From assembly GCF_017052655.1 (NCBI RefSeq), contig NZ_JAFIDC010000001.1, positions 248,001 through 312,000 on the forward strand: a DNA stretch of 64,000 nucleotides. The letters run 5' to 3'. Below the pieces are notes generated by a model. That model saw nothing but the letters and a program-made list of their open reading frames with translations. It did no database searches and was not told where the DNA came from. Position 1 is the stretch's first letter; each line of letters starts with the position of its first letter. The stretch is from Acholeplasma equirhinis. Its GTDB lineage: Bacteria; Bacillota_I; Bacilli_A; Acholeplasmatales; Acholeplasmataceae. Positions 1 to 64,000 of the stretch are shown piece after piece. A program made the translations under genes and the position numbers.

Positions 1-306
1 AAAGACGGGCTTCGCTTATTTAGTGAAGGACAATACAAAGACTTTAATTCTAATTTTGATGCATTAAACAAACAAGCAAGTTATGGGGTATTTATTGAGC
101 TAGCAGAAAACGAGCTATCCAATGACATTTTAAATTTAAGCGCGTATCAACTAGCCTTTTATGACAATAAAGTGACAACCGAGTGGGTTTCATCGGTGCT
201 TGATGGTGCTTATAGTGAGGCGTCCTCATTGATGGTTTATCAAGACGTCGATTTTACTAACGCAAGTACTATCCTAGCATTTTTTCAAGCCCTAACAAAC
301 GAATGA
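1..306 (+). CDS. C-terminal part of an unknown protein (5' end outside window)
   Basis: Frame 1 is open from the first base to a TGA at 304-306 and gives 101 residues ending ALTNE. The piece is acidic and mostly polar, with no membrane segment, no cysteine cluster and no motif I recognise. Codon use looks ordinary for the window. The start lies to the left of the window, so neither domain structure nor function can be judged. Confidence 0.6.
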   Translation, partial: KDGLRLFSEGQYKDFNSNFDALNKQASYGVFIELAENELSNDILNLSAYQLAFYDNKVTTEWVSSVLDGAYSEASSLMVYQDVDFTNASTILAFFQALTNE

Positions 307-356
307 TTTACCCTATCTTTTAATACAATATCACAATGTCTCACACTTATGAAATG

Positions 357-368
357 TGATTGCAATCA
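357..368. repeat. 12-bp perfect palindrome TGATTGCAATCA
   Basis: A perfect 12-bp palindrome lies between the end of the first gene and the end of the convergent XRE gene. It has no T-run, so it is not a normal terminator. It could be a protein binding site, but no promoter is visible beside it. Confidence 0.3.
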
Positions 369-422
369 TTGTTAGGAAAACTGATATTCTGTAAATCGCT
401 AAAGGCTTTAAAATTAACTTTT

Positions 423-671
423 CTATATGTAAGAATCGTTAGAATAAATAAATAAATCTGATACAGTTACACTTAATAGATTTGCTATCAAGTTCAATTT
501 ATCAACAGTAAAAGAGTGTAAACCTAATTCACACCTACCATAGTAAGCTCTAGAAATATTGCATTCTAGCGCAAAGGCTTCTTGAGAATATCCATTTTCC
601 ACACGTAGTCTGGCAATATTTTGTCCGAGTCTATAATTTATATTGTTTGTATCAATATGTTTATTTTTCAT
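423..671 (-). CDS. XRE-family helix-turn-helix regulator (82 aa)
   Basis: A small cytoplasmic DNA-binding protein. Residues about 15-72 form a Cro/CI-type HTH: LGQNIARLR for helix 1, then YSQEAFALECNISRAYYGRCE for the turn and recognition helices, then the usual TVDKLNLIANLLSVTVSDLF tail. It is only a DNA-binding domain, with no sensor or peptidase part. No clear Shine-Dalgarno precedes the ATG, and an AT-rich stretch that could be a -10 lies at 679-684, so a leaderless or very short leader is possible. It stands alone, convergent with the truncated gene at 1-306 and divergent from the 909 gene. Target genes are unknown. Confidence 0.8.
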   Translation of the reverse strand: MKNKHIDTNNINYRLGQNIARLRVENGYSQEAFALECNISRAYYGRCELGLHSFTVDKLNLIANLLSVTVSDLFIYSNDSYI

Positions 672-821
672 GTACTAAATATATCACGTATCAATCAATA
701 ACGCTATTTATGACGTTAACATATATCGTTTTTTTCTTGACTCACGAAATCGCATCATTGTGGATAATCTTTTATTGTTGTTAAAAACTGTATTACAAAT
801 ATTGATCTTTCACCTATCAAT

Positions 822-833
822 TATAATTATAAT
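822..833 (+). promoter_or_regulatory. -10 region for the 909 gene
   Basis: Two overlapping-in-register TATAAT hexamers occur at 822-827 and 828-833, just before the folded leader. The -35 is weak (TTGATC at 802-807 has a poor spacer). Transcription would start near 835-840, so the leader would form the very 5' end of the mRNA. Confidence 0.45.
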
Positions 834-837
834 TAAA

Positions 838-908
838 AATGCCTTGGTACAAAGGGTAATGCAGGTTAATCCTGTGAAAAAAATGGCATTCACCAAAAGG
901 AGATACTT
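838..908 (+). promoter_or_regulatory. Candidate structured 5' leader (copy 1)
   Basis: This 71-nt leader is shared with the one at 18036-18095. An outer stem AATGCC (838-843) can pair with GGCATT (885-890). An inner hairpin is CAGG (862-865), loop TTAAT, CCTG (871-874). CCTTGGT (842-848) can also pair with ACC..AAGG at the ribosome binding site (892-900), which would hide it. ATACTT (903-908) and AAGTAT (914-919) put the start codon in a 5-nt loop. The homologous leader keeps the core words CCTTGGTAC, GGGTAAT and AAAGGAGATACTTATGAA. I know no named riboswitch with this pattern; a cis-acting translational control element is my inference. Confidence 0.5.
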
Positions 909-1406
909 ATGAAAAGTATTGAAATTAACGTACCAAGAAATTTGATTAAGAAGTTTTATCCTCACCCTGAACCTTATGGAGACGGGGGCTATGTTGTTGA
1001 TTTAATCAATGGCATGTACACTGATGTTTTTTATAGAGAAGAAGGAGACTTTGTCACCATTACAAATGACAGCAAATTGATCTCTTATCTTAAAAAGAAT
1101 CAGATTAAGTCAAGACATTATTTTTTCAGAAATGGAGTCTACTCATTACGTCTCAAAGAGGATATCGATAATAAAAATATGGAAGATTGGAAGCTAACTA
1201 CACCAATCCTTATTGAATTAGAAATACCTGAAGAACACAATCTACCTAATGTGTTTATGTTTTGTTTCTATTGGATTGAAGTTGGATATGCTACTATAAA
1301 AGATAGAACAATGACGCTTAGAGTTTATGAAATAGATCTGATCCACATGATCGATATTGGTGTTGCAGTCGATTTACTTGTTGAAGCTATAAAAAAAGAT
1401 AGTTAA
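909..1406 (+). CDS. Unknown 165-aa protein with structured leader
   Basis: I do not recognise the family. The N-terminal 60 residues contain FYPHPEPYGDGGYVVDLINGMYTDVF and TITNDSKLISYL, both almost exactly repeated in the shorter gene at 18096-18302. The rest is mixed polar and hydrophobic, has no signal peptide and no membrane helix of convincing length, and looks like a small globular cytoplasmic protein. The ATG has a good ribosome binding site (AAAAGGAG, 896-903). A conserved leader precedes it and a repeated terminator-like element follows. The paralogue suggests a small lineage family rather than a one-off gene. Confidence 0.7.
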   Translation: MKSIEINVPRNLIKKFYPHPEPYGDGGYVVDLINGMYTDVFYREEGDFVTITNDSKLISYLKKNQIKSRHYFFRNGVYSLRLKEDIDNKNMEDWKLTTPILIELEIPEEHNLPNVFMFCFYWIEVGYATIKDRTMTLRVYEIDLIHMIDIGVAVDLLVEAIKKDS

Positions 1407-1440
1407 TAATCATATAGAATATTGGTTGACTATTTGCATA

Positions 1441-1562
1441 GGGTGCTAAAAATCATACAGGGGTGCTAAATGGTATCCCTGTAAGTTCTTTACCACATTT
1501 AGAAATTATAGGTTTGATACAAAAGCGAATTACAATTCGCTCTAAGTGTCAGACCTTTTTTA
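1441..1562 (+). repeat. Terminator-like repeat element, copy 1
   Basis: The 352-bp gap 1407-1758 holds this element and otherwise only AT-rich sequence. The element begins GGGTGCTAAAAATC, repeats GGTGCTAA at 1462, has a TTACCACATTTA block (1490-1501), and ends in a compound hairpin: AGGTTTGATAC (1510-1520) pairs with GTGTCAGACCT (1546-1556), enclosing GCGAAT/ATTCGC (1525-1530, 1535-1540), then a T-run. The same order of blocks is found at 2621-2744 and 3265-3347. The hairpin would end transcription of the 909 gene. Confidence 0.75.
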
Positions 1563-1758
1563 TTTAAATTTACTTGGCTCTTTTTGAAGAGAATTAATCA
1601 AATCATAAAGATATGCTATAATTAAGTAATTAACCTAAACATCAAATTATCAAATTCTAGTCCAAGTAGATTTTGCTAGGAATTACGAATAATAGATAAG
1701 ATTTTAAGTAACGCATCACTTAAGTTATTATAAGATAAATTATAAGAGGGGATTTGAA

Positions 1759-2442
1759 TTGAAGAAAATCATGATTTGTTGTTTTTCGGTATTAATTATT
1801 GTTCTTTCAGGTTGCAGTCCTAAAGAAAATTTATTGGAGTCCGAATTGTTTTTTTATACTCTATATGCCGAGGAAGTTACAATTATGGGGTTAACAGAGG
1901 CTGGACAATCATTAGAGACACTCATCATACCCATTGAGATAGATGGTTATATGGTAACTAGCATAGGTAAGGAACCATCATTTATGTCAACTGGAGGAGG
2001 AAAATTAAGTAGCAAAACAGTTAAGCGAATATATATACTTGGTAACATCTATATTTTTAGATATTCCTTATCTTTAGAAAACATTGACTACATATTTAGT
2101 AATTTTTATTTACCTCACTCAACTTACGATACAGGATATGATGGTAAATATATTGATATATTTTTTCCTAGCTACGTTAAACCAGATTTAGATTTTATAA
2201 ATCGAGCTAATGTTCAGTTTTTTTACAATCTCTTTGAGGATCCAAGTGAGGACATATATTTAATCGATTATTATGAGAATCAACTGATTGAGTTTATCCC
2301 TGATGATCCTAAAATTAGCGATAAAACGTTTATCGGTTGGTATAAAGATAAAGAGGGTTTAATCCCTTGGGATTTTACAAATGATATAGTGGTTTATAAT
2401 GAAGATGAACCCGTATTAAACCTCTTTGCCAAATGGTCATAA
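1759..2442 (+). CDS. Lipoprotein with C-terminal InlB-type repeat
   Basis: A secreted, lipid-anchored protein. The N-terminus has KK, a hydrophobic stretch and a lipobox LSGC at about residues 17-20. The C-terminal 45 residues match the Listeria-Bacteroides (InlB B-repeat) pattern: F-GWY-D--G followed by P-D and a final LFAKWS. The middle has no family I know. The start is a TTG at 1759, chosen because AAGAGGGG (1744-1751) lies seven bases before it and the lysines and signal peptide follow directly. It is monocistronic and lies between two copies of the terminator-like repeat. A surface binding role is typical for such repeats but is not shown here. Confidence 0.75.
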   Translation: MKKIMICCFSVLIIVLSGCSPKENLLESELFFYTLYAEEVTIMGLTEAGQSLETLIIPIEIDGYMVTSIGKEPSFMSTGGGKLSSKTVKRIYILGNIYIFRYSLSLENIDYIFSNFYLPHSTYDTGYDGKYIDIFFPSYVKPDLDFINRANVQFFYNLFEDPSEDIYLIDYYENQLIEFIPDDPKISDKTFIGWYKDKEGLIPWDFTNDIVVYNEDEPVLNLFAKWS

Positions 2443-2620
2443 CAAAAAATACATGGTTAATGCCAATCTATCTATCGTATAAACTGTTAAACAAAAAACT
2501 TTCTTATAGCTACATATATAATAGTTACTATAGATTTAATCATTGAATCAATCATTGAGCACAAATAATCATTATTTATAGCCTTGTTAAGCCGTTTTTA
2601 CAGGGGTAAAAAATAAATTG

Positions 2621-2744
2621 TAGGGTGTTAAAAATCTTGATGAGGTTCTAATTTGTATCAAAATAGTGGCCTTACCACATCTAACTAGAATAGGTCTGTT
2701 ACACAAGCGATTTACTAATCGCCTCAAGTATCAGGTCTTTTTTG
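2621..2744 (+). repeat. Terminator-like repeat element, copy 2
   Basis: The gap 2443-2880 (438 bp) contains this copy, which ends the lipoprotein gene; the remainder shows nothing recognisable. Blocks in order: AGGGTGTTAAAAATC, GGTTCTAATTTGTATCAAAATA, TTACCACATCTA, then AGGTCTGTTAC (2692-2702) pairing with GTATCAGGTCT (2728-2738) around GCGATT/AATCGC, then a T-run. Arm bases differ from copy 1 but pairing is mostly kept. Confidence 0.75.
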
Positions 2745-2880
2745 TTGAAAGGGATACATGTTTCCTATCCGCAATTCTTGTCTTCCATAGATTGAGCTAA
2801 AATTATAGATATCATGAATACCATCACGATAGACAATACATTTAATGTGCTATAATTCACTTGTAGGAGCGTGATTACTA

Positions 2881-3090
2881 ATGGTAAATGATGAAAAATA
2901 TATGATTATAACGGTAGAAAGCTATCCTTTTGGTTGGGAAGTAAAGTACTTCTATTTACCAGTTGGGCCAAGGTTAACCATAGGTGACGTAATTAAATCA
3001 ATAAATGGAAAAAGTTATCGAATTTTAGACGGTAAAACACAATTAAACTTTGAAGATATTGATTTAACCAAATATTCGTTATTCGAGTAA
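2881..3090 (+). CDS. Small unknown protein (69 aa)
   Basis: A short open frame with an ATG preceded by GTAGGAGCG, a plausible ribosome binding site about ten bases away. The product is acidic, with alternating beta-like segments (YMIITVESYPFGWEVKYFYL) and no signal peptide or membrane helix. I know no family for it. Position between two copies of the repeat element, its own ribosome binding site and the intact frame support a real gene. Confidence 0.5.
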   Translation: MVNDEKYMIITVESYPFGWEVKYFYLPVGPRLTIGDVIKSINGKSYRILDGKTQLNFEDIDLTKYSLFE

Positions 3091-3264
3091 TTTTGGGTTT
3101 AGATGCATAGGAATTTTCAATGATTTTCATTTTACTACAGTATGTTGATTATTTAGTTGAAGATGATGATTAATAAAGCTTGGGCAACACAGTTCAAATT
3201 GAAGAGTCATTATCAACACTTCTCTTTTTTAGTCATTTATATAGGGATGATATCATATTTGCAA

Positions 3265-3347
3265 AGGTGCTAATTTGTATCAAAATAGGTAGTATTACAC
3301 ATATAAGAAGCATAGGTTTGATACAATTCGCATCAGACCTTTTTTTG
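3265..3347 (+). repeat. Terminator-like repeat element, copy 3 (short form)
   Basis: This copy starts at GGTGCTAATTTGTATCAAAATAG, which matches copy 2 almost exactly, keeps a TTACACATATAA block, and ends with AGGTTTGATAC (3314-3324) pairing with GCATCAGACCT (3330-3340) and seven T. The inner GCGAAT hairpin of copies 1 and 2 is missing. It lies in the 617-bp gap 3091-3707, which also holds an orphan terminator (3622-3652) and the promoter and operator of the sugar operon. Confidence 0.75.
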
Positions 3348-3621
3348 CTTTAATAAGGGCTTTTTCTCATTTTATAAATAAACTTTTGATCCATAATGTA
3401 ACTAAAATATAGGATAAAAATCCATAAGGTATTTAGTATAGAACAGTAGACATGAATAGTAAGAATCCTTACTTATGATAAAATATGAGGAAGGTAGATT
3501 AATAATTAATCACGAATTAATCAATTGACATTTTAGCATTAATCATAAATACGATTCTATAATTTGGATTTAAGCGACAAAATTTACATTTATTGACAAA
3601 GTCGTTAAAATACAAAATATG

Positions 3622-3652
3622 GCGATATAATTTATGGTATCGCTTTTTTTTT
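3622..3652 (+). terminator. Orphan terminator upstream of the sugar operon
   Basis: GCGATA (3622-3627) pairs with TATCGC (3638-3643), followed by nine T. No gene lies directly upstream; the previous coding frame ends at 3090 and has its own terminator. A TTGACA is present at 3593-3598. The hairpin may end an unannotated small RNA or may attenuate transcription entering the operon. Confidence 0.6.
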
Positions 3653-3657
3653 GAAAC

Positions 3658-3690
3658 TATAATGTAAATGCACTAAATGAAAACGCTTTA
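3658..3690 (+). promoter_or_regulatory. -10 box and cre-like operator of the sugar operon
   Basis: TATAAT lies at 3658-3663. Fifteen bases on, TGAAAACGCTTTA (3678-3690) fits the catabolite-response or LacI-family operator pattern (TGNAANCGNTNNCA) closely. A repressor bound here, just downstream of the start of transcription, would block the whole operon. CcpA or a LacI-type sugar regulator are the obvious candidates; neither gene is in the window. Confidence 0.6.
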
Positions 3691-3707
3691 TAAAAAAGGA
3701 GATTAAA

Positions 3708-4907
3708 ATGAAAAAAGCATACGTTTTACTAGTGACAATATTTGTGTCATTGACACTATTTGCTTGTGGTCCAGGAGAGGATCCAAATACGATTACCTTC
3801 TGGCACACATACGGGGATAACGAAGAAGCAGTATTAAAGGATGTTGTCATTCCAATGTGGAATGAACTTAATCCTGATATTCCAATTAAACCAGTTAGAC
3901 AAGACTCTGGTCAGTTCAATGAAATGCTAACATTATCATTTGGTACTGGCGCGGGTCCTGATGTTGCACGTATCGATATTGTCCAAACCGCTGGATTTGC
4001 AGAACTTGGTGGTTTAGTTAAACTTGATGATATGTCTGGATTTAACACATTCAAGAATACTTTCCTAGATGGACCATTATCAACCAATTATTATCAAGAT
4101 GGTTATTATGGAGTTCCGCTGGATACAAATGCTAAAGCAGCTGTTGTCAATATGACATTACTTGAAAGCGAATTAGAATTAACTGAATTACCTGCAACTT
4201 GGGAAGAATTAGAACCATTACTTGACGCACGTGAAGGTTATTCAATTAGTGTTTCAGGAGTCGGTGACTGGGATTCATATCCATATTTCTGGTTATTTGG
4301 TGGTGAATTAACTAATAGTACATTTACCCAAGCTTCTGGATACATCAACTCTGCAGAATCAGTTGCTGCAATCAATAAAATTAAAGACTTAAGAACTAAA
4401 GGTATTCTCACGATTCGTGATATCGATGGAACTGCTGATGCATGGGCAGGTATTAATGATCAATATATTATGTTCTTTGAAGGTCCATGGGCTCCATTTA
4501 ATGACAACATTAAGCCAGCTTTAATTCCAACCTATCAAGGTAAATCAGCAACGGTTGTTGGTGGTGAAAATATCGTTATCTTAGAAACTGCTAAGAATAA
4601 AGAAAATGCTTATGAATTCGTTAAATTCATGACATCAGAAGACGTTCAACTTGCAATGTTAACATCTGGTCAAATTCCTGTTCTTAAATCACTTGTTAAT
4701 CATGAAGATGTCTTATCTGATCCTAAATGGTCAGTATATATGGAACAACTAGAATCTGCTCATGCAAGAATTCCTTCACCTAATCATTCAGATATTTCTG
4801 AAGTATGGAGTGATGCAATGTTAGCAATCTTCCTAGAGGGTGCCGATGTTAAGACAACCCTTGATGCTGCTGCAGCAGAACTGGATACTTTACTCTCACA
4901 AGAATAA
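3708..4907 (+). CDS. ABC sugar-binding lipoprotein (extracellular solute-binding protein family 1)
   Basis: The substrate-capturing part of a carbohydrate importer. Signal peptide and lipobox LFAC at about residues 17-20, then the hallmark TITFWHTYGDNEE and later FGTGAGPDVARID, GYYGVPLDTNAKAAVVN and a C-terminal ENAYEFVKFMTSEDVQLAM, all typical of MalE/MsmE-like proteins; 399 residues is the normal size. AAAAAGGAG precedes the ATG. It is the first gene of an operon with two permeases, GH66 and GH13 enzymes and an AraC regulator, so isomalto-oligosaccharides from dextran are the likely ligand; the sequence alone does not prove specificity. Confidence 0.9.
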   Translation: MKKAYVLLVTIFVSLTLFACGPGEDPNTITFWHTYGDNEEAVLKDVVIPMWNELNPDIPIKPVRQDSGQFNEMLTLSFGTGAGPDVARIDIVQTAGFAELGGLVKLDDMSGFNTFKNTFLDGPLSTNYYQDGYYGVPLDTNAKAAVVNMTLLESELELTELPATWEELEPLLDAREGYSISVSGVGDWDSYPYFWLFGGELTNSTFTQASGYINSAESVAAINKIKDLRTKGILTIRDIDGTADAWAGINDQYIMFFEGPWAPFNDNIKPALIPTYQGKSATVVGGENIVILETAKNKENAYEFVKFMTSEDVQLAMLTSGQIPVLKSLVNHEDVLSDPKWSVYMEQLESAHARIPSPNHSDISEVWSDAMLAIFLEGADVKTTLDAAAAELDTLLSQE

Positions 4908-4943
4908 TCGTTTCTTCATGATTCACTCTTAAACCTGATGATA

Positions 4944-4984
4944 AACTAAGTTCTGTTTGACTGAAAATAGAACTTAGTTTTATT
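4944..4984 (+). terminator. Intra-operon hairpin after the binding-protein gene
   Basis: AACTAAGTTCT (4944-4954) pairs perfectly with AGAACTTAGTT (4969-4979), followed by TTATTG. The T-run is short, so termination is probably partial or the stem protects the upstream mRNA. This would give more binding protein than permease, a common arrangement in sugar operons. Confidence 0.6.
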
Positions 4985-5008
4985 GTCAAAGAAGAAAAGG
5001 TCCAAACA

Positions 5009-5929
5009 ATGAATAAAATAAAAAATAAAAAACTTAAAAACCTTTTGTTGGCATTACCATTTGTCTTACCAGGTTTGTTACTGGTCAGTATTTTTGTCCT
5101 CTATCCAATGTTTTTTACGATCTATATCTCACTATCTGAATATAAAATCGTTTCACGAGAAATCAATTTTATTGGTTTTGCTAATTATATTGCTATTTTC
5201 TCGAGTGGTTCAGAATTTTGGTATGCAGTCAGAAATAACTTCTTATATGCAATTGTAACAATTCCTGTCATCATCTTTGGTGGATTATTCTTTGCATATC
5301 TGCTTGATAATCTAAAACACGGGAAGACATTCTTTAAAGTTGGATTCTATTTGCCAGTTATTACCTCATGGGTGATAGTAGCGCTAGTATTTAGATATAT
5401 GTTTGGAAATGCTAATACCGGATTCTTCAACTATTTACTTGTTGATGTCCTGCACTTAACTGATGAATATATTCCATGGCTATTTAGAGAATGGAGTGGA
5501 AATGCTGCCATTTGGCTCATGGGGATTTGGAAAAATCTTGGTTGGGCATTAATTATCTTTCTAGCTGCACTTCAAACAATTTCTAAAGAACTCTATGAAG
5601 CTGCTTCAGTTGATGGTGCAAGCTTCTGGCAGAAATTTAAGTTCATCGTGATGGCATCGATTAAACCAACCATCTTTTTCGTCATGGTAAATATGGTGAT
5701 TGGTTCGTTTAATGTGTTCCTACAAGTATTAATGTTAACAGGTGGAAATCCAAATGATACAACCACAGTCCTACAATTCTTACTTTATTCACTAGCTTTT
5801 TCTGATCGTGAATTTGGACAAGCATCAGCACTTGGTTTAGTCATTGCTGTCCTTGTTTTAATCGTCACGATTATATTAAACAAATATTTCAAACTGAATA
5901 AAGACAATGAAGGAAATGATGCCGTATGA
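5009..5929 (+). CDS. ABC sugar permease, MalF/MsmF type
   Basis: Inner-membrane subunit with about six helices. The binding-protein-dependent transport signature (EAA loop) is EAASVDGASFWQKFKFIVM at about residues 196-214, contacting the ATPase. Length 306 is normal for MsmF-like proteins without the extra periplasmic loop of MalF. The last codons overlap the next permease by four bases (GTATGA), so the two are translationally coupled. No ATPase gene is in this operon, so a shared MsmK/UgpC-type ATPase elsewhere is expected. Confidence 0.9.
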   Translation: MNKIKNKKLKNLLLALPFVLPGLLLVSIFVLYPMFFTIYISLSEYKIVSREINFIGFANYIAIFSSGSEFWYAVRNNFLYAIVTIPVIIFGGLFFAYLLDNLKHGKTFFKVGFYLPVITSWVIVALVFRYMFGNANTGFFNYLLVDVLHLTDEYIPWLFREWSGNAAIWLMGIWKNLGWALIIFLAALQTISKELYEAASVDGASFWQKFKFIVMASIKPTIFFVMVNMVIGSFNVFLQVLMLTGGNPNDTTTVLQFLLYSLAFSDREFGQASALGLVIAVLVLIVTIILNKYFKLNKDNEGNDAV

Positions 5930-6810
5930 AGAAAAAAAGACTCAGTTATGAAACGACTCGTCGTTTGACACAAATCCTTTTATGGGCTATCTTAATTATT
6001 TCTTTATTCATCTTTTCAGTACCGTTTCTAATCATGATTTCTGCATCAATGGAAGAGTTTAGTTATGTTCTCCCTTATCCACCTAAAGTCTTCCCAACTC
6101 GCTTTAATTTCTCTGCTTATCAATACGTTTTGAGCATGCCAGCCTTTGGAACTGCACTCATGAACAGTATCATCAATACAACCATTACTGTTTTTATATC
6201 TTTACTAGTATCAACACTATCAGCTTATGGATTTGCTCGTATCAAATTCCCTGGTCGTGATTGGATCTTTAGATTATACATTTTCACACTAATGGTTCCA
6301 GGATTCTTAAATATCATTCCACAGTTCATTGTTTTAAGAGGAATTGATTTTATTCCAGGCTTACCTAATGGATTAATTGGAACAACATTTGGCTTAATTC
6401 TTATCTATACATCAACTTCGATTGCAGGACATACGTTCTTCTTAAGAAATTACTTTAGAACCATTCCAGAAACATTGTCCGAATCGGTTTATATAGATGG
6501 TGGTGGTCATTTCACGGTATTCTCAAGAATATATCTCCCATTATCACTACCAGCAATCGCAACCATGAGTATTTTCTCGTTCCAAGGCTATTGGGAGGAG
6601 TACTTTACCGCTAAAGTTTTAATTGGTGCTAATGAAAATCTCATCACCCTACCGTTATTGCTACAAAGACTTAATGGTGAACATTCAACTCGTTGGGATT
6701 TAGTTTTTGCAGCATCACTTCTTGTATTAATTCCAATTATTATCATTTACACGATTTTCCAAAAGAAACTCATTGCAGGAAATTTAACACAAGGTTCCGT
6801 CAAAGAATAG
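5926..6810 (+). CDS. ABC sugar permease, MalG/MsmG type
   Basis: Second membrane subunit, 294 residues, about six helices. The EAA loop reads ESVYIDGGGHFTVFSRIYLPLSLPA with the conserved glycine. Its ATG overlaps the TGA of the first permease. The C-terminus (AGNLTQGSVKE) matches the usual MalG/MsmG ending. It forms the channel together with the 5009 protein and feeds the cytoplasmic GH66 and GH13 enzymes encoded next. Confidence 0.9.
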   Translation: MKKKRLSYETTRRLTQILLWAILIISLFIFSVPFLIMISASMEEFSYVLPYPPKVFPTRFNFSAYQYVLSMPAFGTALMNSIINTTITVFISLLVSTLSAYGFARIKFPGRDWIFRLYIFTLMVPGFLNIIPQFIVLRGIDFIPGLPNGLIGTTFGLILIYTSTSIAGHTFFLRNYFRTIPETLSESVYIDGGGHFTVFSRIYLPLSLPAIATMSIFSFQGYWEEYFTAKVLIGANENLITLPLLLQRLNGEHSTRWDLVFAASLLVLIPIIIIYTIFQKKLIAGNLTQGSVKE

Positions 6811-6823
6811 GATTGGTAAACAT

Positions 6824-8476
6824 ATGACATTAAAAGCAACATTTGATAAAGCTCAATACTTGAATAAAGAATCCGTTCTGTGTACGGTCTATGGTCTTAA
6901 AGATTTAGATAATAAGATTTCCGTTGAACTCTATAATCTTCATCAAAAGGTCGATGTTAATTATTTCCATAAATACGTTATAAAAGATGAAATTATCGAG
7001 CTTGTTTTTGAATTATCGATGGTTAAAGTTGGCAACTATGGATTACATATCCATATTAATGATGAAGTCTTAATCCTCGCATTTGATGTTGTCAATCACT
7101 ATAAGGAAGCATTTAGATATGGTTTCTTAAGTGACTTTAAACCAAATGATGGGGATCAAAACGACCTAGATTACATTAAAGACTTAAAACTTAATGCAGT
7201 TCAATTTTATGATTGGATGTATCGTCATGATGATCTGATAGCACCTAGCGAACACTATCTAGACCCACTTGGACGAGAAACTAGTTTAACAGTTATTAAA
7301 GATAAGGTAAATTACGCTCGTAAGCTTGGTGTACGTCCATTTGCCTATGGTGCAGTTTATGCTGGAACAAAGGAATTATTCCTAAAACATCAGGATTGGG
7401 CATTATACACAAGAGAAAAAGAACCAATGATTTTTGCTGATTGGTTATACTTCATGAATGTAACACATCAGTCACCATGGAGTAATCATATCGTAAAAGA
7501 ATTTTATAAGAGTATGAATGAACTAGGATTTATGGGTATTCACATGGATACCTATGGTTTCCCTAAGGTCGGTGAAGATTATGAAGGAAATGAAGTTAGA
7601 CTTTATGAAGAACTTCCAAAACTGATCGATCAAGCGGCCGATGAAGCTGCTAAAATCAGTCAAGAACATGGTGTAATCTTTAATGCAGTTAACAATTGGC
7701 CGATTGATAGTGTCGCACAAACCAAACAAGATGCTTCCTATATCGAAGTATGGCCACCGCATAATAGTTACTTAGATTTATATCAATTAATTAGAAGAGC
7801 TCGACAAATTGGTCATAAGAATGTCGTATTAGCAGCTTACATGCATCCATTCAAAGATGCAGTAAAACTACATGAAGTAGAAGCTGCAGAACGCTCATTA
7901 CTCCTTACTCAAGCAGTTATTATGGCATCTGGTGGAACGCAACTCGTATATGGTGAGGATGAATCCATTTTGTGTGATAGTTATTATGCAAACTACCGAA
8001 AACTTAGAAAAGAATTTTTACCAGCAGTTTATCGATATACTGATTTTATCGTCCGTTATGCATCGTTATTATATAATGATAGTGGATACGATATTTCAAT
8101 GACAGCAACCGATGGCATCAATAATGACTATCAATTTAGTCATCCAGAAGTCAAATTCTCTGCTAATGGTAAAGAAAATACAATTTGGACAATCTTGCGG
8201 GAACGCCAAAAAAGAGTCACGATTCACTTGATTAATTTAGTTAATCAAAATGATAGATGGAATGAACCAAAGAATGAACTCGTTGACATTAAAAATATCG
8301 ATTTAAAGATATTTATCAACCGTAAAATTAAAGGTATCTATACCGCATCACCAGATGATAACCTACAAGCTCAATCAATTCCTTTTGAAGTTGTTCATAA
8401 GGATAAACAAAATGGTTATCACCTCTTAATTGATAACTTAAAAGTGTTGCGATCGGTATGGATTGAAATGGAGTAA
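6824..8476 (+). CDS. GH66 family enzyme (dextranase or cycloisomaltooligosaccharide glucanotransferase-like), cytoplasmic
   Basis: Glycoside hydrolase family 66: VQFYDWMYRHDDLIAP, YLDPLGRETS, RPFAYGAVYAG, and the two catalytic regions GFMGIHMDTYGFP (Asp nucleophile) and YIEVWPPH (Glu acid/base). A beta-sandwich precedes the barrel from about residue 1 to 95 and another follows. The enzyme cuts or rearranges alpha-1,6-glucans. Known GH66 enzymes are usually secreted, but this one has no signal peptide and starts MTLKATFDKAQ, so it should act inside the cell on imported oligosaccharides. It sits between the permeases and the regulator with gaps of 13 and 3 bases. Hydrolase versus transferase cannot be decided by eye. 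Confidence 0.85.
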   Translation: MTLKATFDKAQYLNKESVLCTVYGLKDLDNKISVELYNLHQKVDVNYFHKYVIKDEIIELVFELSMVKVGNYGLHIHINDEVLILAFDVVNHYKEAFRYGFLSDFKPNDGDQNDLDYIKDLKLNAVQFYDWMYRHDDLIAPSEHYLDPLGRETSLTVIKDKVNYARKLGVRPFAYGAVYAGTKELFLKHQDWALYTREKEPMIFADWLYFMNVTHQSPWSNHIVKEFYKSMNELGFMGIHMDTYGFPKVGEDYEGNEVRLYEELPKLIDQAADEAAKISQEHGVIFNAVNNWPIDSVAQTKQDASYIEVWPPHNSYLDLYQLIRRARQIGHKNVVLAAYMHPFKDAVKLHEVEAAERSLLLTQAVIMASGGTQLVYGEDESILCDSYYANYRKLRKEFLPAVYRYTDFIVRYASLLYNDSGYDISMTATDGINNDYQFSHPEVKFSANGKENTIWTILRERQKRVTIHLINLVNQNDRWNEPKNELVDIKNIDLKIFINRKIKGIYTASPDDNLQAQSIPFEVVHKDKQNGYHLLIDNLKVLRSVWIEME

Positions 8477-8479
8477 AAG

Positions 8480-9391
8480 GTGGAATTATTCAGTTATCAA
8501 GTGAATCAATTACCAAAAATACGCTTTTTAGGTAAAGTCTTTTATAGAGAGCCTTGGAAACACTTTGCACGAACAATCAATGAATATATTATCTATATTA
8601 TTAAGCAAGGTAATCTTTATATTAAAGAAGGTAATAAGAGTTATAACTTGAAACCAGGTGATTTCTTTATCCTTGAACCCAATGTACCTCATGTGGGATA
8701 CCAGGCGGCATCCTGTGAGTACTATTATTTACATTTTAAAGATATTTCGTTACTAAAAACTTCAAAGAATCCAGTTGTTTATCTTGAAGAATTAAAAGAT
8801 AAAAGACGTAAAGCACTGTTAAGTGATTATCTATCAGGTGATGTTATTAGTGATGGTGTGACGTATTTACCCAAATACTTTTCAATTCAATCCACCATGA
8901 CTTTTGATCGACTTAAATACTTAAAGGATCTATTCTATAACAAAGAAGAGTTTTACAAAGAGACCGCAGCGACCTTAATGCATACATTCTTACTGAATGT
9001 TTCTCATAAGATGCTTGTAGAATATATGACAAAGGAACGCACCACAAGAGTTAAGAAGAGTGAATTGATTTGTGAGCAAATCGTAGAATACATCAACGAA
9101 AACTATATGAAACCAATGAATTCAACGGATATCGAGGATTTATTTGAAGTTAATTTCGATCACATTAATCGTGAATTCAATCACTTAATGGGGACTACCA
9201 TTATTAAATATCTTAACCAAGTCAAAATCAATAATGCAAAACACATGATTGAAGCATCAAACCTAAACTTTGGTGAAATATCCTACTTAGTTGGAATTGA
9301 AGATCGTTTCTATTTTACAAGAGTCTTCAAACGATATACAGGGATGACACCAACCGAATACTATCGCTTCATTCATATCAAAAATAAGTAA
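8480..9391 (+). CDS. AraC-family transcriptional regulator with cupin sensor
   Basis: The N-terminal half has a cupin pattern (IKEGNKSYNLKPGDFFILEPNVPH) that usually binds a sugar; the C-terminal 100 residues carry two HTH motifs ending DRFYFTRVFKRYTGMTPTEYYR, the AraC signature. It probably activates this operon in response to isomalto-oligosaccharides. The start is GTG at 8480, three bases after the stop of the GH66 gene, with GGAG at about 8470. Its place inside the operon implies feedback on its own synthesis. Confidence 0.88.
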   Translation: MELFSYQVNQLPKIRFLGKVFYREPWKHFARTINEYIIYIIKQGNLYIKEGNKSYNLKPGDFFILEPNVPHVGYQAASCEYYYLHFKDISLLKTSKNPVVYLEELKDKRRKALLSDYLSGDVISDGVTYLPKYFSIQSTMTFDRLKYLKDLFYNKEEFYKETAATLMHTFLLNVSHKMLVEYMTKERTTRVKKSELICEQIVEYINENYMKPMNSTDIEDLFEVNFDHINREFNHLMGTTIIKYLNQVKINNAKHMIEASNLNFGEISYLVGIEDRFYFTRVFKRYTGMTPTEYYRFIHIKNK

Positions 9392-9407
9392 AAAGGGAAA
9401 ACACGAG

Positions 9408-11054
9408 ATGAATCATCAAAACACATGGTGGAAACAAGGCTTTTTCTACCAACTTTATCCACGCTCTTTTATGGACTCAAACCATGATGGGATTGGAGAT
9501 ATCAGAGGTATTATTAGCAAAATAGATTATTTGAAACAGTTAGGGATTAAGGCAATTTGGCTTAATCCGGTTTACCAATCTCCTAATGATGACATGGGTT
9601 ATGATATCTCTAATTACAATGAGGTTATGACCGAGTTTGGAACTAAAGAGGATCTAAAAGAACTCATTGATTTACTTCATCAAAATGGGATTAAACTCGT
9701 CATGGATTTAGTGGTTAATCACACCTCTGATGAACATCAATGGTTTATTGAATCAAGAAAATCAAAAGATAATCCATATCGTGATTTCTATATCTGGAGA
9801 GATAATCATAACAATCAACCACCCAATAACTGGTCATCATTTTTCACCCCATCAGCATGGAAGCTAGACACGTTAACAAATAGTTGGTATCTCCATTTAT
9901 TTTCTGAAAAACAACCTGATTTAAATTGGGAAAATGAATCGATGAGACGTGCTATTTACGCGATGATTAATCGCTGGTTTGATTTTGGTGTGGATGGTTT
10001 TAGAATGGATGTTATTACCTTAATTGCCAAAAATCCAAAACTTCCTGATGGAAATCGGTTCTTTAACGATCATGGCTACTCCATGGCATTTGAAAATTAT
10101 GCCCTTCAACCTAAAATGTATGATTATCTTCAAGAACTAAAAGAAAACACTGCAAGACCACATACGATGTATTTAGGAGAGGCAACATTTGCCAATCAAT
10201 CCAATGCCCACACTCTCATTGGTGATGATAAGCCAATGGATTTAATTTTCCAGTTTGACTTAATGGATGTTGATTCTGGTAAACACAAATTTGATGTAAT
10301 ACCAATAGATTATAATCGCTTTAAGCGAACTTTATTTGATTGGCAAAAAGCAATTCCTTGGAACACTTTATTTCTTTGTAACCACGATCAGGCACGGTCT
10401 GTTTCAAGATTTGGCAATACCAGTAATGAATCCTTATGGAATAGAAGTGCTAAAATGCTTGGAGTTGCTATTCACTTAATGAAGGGGACCTCATTTATCT
10501 ATCAAGGTGAGGAAATTGGAATGACCAATTCACGATTTGAAGATCCAAAAGAACTAAAAGATATTGAGAGTATTAATTACTATAAATTATCACAAGAACA
10601 AGGTCATGAAGCGATTGCATGGGAAGGTATCCTAAAGAAAGCACGCGATCACGCAAGAACTCCAATCCAATGGAATGGGTTAGATTACGCTGGGTTTTCA
10701 ACTGTTGAACCATGGATGAAAGTTAATCAAAATTATCATGAAATTAATGTCCAAAAACAACAGAATGATCCAAATTCAATTCTAAACTTTTATCGCAAGT
10801 TGATTCAATTGAAGACAAACTCGGTAACTCTCACATACGGTGATGTCATCGAAATTGAAACGAATATAAAATCACTCTTGATTTATAAAAGAGTATTAGA
10901 GAATGAAGAATATTTAATTATCTGTAATTTATCCAATGAGATACATCGACTCGATTTTAGTTTGAAAGGTTATCAATTGGTGCTTTCAAACATGTTACAT
11001 AGTGGATATGAACTTGAATCCTACGTTGCATATGTGTACCGAAAAGTGTCATAA
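9408..11054 (+). CDS. GH13 oligo-1,6-glucosidase / glucan 1,6-alpha-glucosidase
   Basis: Cytoplasmic alpha-glucosidase. GH13 regions: DLVVNHTSDEH (I), GFRMDVI (II, Asp nucleophile), YLGEATF (III, Glu acid/base), CNHDQARSVSRFG (IV, Asp). The Val right after the nucleophile in region II is the residue known to favour alpha-1,6 over alpha-1,4 bonds in this group. 548 residues is the usual length of MalL/DexB. It would release glucose from the isomalto-oligosaccharides made by the GH66 enzyme. Last gene of the operon; AAAGGGAAA precedes the ATG. Confidence 0.9.
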   Translation: MNHQNTWWKQGFFYQLYPRSFMDSNHDGIGDIRGIISKIDYLKQLGIKAIWLNPVYQSPNDDMGYDISNYNEVMTEFGTKEDLKELIDLLHQNGIKLVMDLVVNHTSDEHQWFIESRKSKDNPYRDFYIWRDNHNNQPPNNWSSFFTPSAWKLDTLTNSWYLHLFSEKQPDLNWENESMRRAIYAMINRWFDFGVDGFRMDVITLIAKNPKLPDGNRFFNDHGYSMAFENYALQPKMYDYLQELKENTARPHTMYLGEATFANQSNAHTLIGDDKPMDLIFQFDLMDVDSGKHKFDVIPIDYNRFKRTLFDWQKAIPWNTLFLCNHDQARSVSRFGNTSNESLWNRSAKMLGVAIHLMKGTSFIYQGEEIGMTNSRFEDPKELKDIESINYYKLSQEQGHEAIAWEGILKKARDHARTPIQWNGLDYAGFSTVEPWMKVNQNYHEINVQKQQNDPNSILNFYRKLIQLKTNSVTLTYGDVIEIETNIKSLLIYKRVLENEEYLIICNLSNEIHRLDFSLKGYQLVLSNMLHSGYELESYVAYVYRKVS

Positions 11055-11129
11055 TTATTCAAAAACAAATTTGAAATAAAACCGATATCCTTTATTATAT
11101 AATACAAAAAAATAATAAGGAGTTACACA

Positions 11130-11603
11130 ATGAACACAATAATTTTCGCGCATGTCAACAAGCCCGTTCATATGGTTTGGGATGCATTTAACTTGCCAAA
11201 GCATATTATGAACTGGAATCATGCCAGTGATACTTGGCACTGTCCAGCTGCAAAAAATGATTTAAGAGTTGGTGGGTCTGGTCAAAATGCTGGTAACGGT
11301 AGTTCTGGTCAACCAGGTTACACAGCACTCACTGCATCAGTAATTAATATTACATATGCGAAATTGATAGCAAATGGTGGAAAAGGTGGAAACTATTACA
11401 ACTCATTTGGTTTAGTATGGAGAGTTGCCGGAGGTTCTGGAGGAAATGGTGGTGCCAAAGGTGTTAAAGGTAGTTTTGGTACAGGAAGTCCAGTAAATGG
11501 TATTGGCATTGGTATAAATTTTGGTCAGATTTATTTTGATGAAGAAAATCAACCAAAAGATGGTGTACCCGGAGAACCAGGTATTGTATTAACTGCTAAA
11601 TAA
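11130..11603 (+). CDS. Chimera: truncated SRPBCC domain joined to a glycine-rich domain
   Basis: Residues 1-50 match the start of an SRPBCC/AHSA1 ligand-binding protein (HVNKPVHMVWDAF, NWNHASDTWHCPAAKNDLRVGG). A normal member continues for about 90 more residues of that fold, but here the sequence turns at RVGG into a glycine-rich region (GGSGQNAGNGSSGQPG, GGSGGNGGAKGVKG) with a collagen-like or surface-protein look and a GVPGEPG near the end. The junction is in a GG pair, suggesting recombination at glycine codons. AATAAGGAG precedes the ATG and a terminator follows, so it may be expressed. There is no signal peptide, which is odd for a glycine-rich surface-type domain. Confidence 0.65.
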   Translation: MNTIIFAHVNKPVHMVWDAFNLPKHIMNWNHASDTWHCPAAKNDLRVGGSGQNAGNGSSGQPGYTALTASVINITYAKLIANGGKGGNYYNSFGLVWRVAGGSGGNGGAKGVKGSFGTGSPVNGIGIGINFGQIYFDEENQPKDGVPGEPGIVLTAK

Positions 11604-11610
11604 AAAAACA

Positions 11611-11642
11611 ACCGGATTACTATTTTAGTAATTCGGTTTTTC
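11611..11642 (+). terminator. Terminator of the chimeric gene
   Basis: ACCGGATTACTA (11611-11622) pairs with TAGTAATTCGGT (11626-11637) with one G-U pair, followed by TTTTC. Confidence 0.8.
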
Positions 11643-11740
11643 ATTTTATGCAAGAGTATTGTAAAAAGACCACAAAGTGTAAATAAATTAAACTTAAGTG
11701 TTACAATTTTAATTGAAATTATTTAATAGATGGTGATGCA

Positions 11741-12205
11741 ATGGAAAAGACTAATGTTATGCGACTTTTAGATACAGTAAAAATTGAATATACAGCAAGA
11801 AACTATGATCCTACTTTAGTTGATGGTGAAAAAATTGCTAGTATATTGAATGAAGATTTTGAACGTGTTTTTAAAACTTTAGTCACTAGGGGAAACGATA
11901 AAAACTATTATGTATTTTGTATTCCAGTAGTTTTTCACCTGGACTTAAAAAAAGCAGCGAAGTCAGTTGGAGTAAAATCTATTGAAATGATTAGCCAAAA
12001 AGAACTTTTACCACTGACAGGTTATATTCATGGGGGCTGTTCACCTATTGGTATGAAAAAGAGATTTAAAACAGTCATTGATGAAACAGCAACTCTACAT
12101 AAAACAATTTACGTTTCAGCAGGTAAGGTTGGGTTTCAAATTGAATTAAACCCAAACGATTTAAGAACCTATATCAATGCAAAATTTGATGATTTGGTCA
12201 TTTAA
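11741..12205 (+). CDS. ybaK: YbaK-type Cys-tRNA(Pro) deacylase
   Basis: A cytoplasmic editing hydrolase that removes cysteine wrongly loaded on tRNA-Pro. The family pattern is clear: VFKTLVTRGNDKNYYVFCIPV, LDLKKAAKSVG, and GYIHGGCSPIGMKKRFKTVID, with the conserved Lys in the first segment and GGCSP loop. 154 residues is typical. It stands alone with the next genes on the opposite strand. Confidence 0.9.
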   Translation: MEKTNVMRLLDTVKIEYTARNYDPTLVDGEKIASILNEDFERVFKTLVTRGNDKNYYVFCIPVVFHLDLKKAAKSVGVKSIEMISQKELLPLTGYIHGGCSPIGMKKRFKTVIDETATLHKTIYVSAGKVGFQIELNPNDLRTYINAKFDDLVI

Positions 12206-12241
12206 TCATAAAATTTCTGAGTTTAATAACTTACAAAAAAG

Positions 12242-12976
12242 TTATTTTATATCAATATTATTCGTAAAGTTATTTGAATGTTTTATATTTTTAACAAGTT
12301 TTTTAATAACAACAAAACCTAAACTTAAAATAGAATAAATCAAAATATGAATAAATTTACTTTCTAAGATCAAAGTGTGTTCAAAAAAGAAGAAATCATA
12401 AAACTTCGTCCCTACGCCAAAGATACTATAACCCGTGTTCATGAAAACACGGTAACTTAACATGTAGGCAAAAATAAGTAATAAATTAGATAGTATAAAT
12501 GTTTTTGGATTGATTGTAATAATCCCTGAACAAAATGCATGTACAAGATAAGCAAATGTAACTGAGTTCATGAATAGAATCCAGAAGTATCTTTCGTATG
12601 AATAATTCATTTGAGAATAGAACATTAAGACATCAAACATGTTAACCAGTAATGCAAAAGATATGTAAAATGAAACGGTTAAAACTGAGATTTTTACTCG
12701 AGACTTGTTAGGTAACATAATGACAAGTCCACATAGAAGAATCAGTAAATTGGATACATTTAAACTAGGTAATAGCATTTGTGTATCGGTTGAATCAATA
12801 TTTGAATTGGTATAAACTTCTCCAAAAGTGACACTATATGTTAAAAGTATAAATAAACCAACGAGTGAATTAAAATTCTTACTCATCAATTTTTGTTCCT
12901 TAAAACTTACAAACATACAAAAAAGAGTGAATGCAATAATAACAAAAAATCTAAGATAATAAAGATACTGAACCAT
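12242..12976 (-). CDS. Polytopic membrane protein, unknown
   Basis: 244 residues with about seven hydrophobic helices and a short lysine-rich C-terminus (KKLVKNIKHSNNF). No transport or enzyme motif is visible. Its start overlaps the end of the next upstream gene (12951-13718) by 26 bases, so the two are a translationally coupled pair and may form one complex. Helix spacing resembles YwaF/TP0381-type membrane proteins, but I cannot confirm membership. Confidence 0.6.
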   Translation of the reverse strand: MVQYLYYLRFFVIIAFTLFCMFVSFKEQKLMSKNFNSLVGLFILLTYSVTFGEVYTNSNIDSTDTQMLLPSLNVSNLLILLCGLVIMLPNKSRVKISVLTVSFYISFALLVNMFDVLMFYSQMNYSYERYFWILFMNSVTFAYLVHAFCSGIITINPKTFILSNLLLIFAYMLSYRVFMNTGYSIFGVGTKFYDFFFFEHTLILESKFIHILIYSILSLGFVVIKKLVKNIKHSNNFTNNIDIK

Positions 12977-13718
12977 TGATTAATCCCTCCTTTTTGTAAA
13001 CTTTTGATTGAATAAATAGAATGATTAGATAGCTTACTGTAATTAATCCTAGTAAACCAAACCAATAAATACCAAGATTGATGTAAGAATTATCTGTAAC
13101 AACTCTGTTATAGATGTTATGCCTTCCATTTAAGTTCAAACCAAAATAAGATGTATCATAAATGAAATTTAAGGTTGCCATAACTAGTGGTACTGACATA
13201 ATAAAGATAAATGTGAATAGCGTTTTAATTTTAGTAAATTTAACTTCTTTACTAATTATTAAGTAATAACCATAGAGTGAAACTAATGTATGACCGATTT
13301 GATCAAATGACATCGAAGTGTATAAGTATTCACCTGCATGTATTACGTAATTAATCGAATTTACACAGGTTGCTCCAAACATTGGGAACGACATTAGAGC
13401 GAGAAAGTAATTGACCGGTTTTTGAAATTTGGATGGTAGAAAAATTAAGATTGTAATTATGGTAAATGTAAAAGGACTATAGTTTCCAAAAGGAATCAAC
13501 AGTCTTAACCAAGCTGTGTTATTCTCAATCAATTTCTCAAATAAGTTCTCCAAATAACAAACAGAGATCATTGCGAAAACTAGCTTTTTTTGAATTTTAG
13601 TTAATTTAATTTTCTTTTTAGAAATTTCAAGTATACCCAGGATGATAAGTGCTAAATTAAATATAGCTAAAAATATATAAATGGATTGACTCAGTACTGC
13701 ATTCATCATATACTCCAA
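12951..13718 (-). CDS. Polytopic membrane protein, possible YwaF/TMEM164-like
   Basis: 255 residues, about seven helices. PFGNYSPFTFTIITILIFLP, a helix with NSINYVIH and a later FDQIGHTLVSLYGYYLII give the polar residues inside helices that YwaF-type proteins show, though the match is loose. First gene of the pair with 12242-12976. The distance to the next upstream gene (13961, opposite strand) leaves a 242-bp divergent promoter region. Confidence 0.55.
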   Translation of the reverse strand: MEYMMNAVLSQSIYIFLAIFNLALIILGILEISKKKIKLTKIQKKLVFAMISVCYLENLFEKLIENNTAWLRLLIPFGNYSPFTFTIITILIFLPSKFQKPVNYFLALMSFPMFGATCVNSINYVIHAGEYLYTSMSFDQIGHTLVSLYGYYLIISKEVKFTKIKTLFTFIFIMSVPLVMATLNFIYDTSYFGLNLNGRHNIYNRVVTDNSYINLGIYWFGLLGLITVSYLIILFIQSKVYKKEGLINGSVSLLS

Positions 13719-13960
13719 ATATTTTTATATCTGTATTGAAAATAGCAATATTTGAATATAATTAGTAAAAAAATCCCTTAATGGCAGTTTAAATGCTTTG
13801 AATGCCTAAACTTTCTATATTTCTCAAATAAATACATAATTTCCACAATAATCAGTTGATGTCTAAAAACTGTATTTCAAGTGGCTGAAAATATTTAAAA
13901 TGCTGTTAAACTATAGGGTAGTAATGACTATAAATTATTAAAAATAGATAGAAAGAACAT

Positions 13961-14533
13961 ATGATGGGACTATTTGACTTTTTAAAAAAACAAAAAAATA
14001 AAAAAAGCCAAGCTGAAATAGAAGCACTACTTAACAGCGGTTTAACACTTTCTAAAGAAGGTAAACACAACGAAGCATATCCAATCTATTTGGAACTTTA
14101 TCAATACGAAAAAACACCAATAAATGCTTTTAACTTATTACAAGCATCAGTCTATACAGATAATAGAGAAATTGAAACGGAAACTTTTGATCTTCTAAAA
14201 GACTATATTCCAGACACAAAATTTGAACCTATGGAATTGCATGGTGCATTTGTTAAATTGTATTATGGCTTAGTGCTTTGTGATAATCAGAGAAATGATG
14301 AAGCTATACCATTACTTGATTATTTACTTGAAAAATTAAGTGAGTTCCAACTTACGGACTCTAAATTCTTATACGCAAATGGCATGCCTCACGTTGGTAT
14401 GGTAAAGGATCTTTTACAAAGAACCTTTAAAAATGATCCTGTCAATTTAGCGATCTATAAAAAGAAACTTCTAAATGTTGTTGATGTTGAAAGTAAACAA
14501 GCACTAATTGAGCATTATAAATTCGAGAAATAA
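13961..14533 (+). CDS. TPR-like cytoplasmic protein, unknown
   Basis: 190 residues, very lysine-rich start (FLKKQKNKKSQAE), then helix pairs such as ALLNSGLTLSKEGKHNEAYPIYLELYQYEK and YYGLVLCDNQRNDEAIPLLDYLLEKL that fit tetratricopeptide spacing. Such repeats bind other proteins. No catalytic residues are evident. AGAAAGAAC precedes the ATG pair at 13961. Single gene, followed by a strong terminator. Confidence 0.6.
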   Translation: MMGLFDFLKKQKNKKSQAEIEALLNSGLTLSKEGKHNEAYPIYLELYQYEKTPINAFNLLQASVYTDNREIETETFDLLKDYIPDTKFEPMELHGAFVKLYYGLVLCDNQRNDEAIPLLDYLLEKLSEFQLTDSKFLYANGMPHVGMVKDLLQRTFKNDPVNLAIYKKKLLNVVDVESKQALIEHYKFEK

Positions 14534-14540
14534 TTTGAAA

Positions 14541-14571
14541 AAAGTTTGATAAATTTATCAAGCTTTTTATT
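14541..14571 (+). terminator. Terminator after the TPR-like gene
   Basis: AAAGTTTGATAAA (14541-14553) pairs with TTTATCAAGCTTT (14554-14566), followed by more T. Confidence 0.75.
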
Positions 14572-14607
14572 ATGTATTATTTTCATGAAAATTTTCATAA
14601 ATCTTGC

Positions 14608-14613
14608 TATAAT
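14608..14613 (+). promoter_or_regulatory. Extended -10 of the ZIP transporter gene
   Basis: TGCTATAAT contains an extended -10. It lies inside a longer in-frame upstream extension of the next gene, which shows that the real start is the later ATG at 14638. Confidence 0.6.
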
Positions 14614-14637
14614 GATTTAAGAAGGATGATAATTTTT

Positions 14638-15435
14638 ATGACAGAAACACAAATGATTATCTTTGGCGTCTCGTTCATATTTGTTATGACAACAGCAGGT
14701 GCCGCATTAATTTACTTTTTTAAAGAAGGTTTATCGCCTAAATTAAACACAATATTCTTAGGTTTTGCAGCAGGTATCATGATCGCTGCAAGTATTTGGT
14801 CATTATTAATTCCAGCAATTGATCAAAGTGAATTTTTAGGAAACTTTGCATTCGTTCCTGCTGCACTTGGATTCTTACTAGGTGGATTATTCTTATATGG
14901 TATAGATAAAATCGTACCGCATTTCCACAGTGAAACCAAACAAGAAGAAGGAATGAAAACCAAACTTTCTAAATCAACCAAATTATTCCTTGCAATGGCA
15001 ATCCATAATATTCCAGAAGGATTAGCTGTAGGATTTGCATTTGGTGTTGCTTTAGTTACGCAAGATGCAACAAGAGCTGCTGCATTCACATCAGCACTTG
15101 GATTAGCAATTGGTATTGGTCTACAAAACTTTCCTGAAGGGGCTGCAGTTTCATTACCTATGGCTGAAGAATTAGGTAGCAGAAATAAAGCATTTGGTTA
15201 TGGTGCATTCTCAGGGATTTTAGAACCAATTGCTGCAGTAATTGGTATTATTCTTGCGACAAGTTTAACAACCATTCTACCTTGGTTCCTTGCTTTTGCT
15301 GCTGGTGCGATGATTTATGTTGTTGTTGAAGAACTCATACCTGATTCACACGTTTCTGAACATCCACATTTAGGTACATGGGCAGTGATGGTTGGATTTG
15401 TTATTATGATGATTCTAGATGTTGCTTTAGGTTAA
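14638..15435 (+). CDS. ZIP-family metal transporter
   Basis: Eight-helix importer of zinc or a related divalent metal. Helix IV has HNIPEGLAVGFAFG and helix V has NFPEGAAVSLPMAEE, the two metal-binding helices of ZIP proteins; helix III is followed by a loop with HFHSE. The C-terminus has VVEELIPDSH. I place the start at ATG 14638 (AAGAAGGATG upstream), giving 265 residues; the frame is open 22 codons further up but that part overlaps the -10. Single gene with a terminator at 15458-15480. Confidence 0.88.
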   Translation: MTETQMIIFGVSFIFVMTTAGAALIYFFKEGLSPKLNTIFLGFAAGIMIAASIWSLLIPAIDQSEFLGNFAFVPAALGFLLGGLFLYGIDKIVPHFHSETKQEEGMKTKLSKSTKLFLAMAIHNIPEGLAVGFAFGVALVTQDATRAAAFTSALGLAIGIGLQNFPEGAAVSLPMAEELGSRNKAFGYGAFSGILEPIAAVIGIILATSLTTILPWFLAFAAGAMIYVVVEELIPDSHVSEHPHLGTWAVMVGFVIMMILDVALG

Positions 15436-15457
15436 ACCACTTTAAAATAAACTTTAC

Positions 15458-15480
15458 GGCTTGATTAAATTCAAGCCTTT
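15458..15480 (+). terminator. Terminator of the ZIP gene
   Basis: GGCTTGA (15458-15464), loop TTAAAT, TCAAGCC (15471-15477), then T-rich sequence. Confidence 0.75.
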
Positions 15481-15519
15481 TATTTTGAAAAAATAATTTC
15501 TATTCAAACCTTTATAAAC

Positions 15520-15541
15520 TATAATAGATACATAAGAGGTG
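15520..15541 (+). promoter_or_regulatory. Promoter and Shine-Dalgarno cut off from its gene by the IS
   Basis: TATAAT at 15520-15525 is followed by AAGAGGTG at 15534-15541, a good ribosome binding site, but no gene starts here. The IS110 element begins a few bases on. The aldo/keto reductase on the other side (17088) has no visible ribosome binding site, so these signals probably belonged to it. Confidence 0.45.
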
Positions 15542-15550
15542 ACTAACTAT

Positions 15551-15640
15551 TAAAAGTCAAGTACCTTTTGTAGATAAACAGTAAAAACCTCCTTTTGCTA
15601 ATTAAATTCGGAGGTTAGCTAGTATTACAGATGACTTTTA
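15551..15640 (-). ncRNA. Candidate structured RNA in the right (3') end of the IS110 element
   Basis: TAAAAGTCA (15551-15559) pairs perfectly with TGACTTTTA (15632-15640), a 9-bp outer stem. Inside it AACCTCC (15586-15592) pairs with GGAGGTT (15610-15616), a 7-bp stem, leaving a large internal loop between the two. Two stems around an internal loop is the shape of a bridge-RNA binding loop, and IS1111-type members of the family carry their RNA on this side. It could instead be a terminator-like barrier or a recombinase binding site. Confidence 0.45.
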
Positions 15641-15668
15641 CTTAACCGCCACAGTTTAAGTAAAGAGT

Positions 15669-16829
15669 TTAAATGAGTTTAGAAGAATCGAAATCTTCAT
15701 GATGTGTTTCAAGATGATGAATCACTCTGACAAGCTTTTTAGAAAGATGAATGAGTACGACACGGTGATGCTTACCCTCTTGTTTCTTCTTGGTGTAGTA
15801 GTCGTAGAAGATGGGGTTATAGATCATAACCATCATTGAGATATTGATGAGTGTTGCGCGTAAATACTTGCTACCGCGTTTGACGAGTTTTCCGGTCGAA
15901 GACATCGTTCCAGATTGTTTGATCGTAGAATCGAGACCTGCATAGGATAACATTTCAGAAGGATTAGAAAAAAGTGAAATATCACCATATTCTGAAATGA
16001 TGACAGCTGCTGAGATAACTCCAATACCTTTAATGGTTTGAATTCGTGTAGGATACTTACCCATTAAAGAAGTGATTTGTTTCTCAGTTTCTTCAATATC
16101 CATGTTAAGTTGTTCGACATAAGAAATCGAAGTTTTGAGTTTAAAGAGTTGATGATCTTGTGTGATACCGATGGTCGATGCTGCTAGAGTTTTCAGATTA
16201 ACAAACTTAGGATAACTGAATTTCCCCATCGATAATTTACGTAGTGTTTCAAAATGAACATCATTCATTTTTGCGATTCTTTCAGGTGATGAAAACTGCT
16301 TCAAAATGTATAAAGATGTATCACTATAGCCTTGTTCTCGCATAAAAGGCTTGAATTCAGGAAAGATAACATCTAAGACTTTAGTCATCATGTTGTAGTG
16401 TTTCGTCCGAATCGAGATGAGTTTGAAGCGTAACCTGGTTAGTGATTTTAGGGCACTTATATGATAAGATTGATGATGATAGGCTTTGTAGTCTACAGAT
16501 CTCATATAAGTTGAAATCATTTGTGCATCTTTCTTATCCGTCTTTGTTTTTCTTAGTGATTGGGCTTCTGAAAACTTCTTCACGAGAAAAGGATTAATCT
16601 CCATGAATGTATATCCATGGAAGGTAAGAAATGACTTAAGATTTTCACCGTAGTGACCTGTAGCCTCAAGGCCTATTATCATTTCTTGCTTGACTAAGGG
16701 TTTAAAGTGTCCTAATAGTTCATTAAACCCAGACTGACTGTTCTCAAATGAGAACTGTTGATCAACTGTTTCAGTGGCGATGAAACAGTCGTGCTTGTAC
16801 TTAGAAATATCGATTCCGATATAGATCAT
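15669..16829 (-). CDS. IS110-family DEDD transposase/recombinase
   Basis: 386 residues. RuvC-like N-terminal domain with the acidic tetrad: GIDISKYKHD (Asp), IGLEATGHYG (Glu), KTDKKDAQMI (Asp-Asp). The C-terminal transposase-20 domain has IKGIGVISAAVIISEYGD, the helix-hairpin-helix, then SGTMSSTGKLVKRGSKYLR with the conserved serine. A coiled helix region lies between. Length and all key residues are intact, so the enzyme looks active. The start ATG at 16829 has CTTAGGAGGTGT-like sequence (AGGAGGTG) just upstream on the minus strand. It works with an RNA guide in characterised relatives. Confidence 0.93.
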   Translation of the reverse strand: MIYIGIDISKYKHDCFIATETVDQQFSFENSQSGFNELLGHFKPLVKQEMIIGLEATGHYGENLKSFLTFHGYTFMEINPFLVKKFSEAQSLRKTKTDKKDAQMISTYMRSVDYKAYHHQSYHISALKSLTRLRFKLISIRTKHYNMMTKVLDVIFPEFKPFMREQGYSDTSLYILKQFSSPERIAKMNDVHFETLRKLSMGKFSYPKFVNLKTLAASTIGITQDHQLFKLKTSISYVEQLNMDIEETEKQITSLMGKYPTRIQTIKGIGVISAAVIISEYGDISLFSNPSEMLSYAGLDSTIKQSGTMSSTGKLVKRGSKYLRATLINISMMVMIYNPIFYDYYTKKKQEGKHHRVVLIHLSKKLVRVIHHLETHHEDFDSSKLI

Positions 16830-16876
16830 AAGTACACCTCCTAAAATTAAATGTGTACATGTGGTAAGTCCAGCGA

Positions 16877-16962
16877 GTCTTTATCTCATAATCATGTAAA
16901 AAGCGTCTTGCGCTAACTAACTATTGCTGATTAAAATAAAGACCGTGGTGAGCGTCACCTCT
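16877..16962 (-). ncRNA. Candidate bridge RNA in the left (5') end of the IS110 element
   Basis: Between the transposase start and the left end lies about 230 bp of noncoding sequence with nested pairing. On the minus strand the order is a hairpin GGTGA-loop-TCACC (16947-16959), then a stem of ATAAAGAC (16936-16943) with GTCTTTAT (16877-16884) enclosing a smaller hairpin AGCG/CGCT (16902-16905, 16911-16914). The loop segment ACTAACTATT (16916-16925) recurs exactly at the right junction (15542-15551), and seven bases of it at the left junction. This placement and shape agree with the guide RNAs of IS110-group elements. Confidence 0.5.
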
Positions 16963-17087
16963 AAACAGTCATAGCCGTATTACAATGACACAAATCCACA
17001 GTACATTATTAGTATATTAAATTAGAACGAAAGGAGTAAAGATTTAAATAAGTCTTAAGTACTAACTTAATACAGTTTAAATCTTAC

Positions 17088-17981
17088 ATGAATATAATGT
17101 TTAAATCTAAATTTTTAGAAGGTGTAGATTTATCAAAATCTAATGCAGTCTACACACTAAATAATGGTGTAAAAATCCCGGTTGTCGGTTTTGGTACTTG
17201 GCAAGTTAAAGATGGGGAAGAAGCATATCATTCTGTACTACATGCACTTAAGGTAGGTTACAGGCACATTGATACTGCAGAAGCATACAGAAATGAAGAA
17301 TCCGTTGGTAGAGCGATTAAAGACTCAGGTGTTCCAAGAGAAGAAGTATTTATTACAACAAAACTATGGAATAAGCATGCAACTTATGAAGATGCTAAAA
17401 AAGCATTTGAAGAAAGTTTAAAAAAACTAGGTTTGGACTATGTGGATTTATATATTATTCATTGGCCAAATCCATATATGCATCGTCCAAATTGGGAAGT
17501 AAGAAACAAGGAAGTTTATCATGCGATGGAGGATCTCTACTTTGAAGGTAAAGTTCGTGCAATTGGTGTCTCAAATTTTAGAGTGCATCATTTAGAGGCA
17601 TTACTTAAGACGGCAAAAGTGGTTCCAACAGTTAACCAAATTTTTGTTAATCCAAGTGATCAACAAGAAGAAGTTGTTTCATTTGGAGAAAAACATGGCA
17701 TTTTAACAGAAGCTTATTCTCCACTTGGTACTGGTAAGATTTTTGAATTAACTGAATTAAATGTACTTGCAAGTAAATACCAAAAATCAATCGGACAAAT
17801 TGTCTTAAGATGGAGTTTGGAACATGGATATTTACCACTTCCAAAATCTGTTACACCAAGTCGTATTAAAGAAAACCTAGAATTATTTGACTTCAAATTA
17901 GATGAAGATGATATTTTAAAACTAGATGAACTACATGGTGCATTTGGATTAACATCAGATCCTGATCAAGTAGACTGGTAA
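17088..17981 (+). CDS. Aldo/keto reductase
   Basis: A NADPH-dependent cytosolic reductase of the AKR5-like group (2,5-diketogluconate or methylglyoxal reductase type). The catalytic tetrad is visible: Asp and Tyr in GYRHIDTAEAYRNE, Lys in ITTKLWNKH, His in IIHWPNP; cofactor loops GVSNF and LPKSVTPSRIKENLELFDF. 297 residues is slightly long because of a 20-residue N-terminal addition. Neither ATG (17088 or 17097) has a ribosome binding site, and the IS110 element lies directly upstream, so its native promoter and perhaps its start were displaced. Confidence 0.85.
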   Translation: MNIMFKSKFLEGVDLSKSNAVYTLNNGVKIPVVGFGTWQVKDGEEAYHSVLHALKVGYRHIDTAEAYRNEESVGRAIKDSGVPREEVFITTKLWNKHATYEDAKKAFEESLKKLGLDYVDLYIIHWPNPYMHRPNWEVRNKEVYHAMEDLYFEGKVRAIGVSNFRVHHLEALLKTAKVVPTVNQIFVNPSDQQEEVVSFGEKHGILTEAYSPLGTGKIFELTELNVLASKYQKSIGQIVLRWSLEHGYLPLPKSVTPSRIKENLELFDFKLDEDDILKLDELHGAFGLTSDPDQVDW

Positions 17982-17992
17982 AAGAATAATTC

Positions 17993-18021
17993 TTGTAATA
18001 AATACCTATTGATTGTATACT
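17993..18021 (+). promoter_or_regulatory. Promoter of the 18096 gene
   Basis: TTGTAA (17993-17998), 17-bp spacer, TATACT (18016-18021). Transcription would start about 18028, just before the shared leader. Confidence 0.65.
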
Positions 18022-18035
18022 TTATGTAATTAAAT

Positions 18036-18095
18036 AGTTTACCTTGGTACATGGGGTAATACAGATTAAATCTGTAAAAATTAAAGGAGATACTT
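18036..18095 (+). promoter_or_regulatory. Candidate structured 5' leader (copy 2)
   Basis: Homologous to the leader at 838-908. CCTTGGTAC, GGGGTAAT, then hairpin ACAGAT (18061-18066), loop TAA, ATCTGT (18070-18075), then AAAGGAGATACTTATG. Compared with copy 1, one stem pair changed from G-C to A-T on both sides. The outer stem of copy 1 is only weakly matched here. ATACT (18090-18094) and AGTAT (18102-18106) again put the start codon in a loop. Confidence 0.5.
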
Positions 18096-18302
18096 ATGAA
18101 TAGTATTCGAATTAAAGTACCAAGTGATTTAATTGTAGCTTTCTATCCACATCCTGAACCATATGGTGATAACTATTTTGTTGTCGATTTAGAGAATGGA
18201 ATGTACACTGATGTGTTTGAAATGGAGAATGAATTCTACACGATAACGAATGATACAAAATTAATTAGTTATCTAAACAAAAAAAGAAAAGGTCTGATTT
18301 AA
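18096..18302 (+). pseudogene. Truncated paralogue of the 909 gene
   Basis: 68 residues. The first 55 or so closely match the 909 protein (FYPHPEPYGD, VVDLENGMYTDVF, TITNDTKLISYLNKK), with matching ribosome binding site and leader. Then the sequence runs into RKGLI and stops inside the loop of a terminator, so the C-terminal 100 residues are missing. This is most simply a deletion that joined the 5' half to a terminator. A functional short form cannot be excluded since promoter, leader and frame are all intact. Confidence 0.7.
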
Positions 18303-18313
18303 TCAGGCCTTTT
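18287..18313. terminator. Bidirectional terminator
   Basis: AAAAGGTCTGAT (18287-18298) pairs with ATCAGGCCTTTT (18302-18313) with one wobble pair, A-rich before and T-rich after. It serves the 18096 gene and the convergent amylase gene. Confidence 0.85.
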
Positions 18314-18320
18314 CATTCTT

Positions 18321-19808
18321 TTAGACACGTTTATATGGTGTGTAACTCTTTTCTGGTTCTGTTTTAGGTTTGATGACTACAAAACCATAAGGTTCAATAT
18401 TAAATTCCATTAAACCAGCAAGTAAAGTTACCGGTTCAATTTTACCGAAGACATAATTAAATCCACTAAAATTCATGAGTTTTGAATCTTTAAGTAAAAC
18501 AGTTTCTTTAACTTGTTGATTTGTTGGATTAACGACAACGATACAAGTATCTTTAACATTATTGGTTAATCTCATAAAAGAAATTAACTGATCAGAATCA
18601 ATTGGGATAAAGTCACCAATTTTTAAGGCTCTATTATCTTTATGTAGTTTAATAAGTGATTTAGTCCAAGCAAGTGTTTTATTTTCTTCACTTACTAAAT
18701 CCCAACGCATCGGTGCTCTATTTGCAGGGTCAAAGCCACCATCCATGCCAAGTTCAGTTCCATAATATAAATTAGGAGAACCAGGTAATGTAAATTGTAG
18801 AACTTGTGCAAGCTGTTGAAGTTTTTCTGTTTCAAGTAGATTTTTCAGTCTAGGTACATCATGGTTATCTAATAAGTTCCAAGATTTTAAAATCGGTTCA
18901 ATACCAGCATCGTTAATTGTATCAGTGATCATTTTCAATGCTTTTTTAGCAGAGATTTCACCACGAAGTAATCTCAAGGTGATTTCTCTGAAAGTGAAAT
19001 TCATAACACCATCAATAGATTTTAACCATTTTTCAGGATAGTTCCAAATTTCACCGACGATCATTGTATCTTCTTTATCAAGTCTTGCATGATCGCGTAA
19101 ATCTTTTAGGATATTAAATCCGATATCAAATGCAACATCCAGTCTCCAACCATCTACACCTTGTTTAATATATGAACGGATAACAGAATCATTTGAACGA
19201 TAAATGTAATCTTTTACTGAATCGTTTTCTAAATTAAGTTCAGGTAAACTCGGTGCATCTGCCCAAAGTCTAACACCTCTTGGGTATTTTTGATTGAAAT
19301 CAAAGAAATCACGGAATCCCTCGTTTTTAAGTGCTTTTTGGAATAAAGGATTATTGATACCAACATGATTGAAAACACCATCTAACATGATTTTCATGTT
19401 ATTACTATGGATATTTGAGATCAATTGTTGCAAATCTTCCTTAGTTCCGAACTCTTTTGAAATTTCAAGATAATCGGTGGCATCATATTTGTGGTTTGAT
19501 AATGATTCACATATAGGATTTAAATATAAAACATCCATACCGAGATTTTTGATGTAATCTATTTTTTCTGTTACACCTTTTAAGTCACCACCCCAAAAGT
19601 CGAGTTCGTGTGACCAATATCTAACATCTTCTAAAAAAGTACCACCTTTTGGAAGTTCACCCCAAGGTTTTAGATTTTTAGGATAAGGATAAAGGTTCCT
19701 TTTTTCTTCGATGGTTTTAGATGAGTAAAAACGATCCACAAGTACTTGATAGACTAAAGCACCATTTCGCCAATCTTTTTCTCTGATATCAAATTTATTT
19801 TCTGACAT
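18321..19808 (-). CDS. GH13 alpha-amylase family enzyme (neopullulanase / maltodextrin-degrading type)
   Basis: 495 residues, cytoplasmic (no signal peptide). GH13 blocks: YQVLVDRFY, WGGDLKGVTEKIDYIKNLG, LDGVFNHVG (I), GWRLDVAFD (II, nucleophile), IVGEIWNYP (III, acid/base), LLDNHDVPR (IV). YLNPICESLSNHKYDATDY fits neopullulanase and cyclomaltodextrinase enzymes, but the N-terminal dimer domain of those is absent. It likely breaks imported maltodextrins. It is a single gene, divergent from 20032, and its promoter region holds a LacI-type operator. Confidence 0.88.
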   Translation of the reverse strand: MSENKFDIREKDWRNGALVYQVLVDRFYSSKTIEEKRNLYPYPKNLKPWGELPKGGTFLEDVRYWSHELDFWGGDLKGVTEKIDYIKNLGMDVLYLNPICESLSNHKYDATDYLEISKEFGTKEDLQQLISNIHSNNMKIMLDGVFNHVGINNPLFQKALKNEGFRDFFDFNQKYPRGVRLWADAPSLPELNLENDSVKDYIYRSNDSVIRSYIKQGVDGWRLDVAFDIGFNILKDLRDHARLDKEDTMIVGEIWNYPEKWLKSIDGVMNFTFREITLRLLRGEISAKKALKMITDTINDAGIEPILKSWNLLDNHDVPRLKNLLETEKLQQLAQVLQFTLPGSPNLYYGTELGMDGGFDPANRAPMRWDLVSEENKTLAWTKSLIKLHKDNRALKIGDFIPIDSDQLISFMRLTNNVKDTCIVVVNPTNQQVKETVLLKDSKLMNFSGFNYVFGKIEPVTLLAGLMEFNIEPYGFVVIKPKTEPEKSYTPYKRV

Positions 19809-19874
19809 GATTTTGCACCTCTAGAAATATTATACCCTTTATTCATGAAGACTCAAAATGACTCCTTCACAAAG

Positions 19875-19887
19875 TGAAACGCTTTCA
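19875..19887. promoter_or_regulatory. LacI/CcpA-like operator
   Basis: TGAAACGCTTTCA is a near-perfect inverted repeat (TGAAA and TTTCA around CGC). It lies 67 bp upstream of the amylase start, between it and the divergent gene at 20032. Carbon control of the amylase by a LacI-family protein is the likely purpose. Confidence 0.55.
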
Positions 19888-20031
19888 TATCATAAGTTGT
19901 GTAACAAAATGTAAAAACTTTCACACACTTACATTTTCTGTTATAACTTTCTTTGCAAATAACTTTTATTTTATGTAGACTAAAGGTGTAGAAAACGATA
20001 CAGAAAAATTAAATAAAAAGGAGAACGTATC

Positions 20032-20214
20032 ATGGGAACAAAAGACAAATTAGCAGCAATCAGAGAGGCAGTCTTAGCTAGACTAAAAGAAGTCTACAAG
20101 AAGGATGAATTTGCAAAAGAAGCAAAAACTTTAGAGTATATTATGTGTATCATTGAAGCTGATGATAAACTTGTAGATTTTGCAAAAGAATGTTTAATCA
20201 GAACATACGAATAA
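20032..20214 (+). CDS. Small helical protein, unknown (60 aa)
   Basis: A short, mostly helical and charged protein (KLAAIREAVLARLKEVYKKDEFAKEAK), no signal peptide. AAAAAGGAGAACG precedes the ATG and a strong terminator follows at 20243, which makes it a convincing single-gene unit. Family and role are unknown. Confidence 0.65.
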   Translation: MGTKDKLAAIREAVLARLKEVYKKDEFAKEAKTLEYIMCIIEADDKLVDFAKECLIRTYE

Positions 20215-20242
20215 TCAATTAAAGAAACCTCTTCATAATGTG

Positions 20243-20287
20243 CCTACCTATTCATAACCCCTTTAGGTTTGTTAGGTAGGTTTTTAT
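20243..20287 (+). terminator. Terminator of the 60-aa gene
   Basis: CCTACCTA (20243-20250) pairs with TAGGTAGG (20273-20280); inside, AACC pairs with GGTT; then a T-run. Confidence 0.85.
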
Positions 20288-20350
20288 TTTTAAATGATTT
20301 TGTTATAATGAGAATACATTATAATCAATTAAAAATCATATAAAGGATAA

Positions 20351-21061
20351 GTGTATTCATTGATGGGGAATAATTCTAAATTTGTGCAAAATCGTAAGCT
20401 TTGGTATAGAGGCCTTAAAAAGCTTATGCATGGAAGATATAAAAAACCAGAATTTATCTATTTAGGTGAGAAACCAAAAGAAGGATCAATCATACTTTCT
20501 AATCATGTAGGAACAGATGCACCAATGTCTTTAGAAATCTATGCTGATTTTCATTTAAGAATGTGGGGAACACATGAAATGAATTCAGGATTAATCAAAA
20601 TGTATAAATATCAATCGAGAGTCTATTATCATGAAAAGAAACATTGGAATTTACATTTAGCACGTTTATTTTGTTTAATAGCAAGTCCACTAACAAATCT
20701 TTTCTATAAAGGGTTAAAACTCATTTCAACGTATAAAGATTTTAGATTCAAGTATACATTAGAAGAAAGCTTAAATGTAATCAAACATACAAAAGAAAAT
20801 ATTGTAATATTTCCAGAAAAATCTGATGCAGGTTATTTGGATCAACTTCAAGGATTTCATGAAGGATTTGTAATACTTGCAGAATACTTATTAAAAAGAG
20901 ATATTGATGTACCAATTTACGTATCTTATTTCAATAAAGAGAAGATGACTTATACTTTTGGAAAACCTGAATTATATAGTGAATTAAAAAATAAATTTAA
21001 TGATCGAAGAGAAATTGCAGAGTATTTAGTAGCTGCTTGTAATGAACTTTATAGTATATAA
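20351..21061 (+). CDS. Acyltransferase-like protein (PlsC/LPLAT family)
   Basis: 236 residues. SIILSNHVGTDAP at about residues 46-58 resembles the NHX4D acyltransferase block, though the spacing from His to Asp is one residue short, and NIVIFPEKSD near residue 155 takes the place of the FPEG block. It probably acts in phospholipid or glycolipid synthesis at the membrane. Two starts fit: GTG 20351 with AAAGGA nearby (used here), or ATG 20363. The altered first motif leaves activity uncertain. Confidence 0.65.
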   Translation: MYSLMGNNSKFVQNRKLWYRGLKKLMHGRYKKPEFIYLGEKPKEGSIILSNHVGTDAPMSLEIYADFHLRMWGTHEMNSGLIKMYKYQSRVYYHEKKHWNLHLARLFCLIASPLTNLFYKGLKLISTYKDFRFKYTLEESLNVIKHTKENIVIFPEKSDAGYLDQLQGFHEGFVILAEYLLKRDIDVPIYVSYFNKEKMTYTFGKPELYSELKNKFNDRREIAEYLVAACNELYSI

Positions 21062-21157
21062 ATTGGTTTGTTTAAGATAAGATATATAATTCGCTTGATA
21101 TAGCGATTTATAATTGTTACAATGTATTCAACTTTATAAATGAAATCAGGTGTTATT

Positions 21158-22150
21158 TTGGAAAAGTTCGTTAAAGAATTATTAACAGAAAATATATTAA
21201 TGCGCATATCAAGTAGATACAAAGTTGAGAGAAAAGCGTTAACTTTTATCGGTGGATTTGAAAATTATATTTATGGATTTGAGAAAGATAATAAGTCATA
21301 TGTTGTTAGAGTTTCTCATAGCTCACATCGTGATTTAGAAGATATCAAATCCGAACTTGATTTTGTCTTTTACCTTGCGACAAATGGTGCAAAAGTTTCA
21401 ATGCCTGTTTTAACAATTGATCAAAATCTTGTTGAAAAAATAGATGCATCTGATGGGTCATATTTTATTATTTCAGCATTTACAAAAGCTGAAGGAAAAG
21501 CACCGAAAATAGAAGATTTTAGTACAGATTTTTTCATCAATTATGGAAAAGTCATTGGTCAATTTCATAGATTAACTCAAAATTATACGCCTTCACCTGG
21601 TATAAAAAAGAGATTTGTTTGGTATGAAGACCAAGTATTAGTTGAAGCAGATAAGTATTTAGATACAAACGATAAAATTATCTTAGACAGATTAAAAGAA
21701 GTGATGGATGAAATTAAAAAAATCCCAAAAACACATGAGAATTTTGGACTCATTCATACGGATGTCCATATGGGTAATTTCTTCATTAAAGATAATCAAT
21801 TTACTGTCTTTGATTTTGATGATGCAAGTTATCATTATTTTATTAGTGATATTGCAATATTCTTATATTATTTAACTTGGTTTACAAATGAAGTTGATCG
21901 ACTTAAATATGGAAATTTCTTTATGATCAACTTTATGAAGGGTTATAAAGAAGAATTCAATTTATCTAAAGAAGATTTCATACATATTGATAAATTCTTG
22001 AAACTAAGAGAGATTTTACTCTACATCAATGTATATAAAACACTTGATGTAGAAAAAGATGAATTTGCGAAAAGATACATTGAAAGATATCGTGATAAAA
22101 TCATTAATCGTGTTCGTTTCATTGAATTAAACTTTGAAGATTATATATAA
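21158..22150 (+). CDS. Phosphotransferase-like protein (APH / homoserine kinase II fold)
   Basis: About 330 residues. Conserved kinase-like blocks: a nucleotide loop near GGFENYIYGF, the catalytic HTDVHMGNFF (H-x-D-x4-N) and the metal-binding VFDFDDASYHYF. This fold phosphorylates small hydroxyl compounds such as choline, homoserine or sugars. The start is probably TTG 21158, which has AGGTG seven bases before it; an ATG at 21140 in frame lacks this. A terminator (22157) follows. Confidence 0.8.
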   Translation: MEKFVKELLTENILMRISSRYKVERKALTFIGGFENYIYGFEKDNKSYVVRVSHSSHRDLEDIKSELDFVFYLATNGAKVSMPVLTIDQNLVEKIDASDGSYFIISAFTKAEGKAPKIEDFSTDFFINYGKVIGQFHRLTQNYTPSPGIKKRFVWYEDQVLVEADKYLDTNDKIILDRLKEVMDEIKKIPKTHENFGLIHTDVHMGNFFIKDNQFTVFDFDDASYHYFISDIAIFLYYLTWFTNEVDRLKYGNFFMINFMKGYKEEFNLSKEDFIHIDKFLKLREILLYINVYKTLDVEKDEFAKRYIERYRDKIINRVRFIELNFEDYI

Positions 22151-22156
22151 TTTATA

Positions 22157-22182
22157 AAATCGCTTATTATAGCGATTTTTTT
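22157..22182 (+). terminator. Terminator followed at once by a -10 box
   Basis: AAATCGCT (22157-22164) pairs with AGCGATTT (22171-22178), then T. TATAAT at 22185-22190 begins the next transcription unit. Confidence 0.8.
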
Positions 22183-22226
22183 GTTATAATGAGATTAAAA
22201 CATAAACGAAAATGGGATAGGTAGAT

Positions 22227-23150
22227 ATGAAAAATAAAATAATTCAAAAACTTGGGTTAGTGGAAACTAACGGTCTTTATTTTATTGAGCGAGATGGATT
22301 TAAATTTCAAATTGTTGAAGCAAAAAATGGAATTTTTAAAGTTCCATTAATTGTTATGATTTTTAATCGTTCTTTATCAAACGATGAATTTAAAGTAATT
22401 TCAAAAGGTAATCCGCTTGCATTACGTGGTGTATTATTTGATGTTTTTAAACCGAAAAATGCAATTTATTATGGATTAATGATAGATAAAATGGATAAAC
22501 TTAATGAATTTTTAGATAAGCAAGTAGCTAAATATAGCGCATTAGGTTTAGAACAATTGACAGAAGATATTACAGGTAGTGATGTAACAGATGGTTATAA
22601 GTACATGAATTTTACAGCAATGAGTGGTCAAATCTTATTAAATAATGTAGAGGTTCCTGTTAATCTTAATAAGTTTGAAGCAGAAATAAAACTTGAAGAA
22701 GAAAAATTAAAAGATGAAGCAGTTGATGTCAAGAAGTATCCAGTTGCACTCCTCATGGCACTTGTTGGTGCTTTTGTTGGTGCGATTCCCTCTTTAATTC
22801 TTTATTCGTTTGGATATATGCACGCACTTGTTTTCATGATTATTCCACTTGTCTCTTTTACACTGTATAAACAATTTAAAGGTCCAAAAACAATCCCACC
22901 CATCATTTTTATTGGTATTGTTGGTGCAATTGCTGCAGTCGGTACATATATTTATGGATTAAGTACGATTGCTGAAGCATATGATGTTCCATTCAATTTA
23001 TTGTTTGAAGATGCTGAATTTGTTGCGATTATTATCGAAGATCTTTTATTTACAGTTCTATTCTACGCGATTGGTTTATATTTCTCATGGCGTTTTATGT
23101 ATAAAGAAACAACAGCTAAAAGGTTAAAAGATATTCAAAATATAAAGTAG
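22227..23150 (+). CDS. Membrane protein with N-terminal soluble domain, unknown
   Basis: 307 residues. The first 170 are soluble, with an acidic coiled segment (EAEIKLEEEKLKDE); the second part has four hydrophobic helices in two pairs (VALLMALVGAFVGAIPSLILY, IIFIGIVGAIAAVGTYIYG and others). No transport signature or enzyme motif is seen. GGGATAGG precedes the ATG. Role unknown. Confidence 0.7.
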   Translation: MKNKIIQKLGLVETNGLYFIERDGFKFQIVEAKNGIFKVPLIVMIFNRSLSNDEFKVISKGNPLALRGVLFDVFKPKNAIYYGLMIDKMDKLNEFLDKQVAKYSALGLEQLTEDITGSDVTDGYKYMNFTAMSGQILLNNVEVPVNLNKFEAEIKLEEEKLKDEAVDVKKYPVALLMALVGAFVGAIPSLILYSFGYMHALVFMIIPLVSFTLYKQFKGPKTIPPIIFIGIVGAIAAVGTYIYGLSTIAEAYDVPFNLLFEDAEFVAIIIEDLLFTVLFYAIGLYFSWRFMYKETTAKRLKDIQNIK

Positions 23151-23198
23151 TTAATAAGAAGTTAAGGTAAGGCATTTAAATATTTTCAGTAGTGATAA

Positions 23199-23229
23199 AA
23201 ATACGGTACTTACAAGTGCCGTATTTTCT
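23199..23229 (+). terminator. Terminator
   Basis: AAATACGGTACTT (23199-23211) pairs with AAGTGCCGTATTT (23214-23226) with one wobble pair, followed by TTCTTT. Confidence 0.8.
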
Positions 23230-23360
23230 TTATTGGATGTCTCATTTTTAACACAATTGAGTATAAAAATAAGAAATTTGAAGTTTCATATCAAATAACA
23301 AGATATTTATATATCTTATGTTAAAATAGTAAAGGTTTATTACATGGGAGGATATCAAAC

Positions 23361-24944
23361 ATGCTAAATGTATCGAACGTTACTTATCAAATTGGAAAAG
23401 ATATTTTATTTGAAGATGTCAATATAAAATTTACAGAAGGAAACTGTTATGGGGTCATTGGTGCTAATGGTGCCGGTAAATCTACACTATTAAAACTATT
23501 AAGTGGTAAATTACAAGTTTCTAAAGGTACAATTTCATATCCACAAACAAAACGTATGTCTGTTCTAGAACAAGACCACTTTAAGTATGACAATTTTACA
23601 GTCATGGAAACTGTTTTAATGGGTAACCAAAAACTTTTTTCTGTAATGAAAGAAAAAGAAGCAATCTACATGAAGGAAGACTTTACGGATGCTGACGGTG
23701 TCAGAGCTGGTGAACTCGAAGAGTTATTTGACCAAATGAATGGTTGGAATGCTGAATCTGATGCTGCAATTTTACTATCTGGATTAGGTGTTGAACCTAA
23801 ATTCCATTATGAGCAAATGGCAAATTTAGAAGGTAATTTGAAAGTTAAAGTTTTACTTGCAAGAGCGATCTTTGACAATCCTGATATTTTACTATTAGAC
23901 GAACCAACAAACCACTTGGACATTGAAGCTGTACGTTGGTTAGAAAACTTCTTAATTGATTTTGAAAATACAGTTATTGTTGTATCACATGATCGTTATT
24001 TCTTAAATAAAGTTTGTACACATATTGTTGATATCGACTACAAGACTGTTAATCTTTTTGCAGGCAATTATGATTTCTGGTACGAATCAAGTCAATTAAT
24101 GCTTAAACAAATGAAAGAACAAAATAAGAAGTCTGAAGAAAAAATTAAGGAACTTCAAGATTTCATTTCTAGATTTAGTGCAAATGCATCTAAATCTAAA
24201 CAAGCAACTTCACGTAAAAAATTACTTGATAAAATTGAATTAAATGAAATTAAACCTTCAACTAGACGCTATCCATATATTAATTTTAAGATTGAGAAAC
24301 CTTTAGGTGATGATATCTTAAAAGTAGAAAACTTAACCAAGACTGTAAATGGTAAAAAGATCTTAGATAACATTTCATTTACAATTGGTAAAGAAGATAA
24401 GATCGTATTTGTTGGTTTAAATCAAAAAGCACATACCATGTTATTTGATATCATAGCCGGTAAAGAAACTGCGGATAGTGGTGTAATTCGTTGGGGTCAA
24501 ACAACGAATGTAGGTTATTTTGAAAAAGATCATAATTATGAATTTACAACAGATACTAAAATGGTTGATTGGTTAACTGATTACTCACCAAATAAAGAAT
24601 CCGCATATGTTAGAGGATTCCTTGGTCGTATGTTATTCTCAGGTGATGATGCACTTAAATCAATTAAAGTTTTATCTGGTGGTGAAAAAGTTAGACTTTT
24701 AATGAGTCGTATGATGATTTTATCCAAGAATGTTTTAATTCTTGATGAACCGACGAACCATTTAGATATGGAAACTATTACTGCACTTAATAAAGGATTA
24801 CAAGAGTTCCAAGGTGTCGTATTATTTACGACACAAGATCATCAACTTGCATCAACAGTTTCAACTAAACTTTTCGAAGTTAAAGAAGATGGTAAACTGA
24901 TTGAACACATTGATTCATACGAAACATATCTAGAAACATTATAA
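23361..24944 (+). CDS. ABC-F family ATPase, YkpA/YbiT type
   Basis: 527 residues, two ABC domains joined by a charged linker (RFSANASKSKQATSRKK), no membrane part; ABC-F proteins act on ribosomes. Domain 1: Walker A GANGAGKST, Walker B ILLLDEPTNHLD, but signature NLEGNLKVKV instead of LSGGQ. Domain 2: intact signature LSGGEKVRLL and LILDEPTNHLD, but Walker A is replaced by GLNQKAHTMLF and the switch histidine by Gln (TTQDHQL). As I recall, YkpA-type proteins share the weak second Walker A; the lost histidine is less usual. One of the two composite ATP sites should be inactive. Promoter and ribosome site (GGGAGGAT) are good. Confidence 0.9.
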   Translation: MLNVSNVTYQIGKDILFEDVNIKFTEGNCYGVIGANGAGKSTLLKLLSGKLQVSKGTISYPQTKRMSVLEQDHFKYDNFTVMETVLMGNQKLFSVMKEKEAIYMKEDFTDADGVRAGELEELFDQMNGWNAESDAAILLSGLGVEPKFHYEQMANLEGNLKVKVLLARAIFDNPDILLLDEPTNHLDIEAVRWLENFLIDFENTVIVVSHDRYFLNKVCTHIVDIDYKTVNLFAGNYDFWYESSQLMLKQMKEQNKKSEEKIKELQDFISRFSANASKSKQATSRKKLLDKIELNEIKPSTRRYPYINFKIEKPLGDDILKVENLTKTVNGKKILDNISFTIGKEDKIVFVGLNQKAHTMLFDIIAGKETADSGVIRWGQTTNVGYFEKDHNYEFTTDTKMVDWLTDYSPNKESAYVRGFLGRMLFSGDDALKSIKVLSGGEKVRLLMSRMMILSKNVLILDEPTNHLDMETITALNKGLQEFQGVVLFTTQDHQLASTVSTKLFEVKEDGKLIEHIDSYETYLETL

Positions 24945-24951
24945 AACTAAC

Positions 24952-24982
24952 AAGTCTAGTACTTAAGTACTGGACTTTTTTA
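24952..24982 (+). terminator. Terminator of the ABC-F gene
   Basis: AAGTCTAGTACTT (24952-24964) pairs with AAGTACTGGACTT (24965-24977), followed by T. Confidence 0.8.
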
Positions 24983-25038
24983 TAAATGAGTATTTAATGT
25001 TAAAATTAAATTAGAAGAATCAATAAAGAGGTGTCAAT

Positions 25039-25785
25039 ATGAAAAGTTTAGTAAGTGTTTTTTTAACATCGTTATTTGTAGTTTTCTTAACTGCATGTTT
25101 TGGAACAAGAACCGATCTATTTTATTTATCAGTCGAAGAAACTACATATTCAATTTCATCGGATGAAACACTACCTGAACTTTTTGGATATCAAATTGAG
25201 TCTATAGAACTTGAATTTACTGATTTAAATCAAACTGTCAATGATGACTACACATATGAAAAGAACGAATTTGGTGATTTTTCATATTCTGATATCAAAC
25301 TTTATCAAATTAATCTTATGATTAGACTCAATGGTGGTTCACCATTTGATGTTAATTTAGAATTTGGTGGTAATGCGAATCCAGGAAGAAAAAATGCTTA
25401 TAAATTTACTGCAAACATTCCACAACTACATCATGAAACAAGTGAATATAGAATCGTATTAGAACTAAATAGTAATACTGGTGGTAATTTCAATAAACTT
25501 GGTTATATTTTGATTCAATTCATTAATAATAAATCATCAGAATATGATCATATCTATAATCTTAGAACTGAAATTGAAAATCAAAGAATTAAATCACTTA
25601 ATAATTTAGATAATTTATTTTATAATTTCAAAAGAGCTGACTACACACAAGAAAATTGGAACCTTTTATTTTCAATTGAAAAAGATGCAAGATCTGCGAT
25701 AAATCAAGCTGAAACTAAAGAAGAAATCTTACAATTTTTTAGTAAAGCAGTATCAGATTTGAATGCAGTTCCAAAAATAAATTAA
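25039..25785 (+). CDS. Lipoprotein, unknown
   Basis: 248 residues. N-terminal KSL, hydrophobic core and lipobox LTAC give a lipid-anchored surface protein. The first half has beta-rich segments (YSISSDETLPELFGYQIESIELEF), the last 60 residues are helical (FKRADYTQENWNLLFSIEKDARSAINQAETKEE). I know no family. AAGAGGTG precedes the ATG. Single gene with terminator at 25833. Confidence 0.7.
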   Translation: MKSLVSVFLTSLFVVFLTACFGTRTDLFYLSVEETTYSISSDETLPELFGYQIESIELEFTDLNQTVNDDYTYEKNEFGDFSYSDIKLYQINLMIRLNGGSPFDVNLEFGGNANPGRKNAYKFTANIPQLHHETSEYRIVLELNSNTGGNFNKLGYILIQFINNKSSEYDHIYNLRTEIENQRIKSLNNLDNLFYNFKRADYTQENWNLLFSIEKDARSAINQAETKEEILQFFSKAVSDLNAVPKIN

Positions 25786-25832
25786 TGTAAACTAGATGAT
25801 TGAGAATACTTTAAAGACTTGAAAAATAAGTG

Positions 25833-25864
25833 AAAGTTTGATACTTTTGTATCAGGCTTTTTTC
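25833..25864 (+). terminator. Terminator of the lipoprotein gene
   Basis: AAAGTTTGATAC (25833-25844), loop TTTT, GTATCAGGCTTT (25849-25860), then T. The arm resembles the last hairpin of the repeat family at 1441-3347 but the upstream blocks are absent. Confidence 0.8.
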
Positions 25865-25923
25865 TTTTAATATTTATGCATATTATAGTGCTATAATTAA
25901 ATCATGAATTGTGAGGGAAAAAT

Positions 25924-27135
25924 ATGCTATCACTTAGATCACTTTATAAAATAGGACATGGTCCATCATCCAGTCATACAATGGGGCCAGCACTTGCAAT
26001 GAAGACCATTGTAGAAGAAAATCCAGAAATTACATATTTCAAAGTAACTTTATATAATTCACTTGCATTAACAGGTAAAGGTCATCTAACTGAAGATGCG
26101 ATGTTAGAAACAGTACATCCAAGAGAAATTACTTTTGATACTAAAATTGACTTAGAGAAGTTTGCGAATACAATTTTAGTTTTAGGTTATAAAGGTGATG
26201 AATTAGTCTCAACCGATGAAGTAAAGTCTACTGGTGGTGGTAGAATTGTTTTTGTTGGTCGTGAATCAGAAGAAGTTCAAGTTTATCCTCACAAGAATTT
26301 CAATGAAATTAAAGCATATTGTCGTCGTCACAAAATTTCACTATATGAATATGTATTAAAGTTTGAAGGTGAAGACATAATTGACTATTTAAAGTCAATT
26401 TGGGAAGCAATGAAAGCTGCTGTTGAACGAGGCATTAAAACAGAAGGTGTTTTACCTGGACCATTAAAGGTTCAAAGAAAAGCAAAAACTTTATTTGAAA
26501 AAGTAATGGCTAAAGAACCTTCTGAAATTACAGAAAACAGATTAGTTTCAGCTTATGCATTTGCAGTCAGTGAAGAAAACGCTGCAGGAGGTATCATTGT
26601 TACTGCACCAACTTGTGGTGCTTGTGGTGTCTTGCCGGCTTTGTTATACTACATGAGACATAAGCATAAATTTATTACAGACGAGAAAATCATTAAAGCA
26701 CTTGCAGTTGCTGGTTTATTTGGTAATTTGATTAAACATAACGCATCTATCTCAGGTGCTGTTGCTGGTTGTCAAGCTGAGGTTGGATCTGCATGTTCAA
26801 TGGCTGCAGCGGCTCACGCAACACTCTTTAATTTAGATATTAACCAAGTTGAATACGCAGCAGAGATTGCAATGGAGCATCATTTAGGTTTAACTTGTGA
26901 TCCAATTAATGGATTTGTTCAAATTCCATGTATTGAAAGAAATGCTGTTGCAGCACTTCGTGCGATTGATGCATGTGGACTTGCATATTTCTTAAGTGAT
27001 TCAAGAAAAATTTCATTTGATACAGTCATAGAAACAATGTACCAAACAGGCTTATCTATGCATACGGATTATAAAGAAACATCCATTGGTGGACTTGCTA
27101 AAAATTATAAAAGTACAGACGAAAATTGTTGGTAA
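25924..27135 (+). CDS. sdaA: L-serine dehydratase, one-chain iron-sulfur type
   Basis: Converts L-serine to pyruvate and ammonia in the cytoplasm. The N-terminal beta domain begins YKIGHGPSSSHTMGPA, the alpha domain follows with APTCGACGVLPALLYY, GCQAEVGSACSMAAAA and GLTCDPINGFVQIPCIERNA, which supply the [4Fe-4S] cysteines. Alpha and beta parts are fused as in E. coli SdaA rather than split as in Bacillus; at 403 residues the beta part is short. TGAGGG precedes the ATG. Confidence 0.9.
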   Translation: MLSLRSLYKIGHGPSSSHTMGPALAMKTIVEENPEITYFKVTLYNSLALTGKGHLTEDAMLETVHPREITFDTKIDLEKFANTILVLGYKGDELVSTDEVKSTGGGRIVFVGRESEEVQVYPHKNFNEIKAYCRRHKISLYEYVLKFEGEDIIDYLKSIWEAMKAAVERGIKTEGVLPGPLKVQRKAKTLFEKVMAKEPSEITENRLVSAYAFAVSEENAAGGIIVTAPTCGACGVLPALLYYMRHKHKFITDEKIIKALAVAGLFGNLIKHNASISGAVAGCQAEVGSACSMAAAAHATLFNLDINQVEYAAEIAMEHHLGLTCDPINGFVQIPCIERNAVAALRAIDACGLAYFLSDSRKISFDTVIETMYQTGLSMHTDYKETSIGGLAKNYKSTDENCW

Positions 27136-27150
27136 GGAAAGGAATTTATT

Positions 27151-27573
27151 ATGTTTAAATGGTTAAAAAAATTATTTGAAAAACAAGAAGATGATTATTC
27201 TGATATTCAAAAAGAACACAAAAGAAAGTTTGTTGAATATTTAGAAGAACATAAGAATGATAGTCCAACTTTAGAGGCTATGTACATTATCTTTAATAAA
27301 CAAGATATTGAATTAGCACAACTTATTAGAGATAACAATTTAGAAGTTATGTATGATCATATTTTGGATGATGGATACTTTGAAGTTTTTGTTCAAGACG
27401 AAAACACGATATTAGAACAAGTTTATGTAACAGTTGGTATCGAAAGTAACTTACCATTTATAAATACACAACGTGTGGAAGAACCGATAGAGATTAATGC
27501 AGATATGACTGCTAAAGAAATTGTTGAATTTGTCATTAAAGAAGTTAAATTACAATTAATAGCGATTAAATAA
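27151..27573 (+). CDS. Small acidic protein, unknown (140 aa)
   Basis: Begins MFKWLKKLFEKQ, an amphipathic helix that may touch the membrane, then a charged helical and beta region, very acidic overall. No motif known to me. It follows the serine dehydratase by 15 bases with AAGGAAAGGA before the ATG, so the two are probably co-transcribed. Confidence 0.65.
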   Translation: MFKWLKKLFEKQEDDYSDIQKEHKRKFVEYLEEHKNDSPTLEAMYIIFNKQDIELAQLIRDNNLEVMYDHILDDGYFEVFVQDENTILEQVYVTVGIESNLPFINTQRVEEPIEINADMTAKEIVEFVIKEVKLQLIAIK

Positions 27574-27594
27574 ACTATAAATTGAGAGCCTTGG

Positions 27595-27715
27595 TGAACT
27601 GCACCCCATTTAGTAGACACTAATAAAAAAAAGGTATATCTATAAATTCATTATAATTAGTAAACATCTCTATAATAAACATATGGAGGTGTTTTTTTTG
27701 AATAAAGTTTTATAA
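27595..27715 (+). mobile_element. Remnant of an IS3-family left end
   Basis: TGAACTGCACCCCATTTAG is typical of IS3-family terminal inverted repeats (CTGCACCCC...TAGACAC). After about 85 bp comes GGAGGTG and a TTG start, in the place of the first transposase gene, but the frame stops after five codons (ends 27715). The rest of the element is gone. It lies directly before tRNA-Ser. Confidence 0.55.
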
Positions 27716-27726
27716 TATTTTTAAGT

Positions 27727-27817
27727 GGAACAATACTCAAGTGGCTTAAGAGGCTCGTCTCGAAATCGAGTAGGTCTGTAACAGGATGCGAGGGTTCAAA
27801 TCCCTCTTGTTCCGCCA
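27727..27817 (+). tRNA. tRNA-Ser(CGA)
   Basis: Acceptor arms GGAACAA and TTGTTCC, discriminator G and encoded CCA. Anticodon loop CTCGAAA gives CGA; the T-arm is GAGGG-TTCAAAT-CCCTC; the long variable arm is that of a class II tRNA. The last pair of the anticodon stem is a T-T mismatch. A strong two-way terminator follows. Confidence 0.93.
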
Positions 27818-27866
27818 TCTTTTGGAAAGTACACACTAAACCTTTATCTTTTTTAAATACCTTAAT

Positions 27867-27912
27867 AAAAAGCCATACACTTTTCATATATAAGTGTATG
27901 GCTTTTTAATGA
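27867..27912. terminator. Bidirectional terminator
   Basis: AAAAAGCCATACACTT (27867-27882) pairs perfectly over 16 bp with AAGTGTATGGCTTTTT (27892-27907). It ends the tRNA-Ser transcript and the convergent lipoprotein gene. Confidence 0.9.
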
Positions 27913-27938
27913 GTTATATTATTTATTTTGGAATAGAA

Positions 27939-28517
27939 TTACCCTACATAAATTAAGAATGTGGTAGAAATACCTTCTAAAGTTTTATGTGAAATGTTAA
28001 CAGCATATACAGAGTAACCTGAATCTGCTAAATCAATATCAAATATATTAAATGAAAAGTCAGAAAGTGGTGCGTCTACAGTTTCAAAATTAGCTGTTAA
28101 ATAAGTTAAAAATAAACCATCAAGTTCAAGAGTTTCACTGGTTGGAACTGTTTGATAGAAAACTGTTGCTGGAAAATCTGTAATATAAACCATTTTAATT
28201 AAATTTGGAGATTCTTTTACAAACACAGTAAAGTCAGCTTCAAAATGATTGTGTTTAACTCTAATTGTATGTGCTCCTAACTGATTTAATGCTGTGTTTG
28301 ATAGTGTGTAATCATCAGCAGTTAGATCTTTAACATCACCATTACTGTTGTAAGATTGAACTTTTAAACCAGTTGCATCAAATGTTTCACCTAAAATGTA
28401 AACTGTTTTATTTGGTGCTTCAATTGAAATGCCAATCGTTGTAGGGAATAAACCCGTACATCCGACTAATATCAATGTAAAAAAGAAAGCCATTATTGAC
28501 AATATTGTTTTTTTCAT
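27939..28517 (-). CDS. Lipoprotein with bacterial Ig-like domain
   Basis: 192 residues. Signal peptide with lipobox LVGC; residues about 30-105 form a Big_3-type Ig-like domain (NKTVYILGETFDATGLKV, then LGAHTIRVKHNHFEADFTVFV). The last 85 residues look like a second beta domain. Probably a cell-surface protein. AGGAGG precedes the ATG. Similar Ig-like repeats occur in the 42106 lipoprotein. Confidence 0.75.
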   Translation of the reverse strand: MKKTILSIMAFFFTLILVGCTGLFPTTIGISIEAPNKTVYILGETFDATGLKVQSYNSNGDVKDLTADDYTLSNTALNQLGAHTIRVKHNHFEADFTVFVKESPNLIKMVYITDFPATVFYQTVPTSETLELDGLFLTYLTANFETVDAPLSDFSFNIFDIDLADSGYSVYAVNISHKTLEGISTTFLIYVG

Positions 28518-28644
28518 ATTATCCTCCTACCCTTTATATAACTGAAAAATAATTACATCTCACGTGTTATGCTTTATGTTGAATGTCAATGTCTATAACC
28601 TATTAATTCTATGTACTAATAGTTGAACCAGTTTTCCATATATA

Positions 28645-28675
28645 AAAAAGGTGAATCTATTAGGATTCGCCTTTT
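28645..28675 (-). terminator. Terminator of the pot operon
   Basis: On the minus strand AAAGGCGAATC pairs with GATTCACCTTT (28647-28657 with 28664-28674), followed by T. Confidence 0.8.
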
Positions 28676-28691
28676 GACTTTTGTTTATTAA

Positions 28692-29840
28692 CTATGAACG
28701 TACGTTATCAACCATTGTATTGATTTTATCAATATTAGCTGCTGATAAAGTAGTTAATGGAACCAAAACGTTTGTAGCATTCTTATTGTAGTAAGTTAAG
28801 TTAGCAAGTGCCCAGTTATGATACCATTCATCTTCGCTGTCAAGATTTGCAACGATTAAATCGTATGCTTCAACTAATGCAGTTGCATAACCAACAACTT
28901 CACTATTTAATGCAACAACTTCAGGATCAAGTAAGAAGTTGATAAACTCATGAGCCATATCTACTGACTTAGAAGTTGTAGGAATAACTAAGTTATCCAT
29001 GAAACCCATTGTAGTTTCTGGAATATAAATATCAAAAATTGCTTGAACTTCTTCTAAAGTTTTACCGTCTTCTAATTGAATGTATAAACGATCTAGATAG
29101 TCACCTGTGTAAACAAATGCCATATCAAGGTTGTTTGATTCTACATTACGTTTAAGTAAATCATCAGCCCACTCAACAAAATTTGCTTGAAGAATAGCTT
29201 CTTCAGCGGCATTTAATGAAGCAGTTGTAACTGTGTTAATATCTTGTTCTAAATAGAAAGAAGCAGCAGCATAAGCATATTGAGGTACATCATACATACC
29301 GCGTCTCACATTTGCAGGTGTTAAACTTGGATCGAAGAAAGCACTCCAACCATGCGTTTCAAGTGCAGTTTTTAAACCTTCAACACGATTGTTATAGATA
29401 ATACCGAATGATCCCCAGAAGTATGGAACTGCATAATCTGTATAATCAACAGTTTTACCAGTTCTAGTAAGTGTTGTTGCAGTCATAGCTTCAAAGATAT
29501 CATTTACACCTTCCATATAAGTCACATTTGCATGATTAGGTAATTTAGTGTAATCAAGTTTAACTAACATATCTTCATCAACCATACGTTCAACCATATA
29601 ATCTGATGGAATTACGATATCGTAAGCAGTTGTACCACTTTTAATTTTTGCATAAAATGATTCATTTGAATCAGTGACATCGATAGAAACACGATATCCA
29701 GTTGCATCTTCAAAAGCTGCAACAACATCATCATTGATGTATTCGCCCCAGTTAAGGATGCGTAAGACTTGTCTTTGATCACATGCAACTAGCAATGTGA
29801 TTGCAACAATTGCAAACATTGTAATAACTAATTTCTTCAT
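28692..29840 (-). CDS. potD: Spermidine/putrescine-binding lipoprotein PotD
   Basis: 382 residues, lipobox LVAC near residue 19, then LRILNWGEYINDDVVAAFEDATGYRV, YDIVIPSDYMVERMV and the C-terminal AHEFINFLLDPEVVALNSEVVGYATA, all hallmarks of PotD/PotF. It captures polyamines outside the cell. Last gene of potABCD, its ATG overlapping the stop of potC by four bases. Confidence 0.92.
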   Translation of the reverse strand: MKKLVITMFAIVAITLLVACDQRQVLRILNWGEYINDDVVAAFEDATGYRVSIDVTDSNESFYAKIKSGTTAYDIVIPSDYMVERMVDEDMLVKLDYTKLPNHANVTYMEGVNDIFEAMTATTLTRTGKTVDYTDYAVPYFWGSFGIIYNNRVEGLKTALETHGWSAFFDPSLTPANVRRGMYDVPQYAYAAASFYLEQDINTVTTASLNAAEEAILQANFVEWADDLLKRNVESNNLDMAFVYTGDYLDRLYIQLEDGKTLEEVQAIFDIYIPETTMGFMDNLVIPTTSKSVDMAHEFINFLLDPEVVALNSEVVGYATALVEAYDLIVANLDSEDEWYHNWALANLTYYNKNATNVLVPLTTLSAANIDKINTMVDNVRS

Positions 29841-30700
29841 TTTTTCTTTCCCTTTCTCTTTCTTTGAAGTATTTGTACGGTTATTAAACTTATTAATGTA
29901 AATAGGGTTAATAGAGTAGAAAATGCATAGACTGATGGTGTAAGATTACGACGACCTAGTACACCATAAATCCATATTGATAAGTTATCATACCCAGCAC
30001 CAGTAGTGAAGAAACTGATGACAAAGTCATCAATACTCATGGTTAAGGCAAGAATCATTCCTGAGAAGATACCTGCTTTAACTGCTGGTACAATAACAAG
30101 ATGAATAGCTTTCATAGGTTTAATACCTAAGTCCTGAGCTGCATCAATTAAGTTTGGATCAAGTTCTTTTAATTTTGGTATTACACTTAGAATGACATAA
30201 GGTAGTGTAAAGAATAAGTGTGCAAGTACAAGCGTTGTAAGACCAAAGATCTCAGGGAAGATAATCATTAAAAATCTAAACATGATCATTAATGAAAAAC
30301 CCGTGACGATATCCGCATTTAAGATTGGTACATTGTTTAAGAACATAATTCTACTGCGTGCTTTCTTAGGCAAGTTATAAATACCTATCGCAAAGATTGT
30401 ACCAAGCACAGTTGCAATTGTTGTTGCAATTGCAGAAACTAAGAATGTATTTGAGATTGCATTTAATAAGTCAGGTTCACTAAATATATTTAGATACCAT
30501 TCAAATGTGAAACTATCAAAAATTGAAGTGTTTTTACTTGAGTTAACAGATTGTATCGCAATAACAATAATTGGTAAATAAAGGAAGATAATCATTGTAA
30601 TTGCAAATAAAACGGAGAAAACTTTAAGAATGGGTTTTAAAAATGAATAATCTTTATAACCATAATCAGAAACTTTTGCTTTTTCATATTGATTTGTCAT
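29837..30700 (-). CDS. potC: Spermidine/putrescine ABC permease PotC
   Basis: 287 residues, six helices. The EAA loop is DAAQDLGIKPMKAIHLVIVPAVKAG; SIDDFVISFFTTG is the usual PotC motif after helix five. Overlaps both neighbours by four bases, which implies translational coupling. Confidence 0.92.
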   Translation of the reverse strand: MTNQYEKAKVSDYGYKDYSFLKPILKVFSVLFAITMIIFLYLPIIVIAIQSVNSSKNTSIFDSFTFEWYLNIFSEPDLLNAISNTFLVSAIATTIATVLGTIFAIGIYNLPKKARSRIMFLNNVPILNADIVTGFSLMIMFRFLMIIFPEIFGLTTLVLAHLFFTLPYVILSVIPKLKELDPNLIDAAQDLGIKPMKAIHLVIVPAVKAGIFSGMILALTMSIDDFVISFFTTGAGYDNLSIWIYGVLGRRNLTPSVYAFSTLLTLFTLISLITVQILQRKRKGKKK

Positions 30701-31527
30701 AATAGCGTTTCTCCTTCCTTATCAAACTTACGGATTAGAAGGATTGCTAAAAAAATGATTAATAACATGGATGCTGAGAGTAGTGCACCATCATTAAAAA
30801 TTGTGTAGTTAAATTTAGTTTCAATAATATTACCTAAGAATACCATGTTGCCTTTAGATAAAATCTTTGGAATTGCAAATCCTGAGAATGTAGGTAAGAA
30901 AACCATGATTGCCCCTGTAACTACACCTTTAAATGAAAGTGGGAAGGTTACATAAAGAAATGTTTTAAGTGGTGTTAATCCTAAATCGGAAGATGCTTGA
31001 TTTAAACTTGGATCAATTTTTTCTAAAGCAGTATATATTGGAAGAATCATAAATGGTACATAGGTGAAGACCATACCAATTAAAATACCAGTTGGTGTAC
31101 CAATTAAACCACCTAATGGACTAAATCCAATGAGTTCTACTAATATGTTATTCTCATTCATAATATTTGCTAATGCATCAATTCTTAAGATTAGATTACT
31201 CCACATAGGCAGAATCATAATCGTCATAATTGCAAACTTATTATTAAACTTACTTTGATAAATAATGTATGCTAGCAAATATCCAATAACAAAACTGATT
31301 AAAGTTGTTAAAGCGGCATAAGTTAAACTGTTTGAAAATGCAGTTGTAATCGATCTTTCTCCAAACATATCAAAGTTTTCAAATGTGAAATGAACATTTG
31401 AAAATGAAATATTAGAAGTCATATCTGTGAAACCTAATACAACTAATGCAATCATCGGAATGAAGACAAGAAGCATAATCCAAACAGTATAAGGAATAGA
31501 TAAAAGTTTATACTTACTTGTTTTCAT
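30697..31527 (-). CDS. potB: Spermidine/putrescine ABC permease PotB
   Basis: 276 residues, six helices; EAA loop QASSDLGLTPLKTFLYVTFPLSFKG and GFAIPKILSKGNMVFLGNIIE near the end, typical of PotB. Overlaps the end of potA by 14 bases. Confidence 0.92.
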   Translation of the reverse strand: MKTSKYKLLSIPYTVWIMLLVFIPMIALVVLGFTDMTSNISFSNVHFTFENFDMFGERSITTAFSNSLTYAALTTLISFVIGYLLAYIIYQSKFNNKFAIMTIMILPMWSNLILRIDALANIMNENNILVELIGFSPLGGLIGTPTGILIGMVFTYVPFMILPIYTALEKIDPSLNQASSDLGLTPLKTFLYVTFPLSFKGVVTGAIMVFLPTFSGFAIPKILSKGNMVFLGNIIETKFNYTIFNDGALLSASMLLIIFLAILLIRKFDKEGETLL

Positions 31528-32638
31528 TTGAAACCCTCATTAAATGAATTTCATATGGGTCTACTTTTAATCCAATCTGGCTACCAAGTTCAAATGATTC
31601 ATAATCATTTACTAAAACTTCTTGATTATCAATATTGACAATCAGTTCATTATGAACACCTTTGAAAAGTGAGAAGGTTACAAGTCCTTTAATTGTTGCT
31701 TTTTCAACTGGTACGACATCAAAGTCTTCTGGACGAATAACAACATCAACAGGATCACCAATATTAAACTCATCATATCCAATGTACTTAAATTTACTAC
31801 CCAGGAAAGTTACTTCATTGTGATCTGTAATAGTTCCAGGGAAGATATTTGTTTCCCCAATAAATCTTGCAACATATCGATTGACAGGTTCATTGTAGAT
31901 TTTCTTTGGAACACCGATTTGTTCGATGATACCATTTTTCATAACAACAATACGATCTGACATTGTCATAGCTTCTTCTTGATCATGTGTAACAAAAATA
32001 AATGTAATACCTAATTTATTTTGCATTTCTTTCAATTCGTATTGCATGTTTTGACGAAGTTTTAAATCAAGTGCTGCTAATGGTTCATCTAGAAGTAGAA
32101 TTTTTGGACGATTAATTAATGCTCTTGCAAGTGCGACACGTTGTTGTTGACCACCTGAAAGTTGATCAATTTTACGTGTATCGTAACCTTCAAGTTTAAC
32201 CAGTCTAAGCATTGATTTAGCATCTTCATAAATTAAAGTTTTAATTAGTTTACGAATATTCTTTTTCTCAGATGAAGCTTCAATTTTATCTTTATAAAAT
32301 TCCGCTAAATATTTAAGTGGACGATGGTTTAAACCAAATGCCACATTATCGATTACATTTAAATGAGGAAATAATGCGTATTTTTGGAAAACAGTATTGA
32401 TTGGTCGTGCATATGAAGGAATATCACTAAAATCTTTTCCTTCGATAAGTATTGTTCCTGCATCAGGATTTTCAAATCCACCGATCATTCTTAATGTTGT
32501 TGTTTTACCACATCCTGAAGGACCTAGTAATGTCACAAACTCATTTTTGTAAATAGTTAAATTGATATTATTTACAACAGCTTCTGCATCAAATATTTTA
32601 CTAATATTGATGAGTTCAATTAAAGGTTTTTTATCCAA
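31514..32638 (-). CDS. potA: Spermidine/putrescine ABC ATPase PotA
   Basis: 374 residues. Walker A GPSGCGKTT, signature LSGGQQQRVALARAL, Walker B ILLLDEPLAALD, switch THDQEEAM, then a TOBE-type regulatory domain. About 30 extra residues (FYKDKIEASSEKKNIRKLIK) lie between the Q-loop region and the signature, in the helical domain; mycoplasma PotA proteins are known to carry insertions here. First gene of the operon. Confidence 0.93.
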   Translation of the reverse strand: MDKKPLIELINISKIFDAEAVVNNINLTIYKNEFVTLLGPSGCGKTTTLRMIGGFENPDAGTILIEGKDFSDIPSYARPINTVFQKYALFPHLNVIDNVAFGLNHRPLKYLAEFYKDKIEASSEKKNIRKLIKTLIYEDAKSMLRLVKLEGYDTRKIDQLSGGQQQRVALARALINRPKILLLDEPLAALDLKLRQNMQYELKEMQNKLGITFIFVTHDQEEAMTMSDRIVVMKNGIIEQIGVPKKIYNEPVNRYVARFIGETNIFPGTITDHNEVTFLGSKFKYIGYDEFNIGDPVDVVIRPEDFDVVPVEKATIKGLVTFSLFKGVHNELIVNIDNQEVLVNDYESFELGSQIGLKVDPYEIHLMRVSNENK

Positions 32639-32675
32639 TGTCGGACTCCTATAATAATTAATTTTACAAGCAATA

Positions 32676-32703
32676 ATTATATACTAATTTTTACAGTTTG
32701 CAA
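32676..32703 (-). promoter_or_regulatory. Promoter of potABCD
   Basis: On the minus strand TTGCAA (32698-32703), 16-bp spacer, TATAAT (32676-32681). AGGAGTCC before the start codon completes the signals. The rest of the 340-bp gap 32639-32978 is AT-rich with no gene; its right end holds the terminator of the next gene. Confidence 0.65.
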
Positions 32704-32950
32704 GCATAATATTTCAGCAATTTCTTAAGAAATTTATTTTACGTAAGTTCAACGCATTAATTTTCAATTTAACAGCCTCATGAAGCGATTAATATAATTA
32801 TATAAATCGTAACGAACATTAATTTAAACTATGTTAATTTAAAGAAAAAATAAGTATAAATAATTGAGTAATCACTACTGTTATGATTTCAGTAAAAATC
32901 TAAGTAAGAAAAACATTAGTTTAGAAAAGAGTTGAAAATTATTTATGGCA

Positions 32951-32973
32951 TAAAAAAAGGGGAAGTACCCCTT
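32951..32973 (-). terminator. Terminator of the flavoprotein gene
   Basis: On the minus strand AAGGGG-TACTT-CCCCTT followed by seven T. Confidence 0.8.
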
Positions 32974-32978
32974 GATTG

Positions 32979-34148
32979 TTAGTCTAAATTTACATGTATT
33001 CCAGCTGTGAATCCGGTTGAGAATGCAGAAGTAATGTTGAATCCCCCAGTAAATGCATTAATATCTAATACTTCACCACAAAATGAAACATAAGGATTCA
33101 TTTTAGATTGCATTGTTTTTGGGTCAACTTCTTTAACCATGACACCACCATTGGTTACAAATGCAGCACCAAAACCTCTGGTAGCATAAGTTGTCATCGG
33201 AAAGTCTTTAAGCATTTTAAGATATTCTTTACCTGCTGTATCTTTACAAAAATCAACAAGTCTTTTTGGGACATTATGATCTCTAAATAAATCATCCAGT
33301 GTTTTAGATTGCTCAAGTTCTCCTAAGGAAACCTTAGGTAAGAAATCTATTGAAAGTTTAACGGGTTCATTCTTTTCTTCAAGTAAGTTGAGTGCATAGA
33401 AAGAAGCGCGTAGTGCAGCAGGACCAGAAAGTCCAAAGTGTGTAATTAATAAATCGTGTGTAATTGTTTTTTTAATTTTCTTTCCATCCCATACAGATAG
33501 ACTAACATCTTTAAATGATAATCCTTGTAAAGTTTTATCGTGGATGAATTGATCGTTTGATACAAGAGGTACCTCTGCAGGCAATAGTTTAGTAATTGTA
33601 TGGCCATATTTTTCTGCGAGACGATGGCCAGTACCATCAGATCCTGTTGCAGGAAGGGTTATACCACCCGTTGCAATAATTAAATGTTGATACTTCATAT
33701 ATTCATCATTTATAATGATTTCTTTTCTTTCAACATTTACATCTGATACATAGCTGTTTAATAGGACTTTGACATTTAGTTGTTTAATTTTTTCTTTTAA
33801 AGTATCTACAATATCTTGTGCTTTATTTGAAACAGGAAACATCCTTGCATGATCTTCCTCTTTTAGTTTACAATTGAGTTTTTCAAAGAATTCAATAATA
33901 TCATTTGGTCCAAATGAATTTAATGTTGAATATAAAAATCTACCGTTTTTAGGAATATATTCAACGACTTCATCAACAGGCATTCTGGCAGTCACATTGC
34001 ATCGACCACCACCTGTTAATTTCATTTTAGTACCCAAATCCTTACCACGTTCAACTAAAATGACTTCATAATTTTTATGGTGCATTTTTGCAGAAATTGC
34101 AGCCATCATCCCAGATGGTCCACCACCAATAATCACAATTGGATTCAA
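32979..34148 (-). CDS. FAD-dependent oxidoreductase, HI0933/YhiN family
   Basis: 389 residues. Rossmann dinucleotide motif VIIGGGPSGMMAA at the start, KMKLTGGGRCNVT (family hallmark), IIATGGITLPATGSDGTGH, and a C-terminal FTGGFNITSAFSTGFTAG that closes the FAD site. Soluble flavoprotein; the substrate for most members is unknown, although BaiN relatives act on bile acids. A good ribosome site (GGAGGT) precedes the ATG. Confidence 0.88.
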   Translation of the reverse strand: MNPIVIIGGGPSGMMAAISAKMHHKNYEVILVERGKDLGTKMKLTGGGRCNVTARMPVDEVVEYIPKNGRFLYSTLNSFGPNDIIEFFEKLNCKLKEEDHARMFPVSNKAQDIVDTLKEKIKQLNVKVLLNSYVSDVNVERKEIIINDEYMKYQHLIIATGGITLPATGSDGTGHRLAEKYGHTITKLLPAEVPLVSNDQFIHDKTLQGLSFKDVSLSVWDGKKIKKTITHDLLITHFGLSGPAALRASFYALNLLEEKNEPVKLSIDFLPKVSLGELEQSKTLDDLFRDHNVPKRLVDFCKDTAGKEYLKMLKDFPMTTYATRGFGAAFVTNGGVMVKEVDPKTMQSKMNPYVSFCGEVLDINAFTGGFNITSAFSTGFTAGIHVNLD

Positions 34149-34323
34149 GTTTTATACCTCCATAAAAATATATAGAACTATTATAGCATGCGAAAAGCGC
34201 ACTTAAGTTATATAAATCAAAGTTGGAATTTATTTTGAATAAGGATATCATTATTTAAAGTTGTTACATGTTAAGATATAAATAGGAATGTTGATAAAAC
34301 ATAATCATATTTGGAGTTAGAAA

Positions 34324-34959
34324 TTGATAAATCAAAACTTAAAAAAATATATAGAACAAAACATTCTTCCAATATATCAAAAACTTGATAAAGCGCATTC
34401 TGGCAATCATGTTTTTGATGTCATCAATAAATCCTTTGAAATTGCAAAAGACTTTGATGTGAATCTAGATATGGTTTACACGATTGCTGTATTTCATGAT
34501 ATAGGTTTAATTAAAGAAAGAGAGCACCATCATTTAATTGGTGGAAAAATGTTAGAAGATGATCCATTTATACAATCATTATTTTCTAAGGAAGATTTAT
34601 GCATCATGAAAGAAGCAGTTGAAGATCATCGTGCAAGTTCCAAAACACCACCACGATCAATTTATGGAAAAATCATTTGCGAAGCTGATCGTTCTGACAC
34701 AATGGATATTGTGATTGAAAGAACGATACTATTTAGAATGAAAAACAATGAATCGTTTGAATCAATATATCCTGATGTCTTAAAACATATTCAAGATAAA
34801 TACGGTGAGAACGGATATCTTAAAGTTTGGTTAAAAACACCAGGAACAACGAAAATGCTAACTGAAATTAGAAAATTATTACAGCATGAAATTGAGTTTA
34901 AGCAATATGCTCAAAAAATTTATGAAAAAATAAAAACTAATGGAGAATCTAATGATTAG
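34324..34959 (+). CDS. HD-domain hydrolase
   Basis: 211 residues. HD superfamily metal ligands: His in SGNHVFDV, HD in AVFHDIGLI, His in VEDHRAS and Asp in CEADRSDT. Such proteins are phosphohydrolases on nucleotides or related phosphates. TTG start at 34324 with TTGGAG a few bases before. Overlaps the next gene by eight bases, so they are co-transcribed. Confidence 0.82.
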   Translation: MINQNLKKYIEQNILPIYQKLDKAHSGNHVFDVINKSFEIAKDFDVNLDMVYTIAVFHDIGLIKEREHHHLIGGKMLEDDPFIQSLFSKEDLCIMKEAVEDHRASSKTPPRSIYGKIICEADRSDTMDIVIERTILFRMKNNESFESIYPDVLKHIQDKYGENGYLKVWLKTPGTTKMLTEIRKLLQHEIEFKQYAQKIYEKIKTNGESND

Positions 34960-35440
34960 ATTAGCAAAACCAAGTGATTTAGAGCATATTATGGCTATTT
35001 ATAAAGATGCTAGGGAATTTATTGCATCTTATGGGTCACCACAGTGGCAAAATATTTATCCATCTGTAGAAATAGCATTAAAAGATATTCAAAGTAATGC
35101 TTTGTTTGTATATGAAGAAGAAGAGATTTTAGGTGTAATGTCCGTATTTGACTATGAATCAACTTATGAATTTATTGAAGGCAAATGGTTATCTAATAAA
35201 CCATACAAAGTTATTCATCGAATTGCAACTAAAGCATCATCCCGAGGGAAAGGAATTTCTGCAAAGTTAATTAATTATGTTTTTGAACATTTGAATGCGC
35301 AAAGTATGAGAATTGATACGCATAAACTTAACCTGCCAATGCAAAATCTTTTAATCAAATTAGGTTTTGAATACTGTGGGATTATTTATTTAAATCAAAT
35401 TGAAGATAAAGAACGTTTAGCTTATCAAAAAGATATTTGA
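34952..35440 (+). CDS. GNAT acetyltransferase
   Basis: About 162 residues. Starts MIRLAKPSDLEHIMAIY, then IATKASSRGKGISAKLINYVF (acetyl-CoA loop, R-G-K-G) and IRIDTHKLNLPMQNLLIKLGFEYCG. I use ATG 34952, six bases after GGAG, rather than the upstream in-frame ATG at 34940. The substrate is not clear. Coupled to the HD gene. Confidence 0.82.
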   Translation: MIRLAKPSDLEHIMAIYKDAREFIASYGSPQWQNIYPSVEIALKDIQSNALFVYEEEEILGVMSVFDYESTYEFIEGKWLSNKPYKVIHRIATKASSRGKGISAKLINYVFEHLNAQSMRIDTHKLNLPMQNLLIKLGFEYCGIIYLNQIEDKERLAYQKDI

Positions 35441-35563
35441 GTTTTCTATAATTGGTTCTATTTTTGACAAATATTTTCATTATTATAAATAATGATTTTA
35501 ATTTATTAAAAAAAGCCTATAATTAAGTTGAATTGTACGATTAGTATTTAAGGAGAATTAATC

Positions 35564-36694
35564 ATGTTTATTAAAAATGTAAATATTGTTTTAGAAAACA
35601 AAGAAGTTTTTGGGGATGTAACAATAAAGAACGGTATCATTACTGAAATTGTTGAAAAAGGTAAAGTTGATAGTAAAGCAAAATATTTAATTCCAGGTTT
35701 TATTGATGTACACATTCATGGATCTAATAATTTTGATGCAATGGATGCTAAACCTGAAGCAATTGAAAAAATGGCATTATCACTTATCAAAGAAGGAACA
35801 ACAGGGTTCTTACCTACAACAATGACTCAAACAATTGAAAATATTGAAAAAGCTTTAGAAGCAATTGCTGTTTATGAAAAGAATCAAAATCCATTAGCAA
35901 CTGAAGTTTATGGTATTCACTTAGAAGGTCCTTTCATTAATGAAGGTGCTGCTGGTGCACAACCTAAAAACTGTATTATCAAGCCAACAATTGAATTATT
36001 CAAATCATTCAATGCAAAAGCCAACAACTTAATTAAAAAAGTATCACTTGCTCCTGAAATTGAAGGTTCAATGGAATTAACAAAATACTTAAAAGAAAAC
36101 AATATCGTTGCATCAATTGCTCATACAAAAGCCAACTATCAAACAGTAAAGCAATCAATTGAAGCTGGTATGACCTCACTAACACACTTCTATAATGCGA
36201 TGACACCTCTTCACCACAGAGATATTGGAGTTGTTGGTGCTGGTTTACTACACAATGAATTAAATGCTGAATTAATTTTTGATAAAATTCACGTTTCAGT
36301 ACCTGCAGCAAAAGTATTATTACAATCAAAAGGTGTTGAAAATATGATTTTAATCACAGACTCAATGCGTGCTAAATATTTACCTGATGGTGGTGAGTCT
36401 GAACTTGGTGGTCAAACTGTTTACATTAAAAATAATGAAGCAAGACTTGCTGATGGTACACTTGCAGGTTCGATTCTCAAGATGAATGACGGTTATAGAA
36501 ATCTTGTGAATGATTTAGGACTTTCAATGGTAGAAGCTTCAATACTTGCATCAGTTAATCCTGCAAAACAATTAAATGTGTTTAATCAAGTTGGTTCAAT
36601 TGCAGTAGGTAAGAAAGCAAACTTAGTTATCATAGATAAAGATATTAACGTTCTACAAACAATCATTAATGGTAAAATTGCATATCAACAATAA
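35564..36694 (+). CDS. nagA: N-acetylglucosamine-6-phosphate deacetylase NagA
   Basis: 376 residues, cytoplasmic amidohydrolase that makes glucosamine-6-phosphate. DVHIHGSNNFDAMD, HLEGPFINEGAAGAQP (metal Glu), IAHTKANY, HFYNAMTPLHHR and ITDSMRA (catalytic Asp) are all present. Single gene with AAGGAG and a terminator. No nagB is visible in the window. Confidence 0.93.
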   Translation: MFIKNVNIVLENKEVFGDVTIKNGIITEIVEKGKVDSKAKYLIPGFIDVHIHGSNNFDAMDAKPEAIEKMALSLIKEGTTGFLPTTMTQTIENIEKALEAIAVYEKNQNPLATEVYGIHLEGPFINEGAAGAQPKNCIIKPTIELFKSFNAKANNLIKKVSLAPEIEGSMELTKYLKENNIVASIAHTKANYQTVKQSIEAGMTSLTHFYNAMTPLHHRDIGVVGAGLLHNELNAELIFDKIHVSVPAAKVLLQSKGVENMILITDSMRAKYLPDGGESELGGQTVYIKNNEARLADGTLAGSILKMNDGYRNLVNDLGLSMVEASILASVNPAKQLNVFNQVGSIAVGKKANLVIIDKDINVLQTIINGKIAYQQ

Positions 36695-36700
36695 TTAATT

Positions 36701-36733
36701 AGAGATTTTGACTGCTGTCAAAGTCTCTTTTTT
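36701..36733 (+). terminator. Terminator of nagA
   Basis: AGAGATTTTGAC (36701-36712) pairs with GTCAAAGTCTCT (36717-36728), then six T. Confidence 0.8.
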
Positions 36734-36784
36734 ACATGTTATAATGATTGTGACATAAGTTGGTAATAATATTGAGGAATTCAT

Positions 36785-37216
36785 ATGAAAAAGACAGTTT
36801 TAATTTATATTGAAAATGAAAATAAATATCTTTTGATTCTTAAACAAAAAAAAGATATGAATCAAAATAAATATAGTGGTGTCGGTGGAAAAATCGAACC
36901 AGGTGAAACCGCTTATGAAGCTGCAGTTCGTGAAACAAAAGAAGAAACTGGATTAACTATTAAACCAATCTTTAAAGGTATCGTTCATTTTCATCAAGGT
37001 GCATATGAAGAACATATGACATTATTTAAAGCATATGAATTCGAAGGCAAACTTCAAGCAAGTGATGAAGGTGATCTCTTTTGGATTGATAAGAACGAAT
37101 TAAAAAAACTTCCGATGTGGGAAGGTGACTATTATTTTATTGAGAAATTAGAAAACGAAGACATTTTTGAAATGCACCTTTATTATGAAGGTGAAAAGTT
37201 AATTAAAATTGAATGA
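36785..37216 (+). CDS. Nudix hydrolase (MutT / 8-oxo-dGTP diphosphatase-like)
   Basis: 143 residues with a full Nudix box GGKIEPGETAYEAAVRETKEETGL at about 41-64. LKQKKDMNQNKYSGVGGKIE and WIDKNEL resemble the MutT-like 8-oxo-dGTP group. A cytoplasmic nucleotide-pool cleaner is likely. Confidence 0.85.
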   Translation: MKKTVLIYIENENKYLLILKQKKDMNQNKYSGVGGKIEPGETAYEAAVRETKEETGLTIKPIFKGIVHFHQGAYEEHMTLFKAYEFEGKLQASDEGDLFWIDKNELKKLPMWEGDYYFIEKLENEDIFEMHLYYEGEKLIKIE

Positions 37217-37268
37217 CTTTTACATTAACTGAAATATGAATTTGATAAGAAGAAAGAAGATTTAGTAA

Positions 37269-37982
37269 ATGAAAGAAACAGACCTTTATTTACCCTGTAA
37301 AGAACTTTTAGAATCTCTTGGATTTGAAGTTAAAGCAGAAGTCCTTCATACAGATATTACAGCAATTAAAGAAGGTTATACTGTCATTGTTGAGATGAAA
37401 CTTAACATTTCTTTAAAGTTGATTTATCAAGCAATCGATCGTCAACGCTTTGCTGATAAAGTATATATTGCCTTACCAACTAAAGTGATTAGTTCACAAA
37501 AAAGTAACTTCAAACATTTTGCTAATCTTTTAAAAAGACTTGAAATTGGTTTGATTGCTGTTGGAAGAAAAGCAGAAGTTTTAATTGAAACCTTTGGATT
37601 TGATTTAAAAAGAAGTGTGACATCTAGTAGAAAGAAGAAAGAGCGTCTTGTAAAAGAGTTTTCACTCAGAAAATCTGACTTTAATGTAGGAGGATCAAAG
37701 GGTAAAAAAGTGACACACTATAAAGAAAAAGTGATTGAGGTTGCAAAACTTCTCTATAAAAAAGGACAGATGTCACCAAAAGAAATCAGTTTAGAAACCA
37801 ACATTGACGATATACAAAACATTTTACGTAAAAATTATTATGGCTGGTTTAAGCCGATAAAAAGAGGTATCTATGATTTAACAGAATTAGGTATCAAAGA
37901 AATTGAAACAATGATTCCATCTGAGGAAGGTAATTCATATTTAGGTGCAACACCTTTCTTTGATGATGATATGCTAAATTAA
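37269..37982 (+). CDS. DUF2161-type protein, nuclease-like domain with wHTH
   Basis: 237 residues. The first 110 contain HTDITAIKEGYTVIVEMKLN, with D and E-x-K in the spacing of PD-(D/E)XK nuclease folds, and YQAIDRQRFADKVYIALP. The last 90 form a basic linker and a winged-helix-like segment (MSPKEISLETNIDDIQNILRKN). This fits DUF2161; activity of that family is not established to my knowledge. The gene lies alone and is not beside restriction or CRISPR genes. Confidence 0.7.
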   Translation: MKETDLYLPCKELLESLGFEVKAEVLHTDITAIKEGYTVIVEMKLNISLKLIYQAIDRQRFADKVYIALPTKVISSQKSNFKHFANLLKRLEIGLIAVGRKAEVLIETFGFDLKRSVTSSRKKKERLVKEFSLRKSDFNVGGSKGKKVTHYKEKVIEVAKLLYKKGQMSPKEISLETNIDDIQNILRKNYYGWFKPIKRGIYDLTELGIKEIETMIPSEEGNSYLGATPFFDDDMLN

Positions 37983-38011
37983 AGTAAAAACTAAAAGAGA
38001 GTGGACTTATT

Positions 38012-38635
38012 ATGAAATATTCAATTGATTTTGTGAAAGAAACATTAAGTAATCATTTAAATATAACTTCAATTGAATATTTAGGAAGTGGCAATCATTC
38101 TGATGCATTTTTAGTGAATAAAAATTTAGTCGCAAAATTTCCAAAAAATAATCGTGCAAACAACAGTCTAATTAAAGAAATTGAATTATTAAAAAAACTT
38201 GACCAAAAAATTAAAATTGAAATTCCAAATGTTATCAAAACTGGTTTATTTAATTCAAACCACAATTTATATACCTTTTTTATTTCAAAGAAGATTGAAG
38301 GTATTCAATTAAATAAAACAAAATTAAATCAATTACCGTTAACAAAAAGGGAACTAATTTCTAAAAGTATTGCAGAATTTTTATACGGCTTGCATCATAT
38401 TGAAAATTTAATCCAAATAAAAAGGAAAGATTTAGTTTTACTACATGGAGACTTTAGTTTAAATCATTTATACTTTGATACACAATTTAATTTGGTTGGT
38501 GTTATTGATTTTGCAGATAGTCGAATTGGTAAATTTATGTCTGATTTTAAATACTTATTAGATGATAATGATGAAGAAGAATTTGGAAGAGATTTTGGAT
38601 TAATGGTATTAAAAATGTATCAGGAGATGAGATAA
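38012..38635 (+). CDS. Aminoglycoside-phosphotransferase-like kinase
   Basis: 207 residues. YLGSGNHSDAFLVNKNLVAKFP for the nucleotide loop and lysine, LLHGDFSLNHLYFD for the catalytic loop and GVIDFADSRIG for the metal site. The position usually Asn in the catalytic loop is His, as in several APH-type proteins. Short for the family. The next gene starts directly after its stop. Confidence 0.75.
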   Translation: MKYSIDFVKETLSNHLNITSIEYLGSGNHSDAFLVNKNLVAKFPKNNRANNSLIKEIELLKKLDQKIKIEIPNVIKTGLFNSNHNLYTFFISKKIEGIQLNKTKLNQLPLTKRELISKSIAEFLYGLHHIENLIQIKRKDLVLLHGDFSLNHLYFDTQFNLVGVIDFADSRIGKFMSDFKYLLDDNDEEEFGRDFGLMVLKMYQEMR

Positions 38636-39187
38636 ATGGCTGAAAATTTAAGTAACTTCAAGCTAGAAACAGAACGATTAATTTTAAGAGATTTTATAGA
38701 GAGTGATTTTGATTTCTATCAAAGTTTAGAAACTAATCCATATGCTATAACATATGAAAGAGATACAGTTCCAGATTTAAATGAATTATTAGAAAACTTT
38801 AAACAAATTTTAGAATTACAAGCATCAACTACGAGAGTGAAATATTCTCTGTTGGTAGTTGATAAGAATACATTAAAACCGGTTGGTAGAGTAGTTATGT
38901 GGCAAACAAATGTAGATATCAATGAATGGGAAATTGGATGGATGATAAAAAAAGAATTTAGCAGTATGGGGTATGCGACTGAAGCTGCTAAATCCTTAGA
39001 GGATTATGCTTTTAGTATATTAAAAATTCATAGACTTCAAGCACTTTGTCATGAAAAAAATTATTCGAGTGAGAAAGTGATGATTAAACTTGGTATGATT
39101 AAAGAAGGTCAATTAAGAAGTGTTAGAAAATTAAATGGCAAGTGGAATAATATGCTAATCTATTCAAAGTTGAATTGTGATTTATAA
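38636..39187 (+). CDS. GNAT acetyltransferase, RimJ/RimL type
   Basis: 183 residues. LETERLILRDFIESDFDFYQSL at the start, WEIGWMIKKEFSSMGYATEAAKSLEDYAF in the acetyl-CoA loop region, and HEKNYSSEKVMIKLGMIKEG. Ribosomal-protein or small-molecule acetylation is typical. Adjacent to and coupled with the preceding kinase-like gene, which hints at a shared small-molecule target such as an amine drug. Confidence 0.85.
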   Translation: MAENLSNFKLETERLILRDFIESDFDFYQSLETNPYAITYERDTVPDLNELLENFKQILELQASTTRVKYSLLVVDKNTLKPVGRVVMWQTNVDINEWEIGWMIKKEFSSMGYATEAAKSLEDYAFSILKIHRLQALCHEKNYSSEKVMIKLGMIKEGQLRSVRKLNGKWNNMLIYSKLNCDL

Positions 39188-39272
39188 GTAATCTCGGATT
39201 AAAAATGTTGATTTTTATTTTCAAAGCATATACAATTAACTTGATGTAAAAAATATACCACGGGGGTAAGAA

Positions 39273-39500
39273 ATGAGCGATAAAAACTTAGTCAGATTTT
39301 TACTGACATTTTTCTTGGGTTGGATTGGAAGTTTAGTTATTAACTTAACTGATCTTAAACCAGCAGGTTGGAGAAGTAGAACATTAGCATACTTGTTCTT
39401 AGGTATCATTACATTTGGTATCTATTCATTAGTAGCTTCAATCTGCAACCTAATCTTTGATCCAGCTAAACCATCAAACATTGGTTACGCAAGAGAATAA
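39273..39500 (+). CDS. Small TM2-like membrane protein (75 aa)
   Basis: Two hydrophobic helices (LLTFFLGWIGSLVINLTD and AYLFLGIITFGIYSLVASICNLIFD) with the GWIGS and GIY motifs of TM2-like proteins. Role unknown. AACCACGGGGGT precedes the ATG, and a terminator follows at 39525. Confidence 0.75.
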   Translation: MSDKNLVRFLLTFFLGWIGSLVINLTDLKPAGWRSRTLAYLFLGIITFGIYSLVASICNLIFDPAKPSNIGYARE

Positions 39501-39524
39501 TCTGTATATTAATTTTCAAAATAT

Positions 39525-39553
39525 ATCCGGTACTTTTCAAGTATCGGATTTTA
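39525..39553 (+). terminator. Terminator
   Basis: ATCCGGTACTT (39525-39535), loop TTC, AAGTATCGGAT (39539-39549), then T. Confidence 0.75.
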
Positions 39554-39652
39554 TTTTCACTTGAAAGTTCTATCTTCAAACAATTTTAGACTCAATTATG
39601 CTAAAATACGATAGAATACTACAAGAAACCACAAAAAGGGGATAATTATTCC

Positions 39653-40900
39653 GTGATTGATATTAAAAAATTTGATATGTTAAAGAAACCGTTGAAAGAA
39701 AGGTGGTATTTAACACCGCTTGCTTACGCATTAAGTTTTTCAGCAACAATTCCAAGAAGTTTAAAAGTTAACAAGGTAAATATGAAGGGGTTAAAACCAC
39801 CGTATCTTTTACTTTGTACACACCATGCTTTTATCGACTTTAAAGTAACTACACATTCGATTTTTCCACATCGTGCAACTTATGTAGTTGCGATTGATGG
39901 ATTTTTAAAGCGTGAATGGTTATTAAGAAATGTTGGTGCAATTGGTAAACGTAAATTTACACCTCAAGATACTGTACTTTTTAAACAACTTAAATATTCT
40001 TTAGAAAAATTAAAGAAAATTACAATTTTATATCCAGAAGCATGTTACTCTGTAATGGGTACAACAGCCGCACTACCTGATTCACTTGCTAAAATGGTTA
40101 AGATATTAAAAGTACCTGTTGTTGTCTTAAATATGCATGGTAATTTCTTAACTCAACCTGTGTGGAATATGGGTAATAGAAGAGTTCCTCTTGCAGCTGA
40201 TATGACACAAATCGTTACTAAAGAAGAAATTACTGAATTACCAGTTGAAGAAATTAATAATCGAATTCATAAAGCGTTTGAATACGATGAATTTAAATAT
40301 CAATTTGATCACCAAATTAAGATTAAAGATAAAAACAGAACTAAAGGCTTACACAAAGTTCTTTATCAATGTGATGCATGTGGTACAGAATTTATGATGG
40401 ATTCAAAAGGTACTGAAATTTGGTGCGATGCTTGTGGTAAACGTCATTATCAAAATGAATATGGTCGTTTAGAAGCTAAAGATGGCCAAACAAAATACCC
40501 ACACATCCCTGATTGGTATGAAACTCAAAGAGCATTTACGAGAAAACAATTAGAAGATGGCACATACTATTTTGAAGATGAAGTGTATGTTGAATCACTG
40601 CCAAATGCAAAAGCATTCTTACCGATGGGTGAAGGTAAATTAATTCATACCAAAGAAGGTTTTAAATTAACTGTAGATGATCCAAACTATCCACTTGAAT
40701 TAGTTAAAGAATCATCATCACTTTATTCAGTTCATATTGAATTTGATTACAAATTAAGAAGTGATGGTGTCGTTGCAGATTGTATCGTATTATCTACACT
40801 AGAAGATACTTACTACATTTATCCTAAAAACAAACGTGATCAAGTAACAAAATTAAGATTTGCCGTAGAAGAAGCCTATAAGTTACTAAAAACATCATAA
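39653..40900 (+). CDS. 1-acylglycerol-3-phosphate acyltransferase-like protein with zinc ribbon
   Basis: 415 residues, about 180 longer than a plain PlsC. Acyltransferase blocks: CTHHAFIDF (H-x4-D) and ILYPEACYS in place of the FPEG block. After residue 235 comes a zinc ribbon, CDACGTEF and CDACGKRH, then a C-terminal beta domain of unknown type. It likely acts on membrane lipid precursors. GTG start at 39653 with AAAAGGGGAT upstream. The fused ribbon domain is not known to me from standard PlsC. Confidence 0.8.
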   Translation: MIDIKKFDMLKKPLKERWYLTPLAYALSFSATIPRSLKVNKVNMKGLKPPYLLLCTHHAFIDFKVTTHSIFPHRATYVVAIDGFLKREWLLRNVGAIGKRKFTPQDTVLFKQLKYSLEKLKKITILYPEACYSVMGTTAALPDSLAKMVKILKVPVVVLNMHGNFLTQPVWNMGNRRVPLAADMTQIVTKEEITELPVEEINNRIHKAFEYDEFKYQFDHQIKIKDKNRTKGLHKVLYQCDACGTEFMMDSKGTEIWCDACGKRHYQNEYGRLEAKDGQTKYPHIPDWYETQRAFTRKQLEDGTYYFEDEVYVESLPNAKAFLPMGEGKLIHTKEGFKLTVDDPNYPLELVKESSSLYSVHIEFDYKLRSDGVVADCIVLSTLEDTYYIYPKNKRDQVTKLRFAVEEAYKLLKTS

Positions 40901-40958
40901 AATGCTGTTTTTTTATATAGGTTTTAGTTAGAATAAGATTAGTAAAGGATAGCGAATT

Positions 40959-41513
40959 ATGTCATTTATTCTAGAAGCAATTATTGAAATTTTTGGTGAG
41001 TTGATTTTTCAACTGCTTGTAACAGTTATCAGTAAAGTTGTAGCGGTTGTATTTAAAAAAGTTGATACAAATCAAATGTTAAGAAGAGGATTGAAGTTTA
41101 CATTTGTGTATGTTTTCTTCGGACTTGTCATTGCTCTGCTTGTTGGTTCAATGATTTATAGTACAAACTTCCTTATTGTCATCTCACTCTCGTATTTAGT
41201 TTATCAAGCTGTACTTTCACTATTGCAGATTATCAATAAAGATAGACCAAAACATCCACTCAACATAACGATTAGAATTTTTAAAACAATTGGTCATTAT
41301 GTTTATCCAATTCTGTTAATTGTTTTTTCTGCAATATGGATTCAAAATGAAGATGGAAAATCAACGATTATTGTTTTATCAAGTATTGCCATATTTGTAT
41401 GGTTTATGATTGATATGTACCGATTATGGCGTTACAATACTAAAATTAAGCAATCAAAAATAGAATTAGAAAACAAAGAAAAATATAAAGATATGTTTAG
41501 TCACTTTGAATAA
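40959..41513 (+). CDS. Membrane protein, unknown (184 aa)
   Basis: Amphipathic N-terminal helix then four hydrophobic helices and a charged C-terminal tail. No motif known to me. It is followed within 13 bases by the next gene. Confidence 0.65.
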   Translation: MSFILEAIIEIFGELIFQLLVTVISKVVAVVFKKVDTNQMLRRGLKFTFVYVFFGLVIALLVGSMIYSTNFLIVISLSYLVYQAVLSLLQIINKDRPKHPLNITIRIFKTIGHYVYPILLIVFSAIWIQNEDGKSTIIVLSSIAIFVWFMIDMYRLWRYNTKIKQSKIELENKEKYKDMFSHFE

Positions 41514-41525
41514 AGAGGTAAAATT

Positions 41526-42068
41526 ATGCTAATTAGTCAATACAAAATAAAGCTACCAAGCGATTATAATATGGAAATTATTAAAAATAGAGTGAAACAA
41601 AATGGCTTTAAAACAGATGGCTTTTATGGTTTAAATTTTAAACTTTATATGATTTCTGAAAAAGGTAAAAATGGTAATGAATTCAATAGTTATGCACCAC
41701 TTTATTTTTGGAAAGATACAGAAGGATTGAATAAATTTTTATTTGACGGCTTCTACGATAACATATTAGGATCATTTGGTTGGCAAGAGGTTGTAACATT
41801 TATTCCACTTTTGAATAATCTACAGAAAATTTTGAATCAAGATATTAAGTATCTTTGTGAATTAGAAGGTGATATCCTTCCAAATAGCACTTTAAAACAG
41901 GTTAAATTAGAATTGATGGAAGAATTAAAAGAAATTAAAGATCTGTCTTATATCGTTTGTTATAATCCAACAAATTGGACATACAAGGTTTATGTTTTAT
42001 CGAGCGATTTGGAGTCATTACTTCAACTAGATGGTGAAATTTATCAAGTACTTTATGTTTCAAAATAA
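41526..42068 (+). CDS. Cytoplasmic protein, unknown (180 aa)
   Basis: 180 residues, aromatic-rich (FYGLNFKLYM, YAPLYFWKDTEG), predicted soluble. The pattern with FGWQEVVTFIPL hints at a DUF4865-like fold, which I cannot confirm. AAGAGG precedes the ATG; co-transcribed with the membrane protein before it. Confidence 0.65.
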   Translation: MLISQYKIKLPSDYNMEIIKNRVKQNGFKTDGFYGLNFKLYMISEKGKNGNEFNSYAPLYFWKDTEGLNKFLFDGFYDNILGSFGWQEVVTFIPLLNNLQKILNQDIKYLCELEGDILPNSTLKQVKLELMEELKEIKDLSYIVCYNPTNWTYKVYVLSSDLESLLQLDGEIYQVLYVSK

Positions 42069-42071
42069 GAA

Positions 42072-42105
42072 AAAGGTTGTTCGGATTTCGAACAACCTTT
42101 ATATT
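42072..42105. terminator. Bidirectional terminator
   Basis: AAAGGTTGTTCG (42072-42083) and CGAACAACCTTT (42089-42100), 12 perfect pairs. Serves the convergent genes 41526 and 42106. Confidence 0.9.
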
Positions 42106-44439
42106 TTATGCTTGATTTAAATATTTGAAAGTTAATTCATCTGAAACATAAAGTCTCCAGTTTTTACGATTAGGGTTCCAATCATATATCACACCAAAGA
42201 TGTCAACAGTTAACGCATATTTTCCAGCTTCAACTTCATAATCAATTAAGAACTCTTCTAAATCTTCAACATCATTTTTAAAGTATAAACCATTATTAAT
42301 GTATTGTGTATCGTTTTTAATATAAGTTTGATTTATGGTTAGTGCATAATCACTTCGTGTTGAGTTGTGTGTATCAAGATGTAAATAACCTGTAACTTTC
42401 AACATGGATTGAAGATAACCATTGTAAATATTTTTAACAAGTTCTTCGCGCTTTAAATTTAAGACATCTTGAAGTGATACTTCTTTATAATAAATTGTAT
42501 CAAGTGTACTTGTACCTAATGATTTAATGTCTGTATTTGGATTGATGACATCAAATGTTGGTTGATAGATATAAGATTGATAATAACCTTGAACTTCATA
42601 TACGGTATTTAAAGAAGTATAGTTATGAATTTTATCACCATGTAGTTTAATAAAGTTTTTACCGTCTGTAATATAGACAAGTGTAGTTTCATTTTCAACA
42701 TCCATGAAGACAGTTCCACGGATTGTAATTGCTTGAGTTGAAATTGCTGTACCTTTATTATCAATTGGTAAGTTCATGATTAATGTCATTAAAAGATCGA
42801 AATCATCAATAACAACATCATAAAGATGTGTAAAATGAATACCTGCATTTTTATATGAATTTTCAAATTGTAAATCCCACTCAGTTGGATTGAAAGTAGA
42901 AGTTGGTTGAGTAACTTGCATGTTTCTTGTATAAACATGATCAACTGTACCATAAGTAGATTTAACTATCCAACCATTTTCTCCAGGTGTTTGATCTATT
43001 TTACCGAAAACATCAATCACTTCATCATTCTTGAGTAATGCAATTGCATCTTTACCAGTAAAGTTAAGTGCAGCACTTGATGCATAGCCAATGTCTTTAA
43101 TATCTTGATTAGAATTTGGTGCATAGAAGACTAATGCTTCATTTGATGCAATCATACCTTCTAAATTGTAAATAAGAACAGAATCTAAACTACCGTTTTG
43201 ATACACTGCAAGATCATAATTTGAAAGATCAACTGCATGATCAAATGGATTGTAAATTTCAATGTACTTTGTAGTTTCATAAGTTAAAGAACCTTCAAAG
43301 TATTCTGAAATAAATAAATCCATTTGTGGTTCTTCTGGTTCTTCACCTTTAGGTGGTTTGTAATATAGCATATTGTGTTGTTTTAAATTATCATACTTTT
43401 CAAAACCTAAGACTAACCATTCTGATTCAGTCCAAGTTGCATTTGGACCATAGACATTTGGTTTTCTAATAATTGTATTGTCTTTGGTTGCTGTTAAGTT
43501 TGAACCGATTTTATAACCTTCTGAAACTTGTTGGTTTAGATCACCAACAACATCAATTAATTGATTATTTTTAAAAAGTGCAATTGGATCATTTCCATTG
43601 AATGATACAACAACATTTGCAAGATCACCGTTTGCTTTAATCGTATTGTTAGCAGAGCCATGGTAAATAACATAAGTGTCACCATCTTTTAAAATACCTG
43701 AAAGTTGAAGTACATATTGTGCTTCAGCTTGTGCATTATTAAATAGTTTCACACTGTAATCAGCTAGATTAATATCTTGGCCAGTACCGTTAAAGATTTC
43801 AATGTACTTATTTTGACTTGAACCCTCAGAATATTCTGAAATAAATAAATCTGTTGCAAACATTTCATCTGGTTCAAGAACTGTTATTTGAATTGTAAGT
43901 GATTGTCCTTGAAAAGAAATCGAGATTTCATAAACACCAGGTAAATCGATGTTTAATTTTGAAAGGTCTAAATATTCATCTTTAACTTCAATATTTTGAT
44001 TATTTGAATCTTTAATAATAAAGAATTGTTTATAATCAACAGTTCTGTCAAATAGCATAACAACTAATTCTAATGAATGATTCCAATCTAATATAAAAGT
44101 TGGTCCTAAATCAGGATTTATGACAGTTATATTAATTTCTTTAGATAAATCATTAAATGTAATTGAAACAGAATAAGTTCCTGCTTCATCTATATTAACT
44201 TCACTGAAATCAATCATCTCTATTGTGACTGGTATGAGGTTACCTTTATTATCGGTAATGATAAAGAAATTGGTAAAGTCAATTTCATCACCGATTTCAA
44301 AGATTGTTTCAGCGTTTGTGTTAATCGTAATTTGATAAATTATTGGATCTTCATCAATAGGTTCTAATTGCTCAGGGGTACATGCAACAACTAGAAAGAG
44401 TAGTAAGATACCCAATAATATGTTAGATAAATGCTTCAT
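42106..44439 (-). CDS. Large lipoprotein with Ig-like and two lamin-tail domains
   Basis: 777 residues. Lipobox VVAC, then two short Ig-like repeats (about 30-110 and 112-190), two lamin-tail (LTD) domains beginning DLFISEYSEGSSQNKYIEIFN and DLFISEYFEGSLTYETTKYIEIYN, and a C-terminal OB-like segment (TQAITIRGTVFMDVENETTLVYITDG). In many bacteria LTD domains sit on secreted nucleases together with an OB fold; here no nuclease domain is present. It may be a surface scaffold, or a nuclease-binding partner. AAGGAG on the minus strand precedes the ATG. Confidence 0.82.
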   Translation of the reverse strand: MKHLSNILLGILLLFLVVACTPEQLEPIDEDPIIYQITINTNAETIFEIGDEIDFTNFFIITDNKGNLIPVTIEMIDFSEVNIDEAGTYSVSITFNDLSKEINITVINPDLGPTFILDWNHSLELVVMLFDRTVDYKQFFIIKDSNNQNIEVKDEYLDLSKLNIDLPGVYEISISFQGQSLTIQITVLEPDEMFATDLFISEYSEGSSQNKYIEIFNGTGQDINLADYSVKLFNNAQAEAQYVLQLSGILKDGDTYVIYHGSANNTIKANGDLANVVVSFNGNDPIALFKNNQLIDVVGDLNQQVSEGYKIGSNLTATKDNTIIRKPNVYGPNATWTESEWLVLGFEKYDNLKQHNMLYYKPPKGEEPEEPQMDLFISEYFEGSLTYETTKYIEIYNPFDHAVDLSNYDLAVYQNGSLDSVLIYNLEGMIASNEALVFYAPNSNQDIKDIGYASSAALNFTGKDAIALLKNDEVIDVFGKIDQTPGENGWIVKSTYGTVDHVYTRNMQVTQPTSTFNPTEWDLQFENSYKNAGIHFTHLYDVVIDDFDLLMTLIMNLPIDNKGTAISTQAITIRGTVFMDVENETTLVYITDGKNFIKLHGDKIHNYTSLNTVYEVQGYYQSYIYQPTFDVINPNTDIKSLGTSTLDTIYYKEVSLQDVLNLKREELVKNIYNGYLQSMLKVTGYLHLDTHNSTRSDYALTINQTYIKNDTQYINNGLYFKNDVEDLEEFLIDYEVEAGKYALTVDIFGVIYDWNPNRKNWRLYVSDELTFKYLNQA

Positions 44440-44568
44440 ATTTTCTCCTTTTTAGGAATGGTAGTCTAAAGACTATTATATCATGAGAACAATTTTACTT
44501 TCGTTGATAATATAAATATATAAAGATACGTGTACAATAGTAAGTAAGTAAGAAATAGAGAGGTTCCT

Positions 44569-45051
44569 ATGAAATACTGTCCATATTGTGGAAATGAACT
44601 CATAAAAGATTATGTTGATCATGTAAATGTAATGCGTTGTACGCACTGCGATTTTATTGATTGGAATACTTGGGTTAATGTTGCATGTTGCGTGATTGCA
44701 GTAAATGAACAAAATCAAGTCTTATTAGTTAAATTAAAAGATACTGGGAAATTAACATTTCCTGGTGGATACCGTAATTTAGGAGAAACATTAGAAGAAG
44801 CTGCTAAACGTGAATTCATGGAAGAAACTGGTGGAATGCAAGTTTCTAATTTAGAACTTTTTAGGATTTACACTAAAGATGAACAAAGGTTGATCTGGGT
44901 CATATATAAAGGAAAAGTAGAATCTGGAACTTTTAATGAAAATGATGAAACAGATGAAATGATCTATGTAGATAAATATACAGAAATTGATGAAACTTTA
45001 TTTAGAGGTAAATTAACACAACAACTCTTCAAAGAATTCTTTAGCAAATGA
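44569..45051 (+). CDS. Nudix hydrolase with zinc ribbon
   Basis: 160 residues. N-terminal zinc ribbon CPYCGNEL and CTHCDFIDW, then a Nudix box GGYRNLGETLEEAAKREFMEETGG. The combination resembles NADH pyrophosphatase (NudC) and related pyrophosphohydrolases, though shorter. Divergent from the lipoprotein gene. Confidence 0.85.
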   Translation: MKYCPYCGNELIKDYVDHVNVMRCTHCDFIDWNTWVNVACCVIAVNEQNQVLLVKLKDTGKLTFPGGYRNLGETLEEAAKREFMEETGGMQVSNLELFRIYTKDEQRLIWVIYKGKVESGTFNENDETDEMIYVDKYTEIDETLFRGKLTQQLFKEFFSK

Positions 45052-45063
45052 AAGTGAGACTAC

Positions 45064-45774
45064 ATGTTAAAAAAGATTGTTATTAAATTAGGTATGATTG
45101 TTTCTGCAATTTTAGGTATCATATTGTCTATGATGACGTCAGAAGATGGATTTATGAGTGGACCATCTTTACTTTTATATTTCACTATACAAAGTAACAT
45201 TTGGATGTTAGCAATTGCATCCGTTGGTATTTACTTTGATTTAACTAAAACGGAAGTTAAACAAAGTTATTATGTTGCAAAATACATTCTAACAACTGGT
45301 ATTTTACTAACCTATATAGTTTTCTCAGTACTTTTGTCACCAACAATGCCACTTTCTTATTTATTAAGTCCTTCTAATTTATTTTTACACACCTTAACTC
45401 CGATACTGTCAATGCTAGATTATTTACTAAGTGATAAAAAAATTGAACTTAAAGGTCAAATGATTTATGGCTTAATTACTCCAGGATATTATTTAGTTTT
45501 TGCCTATATACTTTATGGATTTGGTGTTAAATTTGGTGGTTTAAACTTTCCTTACTTTTTCTTAGATTTTGAAACAAATGGATGGTTTGAGTTAACAAGC
45601 ACTTCAATTGGAGTTATATATTGGTATGTGATTGTTTTTGGGATTATGTTGCTGATCAGTTATTATACAAAATTTTTCAAACATCGATTAAATAAAAATA
45701 TTCCAGTATACGTAACAACTGGAATGATATTACTTACAATTATCATGACCGTGTTTAGAGCATCACTTTCTTAA
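45064..45774 (+). CDS. Pr6Pr/AIG1-like membrane protein
   Basis: 236 residues, about six helices. YFTIQSNIWML and NLFLHTLTPILSMLDYLL match the 'FTxQSN' and 'LH...P...D' features of the Pr6Pr membrane family. Function unknown. 12 bases after the Nudix gene, so co-transcribed. Confidence 0.7.
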   Translation: MLKKIVIKLGMIVSAILGIILSMMTSEDGFMSGPSLLLYFTIQSNIWMLAIASVGIYFDLTKTEVKQSYYVAKYILTTGILLTYIVFSVLLSPTMPLSYLLSPSNLFLHTLTPILSMLDYLLSDKKIELKGQMIYGLITPGYYLVFAYILYGFGVKFGGLNFPYFFLDFETNGWFELTSTSIGVIYWYVIVFGIMLLISYYTKFFKHRLNKNIPVYVTTGMILLTIIMTVFRASLS

Positions 45775-45834
45775 GGTATAAACATCAGAAATTCAAAAGA
45801 TTATTAAGTAGATTCGTAACAAAGAGAATTTGTA

Positions 45835-45866
45835 AAGTAGGCTATCACAAGTCTACTTTTTTTGTG
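45835..45866 (+). terminator. Terminator before the MarR operon
   Basis: AAAGTAGGC (45835-45843) pairs with GTCTACTTT, followed by TTTT. Confidence 0.75.
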
Positions 45867-45899
45867 TTAAAAATCTTTATTATAGAAAAAATAACAAAA

Positions 45900-45918
45900 T
45901 TGCTAACTGGGATAGCAA
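45900..45918. promoter_or_regulatory. Inverted repeat, possible MarR operator
   Basis: TTGCTA-ACTGGGA-TAGCAA is a perfect inverted repeat 63 bp before the marR start, in the promoter region. MarR proteins usually bind such sites to repress themselves. A second inverted repeat lies at 45949. Confidence 0.5.
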
Positions 45919-45948
45919 AATGATTGATATGTTAATTTAAAAAGCGTA

Positions 45949-45962
45949 AACTGTTATCAGTT
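45949..45962. promoter_or_regulatory. Second inverted repeat in the marR leader
   Basis: AACTG-TTAT-CAGTT, perfect, 19 bp before the ATG and just before the AGGAGG. It could be an operator or a leader hairpin. Confidence 0.4.
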
Positions 45963-45980
45963 AAAAAAAAGGAGGTTCAT

Positions 45981-46436
45981 ATGGCAAGTAGAGAAGAAGT
46001 CTTAGAACTGATTGAATCATTTAAAAATCTACATCCACAACATGTTGTTGAGAAAGCACAATTTGAACAACGTGGCATGAATTTCGTAGTGAAATATTTA
46101 GCAAAAAATGGGGGTACAACCTATACATTTGAACTGGCAAATGTTATGGGCATATCAACCGCAAGAGTTTCAAATCTGATCAACAAACTTGAACAAAAAG
46201 GTTTTGTTGAAAGAAAAATAGCAGAAAATGATGCAAGAAAGACCATTTTAATTCTTACTGAGCGTGGTAAAGAATATCATGAAGAAATGGAAGAAAAGTA
46301 CTTTATGATGATGTCAAAGATGATTGATGTCATTGGAAAAGAAGAAATTCTTCAATTTATTCAGACATTTGGAAAAATGCAAACATTTTTTGAATCACAT
46401 ATAGATAATCAAGAAAAGGAAGACAAACATGATTAA
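45981..46436 (+). CDS. MarR-family regulator
   Basis: 151 residues. Winged helix: TYTFELANVMGISTARVSNLINKLEQKGFVERKIAENDARKTILILTERG, the standard MarR signature with DxR in the wing. Overlaps the start of the first ABC gene by eight bases, so it controls and is co-expressed with the exporter. AAAGGAGG precedes the ATG. Confidence 0.92.
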   Translation: MASREEVLELIESFKNLHPQHVVEKAQFEQRGMNFVVKYLAKNGGTTYTFELANVMGISTARVSNLINKLEQKGFVERKIAENDARKTILILTERGKEYHEEMEEKYFMMMSKMIDVIGKEEILQFIQTFGKMQTFFESHIDNQEKEDKHD

Positions 46437-48201
46437 ATTACTCAAATATTTCAGAAAAATTGATGTTTTATATCTTGTTGCAATCGTTGGTTTGATTGTA
46501 TTCCAAATTTGGCTTGAAATGACAATGCCAGATTACACATCAAAACTTACACAATTAATTGCACAAGAGCAACAAATACCAGGTACACTTAATATGAGCG
46601 ATGTCTGGTACAACGGTGGCATGATGTTACTGTGTGCTGCAGGTGTTATTATCGCTATGATGCTTGCAGGATTCTTTATTGCAAGAATGGCAAGTGATTG
46701 GAGTTTTGAACTTCGTAAAGAAACGATGATGAAAGTTACGACTTTCTCAAATGCAGAAATGAACGAGTTCACTACACCTTCATTAATTACACGTACAACC
46801 AATGATATTGTTCAAGTTCAAAATTTTGCAGCGATGGGATTCCAGTTCATGATCAAAGCACCAGTAACTGCGATTTGGGCATTATTCAAATTATCAAATA
46901 CATCATTAGAATGGACAACAGCTACACTAGCAATCGTTATTGCGATTTTAGTGGTTATGATTTCTCTTGTTGCAGTTTCAATGCCAAGGTTCAAGAAAAT
47001 TCAAAAACTTACTGACGATTTAAATGATGTTACAAGAGAAAATGTCTCAGGTGTTAGAGTAGTTCGCGCATTTAATGCTGAACGATATCAAAATGCTAAG
47101 TTTGAAAAAGTAAACAAAGATGTAATGTCTAACAACTTATTTGTTTCAAGAGCAATGGGTATTATGCAACCATTCATGATGTTATGTATGAATGGATTAA
47201 CAATTGCGATTTACTTCATTGGTGCAATATTAATTAATGAAGCTGCAATGATGGATAGACCTGCAGTCTTAGGAAATATGCTAGCTTATACTTCAATTGC
47301 TATGCAAGTTGTTATGTCATTTATGTTCTTAGTTATGATTGCTGTTATGCTTCCTAGAACACAAGTTGCTGCTGGACGTATTCGTGAAGTCTTAAAGAAA
47401 GAACCAAAAATTAAAGATGGTAAGAATTTAGACCAAGCAACAGAACAAGGAACGATTGAATTTAAAAATGTATCTTTCTCATATGTTGATGATGCATCAC
47501 ATAATGCCTTAAGTAATTTAAACTTCAAAGTTAAGAAGGGTGAAACTTTAGCAATTATTGGTTCAACAGGTTCAGGTAAAACTTCGCTTGTTAATTTAAT
47601 GACACGTTTCTTCGATACAACTGAAGGTGAAGTTATTATTAATGGTAAAAACGTTAAAGATTATAAATTAGAAGATTTAAATAAAGTTGTATCAATGGCA
47701 ACACAAAAAGCAATTCTTTTTGGTGGAGATGTTAAGAAGAATATCACTTACGGTGATACGTATGATAGCGATAGATTTAATAAAGCTGTAAGTCTTGCTC
47801 AAGCTAATTTCATTTATGAATTAGAAGGTGGCGAAGATGCAACTGTAGCACAAGGTGGTACAAACTTCTCAGGTGGTCAAAAACAAAGACTATCGATTGC
47901 AAGAACACTTTATAAGAATGCAGATATCTTTATTTTTGATGATACATTCTCAGCACTAGATTATAGAACTGATATGTTAGTTAGAAAAGGTATCTCTGAA
48001 AATCTTAAAGATAAGACAATTGTTATTGTTGCTCAAAGAATTGGTACAATTCGTCAAGCAGATCAAATTCTTGTTTTAAATGAAGGTAAAATTGTTGGAA
48101 TGGGTAAACACGAAGACTTACTTAGAAATAATGAAGTCTATCGTGATATTGCATTATCACAATTATCAGAAGAAGAACTTACAGTAAAGGAGGCTATCTA
48201 A
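46429..48201 (+). CDS. ABC exporter subunit A (heterodimeric multidrug type)
   Basis: 590 residues, six helices then an ATPase domain. Walker A GSTGSGKTS, signature FSGGQKQR, but Walker B ends FDDTFSALD, with Asp where the catalytic Glu should be. This is the degenerate-site partner pattern of TM287/LmrC-type proteins. It pairs with the 48203 protein, which supplies the catalytic Glu. Probably exports drugs or lipids under MarR control. Confidence 0.92.
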   Translation: MIKLLKYFRKIDVLYLVAIVGLIVFQIWLEMTMPDYTSKLTQLIAQEQQIPGTLNMSDVWYNGGMMLLCAAGVIIAMMLAGFFIARMASDWSFELRKETMMKVTTFSNAEMNEFTTPSLITRTTNDIVQVQNFAAMGFQFMIKAPVTAIWALFKLSNTSLEWTTATLAIVIAILVVMISLVAVSMPRFKKIQKLTDDLNDVTRENVSGVRVVRAFNAERYQNAKFEKVNKDVMSNNLFVSRAMGIMQPFMMLCMNGLTIAIYFIGAILINEAAMMDRPAVLGNMLAYTSIAMQVVMSFMFLVMIAVMLPRTQVAAGRIREVLKKEPKIKDGKNLDQATEQGTIEFKNVSFSYVDDASHNALSNLNFKVKKGETLAIIGSTGSGKTSLVNLMTRFFDTTEGEVIINGKNVKDYKLEDLNKVVSMATQKAILFGGDVKKNITYGDTYDSDRFNKAVSLAQANFIYELEGGEDATVAQGGTNFSGGQKQRLSIARTLYKNADIFIFDDTFSALDYRTDMLVRKGISENLKDKTIVIVAQRIGTIRQADQILVLNEGKIVGMGKHEDLLRNNEVYRDIALSQLSEEELTVKEAI

Positions 48202-48202
48202 T

Positions 48203-49990
48203 ATGCACGGTTCACATCCAGGTAGAGGTGGCGAAAAAGCCAAATTCAATCCAAGATCATTTAAAAAGATCTTAAAATATATGGATAAGTATGCTGTTGG
48301 ATTAGTTTTCTCAATCATACTTGCTATCGGTTCAGCTGTTACAACAATTGTTGGTCCAGACAGAGTTTCTGAACTTTTAAATGAAATCATGGGTTCTATG
48401 ATGACTGGTATCAATATGGATACAGTTACAAATATGGCCCTTGGTATCTTAATTTTATACATCCTTAGTGCAACATTTGGTTACCTGCAACAATTCATTA
48501 TGGCAACCATTACTCAAAAGACTGCAAATAGATTAAGAAGTGATATGGATAATAAATTATATCGCTTACCACTTGCTTACTTTGATAAAAATCAAAAAGG
48601 TGATATTTTATCAAGAGTAACAAATGATGTTGATACAATTGCACAATCATTATCTCAATCCATTGCAAACTTATTCTCATCAATAATTTTATTTATTGGA
48701 TTATTAATCATGATGTTTATTTCAAACTGGGTGTTAGCACTCGTTACAATTTTCTCATCTATGATTGGTATGATCTTCCTTCCAATGATTGTTAAGAAAT
48801 CTCAAAAATTCTTTAGAAGCAATCAACAATTACTTGGTAAATTAAATGGTCAAATTGAAGAAGTATATACTAACCATAATGTCGTAAAAGCATTCAATGG
48901 TACAGAATCAGAAAGAGCAATCTTTAATGATACAAATAATCTATTAAGAAAGAGTGTTTGGAGAAGCCAATTCTTATCTGGTCTAATGGCTCCTGTGATG
49001 ATCTTCGTTGGTAACTTATCGTATATTTTAATTTTCGTCGTTGGTTCAATTCTTTACTTAAATGGCTTTACAGTCGTAACAATTGGTACTTTAGCATCAT
49101 TCGTAATTTATGCTAGATTATTCTCAACACCACTTCAAACATTTGCACAAGCAATGACAGGTATGCAACAAGCATCAGCAGCAGCCGATAGAGTATTTAC
49201 TGTATTAGAAGAACCCGAAATGAGAGATGAAACAAATCTTGAAACAAACATTGATAATGTTCAAGGTAACATCGAATTCAAAGACGTTAAGTTTGGTTAT
49301 TTTGCAGATAAAGAAATTATTCATGGTTTCTCTGCATCAATCAAAAAAGGACAAAAGGTTGCGATTGTTGGACCAACAGGTGCGGGTAAAACAACGATTG
49401 TTAATTTATTAATGAAATTCTATGATGTTAATCAAGGTGATATTGTGATTGATGGTGTATCAATCCATGATATGAAACGTGAAAGCATTCATAATTTATT
49501 TGATATGATTCTACAAGACACATGGTTATTCAAAGGTACATTAAGAGAAAACTTAGTCTACAACAAAGAAAATGTATCAGATAAAGAACTTGATAGAGTT
49601 TGTGAAACTGTTGGCTTAAAACACTTTGTTCAAGCACTTCCTAATGGTTATGACACCTTCTTAGATGAAAGTGCTCAATTATCAGAAGGTCAAAAACAAC
49701 AAATCACAATTGCGCGTGCAATGATTAAAGACGCTCCACTCTTAATCTTAGATGAAGCAACTTCATCAGTAGATACACGTACTGAATTATTAATTCAACG
49801 TGCAATGGATGAATTAACTGTTGGTAGAACATCATTTGTTATTGCACACAGATTATCAACTATCCGTAATGCTGATATTATTCTTGTTTTAAAAGATGGT
49901 GACATCATTGAACAAGGTAATCATGAAACGTTACTTGCTAAAAACGGCTTCTACGCTGAACTTTACAATTCACAATTCCAAAACGTTTAA
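48203..49990 (+). CDS. ABC exporter subunit B (heterodimeric multidrug type)
   Basis: 595 residues, six helices then an ATPase domain. Walker A GPTGAGKTT, Walker B LLILDEATSSVD with the catalytic Glu, switch IAHRLSTI, but signature LSEGQKQQ instead of LSGGQ. Its altered signature faces the Asp-type Walker B of subunit A, so one composite site is active and one degenerate, as in TM287/288. One base separates the two genes. Confidence 0.92.
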   Translation: MHGSHPGRGGEKAKFNPRSFKKILKYMDKYAVGLVFSIILAIGSAVTTIVGPDRVSELLNEIMGSMMTGINMDTVTNMALGILILYILSATFGYLQQFIMATITQKTANRLRSDMDNKLYRLPLAYFDKNQKGDILSRVTNDVDTIAQSLSQSIANLFSSIILFIGLLIMMFISNWVLALVTIFSSMIGMIFLPMIVKKSQKFFRSNQQLLGKLNGQIEEVYTNHNVVKAFNGTESERAIFNDTNNLLRKSVWRSQFLSGLMAPVMIFVGNLSYILIFVVGSILYLNGFTVVTIGTLASFVIYARLFSTPLQTFAQAMTGMQQASAAADRVFTVLEEPEMRDETNLETNIDNVQGNIEFKDVKFGYFADKEIIHGFSASIKKGQKVAIVGPTGAGKTTIVNLLMKFYDVNQGDIVIDGVSIHDMKRESIHNLFDMILQDTWLFKGTLRENLVYNKENVSDKELDRVCETVGLKHFVQALPNGYDTFLDESAQLSEGQKQQITIARAMIKDAPLLILDEATSSVDTRTELLIQRAMDELTVGRTSFVIAHRLSTIRNADIILVLKDGDIIEQGNHETLLAKNGFYAELYNSQFQNV

Positions 49991-49995
49991 TCATA

Positions 49996-50026
49996 AAATG
50001 AGCTTGAAAAACAGCTCATTTTTTTA
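49996..50026 (+). terminator. Terminator of the exporter operon
   Basis: AAATGAGCT (49996-50004) pairs with AGCTCATTT (50013-50021), then T. Confidence 0.8.
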
Positions 50027-50057
50027 TGATATAATGGTGGAAAGAGGAACATAATAA

Positions 50058-50621
50058 ATGAAAAAACTTAATGAAATGTCATTAGATGAACTATGGCAGT
50101 TGTTTCCTATTTTCTTAGTCCCACATAATGAAAAATGGAAAGTCGATTATGAAACAGAAATAGATGAAATTCTATCAATATTACCAAATAGTATCGTAAG
50201 ATCGAATCATCATATTGGAAGCACAAGTATTCAAAATATTTATTCAAAAGATATTATTGATATCTTGTGTATTATCAACGATTCACAAGCTTTTCAAATC
50301 ATAATCGATAATCTTCAAACAAATGGTTATATCTTAATGAATCAAAATGAAACAAGATTAACCTTTAATAAAGGTTATACAGAAAATGGATTTAGTAATA
50401 AAGTATTTCATTTGCATATCAGACTTCAAGATGACCATGATGAACTATATTTTAGAGATTATTTGATTGAACATCCTGAAGTTGCTAAAGCATATGAGTC
50501 CCTAAAACTTGAACTAGCAGTAAAATATAAGCATCATAGAGATTACTACACAGAGTCAAAAACAGAGTTTATTACAAAATATACCCATCTTGCTAAGGAA
50601 CTCTATAAAAATAGATACTAA
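50058..50621 (+). CDS. GrpB/UPF0157-type protein
   Basis: 187 residues. HHIGSTSIQNIYSKDIIDILCII matches the GrpB 'HxGSTSV.G...KP.ID' pattern, a nucleotidyltransferase-like core, and the HLHI and FRDYLIEHPE segments follow. The usual 'G-AKP' is replaced by 'YSKD', so activity is uncertain. AGGAAC upstream. Confidence 0.8.
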   Translation: MKKLNEMSLDELWQLFPIFLVPHNEKWKVDYETEIDEILSILPNSIVRSNHHIGSTSIQNIYSKDIIDILCIINDSQAFQIIIDNLQTNGYILMNQNETRLTFNKGYTENGFSNKVFHLHIRLQDDHDELYFRDYLIEHPEVAKAYESLKLELAVKYKHHRDYYTESKTEFITKYTHLAKELYKNRY

Positions 50622-50633
50622 AAGGAGACATAA

Positions 50634-51173
50634 GTGAATTCAATAGAAAAGTATAATTTAGTTAATAAAATTGTTAAAATTGTTTCAGGTTTGATTACTT
50701 TAAGTTTCATCGTAATCATGATCATTGATTTAGTGAGTGGTACTTTCTTTGATCGAATTTTAACGCTGTATTTACCATATTTTGGTATCATTGTTTTCAT
50801 TATGTTGAATGTAAATTTTATACTTGATATCGAAAGAAAAAAAATAATTGACAAGAATTTTGGTCCTGTTACTCAGGAAGATAGAAAGCAGGCTAAAATA
50901 CTTTATAAAAGATATTTATCTTTACTAGCAAATAATACAGACTTTTCAGGTAAATATGCCGATTTTGATTTTGAACTGATTTCATTTAAAGCAGTATTGA
51001 AACAACTCATGAGAGGCTATAAAGTGCATTATGAGTCAGTTAAACACTTTTATGAAATGGAAGTTTTATTAGACTCAGAAACATTTAAGGAATTCTCAGA
51101 AGATATGAGTGAATTTAAGTCATTTGTTAAATCAGTTACAGAACTTTTCCAAAATAATCGCGTTGAATTTTAA
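50634..51173 (+). CDS. Membrane protein, unknown (179 aa)
   Basis: Two hydrophobic helices near the N-terminus (IVSGLITLSFIVIMIIDLV, IIVFIMLNVNFILDI) and a soluble helical C-terminal part. GTG start at 50634 with AAAGGAGAC before it. Family unknown. 12 bases after the previous gene. A terminator overlaps its stop (51172-51196). Confidence 0.65.
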   Translation: MNSIEKYNLVNKIVKIVSGLITLSFIVIMIIDLVSGTFFDRILTLYLPYFGIIVFIMLNVNFILDIERKKIIDKNFGPVTQEDRKQAKILYKRYLSLLANNTDFSGKYADFDFELISFKAVLKQLMRGYKVHYESVKHFYEMEVLLDSETFKEFSEDMSEFKSFVKSVTELFQNNRVEF

Positions 51174-51196
51174 ACAGGAGCAATCCTGTTTTTTTA
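51172..51196 (+). terminator. Terminator
   Basis: AAACAGGA (51172-51179), loop GCAA, TCCTGTTT (51184-51191), then T. Confidence 0.75.
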
Positions 51197-51279
51197 ACTT
51201 GCCAACATTTATACTTTGTATCTTTAAATATTTTCCAATTTCTTTGTTGTAAAATAAGCATATCAAAAGGAGGTATTTT

Positions 51280-51639
51280 ATGAAATCATTTGATAACCCA
51301 AGAGTATTTAGAATGCCTTTTAGTTCTATTTACCCACTCTATATTCAAAAGGTGACAGTTAAAAACAGAACTCAAGAAGAACTTGATCAAGTTTTATCTT
51401 GGTTAACAGGATACTCGAAAAAACAATTGATTGAACAAATTGAAAATGGAAATTCACTTCAAGCCTTTTTTGATGAAGCACCAAATTTTACAGATAAAGC
51501 ACATTTAATCACTGGTGTTATTTGTGGTGTGAGATTAGAAGAAATAGACCATCCATTAATGAAGAAAGTTCGCTATATGGACAAAGTGGTTGATGAATTA
51601 GCTAAAGGTAAATCATTAGAGAAAATATTTAGAAATTAA
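51280..51639 (+). CDS. DUF2200 family protein
   Basis: 119 residues. RVFRMPFSSIYPLYIQKVTVKNRTQEELDQVLSWLTGYS is the DUF2200 hallmark, and GVICGVRLEEIDHPLMKKVRYMDKVVDELAKG completes it. Function unknown. AAAGGAGG precedes the ATG. Confidence 0.85.
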   Translation: MKSFDNPRVFRMPFSSIYPLYIQKVTVKNRTQEELDQVLSWLTGYSKKQLIEQIENGNSLQAFFDEAPNFTDKAHLITGVICGVRLEEIDHPLMKKVRYMDKVVDELAKGKSLEKIFRN

Positions 51640-51703
51640 TTTGAGCAAAATACTTGCGATGTAGCTTATACCACTCTAAACTGGGCTTACAAGGAAGGGT
51701 ATT

Positions 51704-52048
51704 ATGGAAAAATCTCAAACAGAAATTAAATTAATTAACAAGGTGTCAAAATACAAAGAACCATTTAGAACTATTTGTCTTAGATTGCATGAAATTATTA
51801 TGGAAACTAAGCCTGAACTTATGCCATCTTTTATGTATGGTATGCCTGCATACAGAAATAAAGAAACAAGAGAGATACTATGTTTTTTTAGACATGATGA
51901 TTATGTCACCTTTGGACTTCAAGGTTCAGCAAAATTAGAATTTAGAGAAGGTGAAGGTAAAATTCAACCAATTGCTTGGTATATTGAAGAGATGAATCAA
52001 GCAGTTGAAAAACAAATTAAAGAAATACTTAAACAAGCGATTAAGTAG
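51704..52048 (+). CDS. DUF1801/YdhG-like protein
   Basis: 114 residues. FMYGMPAYRNKE and DYVTFGLQGSAKLE match the YdhG-type (DUF1801) pattern 'y.mPty'. Possibly small-molecule binding; role unknown. AAGGAAGG precedes the ATG. Terminator at 52061. Confidence 0.75.
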   Translation: MEKSQTEIKLINKVSKYKEPFRTICLRLHEIIMETKPELMPSFMYGMPAYRNKETREILCFFRHDDYVTFGLQGSAKLEFREGEGKIQPIAWYIEEMNQAVEKQIKEILKQAIK

Positions 52049-52060
52049 CAAAAAACATTC

Positions 52061-52089
52061 AAGAGGTTTACAAATTAAACCTCTTTTTT
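52061..52089 (+). terminator. Terminator
   Basis: AAGAGGTTTA (52061-52070), loop CAAAT, TAAACCTCTT (52076-52085), then T. Confidence 0.8.
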
Positions 52090-52137
52090 GTAATGTGATA
52101 CAATTAAAACAAATAATCAATTCATTAGGAGCTTATT

Positions 52138-53142
52138 ATGCCAAAGATCAAAGGGGTAAATCTTGGAGGCTGGTTCGTTTTAGAACGATGGATGAAACAA
52201 TCACTATTTGAGAATGTCGATAGCAAGGATGAAACTGGCTTTGTTTTAAAACACCCAAATCCAAAAGAAGCATTAATCAATCACTGGAAAACATGGATTA
52301 CTAAGGATGATTTTTTTTGGTTGAAATCTATTGGAATTGATTCAGTTAGAATACCAATTCCTTGGTGGTTACTTGATGACAAACCTTATTTTTCACCACT
52401 TGAATATATTAAGAATGCACTATCTTGGGCAGATGAGGTTGGTCTTTCTGTAATGCTCGACCTTCACACAGCACCTGGTTGTCAAAATGGATTTGATAAT
52501 GGTGGTATTGAAGGTGTTATTGATTGGCCAAAAGATCCTAAAAACATCAAACTGACTGTTGAAAGACTTGGATTTATTGCAAGAGAACTTGCAACAAATA
52601 ACTCAGTTTTCGCAATCGAAGTATTAAACGAACCACATTTTAATATGGACTTAGATATTATCCAAAATTTTTATAAAGATGCTTATCAAGAAATTAGAAA
52701 GTATTCAAGTAAAAAGATTGTTTTCCATGATGCATTTAGACCAAATGATTCCTCTTGGTTAGAATTCTTTAAAACCAATTCGTTTGAAAATATTGGATTT
52801 GATTTACATCTTTATCATTGTTTTGATGAAAAACTTACACACGGTACACCAAAAACACATGTTGATGAAATCTTTAATGTAAGAATACCAACGATTCAAA
52901 AACTAAATTCTATAATCCCTGTTTATATTGGAGAATGGAGCTTGGGTATTAGACAACAAACTTTAGTAACAGATTTAGATTTTGATTACTTAAATTTTGA
53001 AAAGATGTTAGCAAGCCTCCAACTCTATGCATACAATTATGCATCTGGATATTATTTTTGGAGTTACAAAATTGAGCATCAAGAGGCCCATCATGGATGG
53101 GATTTCAGATCATTAATTAAACGAGGCATTTTACATATATGA
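52138..53142 (+). CDS. GH5 family exo-beta-glucanase-like enzyme, cytoplasmic
   Basis: 334 residues. KGVNLGGWFVLERWM at the start, SVRIPIPWWLL, VMLDLHTAPGCQNG, FAIEVLNEPH (acid/base Glu), LHLYHCF and VYIGEWSLG (nucleophile Glu), all GH5 blocks most like the exo-1,3-glucanase branch. There is no signal peptide, so it should act on imported short beta-glucosides. Its stop overlaps the ATG of the next gene by four bases. Confidence 0.87.
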   Translation: MPKIKGVNLGGWFVLERWMKQSLFENVDSKDETGFVLKHPNPKEALINHWKTWITKDDFFWLKSIGIDSVRIPIPWWLLDDKPYFSPLEYIKNALSWADEVGLSVMLDLHTAPGCQNGFDNGGIEGVIDWPKDPKNIKLTVERLGFIARELATNNSVFAIEVLNEPHFNMDLDIIQNFYKDAYQEIRKYSSKKIVFHDAFRPNDSSWLEFFKTNSFENIGFDLHLYHCFDEKLTHGTPKTHVDEIFNVRIPTIQKLNSIIPVYIGEWSLGIRQQTLVTDLDFDYLNFEKMLASLQLYAYNYASGYYFWSYKIEHQEAHHGWDFRSLIKRGILHI

Positions 53143-54263
53143 AATATACGATAAAACTTGTAGAATCAAAAAAGGATGCTAAAGCATTTACTGAACTTCC
53201 GATTAAATTATTTAAGCATATCGATGCATTTGTACCAGCACTTTCAATGGATGAAATGAATGTTTTTGATCCTAAGAAAAATCCTGTTCATGAGTATTGT
53301 GAAAGTGTTCGTTATATAGCACTTAATGATAAAAGTGAAGTTGTAGGTCGTATTGGAGGCATCATTAATCATCGATATAATGAAAAATTTGGAAAAAAGA
53401 TTGTTAGATTTACGAGACTTGATATGATTGATGATTTTGAAGTAACAAAGTTACTTACAGATACTATCATTGCGTGGGGTAAATCAAAAGGAATGAATGA
53501 AGTGATTGGTCCAATTGGATTTACCGATTTGGATCGAATGGGTATGTTAGTTGATGGGTTTCAACATTTAGGTTCATTCATTACAATTTGGAATCCTCCG
53601 TATTATAAAGACCACTTAGATCAATTAGGATTTTCTAAAGATGTTGACTGGATTGAATCGCAAGTACCATGGCCGAAAGAGATGCCAGAAAAAGTTTCTC
53701 GTGCCACTGAAATTGTTACTAAACGATTTGGTTACAAACTCGTTAAAATGAAGTCAATGAAAGAACTCCCTAAGTATGTTTATGAAGCTTTTGATGTGTA
53801 TAATAGAGCATTTTCACCTCTATATGGATTTTTACCGGTTACTAGAAAAGTACAAGATTATTACATTGCACAAATGAAATCACTAGCTAAACTTTCTATG
53901 ATTTGGTTTGTTAAAAACAAAGAAGATAAAATTATTGCTTTTGGAATGATGATGCCAAGCTTAGCTAAAGCAAATAAAAAAAATCAAGGTAAATTATTAC
54001 CTTTTGGATTCTTGCGTCTTATAAAAGCAATCAAATCTTATGATGTCATTGATTTTTACTTTGTTGCAGTAGATCCTGAGTACCATGGAAAAGGTGTTCT
54101 ATCTTTAATTATGGAAGATGGTATTAAACAAGGTATCAAAGCAGGTGTAACACATGCTGAAACAGGTCCTGAATTAGAATTAAATACTAAAATACAGTCA
54201 CAATGGCGTGATTATGACCCAATTTACCATAAACGTCGTAGATGTTATAATAAAAAAATCTAA
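53139..54263 (+). CDS. GNAT-like acyltransferase, YghO type
   Basis: 374 residues. N-terminal KDAKAFTELPIKLFK and FVPALSMDEMNVFDPKKNP, the GRIGGIINHRYNE segment, then a second GNAT-like part with FYFVAVDPEYHGKGVLSLIMEDGIKQG and HAETGPELELN. Double GNAT folds of this kind have unknown acceptors. Coupled to the GH5 gene by overlap. Confidence 0.78.
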   Translation: MKYTIKLVESKKDAKAFTELPIKLFKHIDAFVPALSMDEMNVFDPKKNPVHEYCESVRYIALNDKSEVVGRIGGIINHRYNEKFGKKIVRFTRLDMIDDFEVTKLLTDTIIAWGKSKGMNEVIGPIGFTDLDRMGMLVDGFQHLGSFITIWNPPYYKDHLDQLGFSKDVDWIESQVPWPKEMPEKVSRATEIVTKRFGYKLVKMKSMKELPKYVYEAFDVYNRAFSPLYGFLPVTRKVQDYYIAQMKSLAKLSMIWFVKNKEDKIIAFGMMMPSLAKANKKNQGKLLPFGFLRLIKAIKSYDVIDFYFVAVDPEYHGKGVLSLIMEDGIKQGIKAGVTHAETGPELELNTKIQSQWRDYDPIYHKRRRCYNKKI

Positions 54264-54359
54264 GTGCATGTTATCATTGTTAATGTGTAAGTCATTTGAA
54301 AATTAAAACCTTTATTTATAATAAAGATTAGACTATTACTGAAAGGGGCAAACTTTTTA

Positions 54360-54866
54360 ATGATTAAAGTCATTCTTAATAAAGCTGATTTGAGTTTGGT
54401 ACAACCAGAACTCAATATAGCATCAGGAATTCAAGTTGTCGAAGAAACCAATCAAATCACTATGATTATGGATGAAAAACATTACGAAGTTTTGGAGAGA
54501 ATACTTAAACGAATTACCATTAACAGAAAAGAAATCGTATTTGAAACACCTGAAGGTTGGGCAAAAATTTATATTAGAGATATTCTTTATATTGAAAGTT
54601 TTGGTACTGAGATTTATATTCACACACAAAGTCAAGGTGAGGTTGAAGTCAAACAACCACTCTATCAATTAGAAGAAATGCTCTCAAACTTCAACATCAT
54701 TAGAATTGGTAAATCGTATTTGGTAAACTTAAGTAAAGTTGTATTTATCAAAACAAAGTTAAATGCGAAACTTGAACTTGAACTCCAAAATGGAGATAAA
54801 TTAGAAGTCATGAGAAGTTATGTCAAATCTTTCAAAGAACGATTAGGTATCGGAGGAAAGAAATGA
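54360..54866 (+). CDS. LytTR-type DNA-binding regulator
   Basis: 168 residues. The C-terminal 100 form a LytTR domain (IYIRDILYIESFGTEIYIHT, FNIIRIGKSYLVNLSKVVFI). No receiver domain precedes it; residues 1-60 are a small domain of unknown type. It overlaps the next gene by four bases, so it likely controls the same unit. Confidence 0.85.
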   Translation: MIKVILNKADLSLVQPELNIASGIQVVEETNQITMIMDEKHYEVLERILKRITINRKEIVFETPEGWAKIYIRDILYIESFGTEIYIHTQSQGEVEVKQPLYQLEEMLSNFNIIRIGKSYLVNLSKVVFIKTKLNAKLELELQNGDKLEVMRSYVKSFKERLGIGGKK

Positions 54867-56848
54867 ACGCTTTAGGTATAGTTGTAATCTCAGTATTAGG
54901 GGTTATTTTCGCATTTGTTCTTTACCGCATGATTGTAGATATTATTTGGAATAAAAGACTAGAAAAATTTCACAAAACAAATGAAAATCCAGTTTTTAAA
55001 TCACCTCTTAGAATGTTGAATTTAAAAAGAGGCATGATTGGTGCATCAACTGCGCTACTTGCACTTGTACTGGTTGTTACAGGTGTTTTTGATTTATCAC
55101 AGACTGTACTTGATGTTGATACTGGAAAGTTGAAAACATTAGAATATGCAAAAAAAGCTCATTCAATGGAAGATATTCTAGATAAAATGAACGCAGATGA
55201 TGCTTCATATTACTACGGACCTGAAGCAGGTAATGGTGCCCTTGCACCAGAAGAAGATCTTGACGGTACAACAGCGTCACAAAAGTCAATTGTTGGAACG
55301 AATAATCATGTTGAGAGTGTTGAAGAATCAGACACTGTTAAAACAGATGGTGATTTAATTGTTTTTGCTGATCAATATAATCCTGATACACTTCAACTAT
55401 TTGAAGTGGATGAAAATGGATTATTAACTAAACTTGCACCAATCATTTTTGATAAATACTATATTTCATCCATATTCTTAACTGAAGATTATATCATCAC
55501 AATCGGTATGGAATTTGAAAATATGTATACATATTATGATCAAGATCATGGTATATATAGCATGGCTTATGTTGGTTGGTATCCTACGCTTTACCAAGGT
55601 AAAGCAAACGTTGTTTCAAGAGATACACATGATATTGTTTATTCAATTAAGACAAATGGATTGATTAAAGCTGAAAGACTGATTGATAATAATTTATACT
55701 TAATATTTAATACTTATCGTCAAGAAGCATCAATATTACCAAAATTTATTGAAATAAAAGATGATGTAGAAGTTGAATCTGTATTGCCTTTTGAAGATAT
55801 TTTCTTCTTTGATCAAATTCCTGCTTATAATTTAACAACAATATTAAGTTTAAATTTAAATACTTTTGAATACGATGCAGAAGCTTATTTAGGTGTCGCA
55901 GAAGATATCTATGTGACGAAAAATGCAATCTATGTTTCTGGTTATTATTATCAAGAAGGCATTTTCTTTTTTGATGGTGGAAACAAAACACACCTTGTTA
56001 AATTTAAATTGAACACTGAAACTGGAAAAGTTAGTTATGCTGCAAGTATCGTCTTAAGTGGCTATATTGAAAATCAATTCTTTATGGATGAATATCAAGG
56101 TCATCTAAGAGTTGCAACCTCAATTCAATGGGATGCATTTGAAAAAAATAGACTTTATGTTTTAGAAGAAGATGAAACAACGGATAAATTCTATATCGTT
56201 GGTTTACTCCAAGATGGTATTGGTAAACCACAAGAAAGAATCATGTCTGTTAGATTCTTTGAAAACTTCGCTTATATCGTTACTTTTAGAAATACCGATC
56301 CTTTATATACAATTGACCTTTCAGACCCAGCTAATCCTGTCATCATTAATGAAATAGAAGAACCAGGATATTCAACATATCTTCATCGATTTGGTGATCA
56401 ACAATTAATTGGTATTGGATATGATGAAAGTTTTGGTGTTAAAATATCTGCATATCTTTCAGAAAATACCTCTCTTCCTATAGAAACTTTCTATTTCAAA
56501 GATGATAGTCCAGAATACAGTTGGAGTTATAGTCAAGCATTAAATGATCATACGAAGATTCTAGTATCACCTGATTTAGGATTTATTGGCTTCGCAGTAT
56601 CTAAAACAACTTACGGAAATAATCAAAATACTTATTCAAGTGCGTTTTATGTCTTCAATATTAATTTTGAAGATGAGGATATTATTAAAGATCCAATCAT
56701 TATCAATCATACAGGTGCACTATATACATATACTGTAGATAAAGCAGTTTATATCGATGGTATATTCTATACATTCTCTAATCTATCCGTTGTTTCATAT
56801 AATGTTTCAACATCGAGCATAATGCAAACAGTAGACCTCAAATCCTAA
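54863..56848 (+). CDS. Membrane-anchored beta-propeller protein (PF09826 type)
   Basis: 661 residues. Two N-terminal helices (residues 5-25 and about 54-74), then a long extracellular part: GTNNHVESVEESDTVKTDGDLIVFA is the hallmark of secreted C-terminal beta-propeller proteins, followed by repeated blades ending IYTVDKAVYIDGIFYTFSNL. Function unknown. Coupled to the LytTR gene, so the regulator may answer to the state sensed by this protein, which is inference. Confidence 0.85.
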   Translation: MNALGIVVISVLGVIFAFVLYRMIVDIIWNKRLEKFHKTNENPVFKSPLRMLNLKRGMIGASTALLALVLVVTGVFDLSQTVLDVDTGKLKTLEYAKKAHSMEDILDKMNADDASYYYGPEAGNGALAPEEDLDGTTASQKSIVGTNNHVESVEESDTVKTDGDLIVFADQYNPDTLQLFEVDENGLLTKLAPIIFDKYYISSIFLTEDYIITIGMEFENMYTYYDQDHGIYSMAYVGWYPTLYQGKANVVSRDTHDIVYSIKTNGLIKAERLIDNNLYLIFNTYRQEASILPKFIEIKDDVEVESVLPFEDIFFFDQIPAYNLTTILSLNLNTFEYDAEAYLGVAEDIYVTKNAIYVSGYYYQEGIFFFDGGNKTHLVKFKLNTETGKVSYAASIVLSGYIENQFFMDEYQGHLRVATSIQWDAFEKNRLYVLEEDETTDKFYIVGLLQDGIGKPQERIMSVRFFENFAYIVTFRNTDPLYTIDLSDPANPVIINEIEEPGYSTYLHRFGDQQLIGIGYDESFGVKISAYLSENTSLPIETFYFKDDSPEYSWSYSQALNDHTKILVSPDLGFIGFAVSKTTYGNNQNTYSSAFYVFNINFEDEDIIKDPIIINHTGALYTYTVDKAVYIDGIFYTFSNLSVVSYNVSTSSIMQTVDLKS

Positions 56849-56883
56849 CATATTATATAATCAAGTAAAAGAGGGATGATTTT

Positions 56884-57027
56884 ATGAAGAAATTATTTGC
56901 CATTTTAGGCTTGTTGTTAGTATTATTTGTAACCGCATGTACCCCTGGAGGACCAAATCCAGGAAATGATAATCAAGATGGAAACCAGAATGAAGGTCCT
57001 GGTGTTGGAGAATACGAAGAAACATAA
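56884..57027 (+). CDS. Short lipoprotein (47 aa)
   Basis: MKKLFAILGLLLVLFVTACT followed by a 28-residue Gly/Asn/Pro-rich acidic tail. The lipobox is TAC at about 18-19. AGAGGGATG precedes the ATG and a terminator follows. It looks like a complete small gene whose product is a lipid-anchored peptide. It follows the beta-propeller gene by 35 bp. Confidence 0.7.
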   Translation: MKKLFAILGLLLVLFVTACTPGGPNPGNDNQDGNQNEGPGVGEYEET

Positions 57028-57033
57028 ATGAAA

Positions 57034-57074
57034 AAAAGCCAATATGTTTGGATAAACATGTTGGTTTTCTTTTT
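57034..57074 (+). terminator. Terminator of the LytTR unit
   Basis: AAAGCCAATATGTTT (57037-57051 region) pairs with AAACATGTTGGTTTT with two wobble pairs, then CTTTTT. A TATAAT at 57079-57084 for the next gene follows directly. Confidence 0.8.
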
Positions 57075-57135
57075 ATGATATAATCAAAGCATACTTAATA
57101 AAGTATGGATTGAGTATTTGGGAGGTACGATATCC

Positions 57136-58320
57136 ATGGACCAAATGATTCTTGTCATGGTCGTGACAGTGATTGCAGCCACCATTGTCTTTGGCCTCGT
57201 TTTTACACATATATATGTGAAACAAGTATTTAAGGGGATTGATTTTTGGATCTACGGTCTAATCATTGAAGCTGTTGGTTTCAACCTATTTTTATTTGGA
57301 CACATTCACGCTGACTATACAATTTATATGTTTGCCAATATGCTGTTATCCGTAGGATTACTGTTCTTTTATATTGGAACAAATCGATTTATTCAAAATG
57401 ATGTATCCTATGTTGATATGGCAATAGCTTTATCAATTACATATGTCATGCTCGTTATTTTCTACTACGGATTTGATTTAATGATGGTACGTCAAATTAC
57501 AATGAGTGCTTACATTATTTATGTTACAGGTAGACTTTTACATACATTAAATTTCCATTATTATCGTGGTCAAAGTGGTTATTTATTACCATTTATCATC
57601 GTTACTTATGGACTTGTCTTCTCACAAGTTATACGTATTGTTTTAATTTTATTTGGACTAAACTTCCAACCAATTTTTATCGAAGGATTCATCGTTGATG
57701 ATCTCATCATGTTGATTATCAGTTCATTTGTTGCAATGCTAGCATTCTTTATGACAATTGCAGTTAACATTAGAATGGTCAATGAACTCAATAAAGAACG
57801 TGAAAAACTGCAACACTTATCGATGACTGATTATTTAACAATACTTCCTAACAGAAGAATGTTAAATCAACATATCGAAATGTTAATTGATAAACAAGTA
57901 CCATTTGCAGTTGTAATCTCTGATATGGATGAATTCAAACGTATTAATGATCGTTATGGACATGATATTGGCGATAAAGTGATCCAAGCTTATGCAGAAA
58001 GACTTTATCAAAATAAACGAGAAGGTGATTTCATTGCAAGATTTGGCGGTGATGAATTCATTACAGTTTATAGTGACTTAGTTGATACTGATGAGCTTAG
58101 AGCATTCTTGCAAAAAAAAGAAAAAGAACTCTACAAACCGATAGAAATTGATGGTCATCGATTTGAGATTTCATCTTCAGTTGGTGTTGCCAAATACCCA
58201 ACTGATGCTACTAACTTAGATGCGGTCATTAAAAAAGCAGATAATGCACTTTACATGGTGAAAACATCTGGTAAACGTGGTATGATTTTCTATTCTGAAT
58301 TAAAAGATATAAAAAAGTGA
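57136..58320 (+). CDS. GGDEF diguanylate cyclase with membrane sensor
   Basis: 394 residues. About seven N-terminal helices, then a GGDEF domain: MTDYLTILPNRRML, SDMDEFKRINDRYGHDIGD, ARFGGDEFITVY. The inhibitory I-site RxxD (REGD) lies exactly five residues before the GGDEF. It should make cyclic di-GMP at the membrane. I use ATG 57136, since GGGAGG (57120) lies just before it; the in-frame TTG at 57118 would include the ribosome site. Rare in Mollicutes. Confidence 0.92.
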   Translation: MDQMILVMVVTVIAATIVFGLVFTHIYVKQVFKGIDFWIYGLIIEAVGFNLFLFGHIHADYTIYMFANMLLSVGLLFFYIGTNRFIQNDVSYVDMAIALSITYVMLVIFYYGFDLMMVRQITMSAYIIYVTGRLLHTLNFHYYRGQSGYLLPFIIVTYGLVFSQVIRIVLILFGLNFQPIFIEGFIVDDLIMLIISSFVAMLAFFMTIAVNIRMVNELNKEREKLQHLSMTDYLTILPNRRMLNQHIEMLIDKQVPFAVVISDMDEFKRINDRYGHDIGDKVIQAYAERLYQNKREGDFIARFGGDEFITVYSDLVDTDELRAFLQKKEKELYKPIEIDGHRFEISSSVGVAKYPTDATNLDAVIKKADNALYMVKTSGKRGMIFYSELKDIKK

Positions 58321-58341
58321 ACCTTTGACGGTTCACTTTTT
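58312..58341. terminator. Bidirectional terminator
   Basis: AAAAAGTGAACC (58312-58323) pairs with GGTTCACTTTTT (58330-58341), 12 perfect pairs. Confidence 0.9.
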
Positions 58342-60207
58342 AATTAACATACGTAATCCATTTAGAATAACTAAGATTGTAGATCCTTCATGGGCAACCA
58401 CACCAAATGGTAATGGAATTTTAATAAACACGTTAAACACGAGAAGTAAGAAGATCACTAAAGTTGAGAATAACATGTTTTGTAAAATGATTTTTTGATT
58501 TTCTTTTGCCAAATGCAATAATTTAGGAATGTTGTCTAAATTATTATTCATAAAAATGATATCTGCGGTTTCGATTGAAAGGTCAGTACCTGAACCCATT
58601 GAAGCACCAATATCTGCACTTGCAAGTGCTGGTGCATCATTGATACCATCACCAACCATAAAGGTTGGACCATATTTAGCTTTTACTTCATCAACATATT
58701 TTTTCTTTTCATGTGGTAATGCATTAAAGATGACTTCATCAATACCAGCTAGATTTGCAATTGTTTTTGCAGTTTTTTCATTATCACCAGTTAGAAGAAT
58801 TGGTTTGATACCTTGTGATTTAAGTCTTTCAATCATCTTTTTAATACCAGGTCTTAAGTTATCATTTAATGCAATGTATCCAACTAATTGATCATTTAAT
58901 ATAATATGGACAATTGAATAACCTTTTTCTTGAGCAGTCACTAATTTTGGAGATAATAAATGAGAATGAATATATTCGAACTTACCAACTTTATAGGTGT
59001 TGTTGCCAAGTTTTAATGTCATACCATGACCAGGTTCTTCAGTAACCTTAGATGGTGTATAAGTCGCCTTATCTTCTAAGTAGGAAGTAATCGCAGAAGC
59101 AAGTGGATGACTTGATAATTTTTCCATTGAATAGACAATATCATAAATATCTTTTTCATTGTATGATTTATCAATTTCAAATTCTACAACAGTCGGTGTA
59201 CCTTCTGTGATTGTACCAGTTTTATCCATGACAACAGCTTTAATTGTTGATAAAGTTTCTAAATGATAAGCACCTTTAATTAAGATTCTATGTCTTGCAG
59301 CATTCGACAATGCAGATAACATTGATGGTGCAACTGAAGCCATTAAAGCACAAGGTGAACCAACAACTAAAACAACAGTTGCACGATAAATTGCTTCTTC
59401 CCAAGGTAACCAACCAAAACTAGAAGGTATTAATAACCAAGAGATAGCAAGTGCAATCACTGAATATACATACCATTTTTCAATTCTAGATAAAAGACTT
59501 TGACGTTTACCTTGATTTTCTTGTGCATCTTTTACAAGATTTATGATTTTTGAAACCACGAAGTCTTCAGGAGAAGTTGTAATCTCAATTAAAATAGGTG
59601 AAGTTAAGTTAAATGTACCAGCATAAACTGTATCATTTAAATCTTTAAGTACTGGCATTGATTCACCAGTAATTGCAGCTTCATTAATTGATGATTTACC
59701 ACGGATGATTTTACCGTCTACTGGGATTGAATCACCAACTTTAACAATTACTTGATCACCAACTTTTAATTCTGAAACATCAACAACTGTTTCTTCACCA
59801 TCTTTATATAGTGTTGCATGATCGGGAGAAATATTTAATAAATTTGTAAGTTCTTTTTTAGACTTATTTGTTGCATAACCTTCTAAAATACCGGATACTG
59901 CAAAGATCATGATTAGCAATGCACCTTCACTTGGGTTACCTATTAAAAATGCAGATATTGCAGCAAGTATCATTAAAATTTCTACATTCAAAGCTTTATT
60001 TTCAATGGTTTCTTCAATACCTTCTTTGGCTTTGAAAAATCCTCCAAGTAAGAATGCGACTCCATAAACTGTTACTACATAAGGACTTGATTCACTTAAG
60101 TAGTTTTGCATGATATATGCAACAATGGTTAATAATATTGAAATAGAAACGACTATCGTTTCAATTAAGAGTTCGTTTTCTGGTTTAGCATGAGAATGTG
60201 TATGCAT
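58333..60207 (-). CDS. P1B-type heavy-metal ATPase (P1B-4-like)
   Basis: 624 residues. AITGES, GSPCALMAS (metal site in helix 6), DKTGTITEG (phosphorylation), KLSSHPLA, GDGINDAPAL and a helix 8 HEGSTILVILNGLRML. SPC with HEGS fits the P1B-4 group for iron, cobalt or zinc export. No heavy-metal-associated domain; the N-terminus MHTHSHAKPE is histidine-rich. I place the start at ATG 60207, with AAAGAGGTAA upstream, rather than a longer version at 60246. Confidence 0.88.
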   Translation of the reverse strand: MHTHSHAKPENELLIETIVVSISILLTIVAYIMQNYLSESSPYVVTVYGVAFLLGGFFKAKEGIEETIENKALNVEILMILAAISAFLIGNPSEGALLIMIFAVSGILEGYATNKSKKELTNLLNISPDHATLYKDGEETVVDVSELKVGDQVIVKVGDSIPVDGKIIRGKSSINEAAITGESMPVLKDLNDTVYAGTFNLTSPILIEITTSPEDFVVSKIINLVKDAQENQGKRQSLLSRIEKWYVYSVIALAISWLLIPSSFGWLPWEEAIYRATVVLVVGSPCALMASVAPSMLSALSNAARHRILIKGAYHLETLSTIKAVVMDKTGTITEGTPTVVEFEIDKSYNEKDIYDIVYSMEKLSSHPLASAITSYLEDKATYTPSKVTEEPGHGMTLKLGNNTYKVGKFEYIHSHLLSPKLVTAQEKGYSIVHIILNDQLVGYIALNDNLRPGIKKMIERLKSQGIKPILLTGDNEKTAKTIANLAGIDEVIFNALPHEKKKYVDEVKAKYGPTFMVGDGINDAPALASADIGASMGSGTDLSIETADIIFMNNNLDNIPKLLHLAKENQKIILQNMLFSTLVIFLLLVFNVFIKIPLPFGVVAHEGSTILVILNGLRMLIKK

Positions 60208-60384
60208 AATAGTTACCTCTTTCTTAATACACATATACTGTAACACTTATAAAGATATATCACAAGTTATTTATAAAAAAATGAGCCTTATTTATAAAGA
60301 TAATGAATAAGACTTACATTTAGGGAACTGCTACCACAATTTAATCTGTTTAATCTATGGTAAGATAAGGCTGAGGAAAGTGCT

Positions 60385-61806
60385 ATGAAAAAGATTTGGT
60401 TGTTGATTTTATCATTGTCAATGATACTTGCAACCTTTAGTTGTAAAATAAATCCAATTAATACAAATCCAAAAGACGATGATCCAATTGTCGAAGAACC
60501 AAATCAACCAGAAGAACCTTCTGATTTATTTGGTTTTAATCGACTCTTTAATGACGATATTTATAAAACTTTAACAATAAAAATAACACGTTCTGAGTGG
60601 CAAAGATTTAGACAACTTCAACTTCAAAATCAACAACAATATGGCACGATTAAATTAGATACTTATGTAAAAGCTGATCTACTTTATGAAGATCATGATG
60701 GTAGTTTATTAATTAAAAATATCGGATTCAGAAATCGAGGCAATACATCGATTGACTTTATCAGTGATTCAAGTGGGAATCCTATCATCAATCATTTTAA
60801 ATTCAATTTTAGATATCAATTTGATGGAGAACATCCAGAAAATCAAGGTAGACGTGGTTTTGAATTAAAAGAACTTGATCTTAAATATAATAAAAATCAA
60901 GTTCCACATTATATGACAGAAGCTTATAGTTTAGAAATGTTTGAGCACTTTGGAGTTTATGCACAAGAAGTTTCACATGCTTTAATTAAACTGGATATTG
61001 ATGGAGAAAAACATACATACGGTCTATATACAATCTTTGAACCGATTGATGATGAGTTTATCGAAAGAAGATTTTCAAAAGAATCTTCTAAAGGTGATTT
61101 ATATAAATCTTTATGGCAGGGATATGGACCAGCATCCTTACAAATACCAAATAATCAAGCTGCATATGGAGAAGAAACTTTAACTTATCATCCTGCATAT
61201 GATCTTAAATCGAATAAAGATATTTATCCAAAACACAATAATCTTTCAAGTTTTATAAATGGCATAAATGCTTATACAGGTGAAGACTTCATCCATTTTA
61301 TTGATCAAAACTTTAATGTTGAAATGTTTTTAAGATATTTAGCAGTCAATGTCTTTTTAGGTAATCCGGACGATTACAGAGCAATGGGTAATAATTATTA
61401 CTTATATCAAGATTCGAAAACAAAAAAATGGTATATGTTTCCATATGATTTTGATCATGCATTAGGTAATGGTTGGAACCCAATAAATAACTATACAATT
61501 GGAATCGATATTTATGACTGGTTTAATCAAATGGTCATTAATTCAAACAACAATTTTTATAAACCAATTCTTGCTCAAAAAATACTGGATATTCCTCAAT
61601 ATAGAGCCCTTTACGAAGAAATTTTAACAGAAATTTTAAATGATCAATATTTCACTTTTGAATACTTTTATCAACGATATCAAAAAACTAAACTTCTCTA
61701 TCAAAATACGTTTTCAAATGCTATATTAAACCTTGGGTTTAGTAGAGGAAATAGTGAATGGTATATCAATGCTAAAATACAAGATGTACAAAATCAATTA
61801 ATGTAA
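60385..61806 (+). CDS. CotH-like lipoprotein
   Basis: 473 residues. Lipobox FSC, a Pro/Glu-rich linker, then a CotH kinase-like domain: GFRNRGNTS, KFNFRYQFDGEH, LKELDLKYN, YGLYTIFEPIDDEFIERRF, and WYMFPYDFDHALGNGW. CotH proteins of spores are protein kinases; surface CotH proteins of Mollicutes and clostridia are less well known. GAGGAAAG precedes the ATG. Confidence 0.85.
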   Translation: MKKIWLLILSLSMILATFSCKINPINTNPKDDDPIVEEPNQPEEPSDLFGFNRLFNDDIYKTLTIKITRSEWQRFRQLQLQNQQQYGTIKLDTYVKADLLYEDHDGSLLIKNIGFRNRGNTSIDFISDSSGNPIINHFKFNFRYQFDGEHPENQGRRGFELKELDLKYNKNQVPHYMTEAYSLEMFEHFGVYAQEVSHALIKLDIDGEKHTYGLYTIFEPIDDEFIERRFSKESSKGDLYKSLWQGYGPASLQIPNNQAAYGEETLTYHPAYDLKSNKDIYPKHNNLSSFINGINAYTGEDFIHFIDQNFNVEMFLRYLAVNVFLGNPDDYRAMGNNYYLYQDSKTKKWYMFPYDFDHALGNGWNPINNYTIGIDIYDWFNQMVINSNNNFYKPILAQKILDIPQYRALYEEILTEILNDQYFTFEYFYQRYQKTKLLYQNTFSNAILNLGFSRGNSEWYINAKIQDVQNQLM

Positions 61807-61862
61807 AAATTGAATTGAAAAAGAAGAATTGTTGTGTTACAATAAACATGCTTAAATGGTAA

Positions 61863-61937
61863 GCACAGTTAGCTCAGCGGGAGAGCACCTGCTTGACGTG
61901 CAGGGGGTCACAAGTTCAATCCTTGTACTGTGCACCA
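61863..61937 (+). tRNA. tRNA-Val(GAC)
   Basis: Acceptor GCACAGT/ACTGTGC with encoded CCA, D-arm AGCTCAGCGGGAGAGC, anticodon stem CCTGC/GCAGG with loop TTGACGT (anticodon GAC), T-arm ACAAG-TTCAATC-CTTGT. A likely att site for the integrated element on its right. Confidence 0.95.
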
Positions 61938-61977
61938 CTGCATTATCACTTATTTTATCCCCATTGATTTGAATCTA

Positions 61978-62042
61978 GTAAGAGCCCTACCAGGCATATC
62001 TTACCACAAACTGTAGTACTAGTTTACTACGGAACGTGGTAA
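61978..62042 (+). promoter_or_regulatory. Two overlapping, mutually exclusive hairpins
   Basis: Hairpin A: GTAAGA-GCC (61978-61986), loop, GGC (61993-61995), bulge ATA, TCTTAC (61999-62004). Hairpin B: TTACCAC (62001-62007), GTAGTA (62013-62018), loop CTAGTT, TACTAC (62025-62030), GTGGTAA (62036-62042), with matched 5-nt internal loops. They share TTAC. Neither has a T-run. The segment lies between tRNA-Val and an XRE gene. It may be an RNA switch, an operator or a recombinase arm site. Confidence 0.5.
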
Positions 62043-62067
62043 CAGTCAAGGAAAGTGAGTGATTTTT

Positions 62068-62316
62068 ATGCTAAAATTACGTGAGTTTAGACTAATTAAA
62101 GGTCTAACACAAACAAAATTGGCAGAAATGTTGGGTATTTCGCAACAAGCTATAGCAGCTTATGAGAATGGTGTTAGAAAACTAGATCAAGATTTAATTA
62201 TTAAATTTTGTCTGGTTTTAGAAGTTTCACCAGATGATCTTCTTGGTTACAAAGATGCTTATAGTAAATATACGAAATATCTAATGAGTCTAGAAGAAAA
62301 CGATAAGGTAAAATGA
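62068..62316 (+). CDS. XRE-family regulator (82 aa)
   Basis: LREFRLIKGLTQTKLAEMLGISQQAIAAYENGVRKLDQDLIIKFCLVLEVSPDDLLG is a clean Cro/CI HTH. I take ATG 62068; the in-frame GTG at 62059 is possible. It is probably the repressor of the mobile segment on its right. A hairpin terminator follows at 62319. Confidence 0.85.
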   Translation: MLKLREFRLIKGLTQTKLAEMLGISQQAIAAYENGVRKLDQDLIIKFCLVLEVSPDDLLGYKDAYSKYTKYLMSLEENDKVK

Positions 62317-62318
62317 AG

Positions 62319-62344
62319 ACCACATTTTTTTTAGTGTGGTTTTT
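62319..62344 (+). terminator. Terminator of the XRE gene
   Basis: ACCACA (62319-62324) pairs with TGTGGT (62335-62340), followed by TTTT. The hairpin's loop is T-rich. Confidence 0.7.
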
Positions 62345-62365
62345 CTATTATTAAGAGGTGATTTA

Positions 62366-63355
62366 TTGAAGAAAATATTGCTTATATTTAATCTACTATT
62401 ATTATCTGTGTTAAGTGGTTGTATTCATAATTTAAATGAAATCATTGATCATACAGAAGATCATGTTATTTTAACTTACTCAGTACAATTTTATGTGGAG
62501 AATTCTGTTTATTATGAGTACAATGAAAAATTCAATAGTTATGTAAAAGTTCCTAAAAATCCTGAAAAGTTATATTATATATTCGATGGTTGGTTTGATT
62601 CTTTAGGCTCTAAGTTAGATCCGAAAAAGAGTTATAATTCGAACATTAAATTTTATGCTAAATTCAGTTTTGATTATGTACTTGCAAATAATACTATTCA
62701 AACCAAGATAATAAGTTCAAATGTAAAGATAAATACATATGTATATGATCTCGGGTTTTTAGGTTGGTCACACATTAATCAAGGTTATGGCAGTGGGAGT
62801 GGGGTAATAATTGATTTGTTTCAAGATTACTTCATTGTTTTAACTAATGCACATGTAACTTATAATCATGGTAGAAGTCATATTATCATTGATGTAATTG
62901 ACTATAAAGGTAATGCATACAAAGCTTATAAAATGGAAGATTCAGAATTATTAGAATATGACCTATCATTGATATATTTCAAAAAAACTTCAATCTCATA
63001 TAATATTATCCAAATTGCACAAGACAATCCAAATATTGGAGAAATAGCAATTTCAATTGGTCAACCTGGTGGTCAAAATAATAGCGTAACATACGGTACA
63101 ATAATGAAATATACAAAAATAAATGAGTATAAAGAAGGTTCAAGTTTTGAGCCACCTGAATTTAATGTAATGCAGCATAATGCACCAACAGCTCCAGGTT
63201 CAAGTGGTGGAGTGATTTTAAATGATAAATTAATGTTAATAGGATTGCATTTTGCAGGATCAACAGATTCTTTTGGTAATTTTGCTTTTGGTTATGCTAT
63301 TCCTGTGGGTAAAATTCGAGAATATTTGAAGTTGTTCAATTTCATCCCTGAATAA
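62366..63355 (+). CDS. Trypsin-like serine protease lipoprotein with InlB-type repeat
   Basis: 329 residues. TTG start with AAGAGGTG before it. Signal peptide and lipobox LSGC, then a short InlB-type repeat (YYIFDGWFDSLGSKLDPKKS...IKFYAKFS), then a chymotrypsin-fold protease: GSGSGVIIDLFQDYFIVLTNAHV (His), EYDLSLIYF (Asp), APTAPGSSGG (Ser). All three catalytic residues are present. It acts at the cell surface. Cargo of the putative element. Confidence 0.85.
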   Translation: MKKILLIFNLLLLSVLSGCIHNLNEIIDHTEDHVILTYSVQFYVENSVYYEYNEKFNSYVKVPKNPEKLYYIFDGWFDSLGSKLDPKKSYNSNIKFYAKFSFDYVLANNTIQTKIISSNVKINTYVYDLGFLGWSHINQGYGSGSGVIIDLFQDYFIVLTNAHVTYNHGRSHIIIDVIDYKGNAYKAYKMEDSELLEYDLSLIYFKKTSISYNIIQIAQDNPNIGEIAISIGQPGGQNNSVTYGTIMKYTKINEYKEGSSFEPPEFNVMQHNAPTAPGSSGGVILNDKLMLIGLHFAGSTDSFGNFAFGYAIPVGKIREYLKLFNFIPE

Positions 63356-63413
63356 TTCAAAAACTTTTATTGTACAATTTTGGGGTTATTAATATAAATT
63401 TAAAAGGGGAACG

Positions 63414-64000
63414 TTAATCAATTCCCCAGTTTGAATGTTTTTTATATTCGTCTAGTGATCTTTTTTCACTATGTTGAACATACTTGATTGTGGTTTCAAT
63501 ACGCGAATGATTAAATAGTCTTTGAAGATCCTCGATATTTAATCCATTCTCTGTAAGTTTAGAGGCAAATGTTTTTCTGAATCGATGTGTATGAATTCTA
63601 TCGATTGAGAGTTTACTCTTTAAATACCTATAAAAAAGTTTTATATCATTTTTGTTCATTGGTCTATTACGTAAAAAATTAAAGAATAAGTGCTCTTTTG
63701 TTAGAGAGTTGTTCATCAACTCTAGTATATATGGCCTACTGAATTCTGAAAATGGTGCATACCTAGACTTTCTTGTTTTTCCTGACCAGATATTTATTAA
63801 ATTATTTGTGAAATCAATGTCTGTTAATTTGATGCTCAATGCTTCTGATACTCGTAGACCTGAATCCAACAGAAGTCTTACAAATGCTTTATAAACAATA
63901 CTGTTTTTGCTTGTATTCAAGTCCTTTGTATAATTCATGATACGTCTGATGTCATCATCAAAAAAACGCTGAAATGGTCGCGTATCTTTCGGTAATTTAG
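63414..64000 (-). CDS. Tyrosine recombinase/integrase (N-terminus outside window)
   Basis: The frame stays open from the stop at 63414 to the right edge, so the ATG at 63938 is not the start. The C-terminal catalytic domain has LLLDSGLRVSEAL (Arg), a strand with SGKTRKSRY (Lys), HTHRFRKTFAS (H-x2-R), FNHSRIETTIKYV (His, and Tyr nucleophile). All key residues are present. It is the probable integrase of the element next to tRNA-Val, though it lies 1.5 kb away and points towards the tRNA. Confidence 0.9.
   Translation of the reverse strand, partial: KLPKDTRPFQRFFDDDIRRIMNYTKDLNTSKNSIVYKAFVRLLLDSGLRVSEALSIKLTDIDFTNNLINIWSGKTRKSRYAPFSEFSRPYILELMNNSLTKEHLFFNFLRNRPMNKNDIKLFYRYLKSKLSIDRIHTHRFRKTFASKLTENGLNIEDLQRLFNHSRIETTIKYVQHSEKRSLDEYKKHSNWGID

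What the first reader, a model, noticed from the sequence alone, without database searches (positions are those of the whole stretch)
16877..16962. Candidate bridge RNA in the left end of the IS110 element
The noncoding end upstream of the transposase folds into a hairpin plus an 8-bp stem enclosing a smaller hairpin, the place and general shape of IS110 bridge RNAs. A loop segment, ACTAACTATT at 16916-16925, is repeated exactly at the right junction (15542-15551), and its first seven bases recur at the left junction. Minus-strand AGAGGTGAC near 16956-16962 also matches the sequence flanking the right junction (15535-15543), though this overlaps the 5' hairpin. Random 10-base matches between two such stretches should be rare but not impossible.
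Basis: partly seen in the sequence, partly recalled or inferred. Interest (0 to 1): 0.75.

Follow-up and report, generated by a model that had tools for sequence, protein, structure and literature searches.

The report
IS110 bridge RNA targeting gene starts
The window holds a jumping gene (IS110 family) whose small non-coding "bridge" RNA carries short guide sequences matching the ribosome-binding site where the element sits and the element's own ends, so it very probably steers insertion to the starts of genes; this is a new, well-supported member of an RNA-guided system described in 2024.

Summary
Comparison with about 70 related elements gives a ~152-nt RNA (minus strand, 17005-16854): a closing stem, a target-binding arm and a donor-binding arm. 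The reported 16877-16962 is only the donor arm plus half of the target arm. The repeated ACTAACTATT is the left donor guide (LDG); AGAGGTGAC, noted as incidental, is the right target guide (RTG). The true left end is 17088-17090, not ACTAACT at 17061-17067. Structure (137 double-sided changes vs 45 shuffled), RTG versus target (6.0 of 7 nt vs 3.7 permuted, n=70), LDG/RDG versus donor ends, and three different guides in one genome all support base-pairing; the LTG match is weaker. The circle junction forms a TTGACT-17-TAAGAT promoter. The target is a translation start: insertion separated the Shine-Dalgarno AGAGGTG from the ATG of an aldo/keto reductase gene, as IS900 does. A further observation is speculative: elements that sever the SD carry an SD-like GAAAGGAG next to a hairpin facing the gene, possibly a replacement ribosome site. 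Expression, binding and recombination were not testable. New member of a known kind.

The parts
15542..17090 (-). IS110 element, 1549 bp, counting one core dinucleotide
   Evidence: identity to 75-92% relatives stops here at both sides
15669..16829 (-). IS110 recombinase, 386 aa, DEDD RuvC-like plus Transposase_20 domains
   Evidence: PF01548 E=1.2e-35, PF02371 E=1.6e-21; IS621 and ISCro4 in the PDB; D7, E55, D98, D101, S306, S320 invariant in 12 relatives
17089..17090 (-). left core dinucleotide CA
   Evidence: equals the right core
15540..15541 (-). right core dinucleotide CA
16854..17005 (-). bridge RNA, predicted about 152 nt, 5' end near 17005
   Evidence: 43-sequence alignment, 95% of structure cells paired, 137 double-sided changes
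17001..17005 (-). closing stem P1, 5' strand (UGUAC)
   Evidence: helix 1, pairs with 16854-16858; 3 of 5 pairs with compensatory change
16854..16858 (-). closing stem P1, 3' strand (GUACA)
16996..17000 (-). target-arm stem, 5' strand (UGUGG)
   Evidence: helix 2, 100% paired
16944..16948 (-). target-arm stem, 3' strand (CCACG)
16979..16995 (-). target loop 5' strand holding the left target guide (..GTCATTGTAAT), like the left target CATTATATT
   Evidence: association significant only with 1-3 nt of register slack
16965..16978 (-). target-arm apical hairpin ACGG/CUGU
   Evidence: helix 3; variants ACAA/UUGU, AUAG/CUAU, GUAG/CUAC
16956..16962 (-). right target guide AGAGGUG, pairs with CACCTCT of the target
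16935..16942 (-). donor-arm basal stem, 5' strand GUCUUUAU
16877..16884 (-). donor-arm basal stem, 3' strand AUAAAGAC
16916..16925 (-). left donor guide AATAGTTAGT, identical to the right end of the element
   Evidence: 6.83 of 7 matches, permuted 6.30, p<=5e-5
16902..16914 (-). donor-arm apical hairpin AGCG/CGCU
   Evidence: helix 5, 100% paired with GC to AU and UA changes
16892..16900 (-). right donor guide TTTACATGA, complementary to the left end CATGTAA
   Evidence: 4.83 of 5, permuted 3.68, p<=5e-5
15542..15560 (-). right element end TTGACTTTTAATAGTTAGT: donor half-site and -35 box (15555-15560)
17081..17086 (-). -10 box TAAGAT of the promoter made when the ends join in the circle (17-bp spacer)
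17011..17016 (-). -10 box TATACT of a candidate internal promoter (-35 TTTACT at 17035-17040), 6 nt before P1
   Evidence: weaker than the junction promoter
15535..15541 (+). target: Shine-Dalgarno AGAGGTG of the interrupted gene
17097..17981 (+). interrupted gene: aldo/keto reductase (named from its sequence, no family search run), start ATG 17097
   Evidence: uninterrupted orthologue in G001 reads AAGGAGGAAACATAATGTTTAAATC
17029..17036 (+). SD-like GAAAGGAG facing the target gene (speculative surrogate ribosome site)
17036..17087 (.). left-end hairpin / inverted repeat between the SD-like stretch and the element end
   Evidence: 35 of 37 distinct relatives fold with z<-2; no strand preference
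15583..15616 (-). terminator-like AACCTCC..GGAGGTT-TTT after the recombinase gene
   Evidence: sequence and alignment, by eye

Best explanation
The left end of this IS110-group element encodes a ~152-nt bridge RNA. Excision joins the ends and creates a TTGACT-17-TAAGAT promoter that would transcribe the left end (inferred); a second, internal promoter-like pair also precedes the RNA. In the RNA a 5-bp stem closes two arms. The donor arm recognises the joined ends (LDG AATAGTTAGT with the right end, RDG TTACATGA with the left end). The target arm recognises the insertion site: RTG AGAGGUG pairs over 7 nt including the CA core with the Shine-Dalgarno half (CACCTCT), and the LTG strand, containing CAU, resembles the start-codon half more loosely. 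The DEDD recombinase would exchange strands at the CA core, placing the element between a gene's Shine-Dalgarno and its start codon. Shown here: architecture, covariation of structure, of RTG with target and of LDG/RDG with ends, target identity. Inferred: transcription, binding, recombination.
For: Structure: 95.0% of cells paired, 137 double-sided-change cells vs 44.7 shuffled, slid controls at most 31; RNAalifold finds the helices other than P1 on its own. RTG vs target: positions 1-7 match 35,35,33,34,31,30,25 of 35 and fall to chance at position 8; n=70 elements 6.01/7 vs 3.71 permuted; one per distinct RTG n=34, 5.79 vs 3.54; within core CA 6.60 vs 5.06 and CT 5.39 vs 3.91, all p<=5e-5. 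One genome (G062) with three guides: GGAGGAG guide at 8 sites, all AGGAG with CT core; CGAGGTG guide at 4 sites, all GAGGTG with CA core; CTAGGTG guide at a TAGGTG site (counting the sites listed there). LDG/RDG vs ends p<=5e-5. Junction promoter z 2.93 on average, 82% above 2. Recombinase domains. Start codon within 14 nt of the core with an outward ORF in 56 of 70.
Against: No RNA data. A single-sequence fold is unremarkable (z -1.37). LTG association needs 1-3 nt register slack (p=2e-4); at single fixed registers it is weak (p=0.09 and p=0.003, uncorrected). LE starts were found by requiring the right-end core, so core equality and 2 of the 5 RDG bases are partly by construction in the automated set (it is visible without that). 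Relatives are not independent. The window's element is single-copy in its genome, so its own activity is not shown.
Confidence: 0.93

Rival explanations
1. The conserved left end is DNA only: recombinase-binding sites or 5' leader structure, and the matches to flanks reflect protein preference for gene starts.
For: The left-end hairpin at 17036-17087 shows no strand preference, as a DNA palindrome would; flanks are similar in all elements.
Against: Compensatory changes in five helices; RTG follows the particular SD register and sequence used by each element, including within one core class and one genome; donor strands covary with the ends.
Confidence: 0.04
2. A relic: the element once had a working bridge RNA but this single copy is dead.
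For: One copy in the genome.
Against: Recombinase ORF intact with invariant residues; all helices, guides, cores and promoter boxes intact in the window copy; guide still matches its own site.
Confidence: 0.15
3. The RTG and LTG match the flanks only because the guides were copied from the present site, not because they select it.
For: Guides and flanks match at a single site in most genomes.
Against: Identical guides sit at many unrelated sites that share only the guided motif (G062, and three copies in G010).
Confidence: 0.02

Closest known systems
IS621 bridge RNA (IS110 group; Durrant et al. 2024, PMC11208160)
   Same: left-end location, target arm before donor arm, guides including the core, promoter rebuilt at the circle junction, DEDD recombinase with detectable homology
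   Different: about 152 nt rather than 177; a closing stem P1 joins the RNA ends; core CA rather than CT; target is a translation start rather than a REP element; LTG register loose; a 5' stem-loop could not be assigned
seekRNA of ISEc21 and IS1111 elements (PMC11187229)
   Same: non-coding end supplies an RNA whose loops match target strands; circle with promoter
   Different: in the IS1111 type the RNA lies downstream of the recombinase gene (PMC11208160); here it lies upstream
IS900 of Mycobacterium avium subsp. paratuberculosis (PMC8141618, citing Doran et al. 1997)
   Same: IS110 family, inserts at translation starts; reported motif CATGNNNNNNTCTCCTT has the same order (start codon, spacer, SD complement)
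   Different: IS900 carries the antisense ORF hed; no antisense ORF of 80 aa or more here. I could not fetch an IS900 sequence to test its guides.
Phage T4 genes 38 and 25 (PMC3014915), for the speculative part only
   Same: a structure between SD and AUG restores a functional distance (27 to 11 nt in gene 25)
   Different: experimentally supported there; only a geometric resemblance here

Membership tests
[quoted passage not shown]
IS110 group (versus IS1111) | RNA in the end upstream of the gene; left non-coding end longer than right | tested here: met
   LE about 260 nt, RE 127 nt; RNA in LE
IS110 group (versus IS1111) | no long subterminal inverted repeats shared by the two ends | not tested
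   none noticed, but no dedicated search was run
bridge RNA | conserved structure with target loop then donor loop | tested here: met
bridge RNA | 5' stem-loop before the target arm, as in IS621 | tested here: inconclusive
   a strong left-end hairpin exists but the junction -10 box lies inside its first arm, so it would be only partly transcribed from that promoter
[quoted passage not shown]
[quoted passage not shown]
   association only with 1-3 nt slack (p=2e-4); fixed registers weak
bridge RNA | LDG and RDG pair with the element's own ends | tested here: met
bridge RNA | circle junction rebuilds a sigma-70 promoter | tested here: met
   sequence only: 60 of 70 have TTGACT and, 17 bp on, a -10-like hexamer; the LE pattern used to find the ends included the -10 variants
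bridge RNA | RNA is made, binds the recombinase and is needed for recombination | not testable with these tools
   no transcriptome or biochemistry
IS900-like translation-start targeting | insertion between a start codon and its SD in fixed orientation | tested here: met
IS900 | antisense hed ORF through the element | tested here: not met
   no antisense ORF of 80 aa or more

The most novel reading that the evidence does not exclude
This lineage separates a gene's SD from its start codon but carries its own replacement: an SD-like stretch (GAAAGGAG) on the strand facing the gene, next to a hairpin that ends 3-7 nt from the core, so that in mRNA the surrogate SD sits about 10-17 nt from the ATG. 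This would keep the hit gene translatable and make insertion into essential genes harmless. For: 54 of 54 elements that sever the SD carry a purine-rich stretch by a permissive pattern (34 of the 35 in the first set have a clear GGAG or AAGG), while 16 of 16 elements whose core lies inside the SD, leaving AGGAG with the gene, lack it; hits include ileS and pheS with no second full-length copy found. Against: the contrast is about one evolutionary change; the hairpin is no stronger on the gene-facing strand; no outward promoter signal, so transcripts would have to cross the element; several genomes are metagenome assemblies.
Probability: 0.3. Interest if true: 0.7.

Novelty: new member of a known kind. 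Interest (0 to 1): 0.47.

Why it matters
Bridge RNAs are the guide of a recently described RNA-programmed recombination system, and natural sets showing guide and target changing together are useful for learning the pairing rules. This family gives such a set: 34 distinct right target guides, three of them in one genome, with a 7-nt boundary of pairing. It also offers a guide-based explanation for the older observation that some IS110 elements (IS900) sit at translation starts: the target arm spells a Shine-Dalgarno and, more loosely, a start codon, sequences present at most genes. If the replacement ribosome site is real, it would show how a mobile element can use gene starts as safe harbours.

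Tried and rejected
Rfam scan: no bridge-RNA family hit in the window. Single-sequence folding gave no significance. A fixed-register LTG-target pairing was tested and not established. An outward promoter in the left end was tested and not found: mean z 0.45, 5% above 2. Strand preference of the left-end hairpin as evidence for a gene-facing RNA function: none. The essential-gene argument was checked for copies: metK (L082) has a second copy and the L007 protein is a PgsA-like paralogue beside a true PgsA, so neither counts; ileS (L184) and pheS (L080) do. The 'kept' label inside the 41-row clade is an artefact of my pattern (AG followed by G) and was not used. No covariance model was built and no structure prediction was run; they were not needed for the decision. 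Literature searches found no paper in this open-access library linking bridge RNAs to Shine-Dalgarno targeting; most subscription papers are not in it.

Full report
What is there. The window holds one IS110 element on the minus strand. Its recombinase (15669-16829, 386 aa) matches PF01548 and PF02371 and finds the IS621 and ISCro4 transposases among solved structures. Relatives at 75-92% DNA identity in the same family fix the ends: on the left, identity begins at CATGTAAG, with the core CA at 17089-17090; on the right, it ends at TTGACTTTTAATAGTTAGT, followed by the core CA at 15540-15541. The element is single-copy in its genome.

The target. Joining the flanks gives AAGAGG-TG-AATATAATGTTTAAATC on the plus strand: a Shine-Dalgarno, the core, a spacer, and the start codon (17097) of an aldo/keto reductase (named from its sequence). 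The orthologue in another genome of the genus is uninterrupted, AAGGAGGAAACATAATGTTTAAATC. The element therefore sits between a Shine-Dalgarno and its start codon. Among 70 related elements with both ends, 56 have a start codon within 14 nt of the core with an outward reading frame; several of the exceptions have an ATG just beyond that limit.

The RNA. Aligning the left ends of 43 elements, down to about 41% protein identity, gives one structure: closing stem P1, target-arm stem and apical hairpin, a donor-arm stem and apical hairpin. 95.0% of cells pair, with 137 cells changed on both sides against 44.7 in shuffles and at most 31 in slid controls; RNAalifold finds the helices other than P1 unaided. 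In the window the RNA spans 17005-16854.

The guides. Target arm, 3' strand: AGAGGUG (16962-16956) pairs with CACCTCT. Across 35 elements the match runs over exactly seven positions (35, 35, 33, 34, 31, 30, 25 of 35) and drops to chance at the eighth. With 70 elements it is 6.01 of 7 against 3.71 permuted; with one element per distinct guide (n=34) 5.79 against 3.54; also within each core class (all p<=5e-5). The anchors used to locate the RTG lie outside it, so this test is not circular. The guide follows the Shine-Dalgarno register: GGAGATG, GGGGTG, GAAGGTG, GGAGTTG, AGGAGAA, AAGGAG. In genome G062 three guides sit at three kinds of site. Target arm, 5' strand (LTG): usually contains CAU and resembles the start-codon side, but only with 1-3 nt of register slack (p=2e-4). 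Donor arm: LDG AATAGTTAGT equals the right end and RDG TTACATGA complements the left end, both covarying with the ends.

Expression. Joining the ends gives TTGACT-17-TAAGAT here and up to TATAAT in relatives; the junction stands out against shuffles (mean z 2.93), unlike the integrated right end (mean z 1.04). An internal TTTACT-18-TATACT lies just before P1 in this clade. Neither is shown to be active.

Comparison. This is the arrangement of IS621 (PMC11208160): left-end RNA, target arm then donor arm, guides including the core, junction promoter. Differences are the closing stem, the CA core, the loose LTG and the target class. Translation-start targeting has a precedent in IS900, motif CATGNNNNNNTCTCCTT (PMC8141618), which these guides would explain if IS900 carries the equivalent; I could not test that.

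A further observation. On the strand facing the target gene the left end has GAAAGGAG (17029-17036), then a hairpin ending near the core. All 54 elements that sever the Shine-Dalgarno have such a stretch by a permissive pattern; none of the 16 whose core lies inside the Shine-Dalgarno do. With the hairpin looped out the spacing is mostly 10-17 nt, near the arrangement described for T4 gene 25 (PMC3014915). Two insertions lie before ileS and pheS with no other full-length copy found in the assembly. But the contrast rests on about one evolutionary change, the hairpin favours neither strand, and no outward promoter was found. I hold this at about 0.3.

Limits. No expression or biochemical data; relatives are not independent; left ends in the automated set were found using the right-end core and a list of -10-like variants, so core equality and the junction -10 are partly by construction there, though plain in the unconstrained alignment; many genomes are metagenome assemblies.

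Noticed in passing
L193-L204 (genome G062): Twelve or more copies of these elements in one genome with three different target loops, a ready natural experiment on guide-target pairing.
   Followed up: yes
L095-L125 (Lachnospiraceae and relatives): In this sister clade the CT core lies inside the Shine-Dalgarno, so AGGAG stays with the gene after insertion; the guides are shifted accordingly (LTG contains CTCCT, RTG contains AAAG).
   Followed up: partly
L088-L094 (Anaerococcus): A related clade with the same right end appears to use sites that are not Shine-Dalgarno sequences (CTCCGC, CTCATCGG, CTCGTCAG).
   Followed up: no
17088-17090: The element's left end supplies an ATG in frame with the aldo/keto reductase (ATGAATATAATG), adding a possible earlier start.
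   Followed up: no
L045 766-3690 (genome G024): Two elements in tandem about 45 bp apart, the second matching only from within the left end or recombinase gene on, so its left end appears to be missing.
   Followed up: no
L184 and L080: Elements inserted before the start codons of ileS and pheS, with no second full-length copy found in those assemblies.
   Followed up: partly
17036-17087: Very stable left-end hairpin whose first arm (in the recombinase direction) holds the junction -10 box; conserved as a structure (35 of 37 relatives z<-2) without strand preference; role unexplained.
   Followed up: partly
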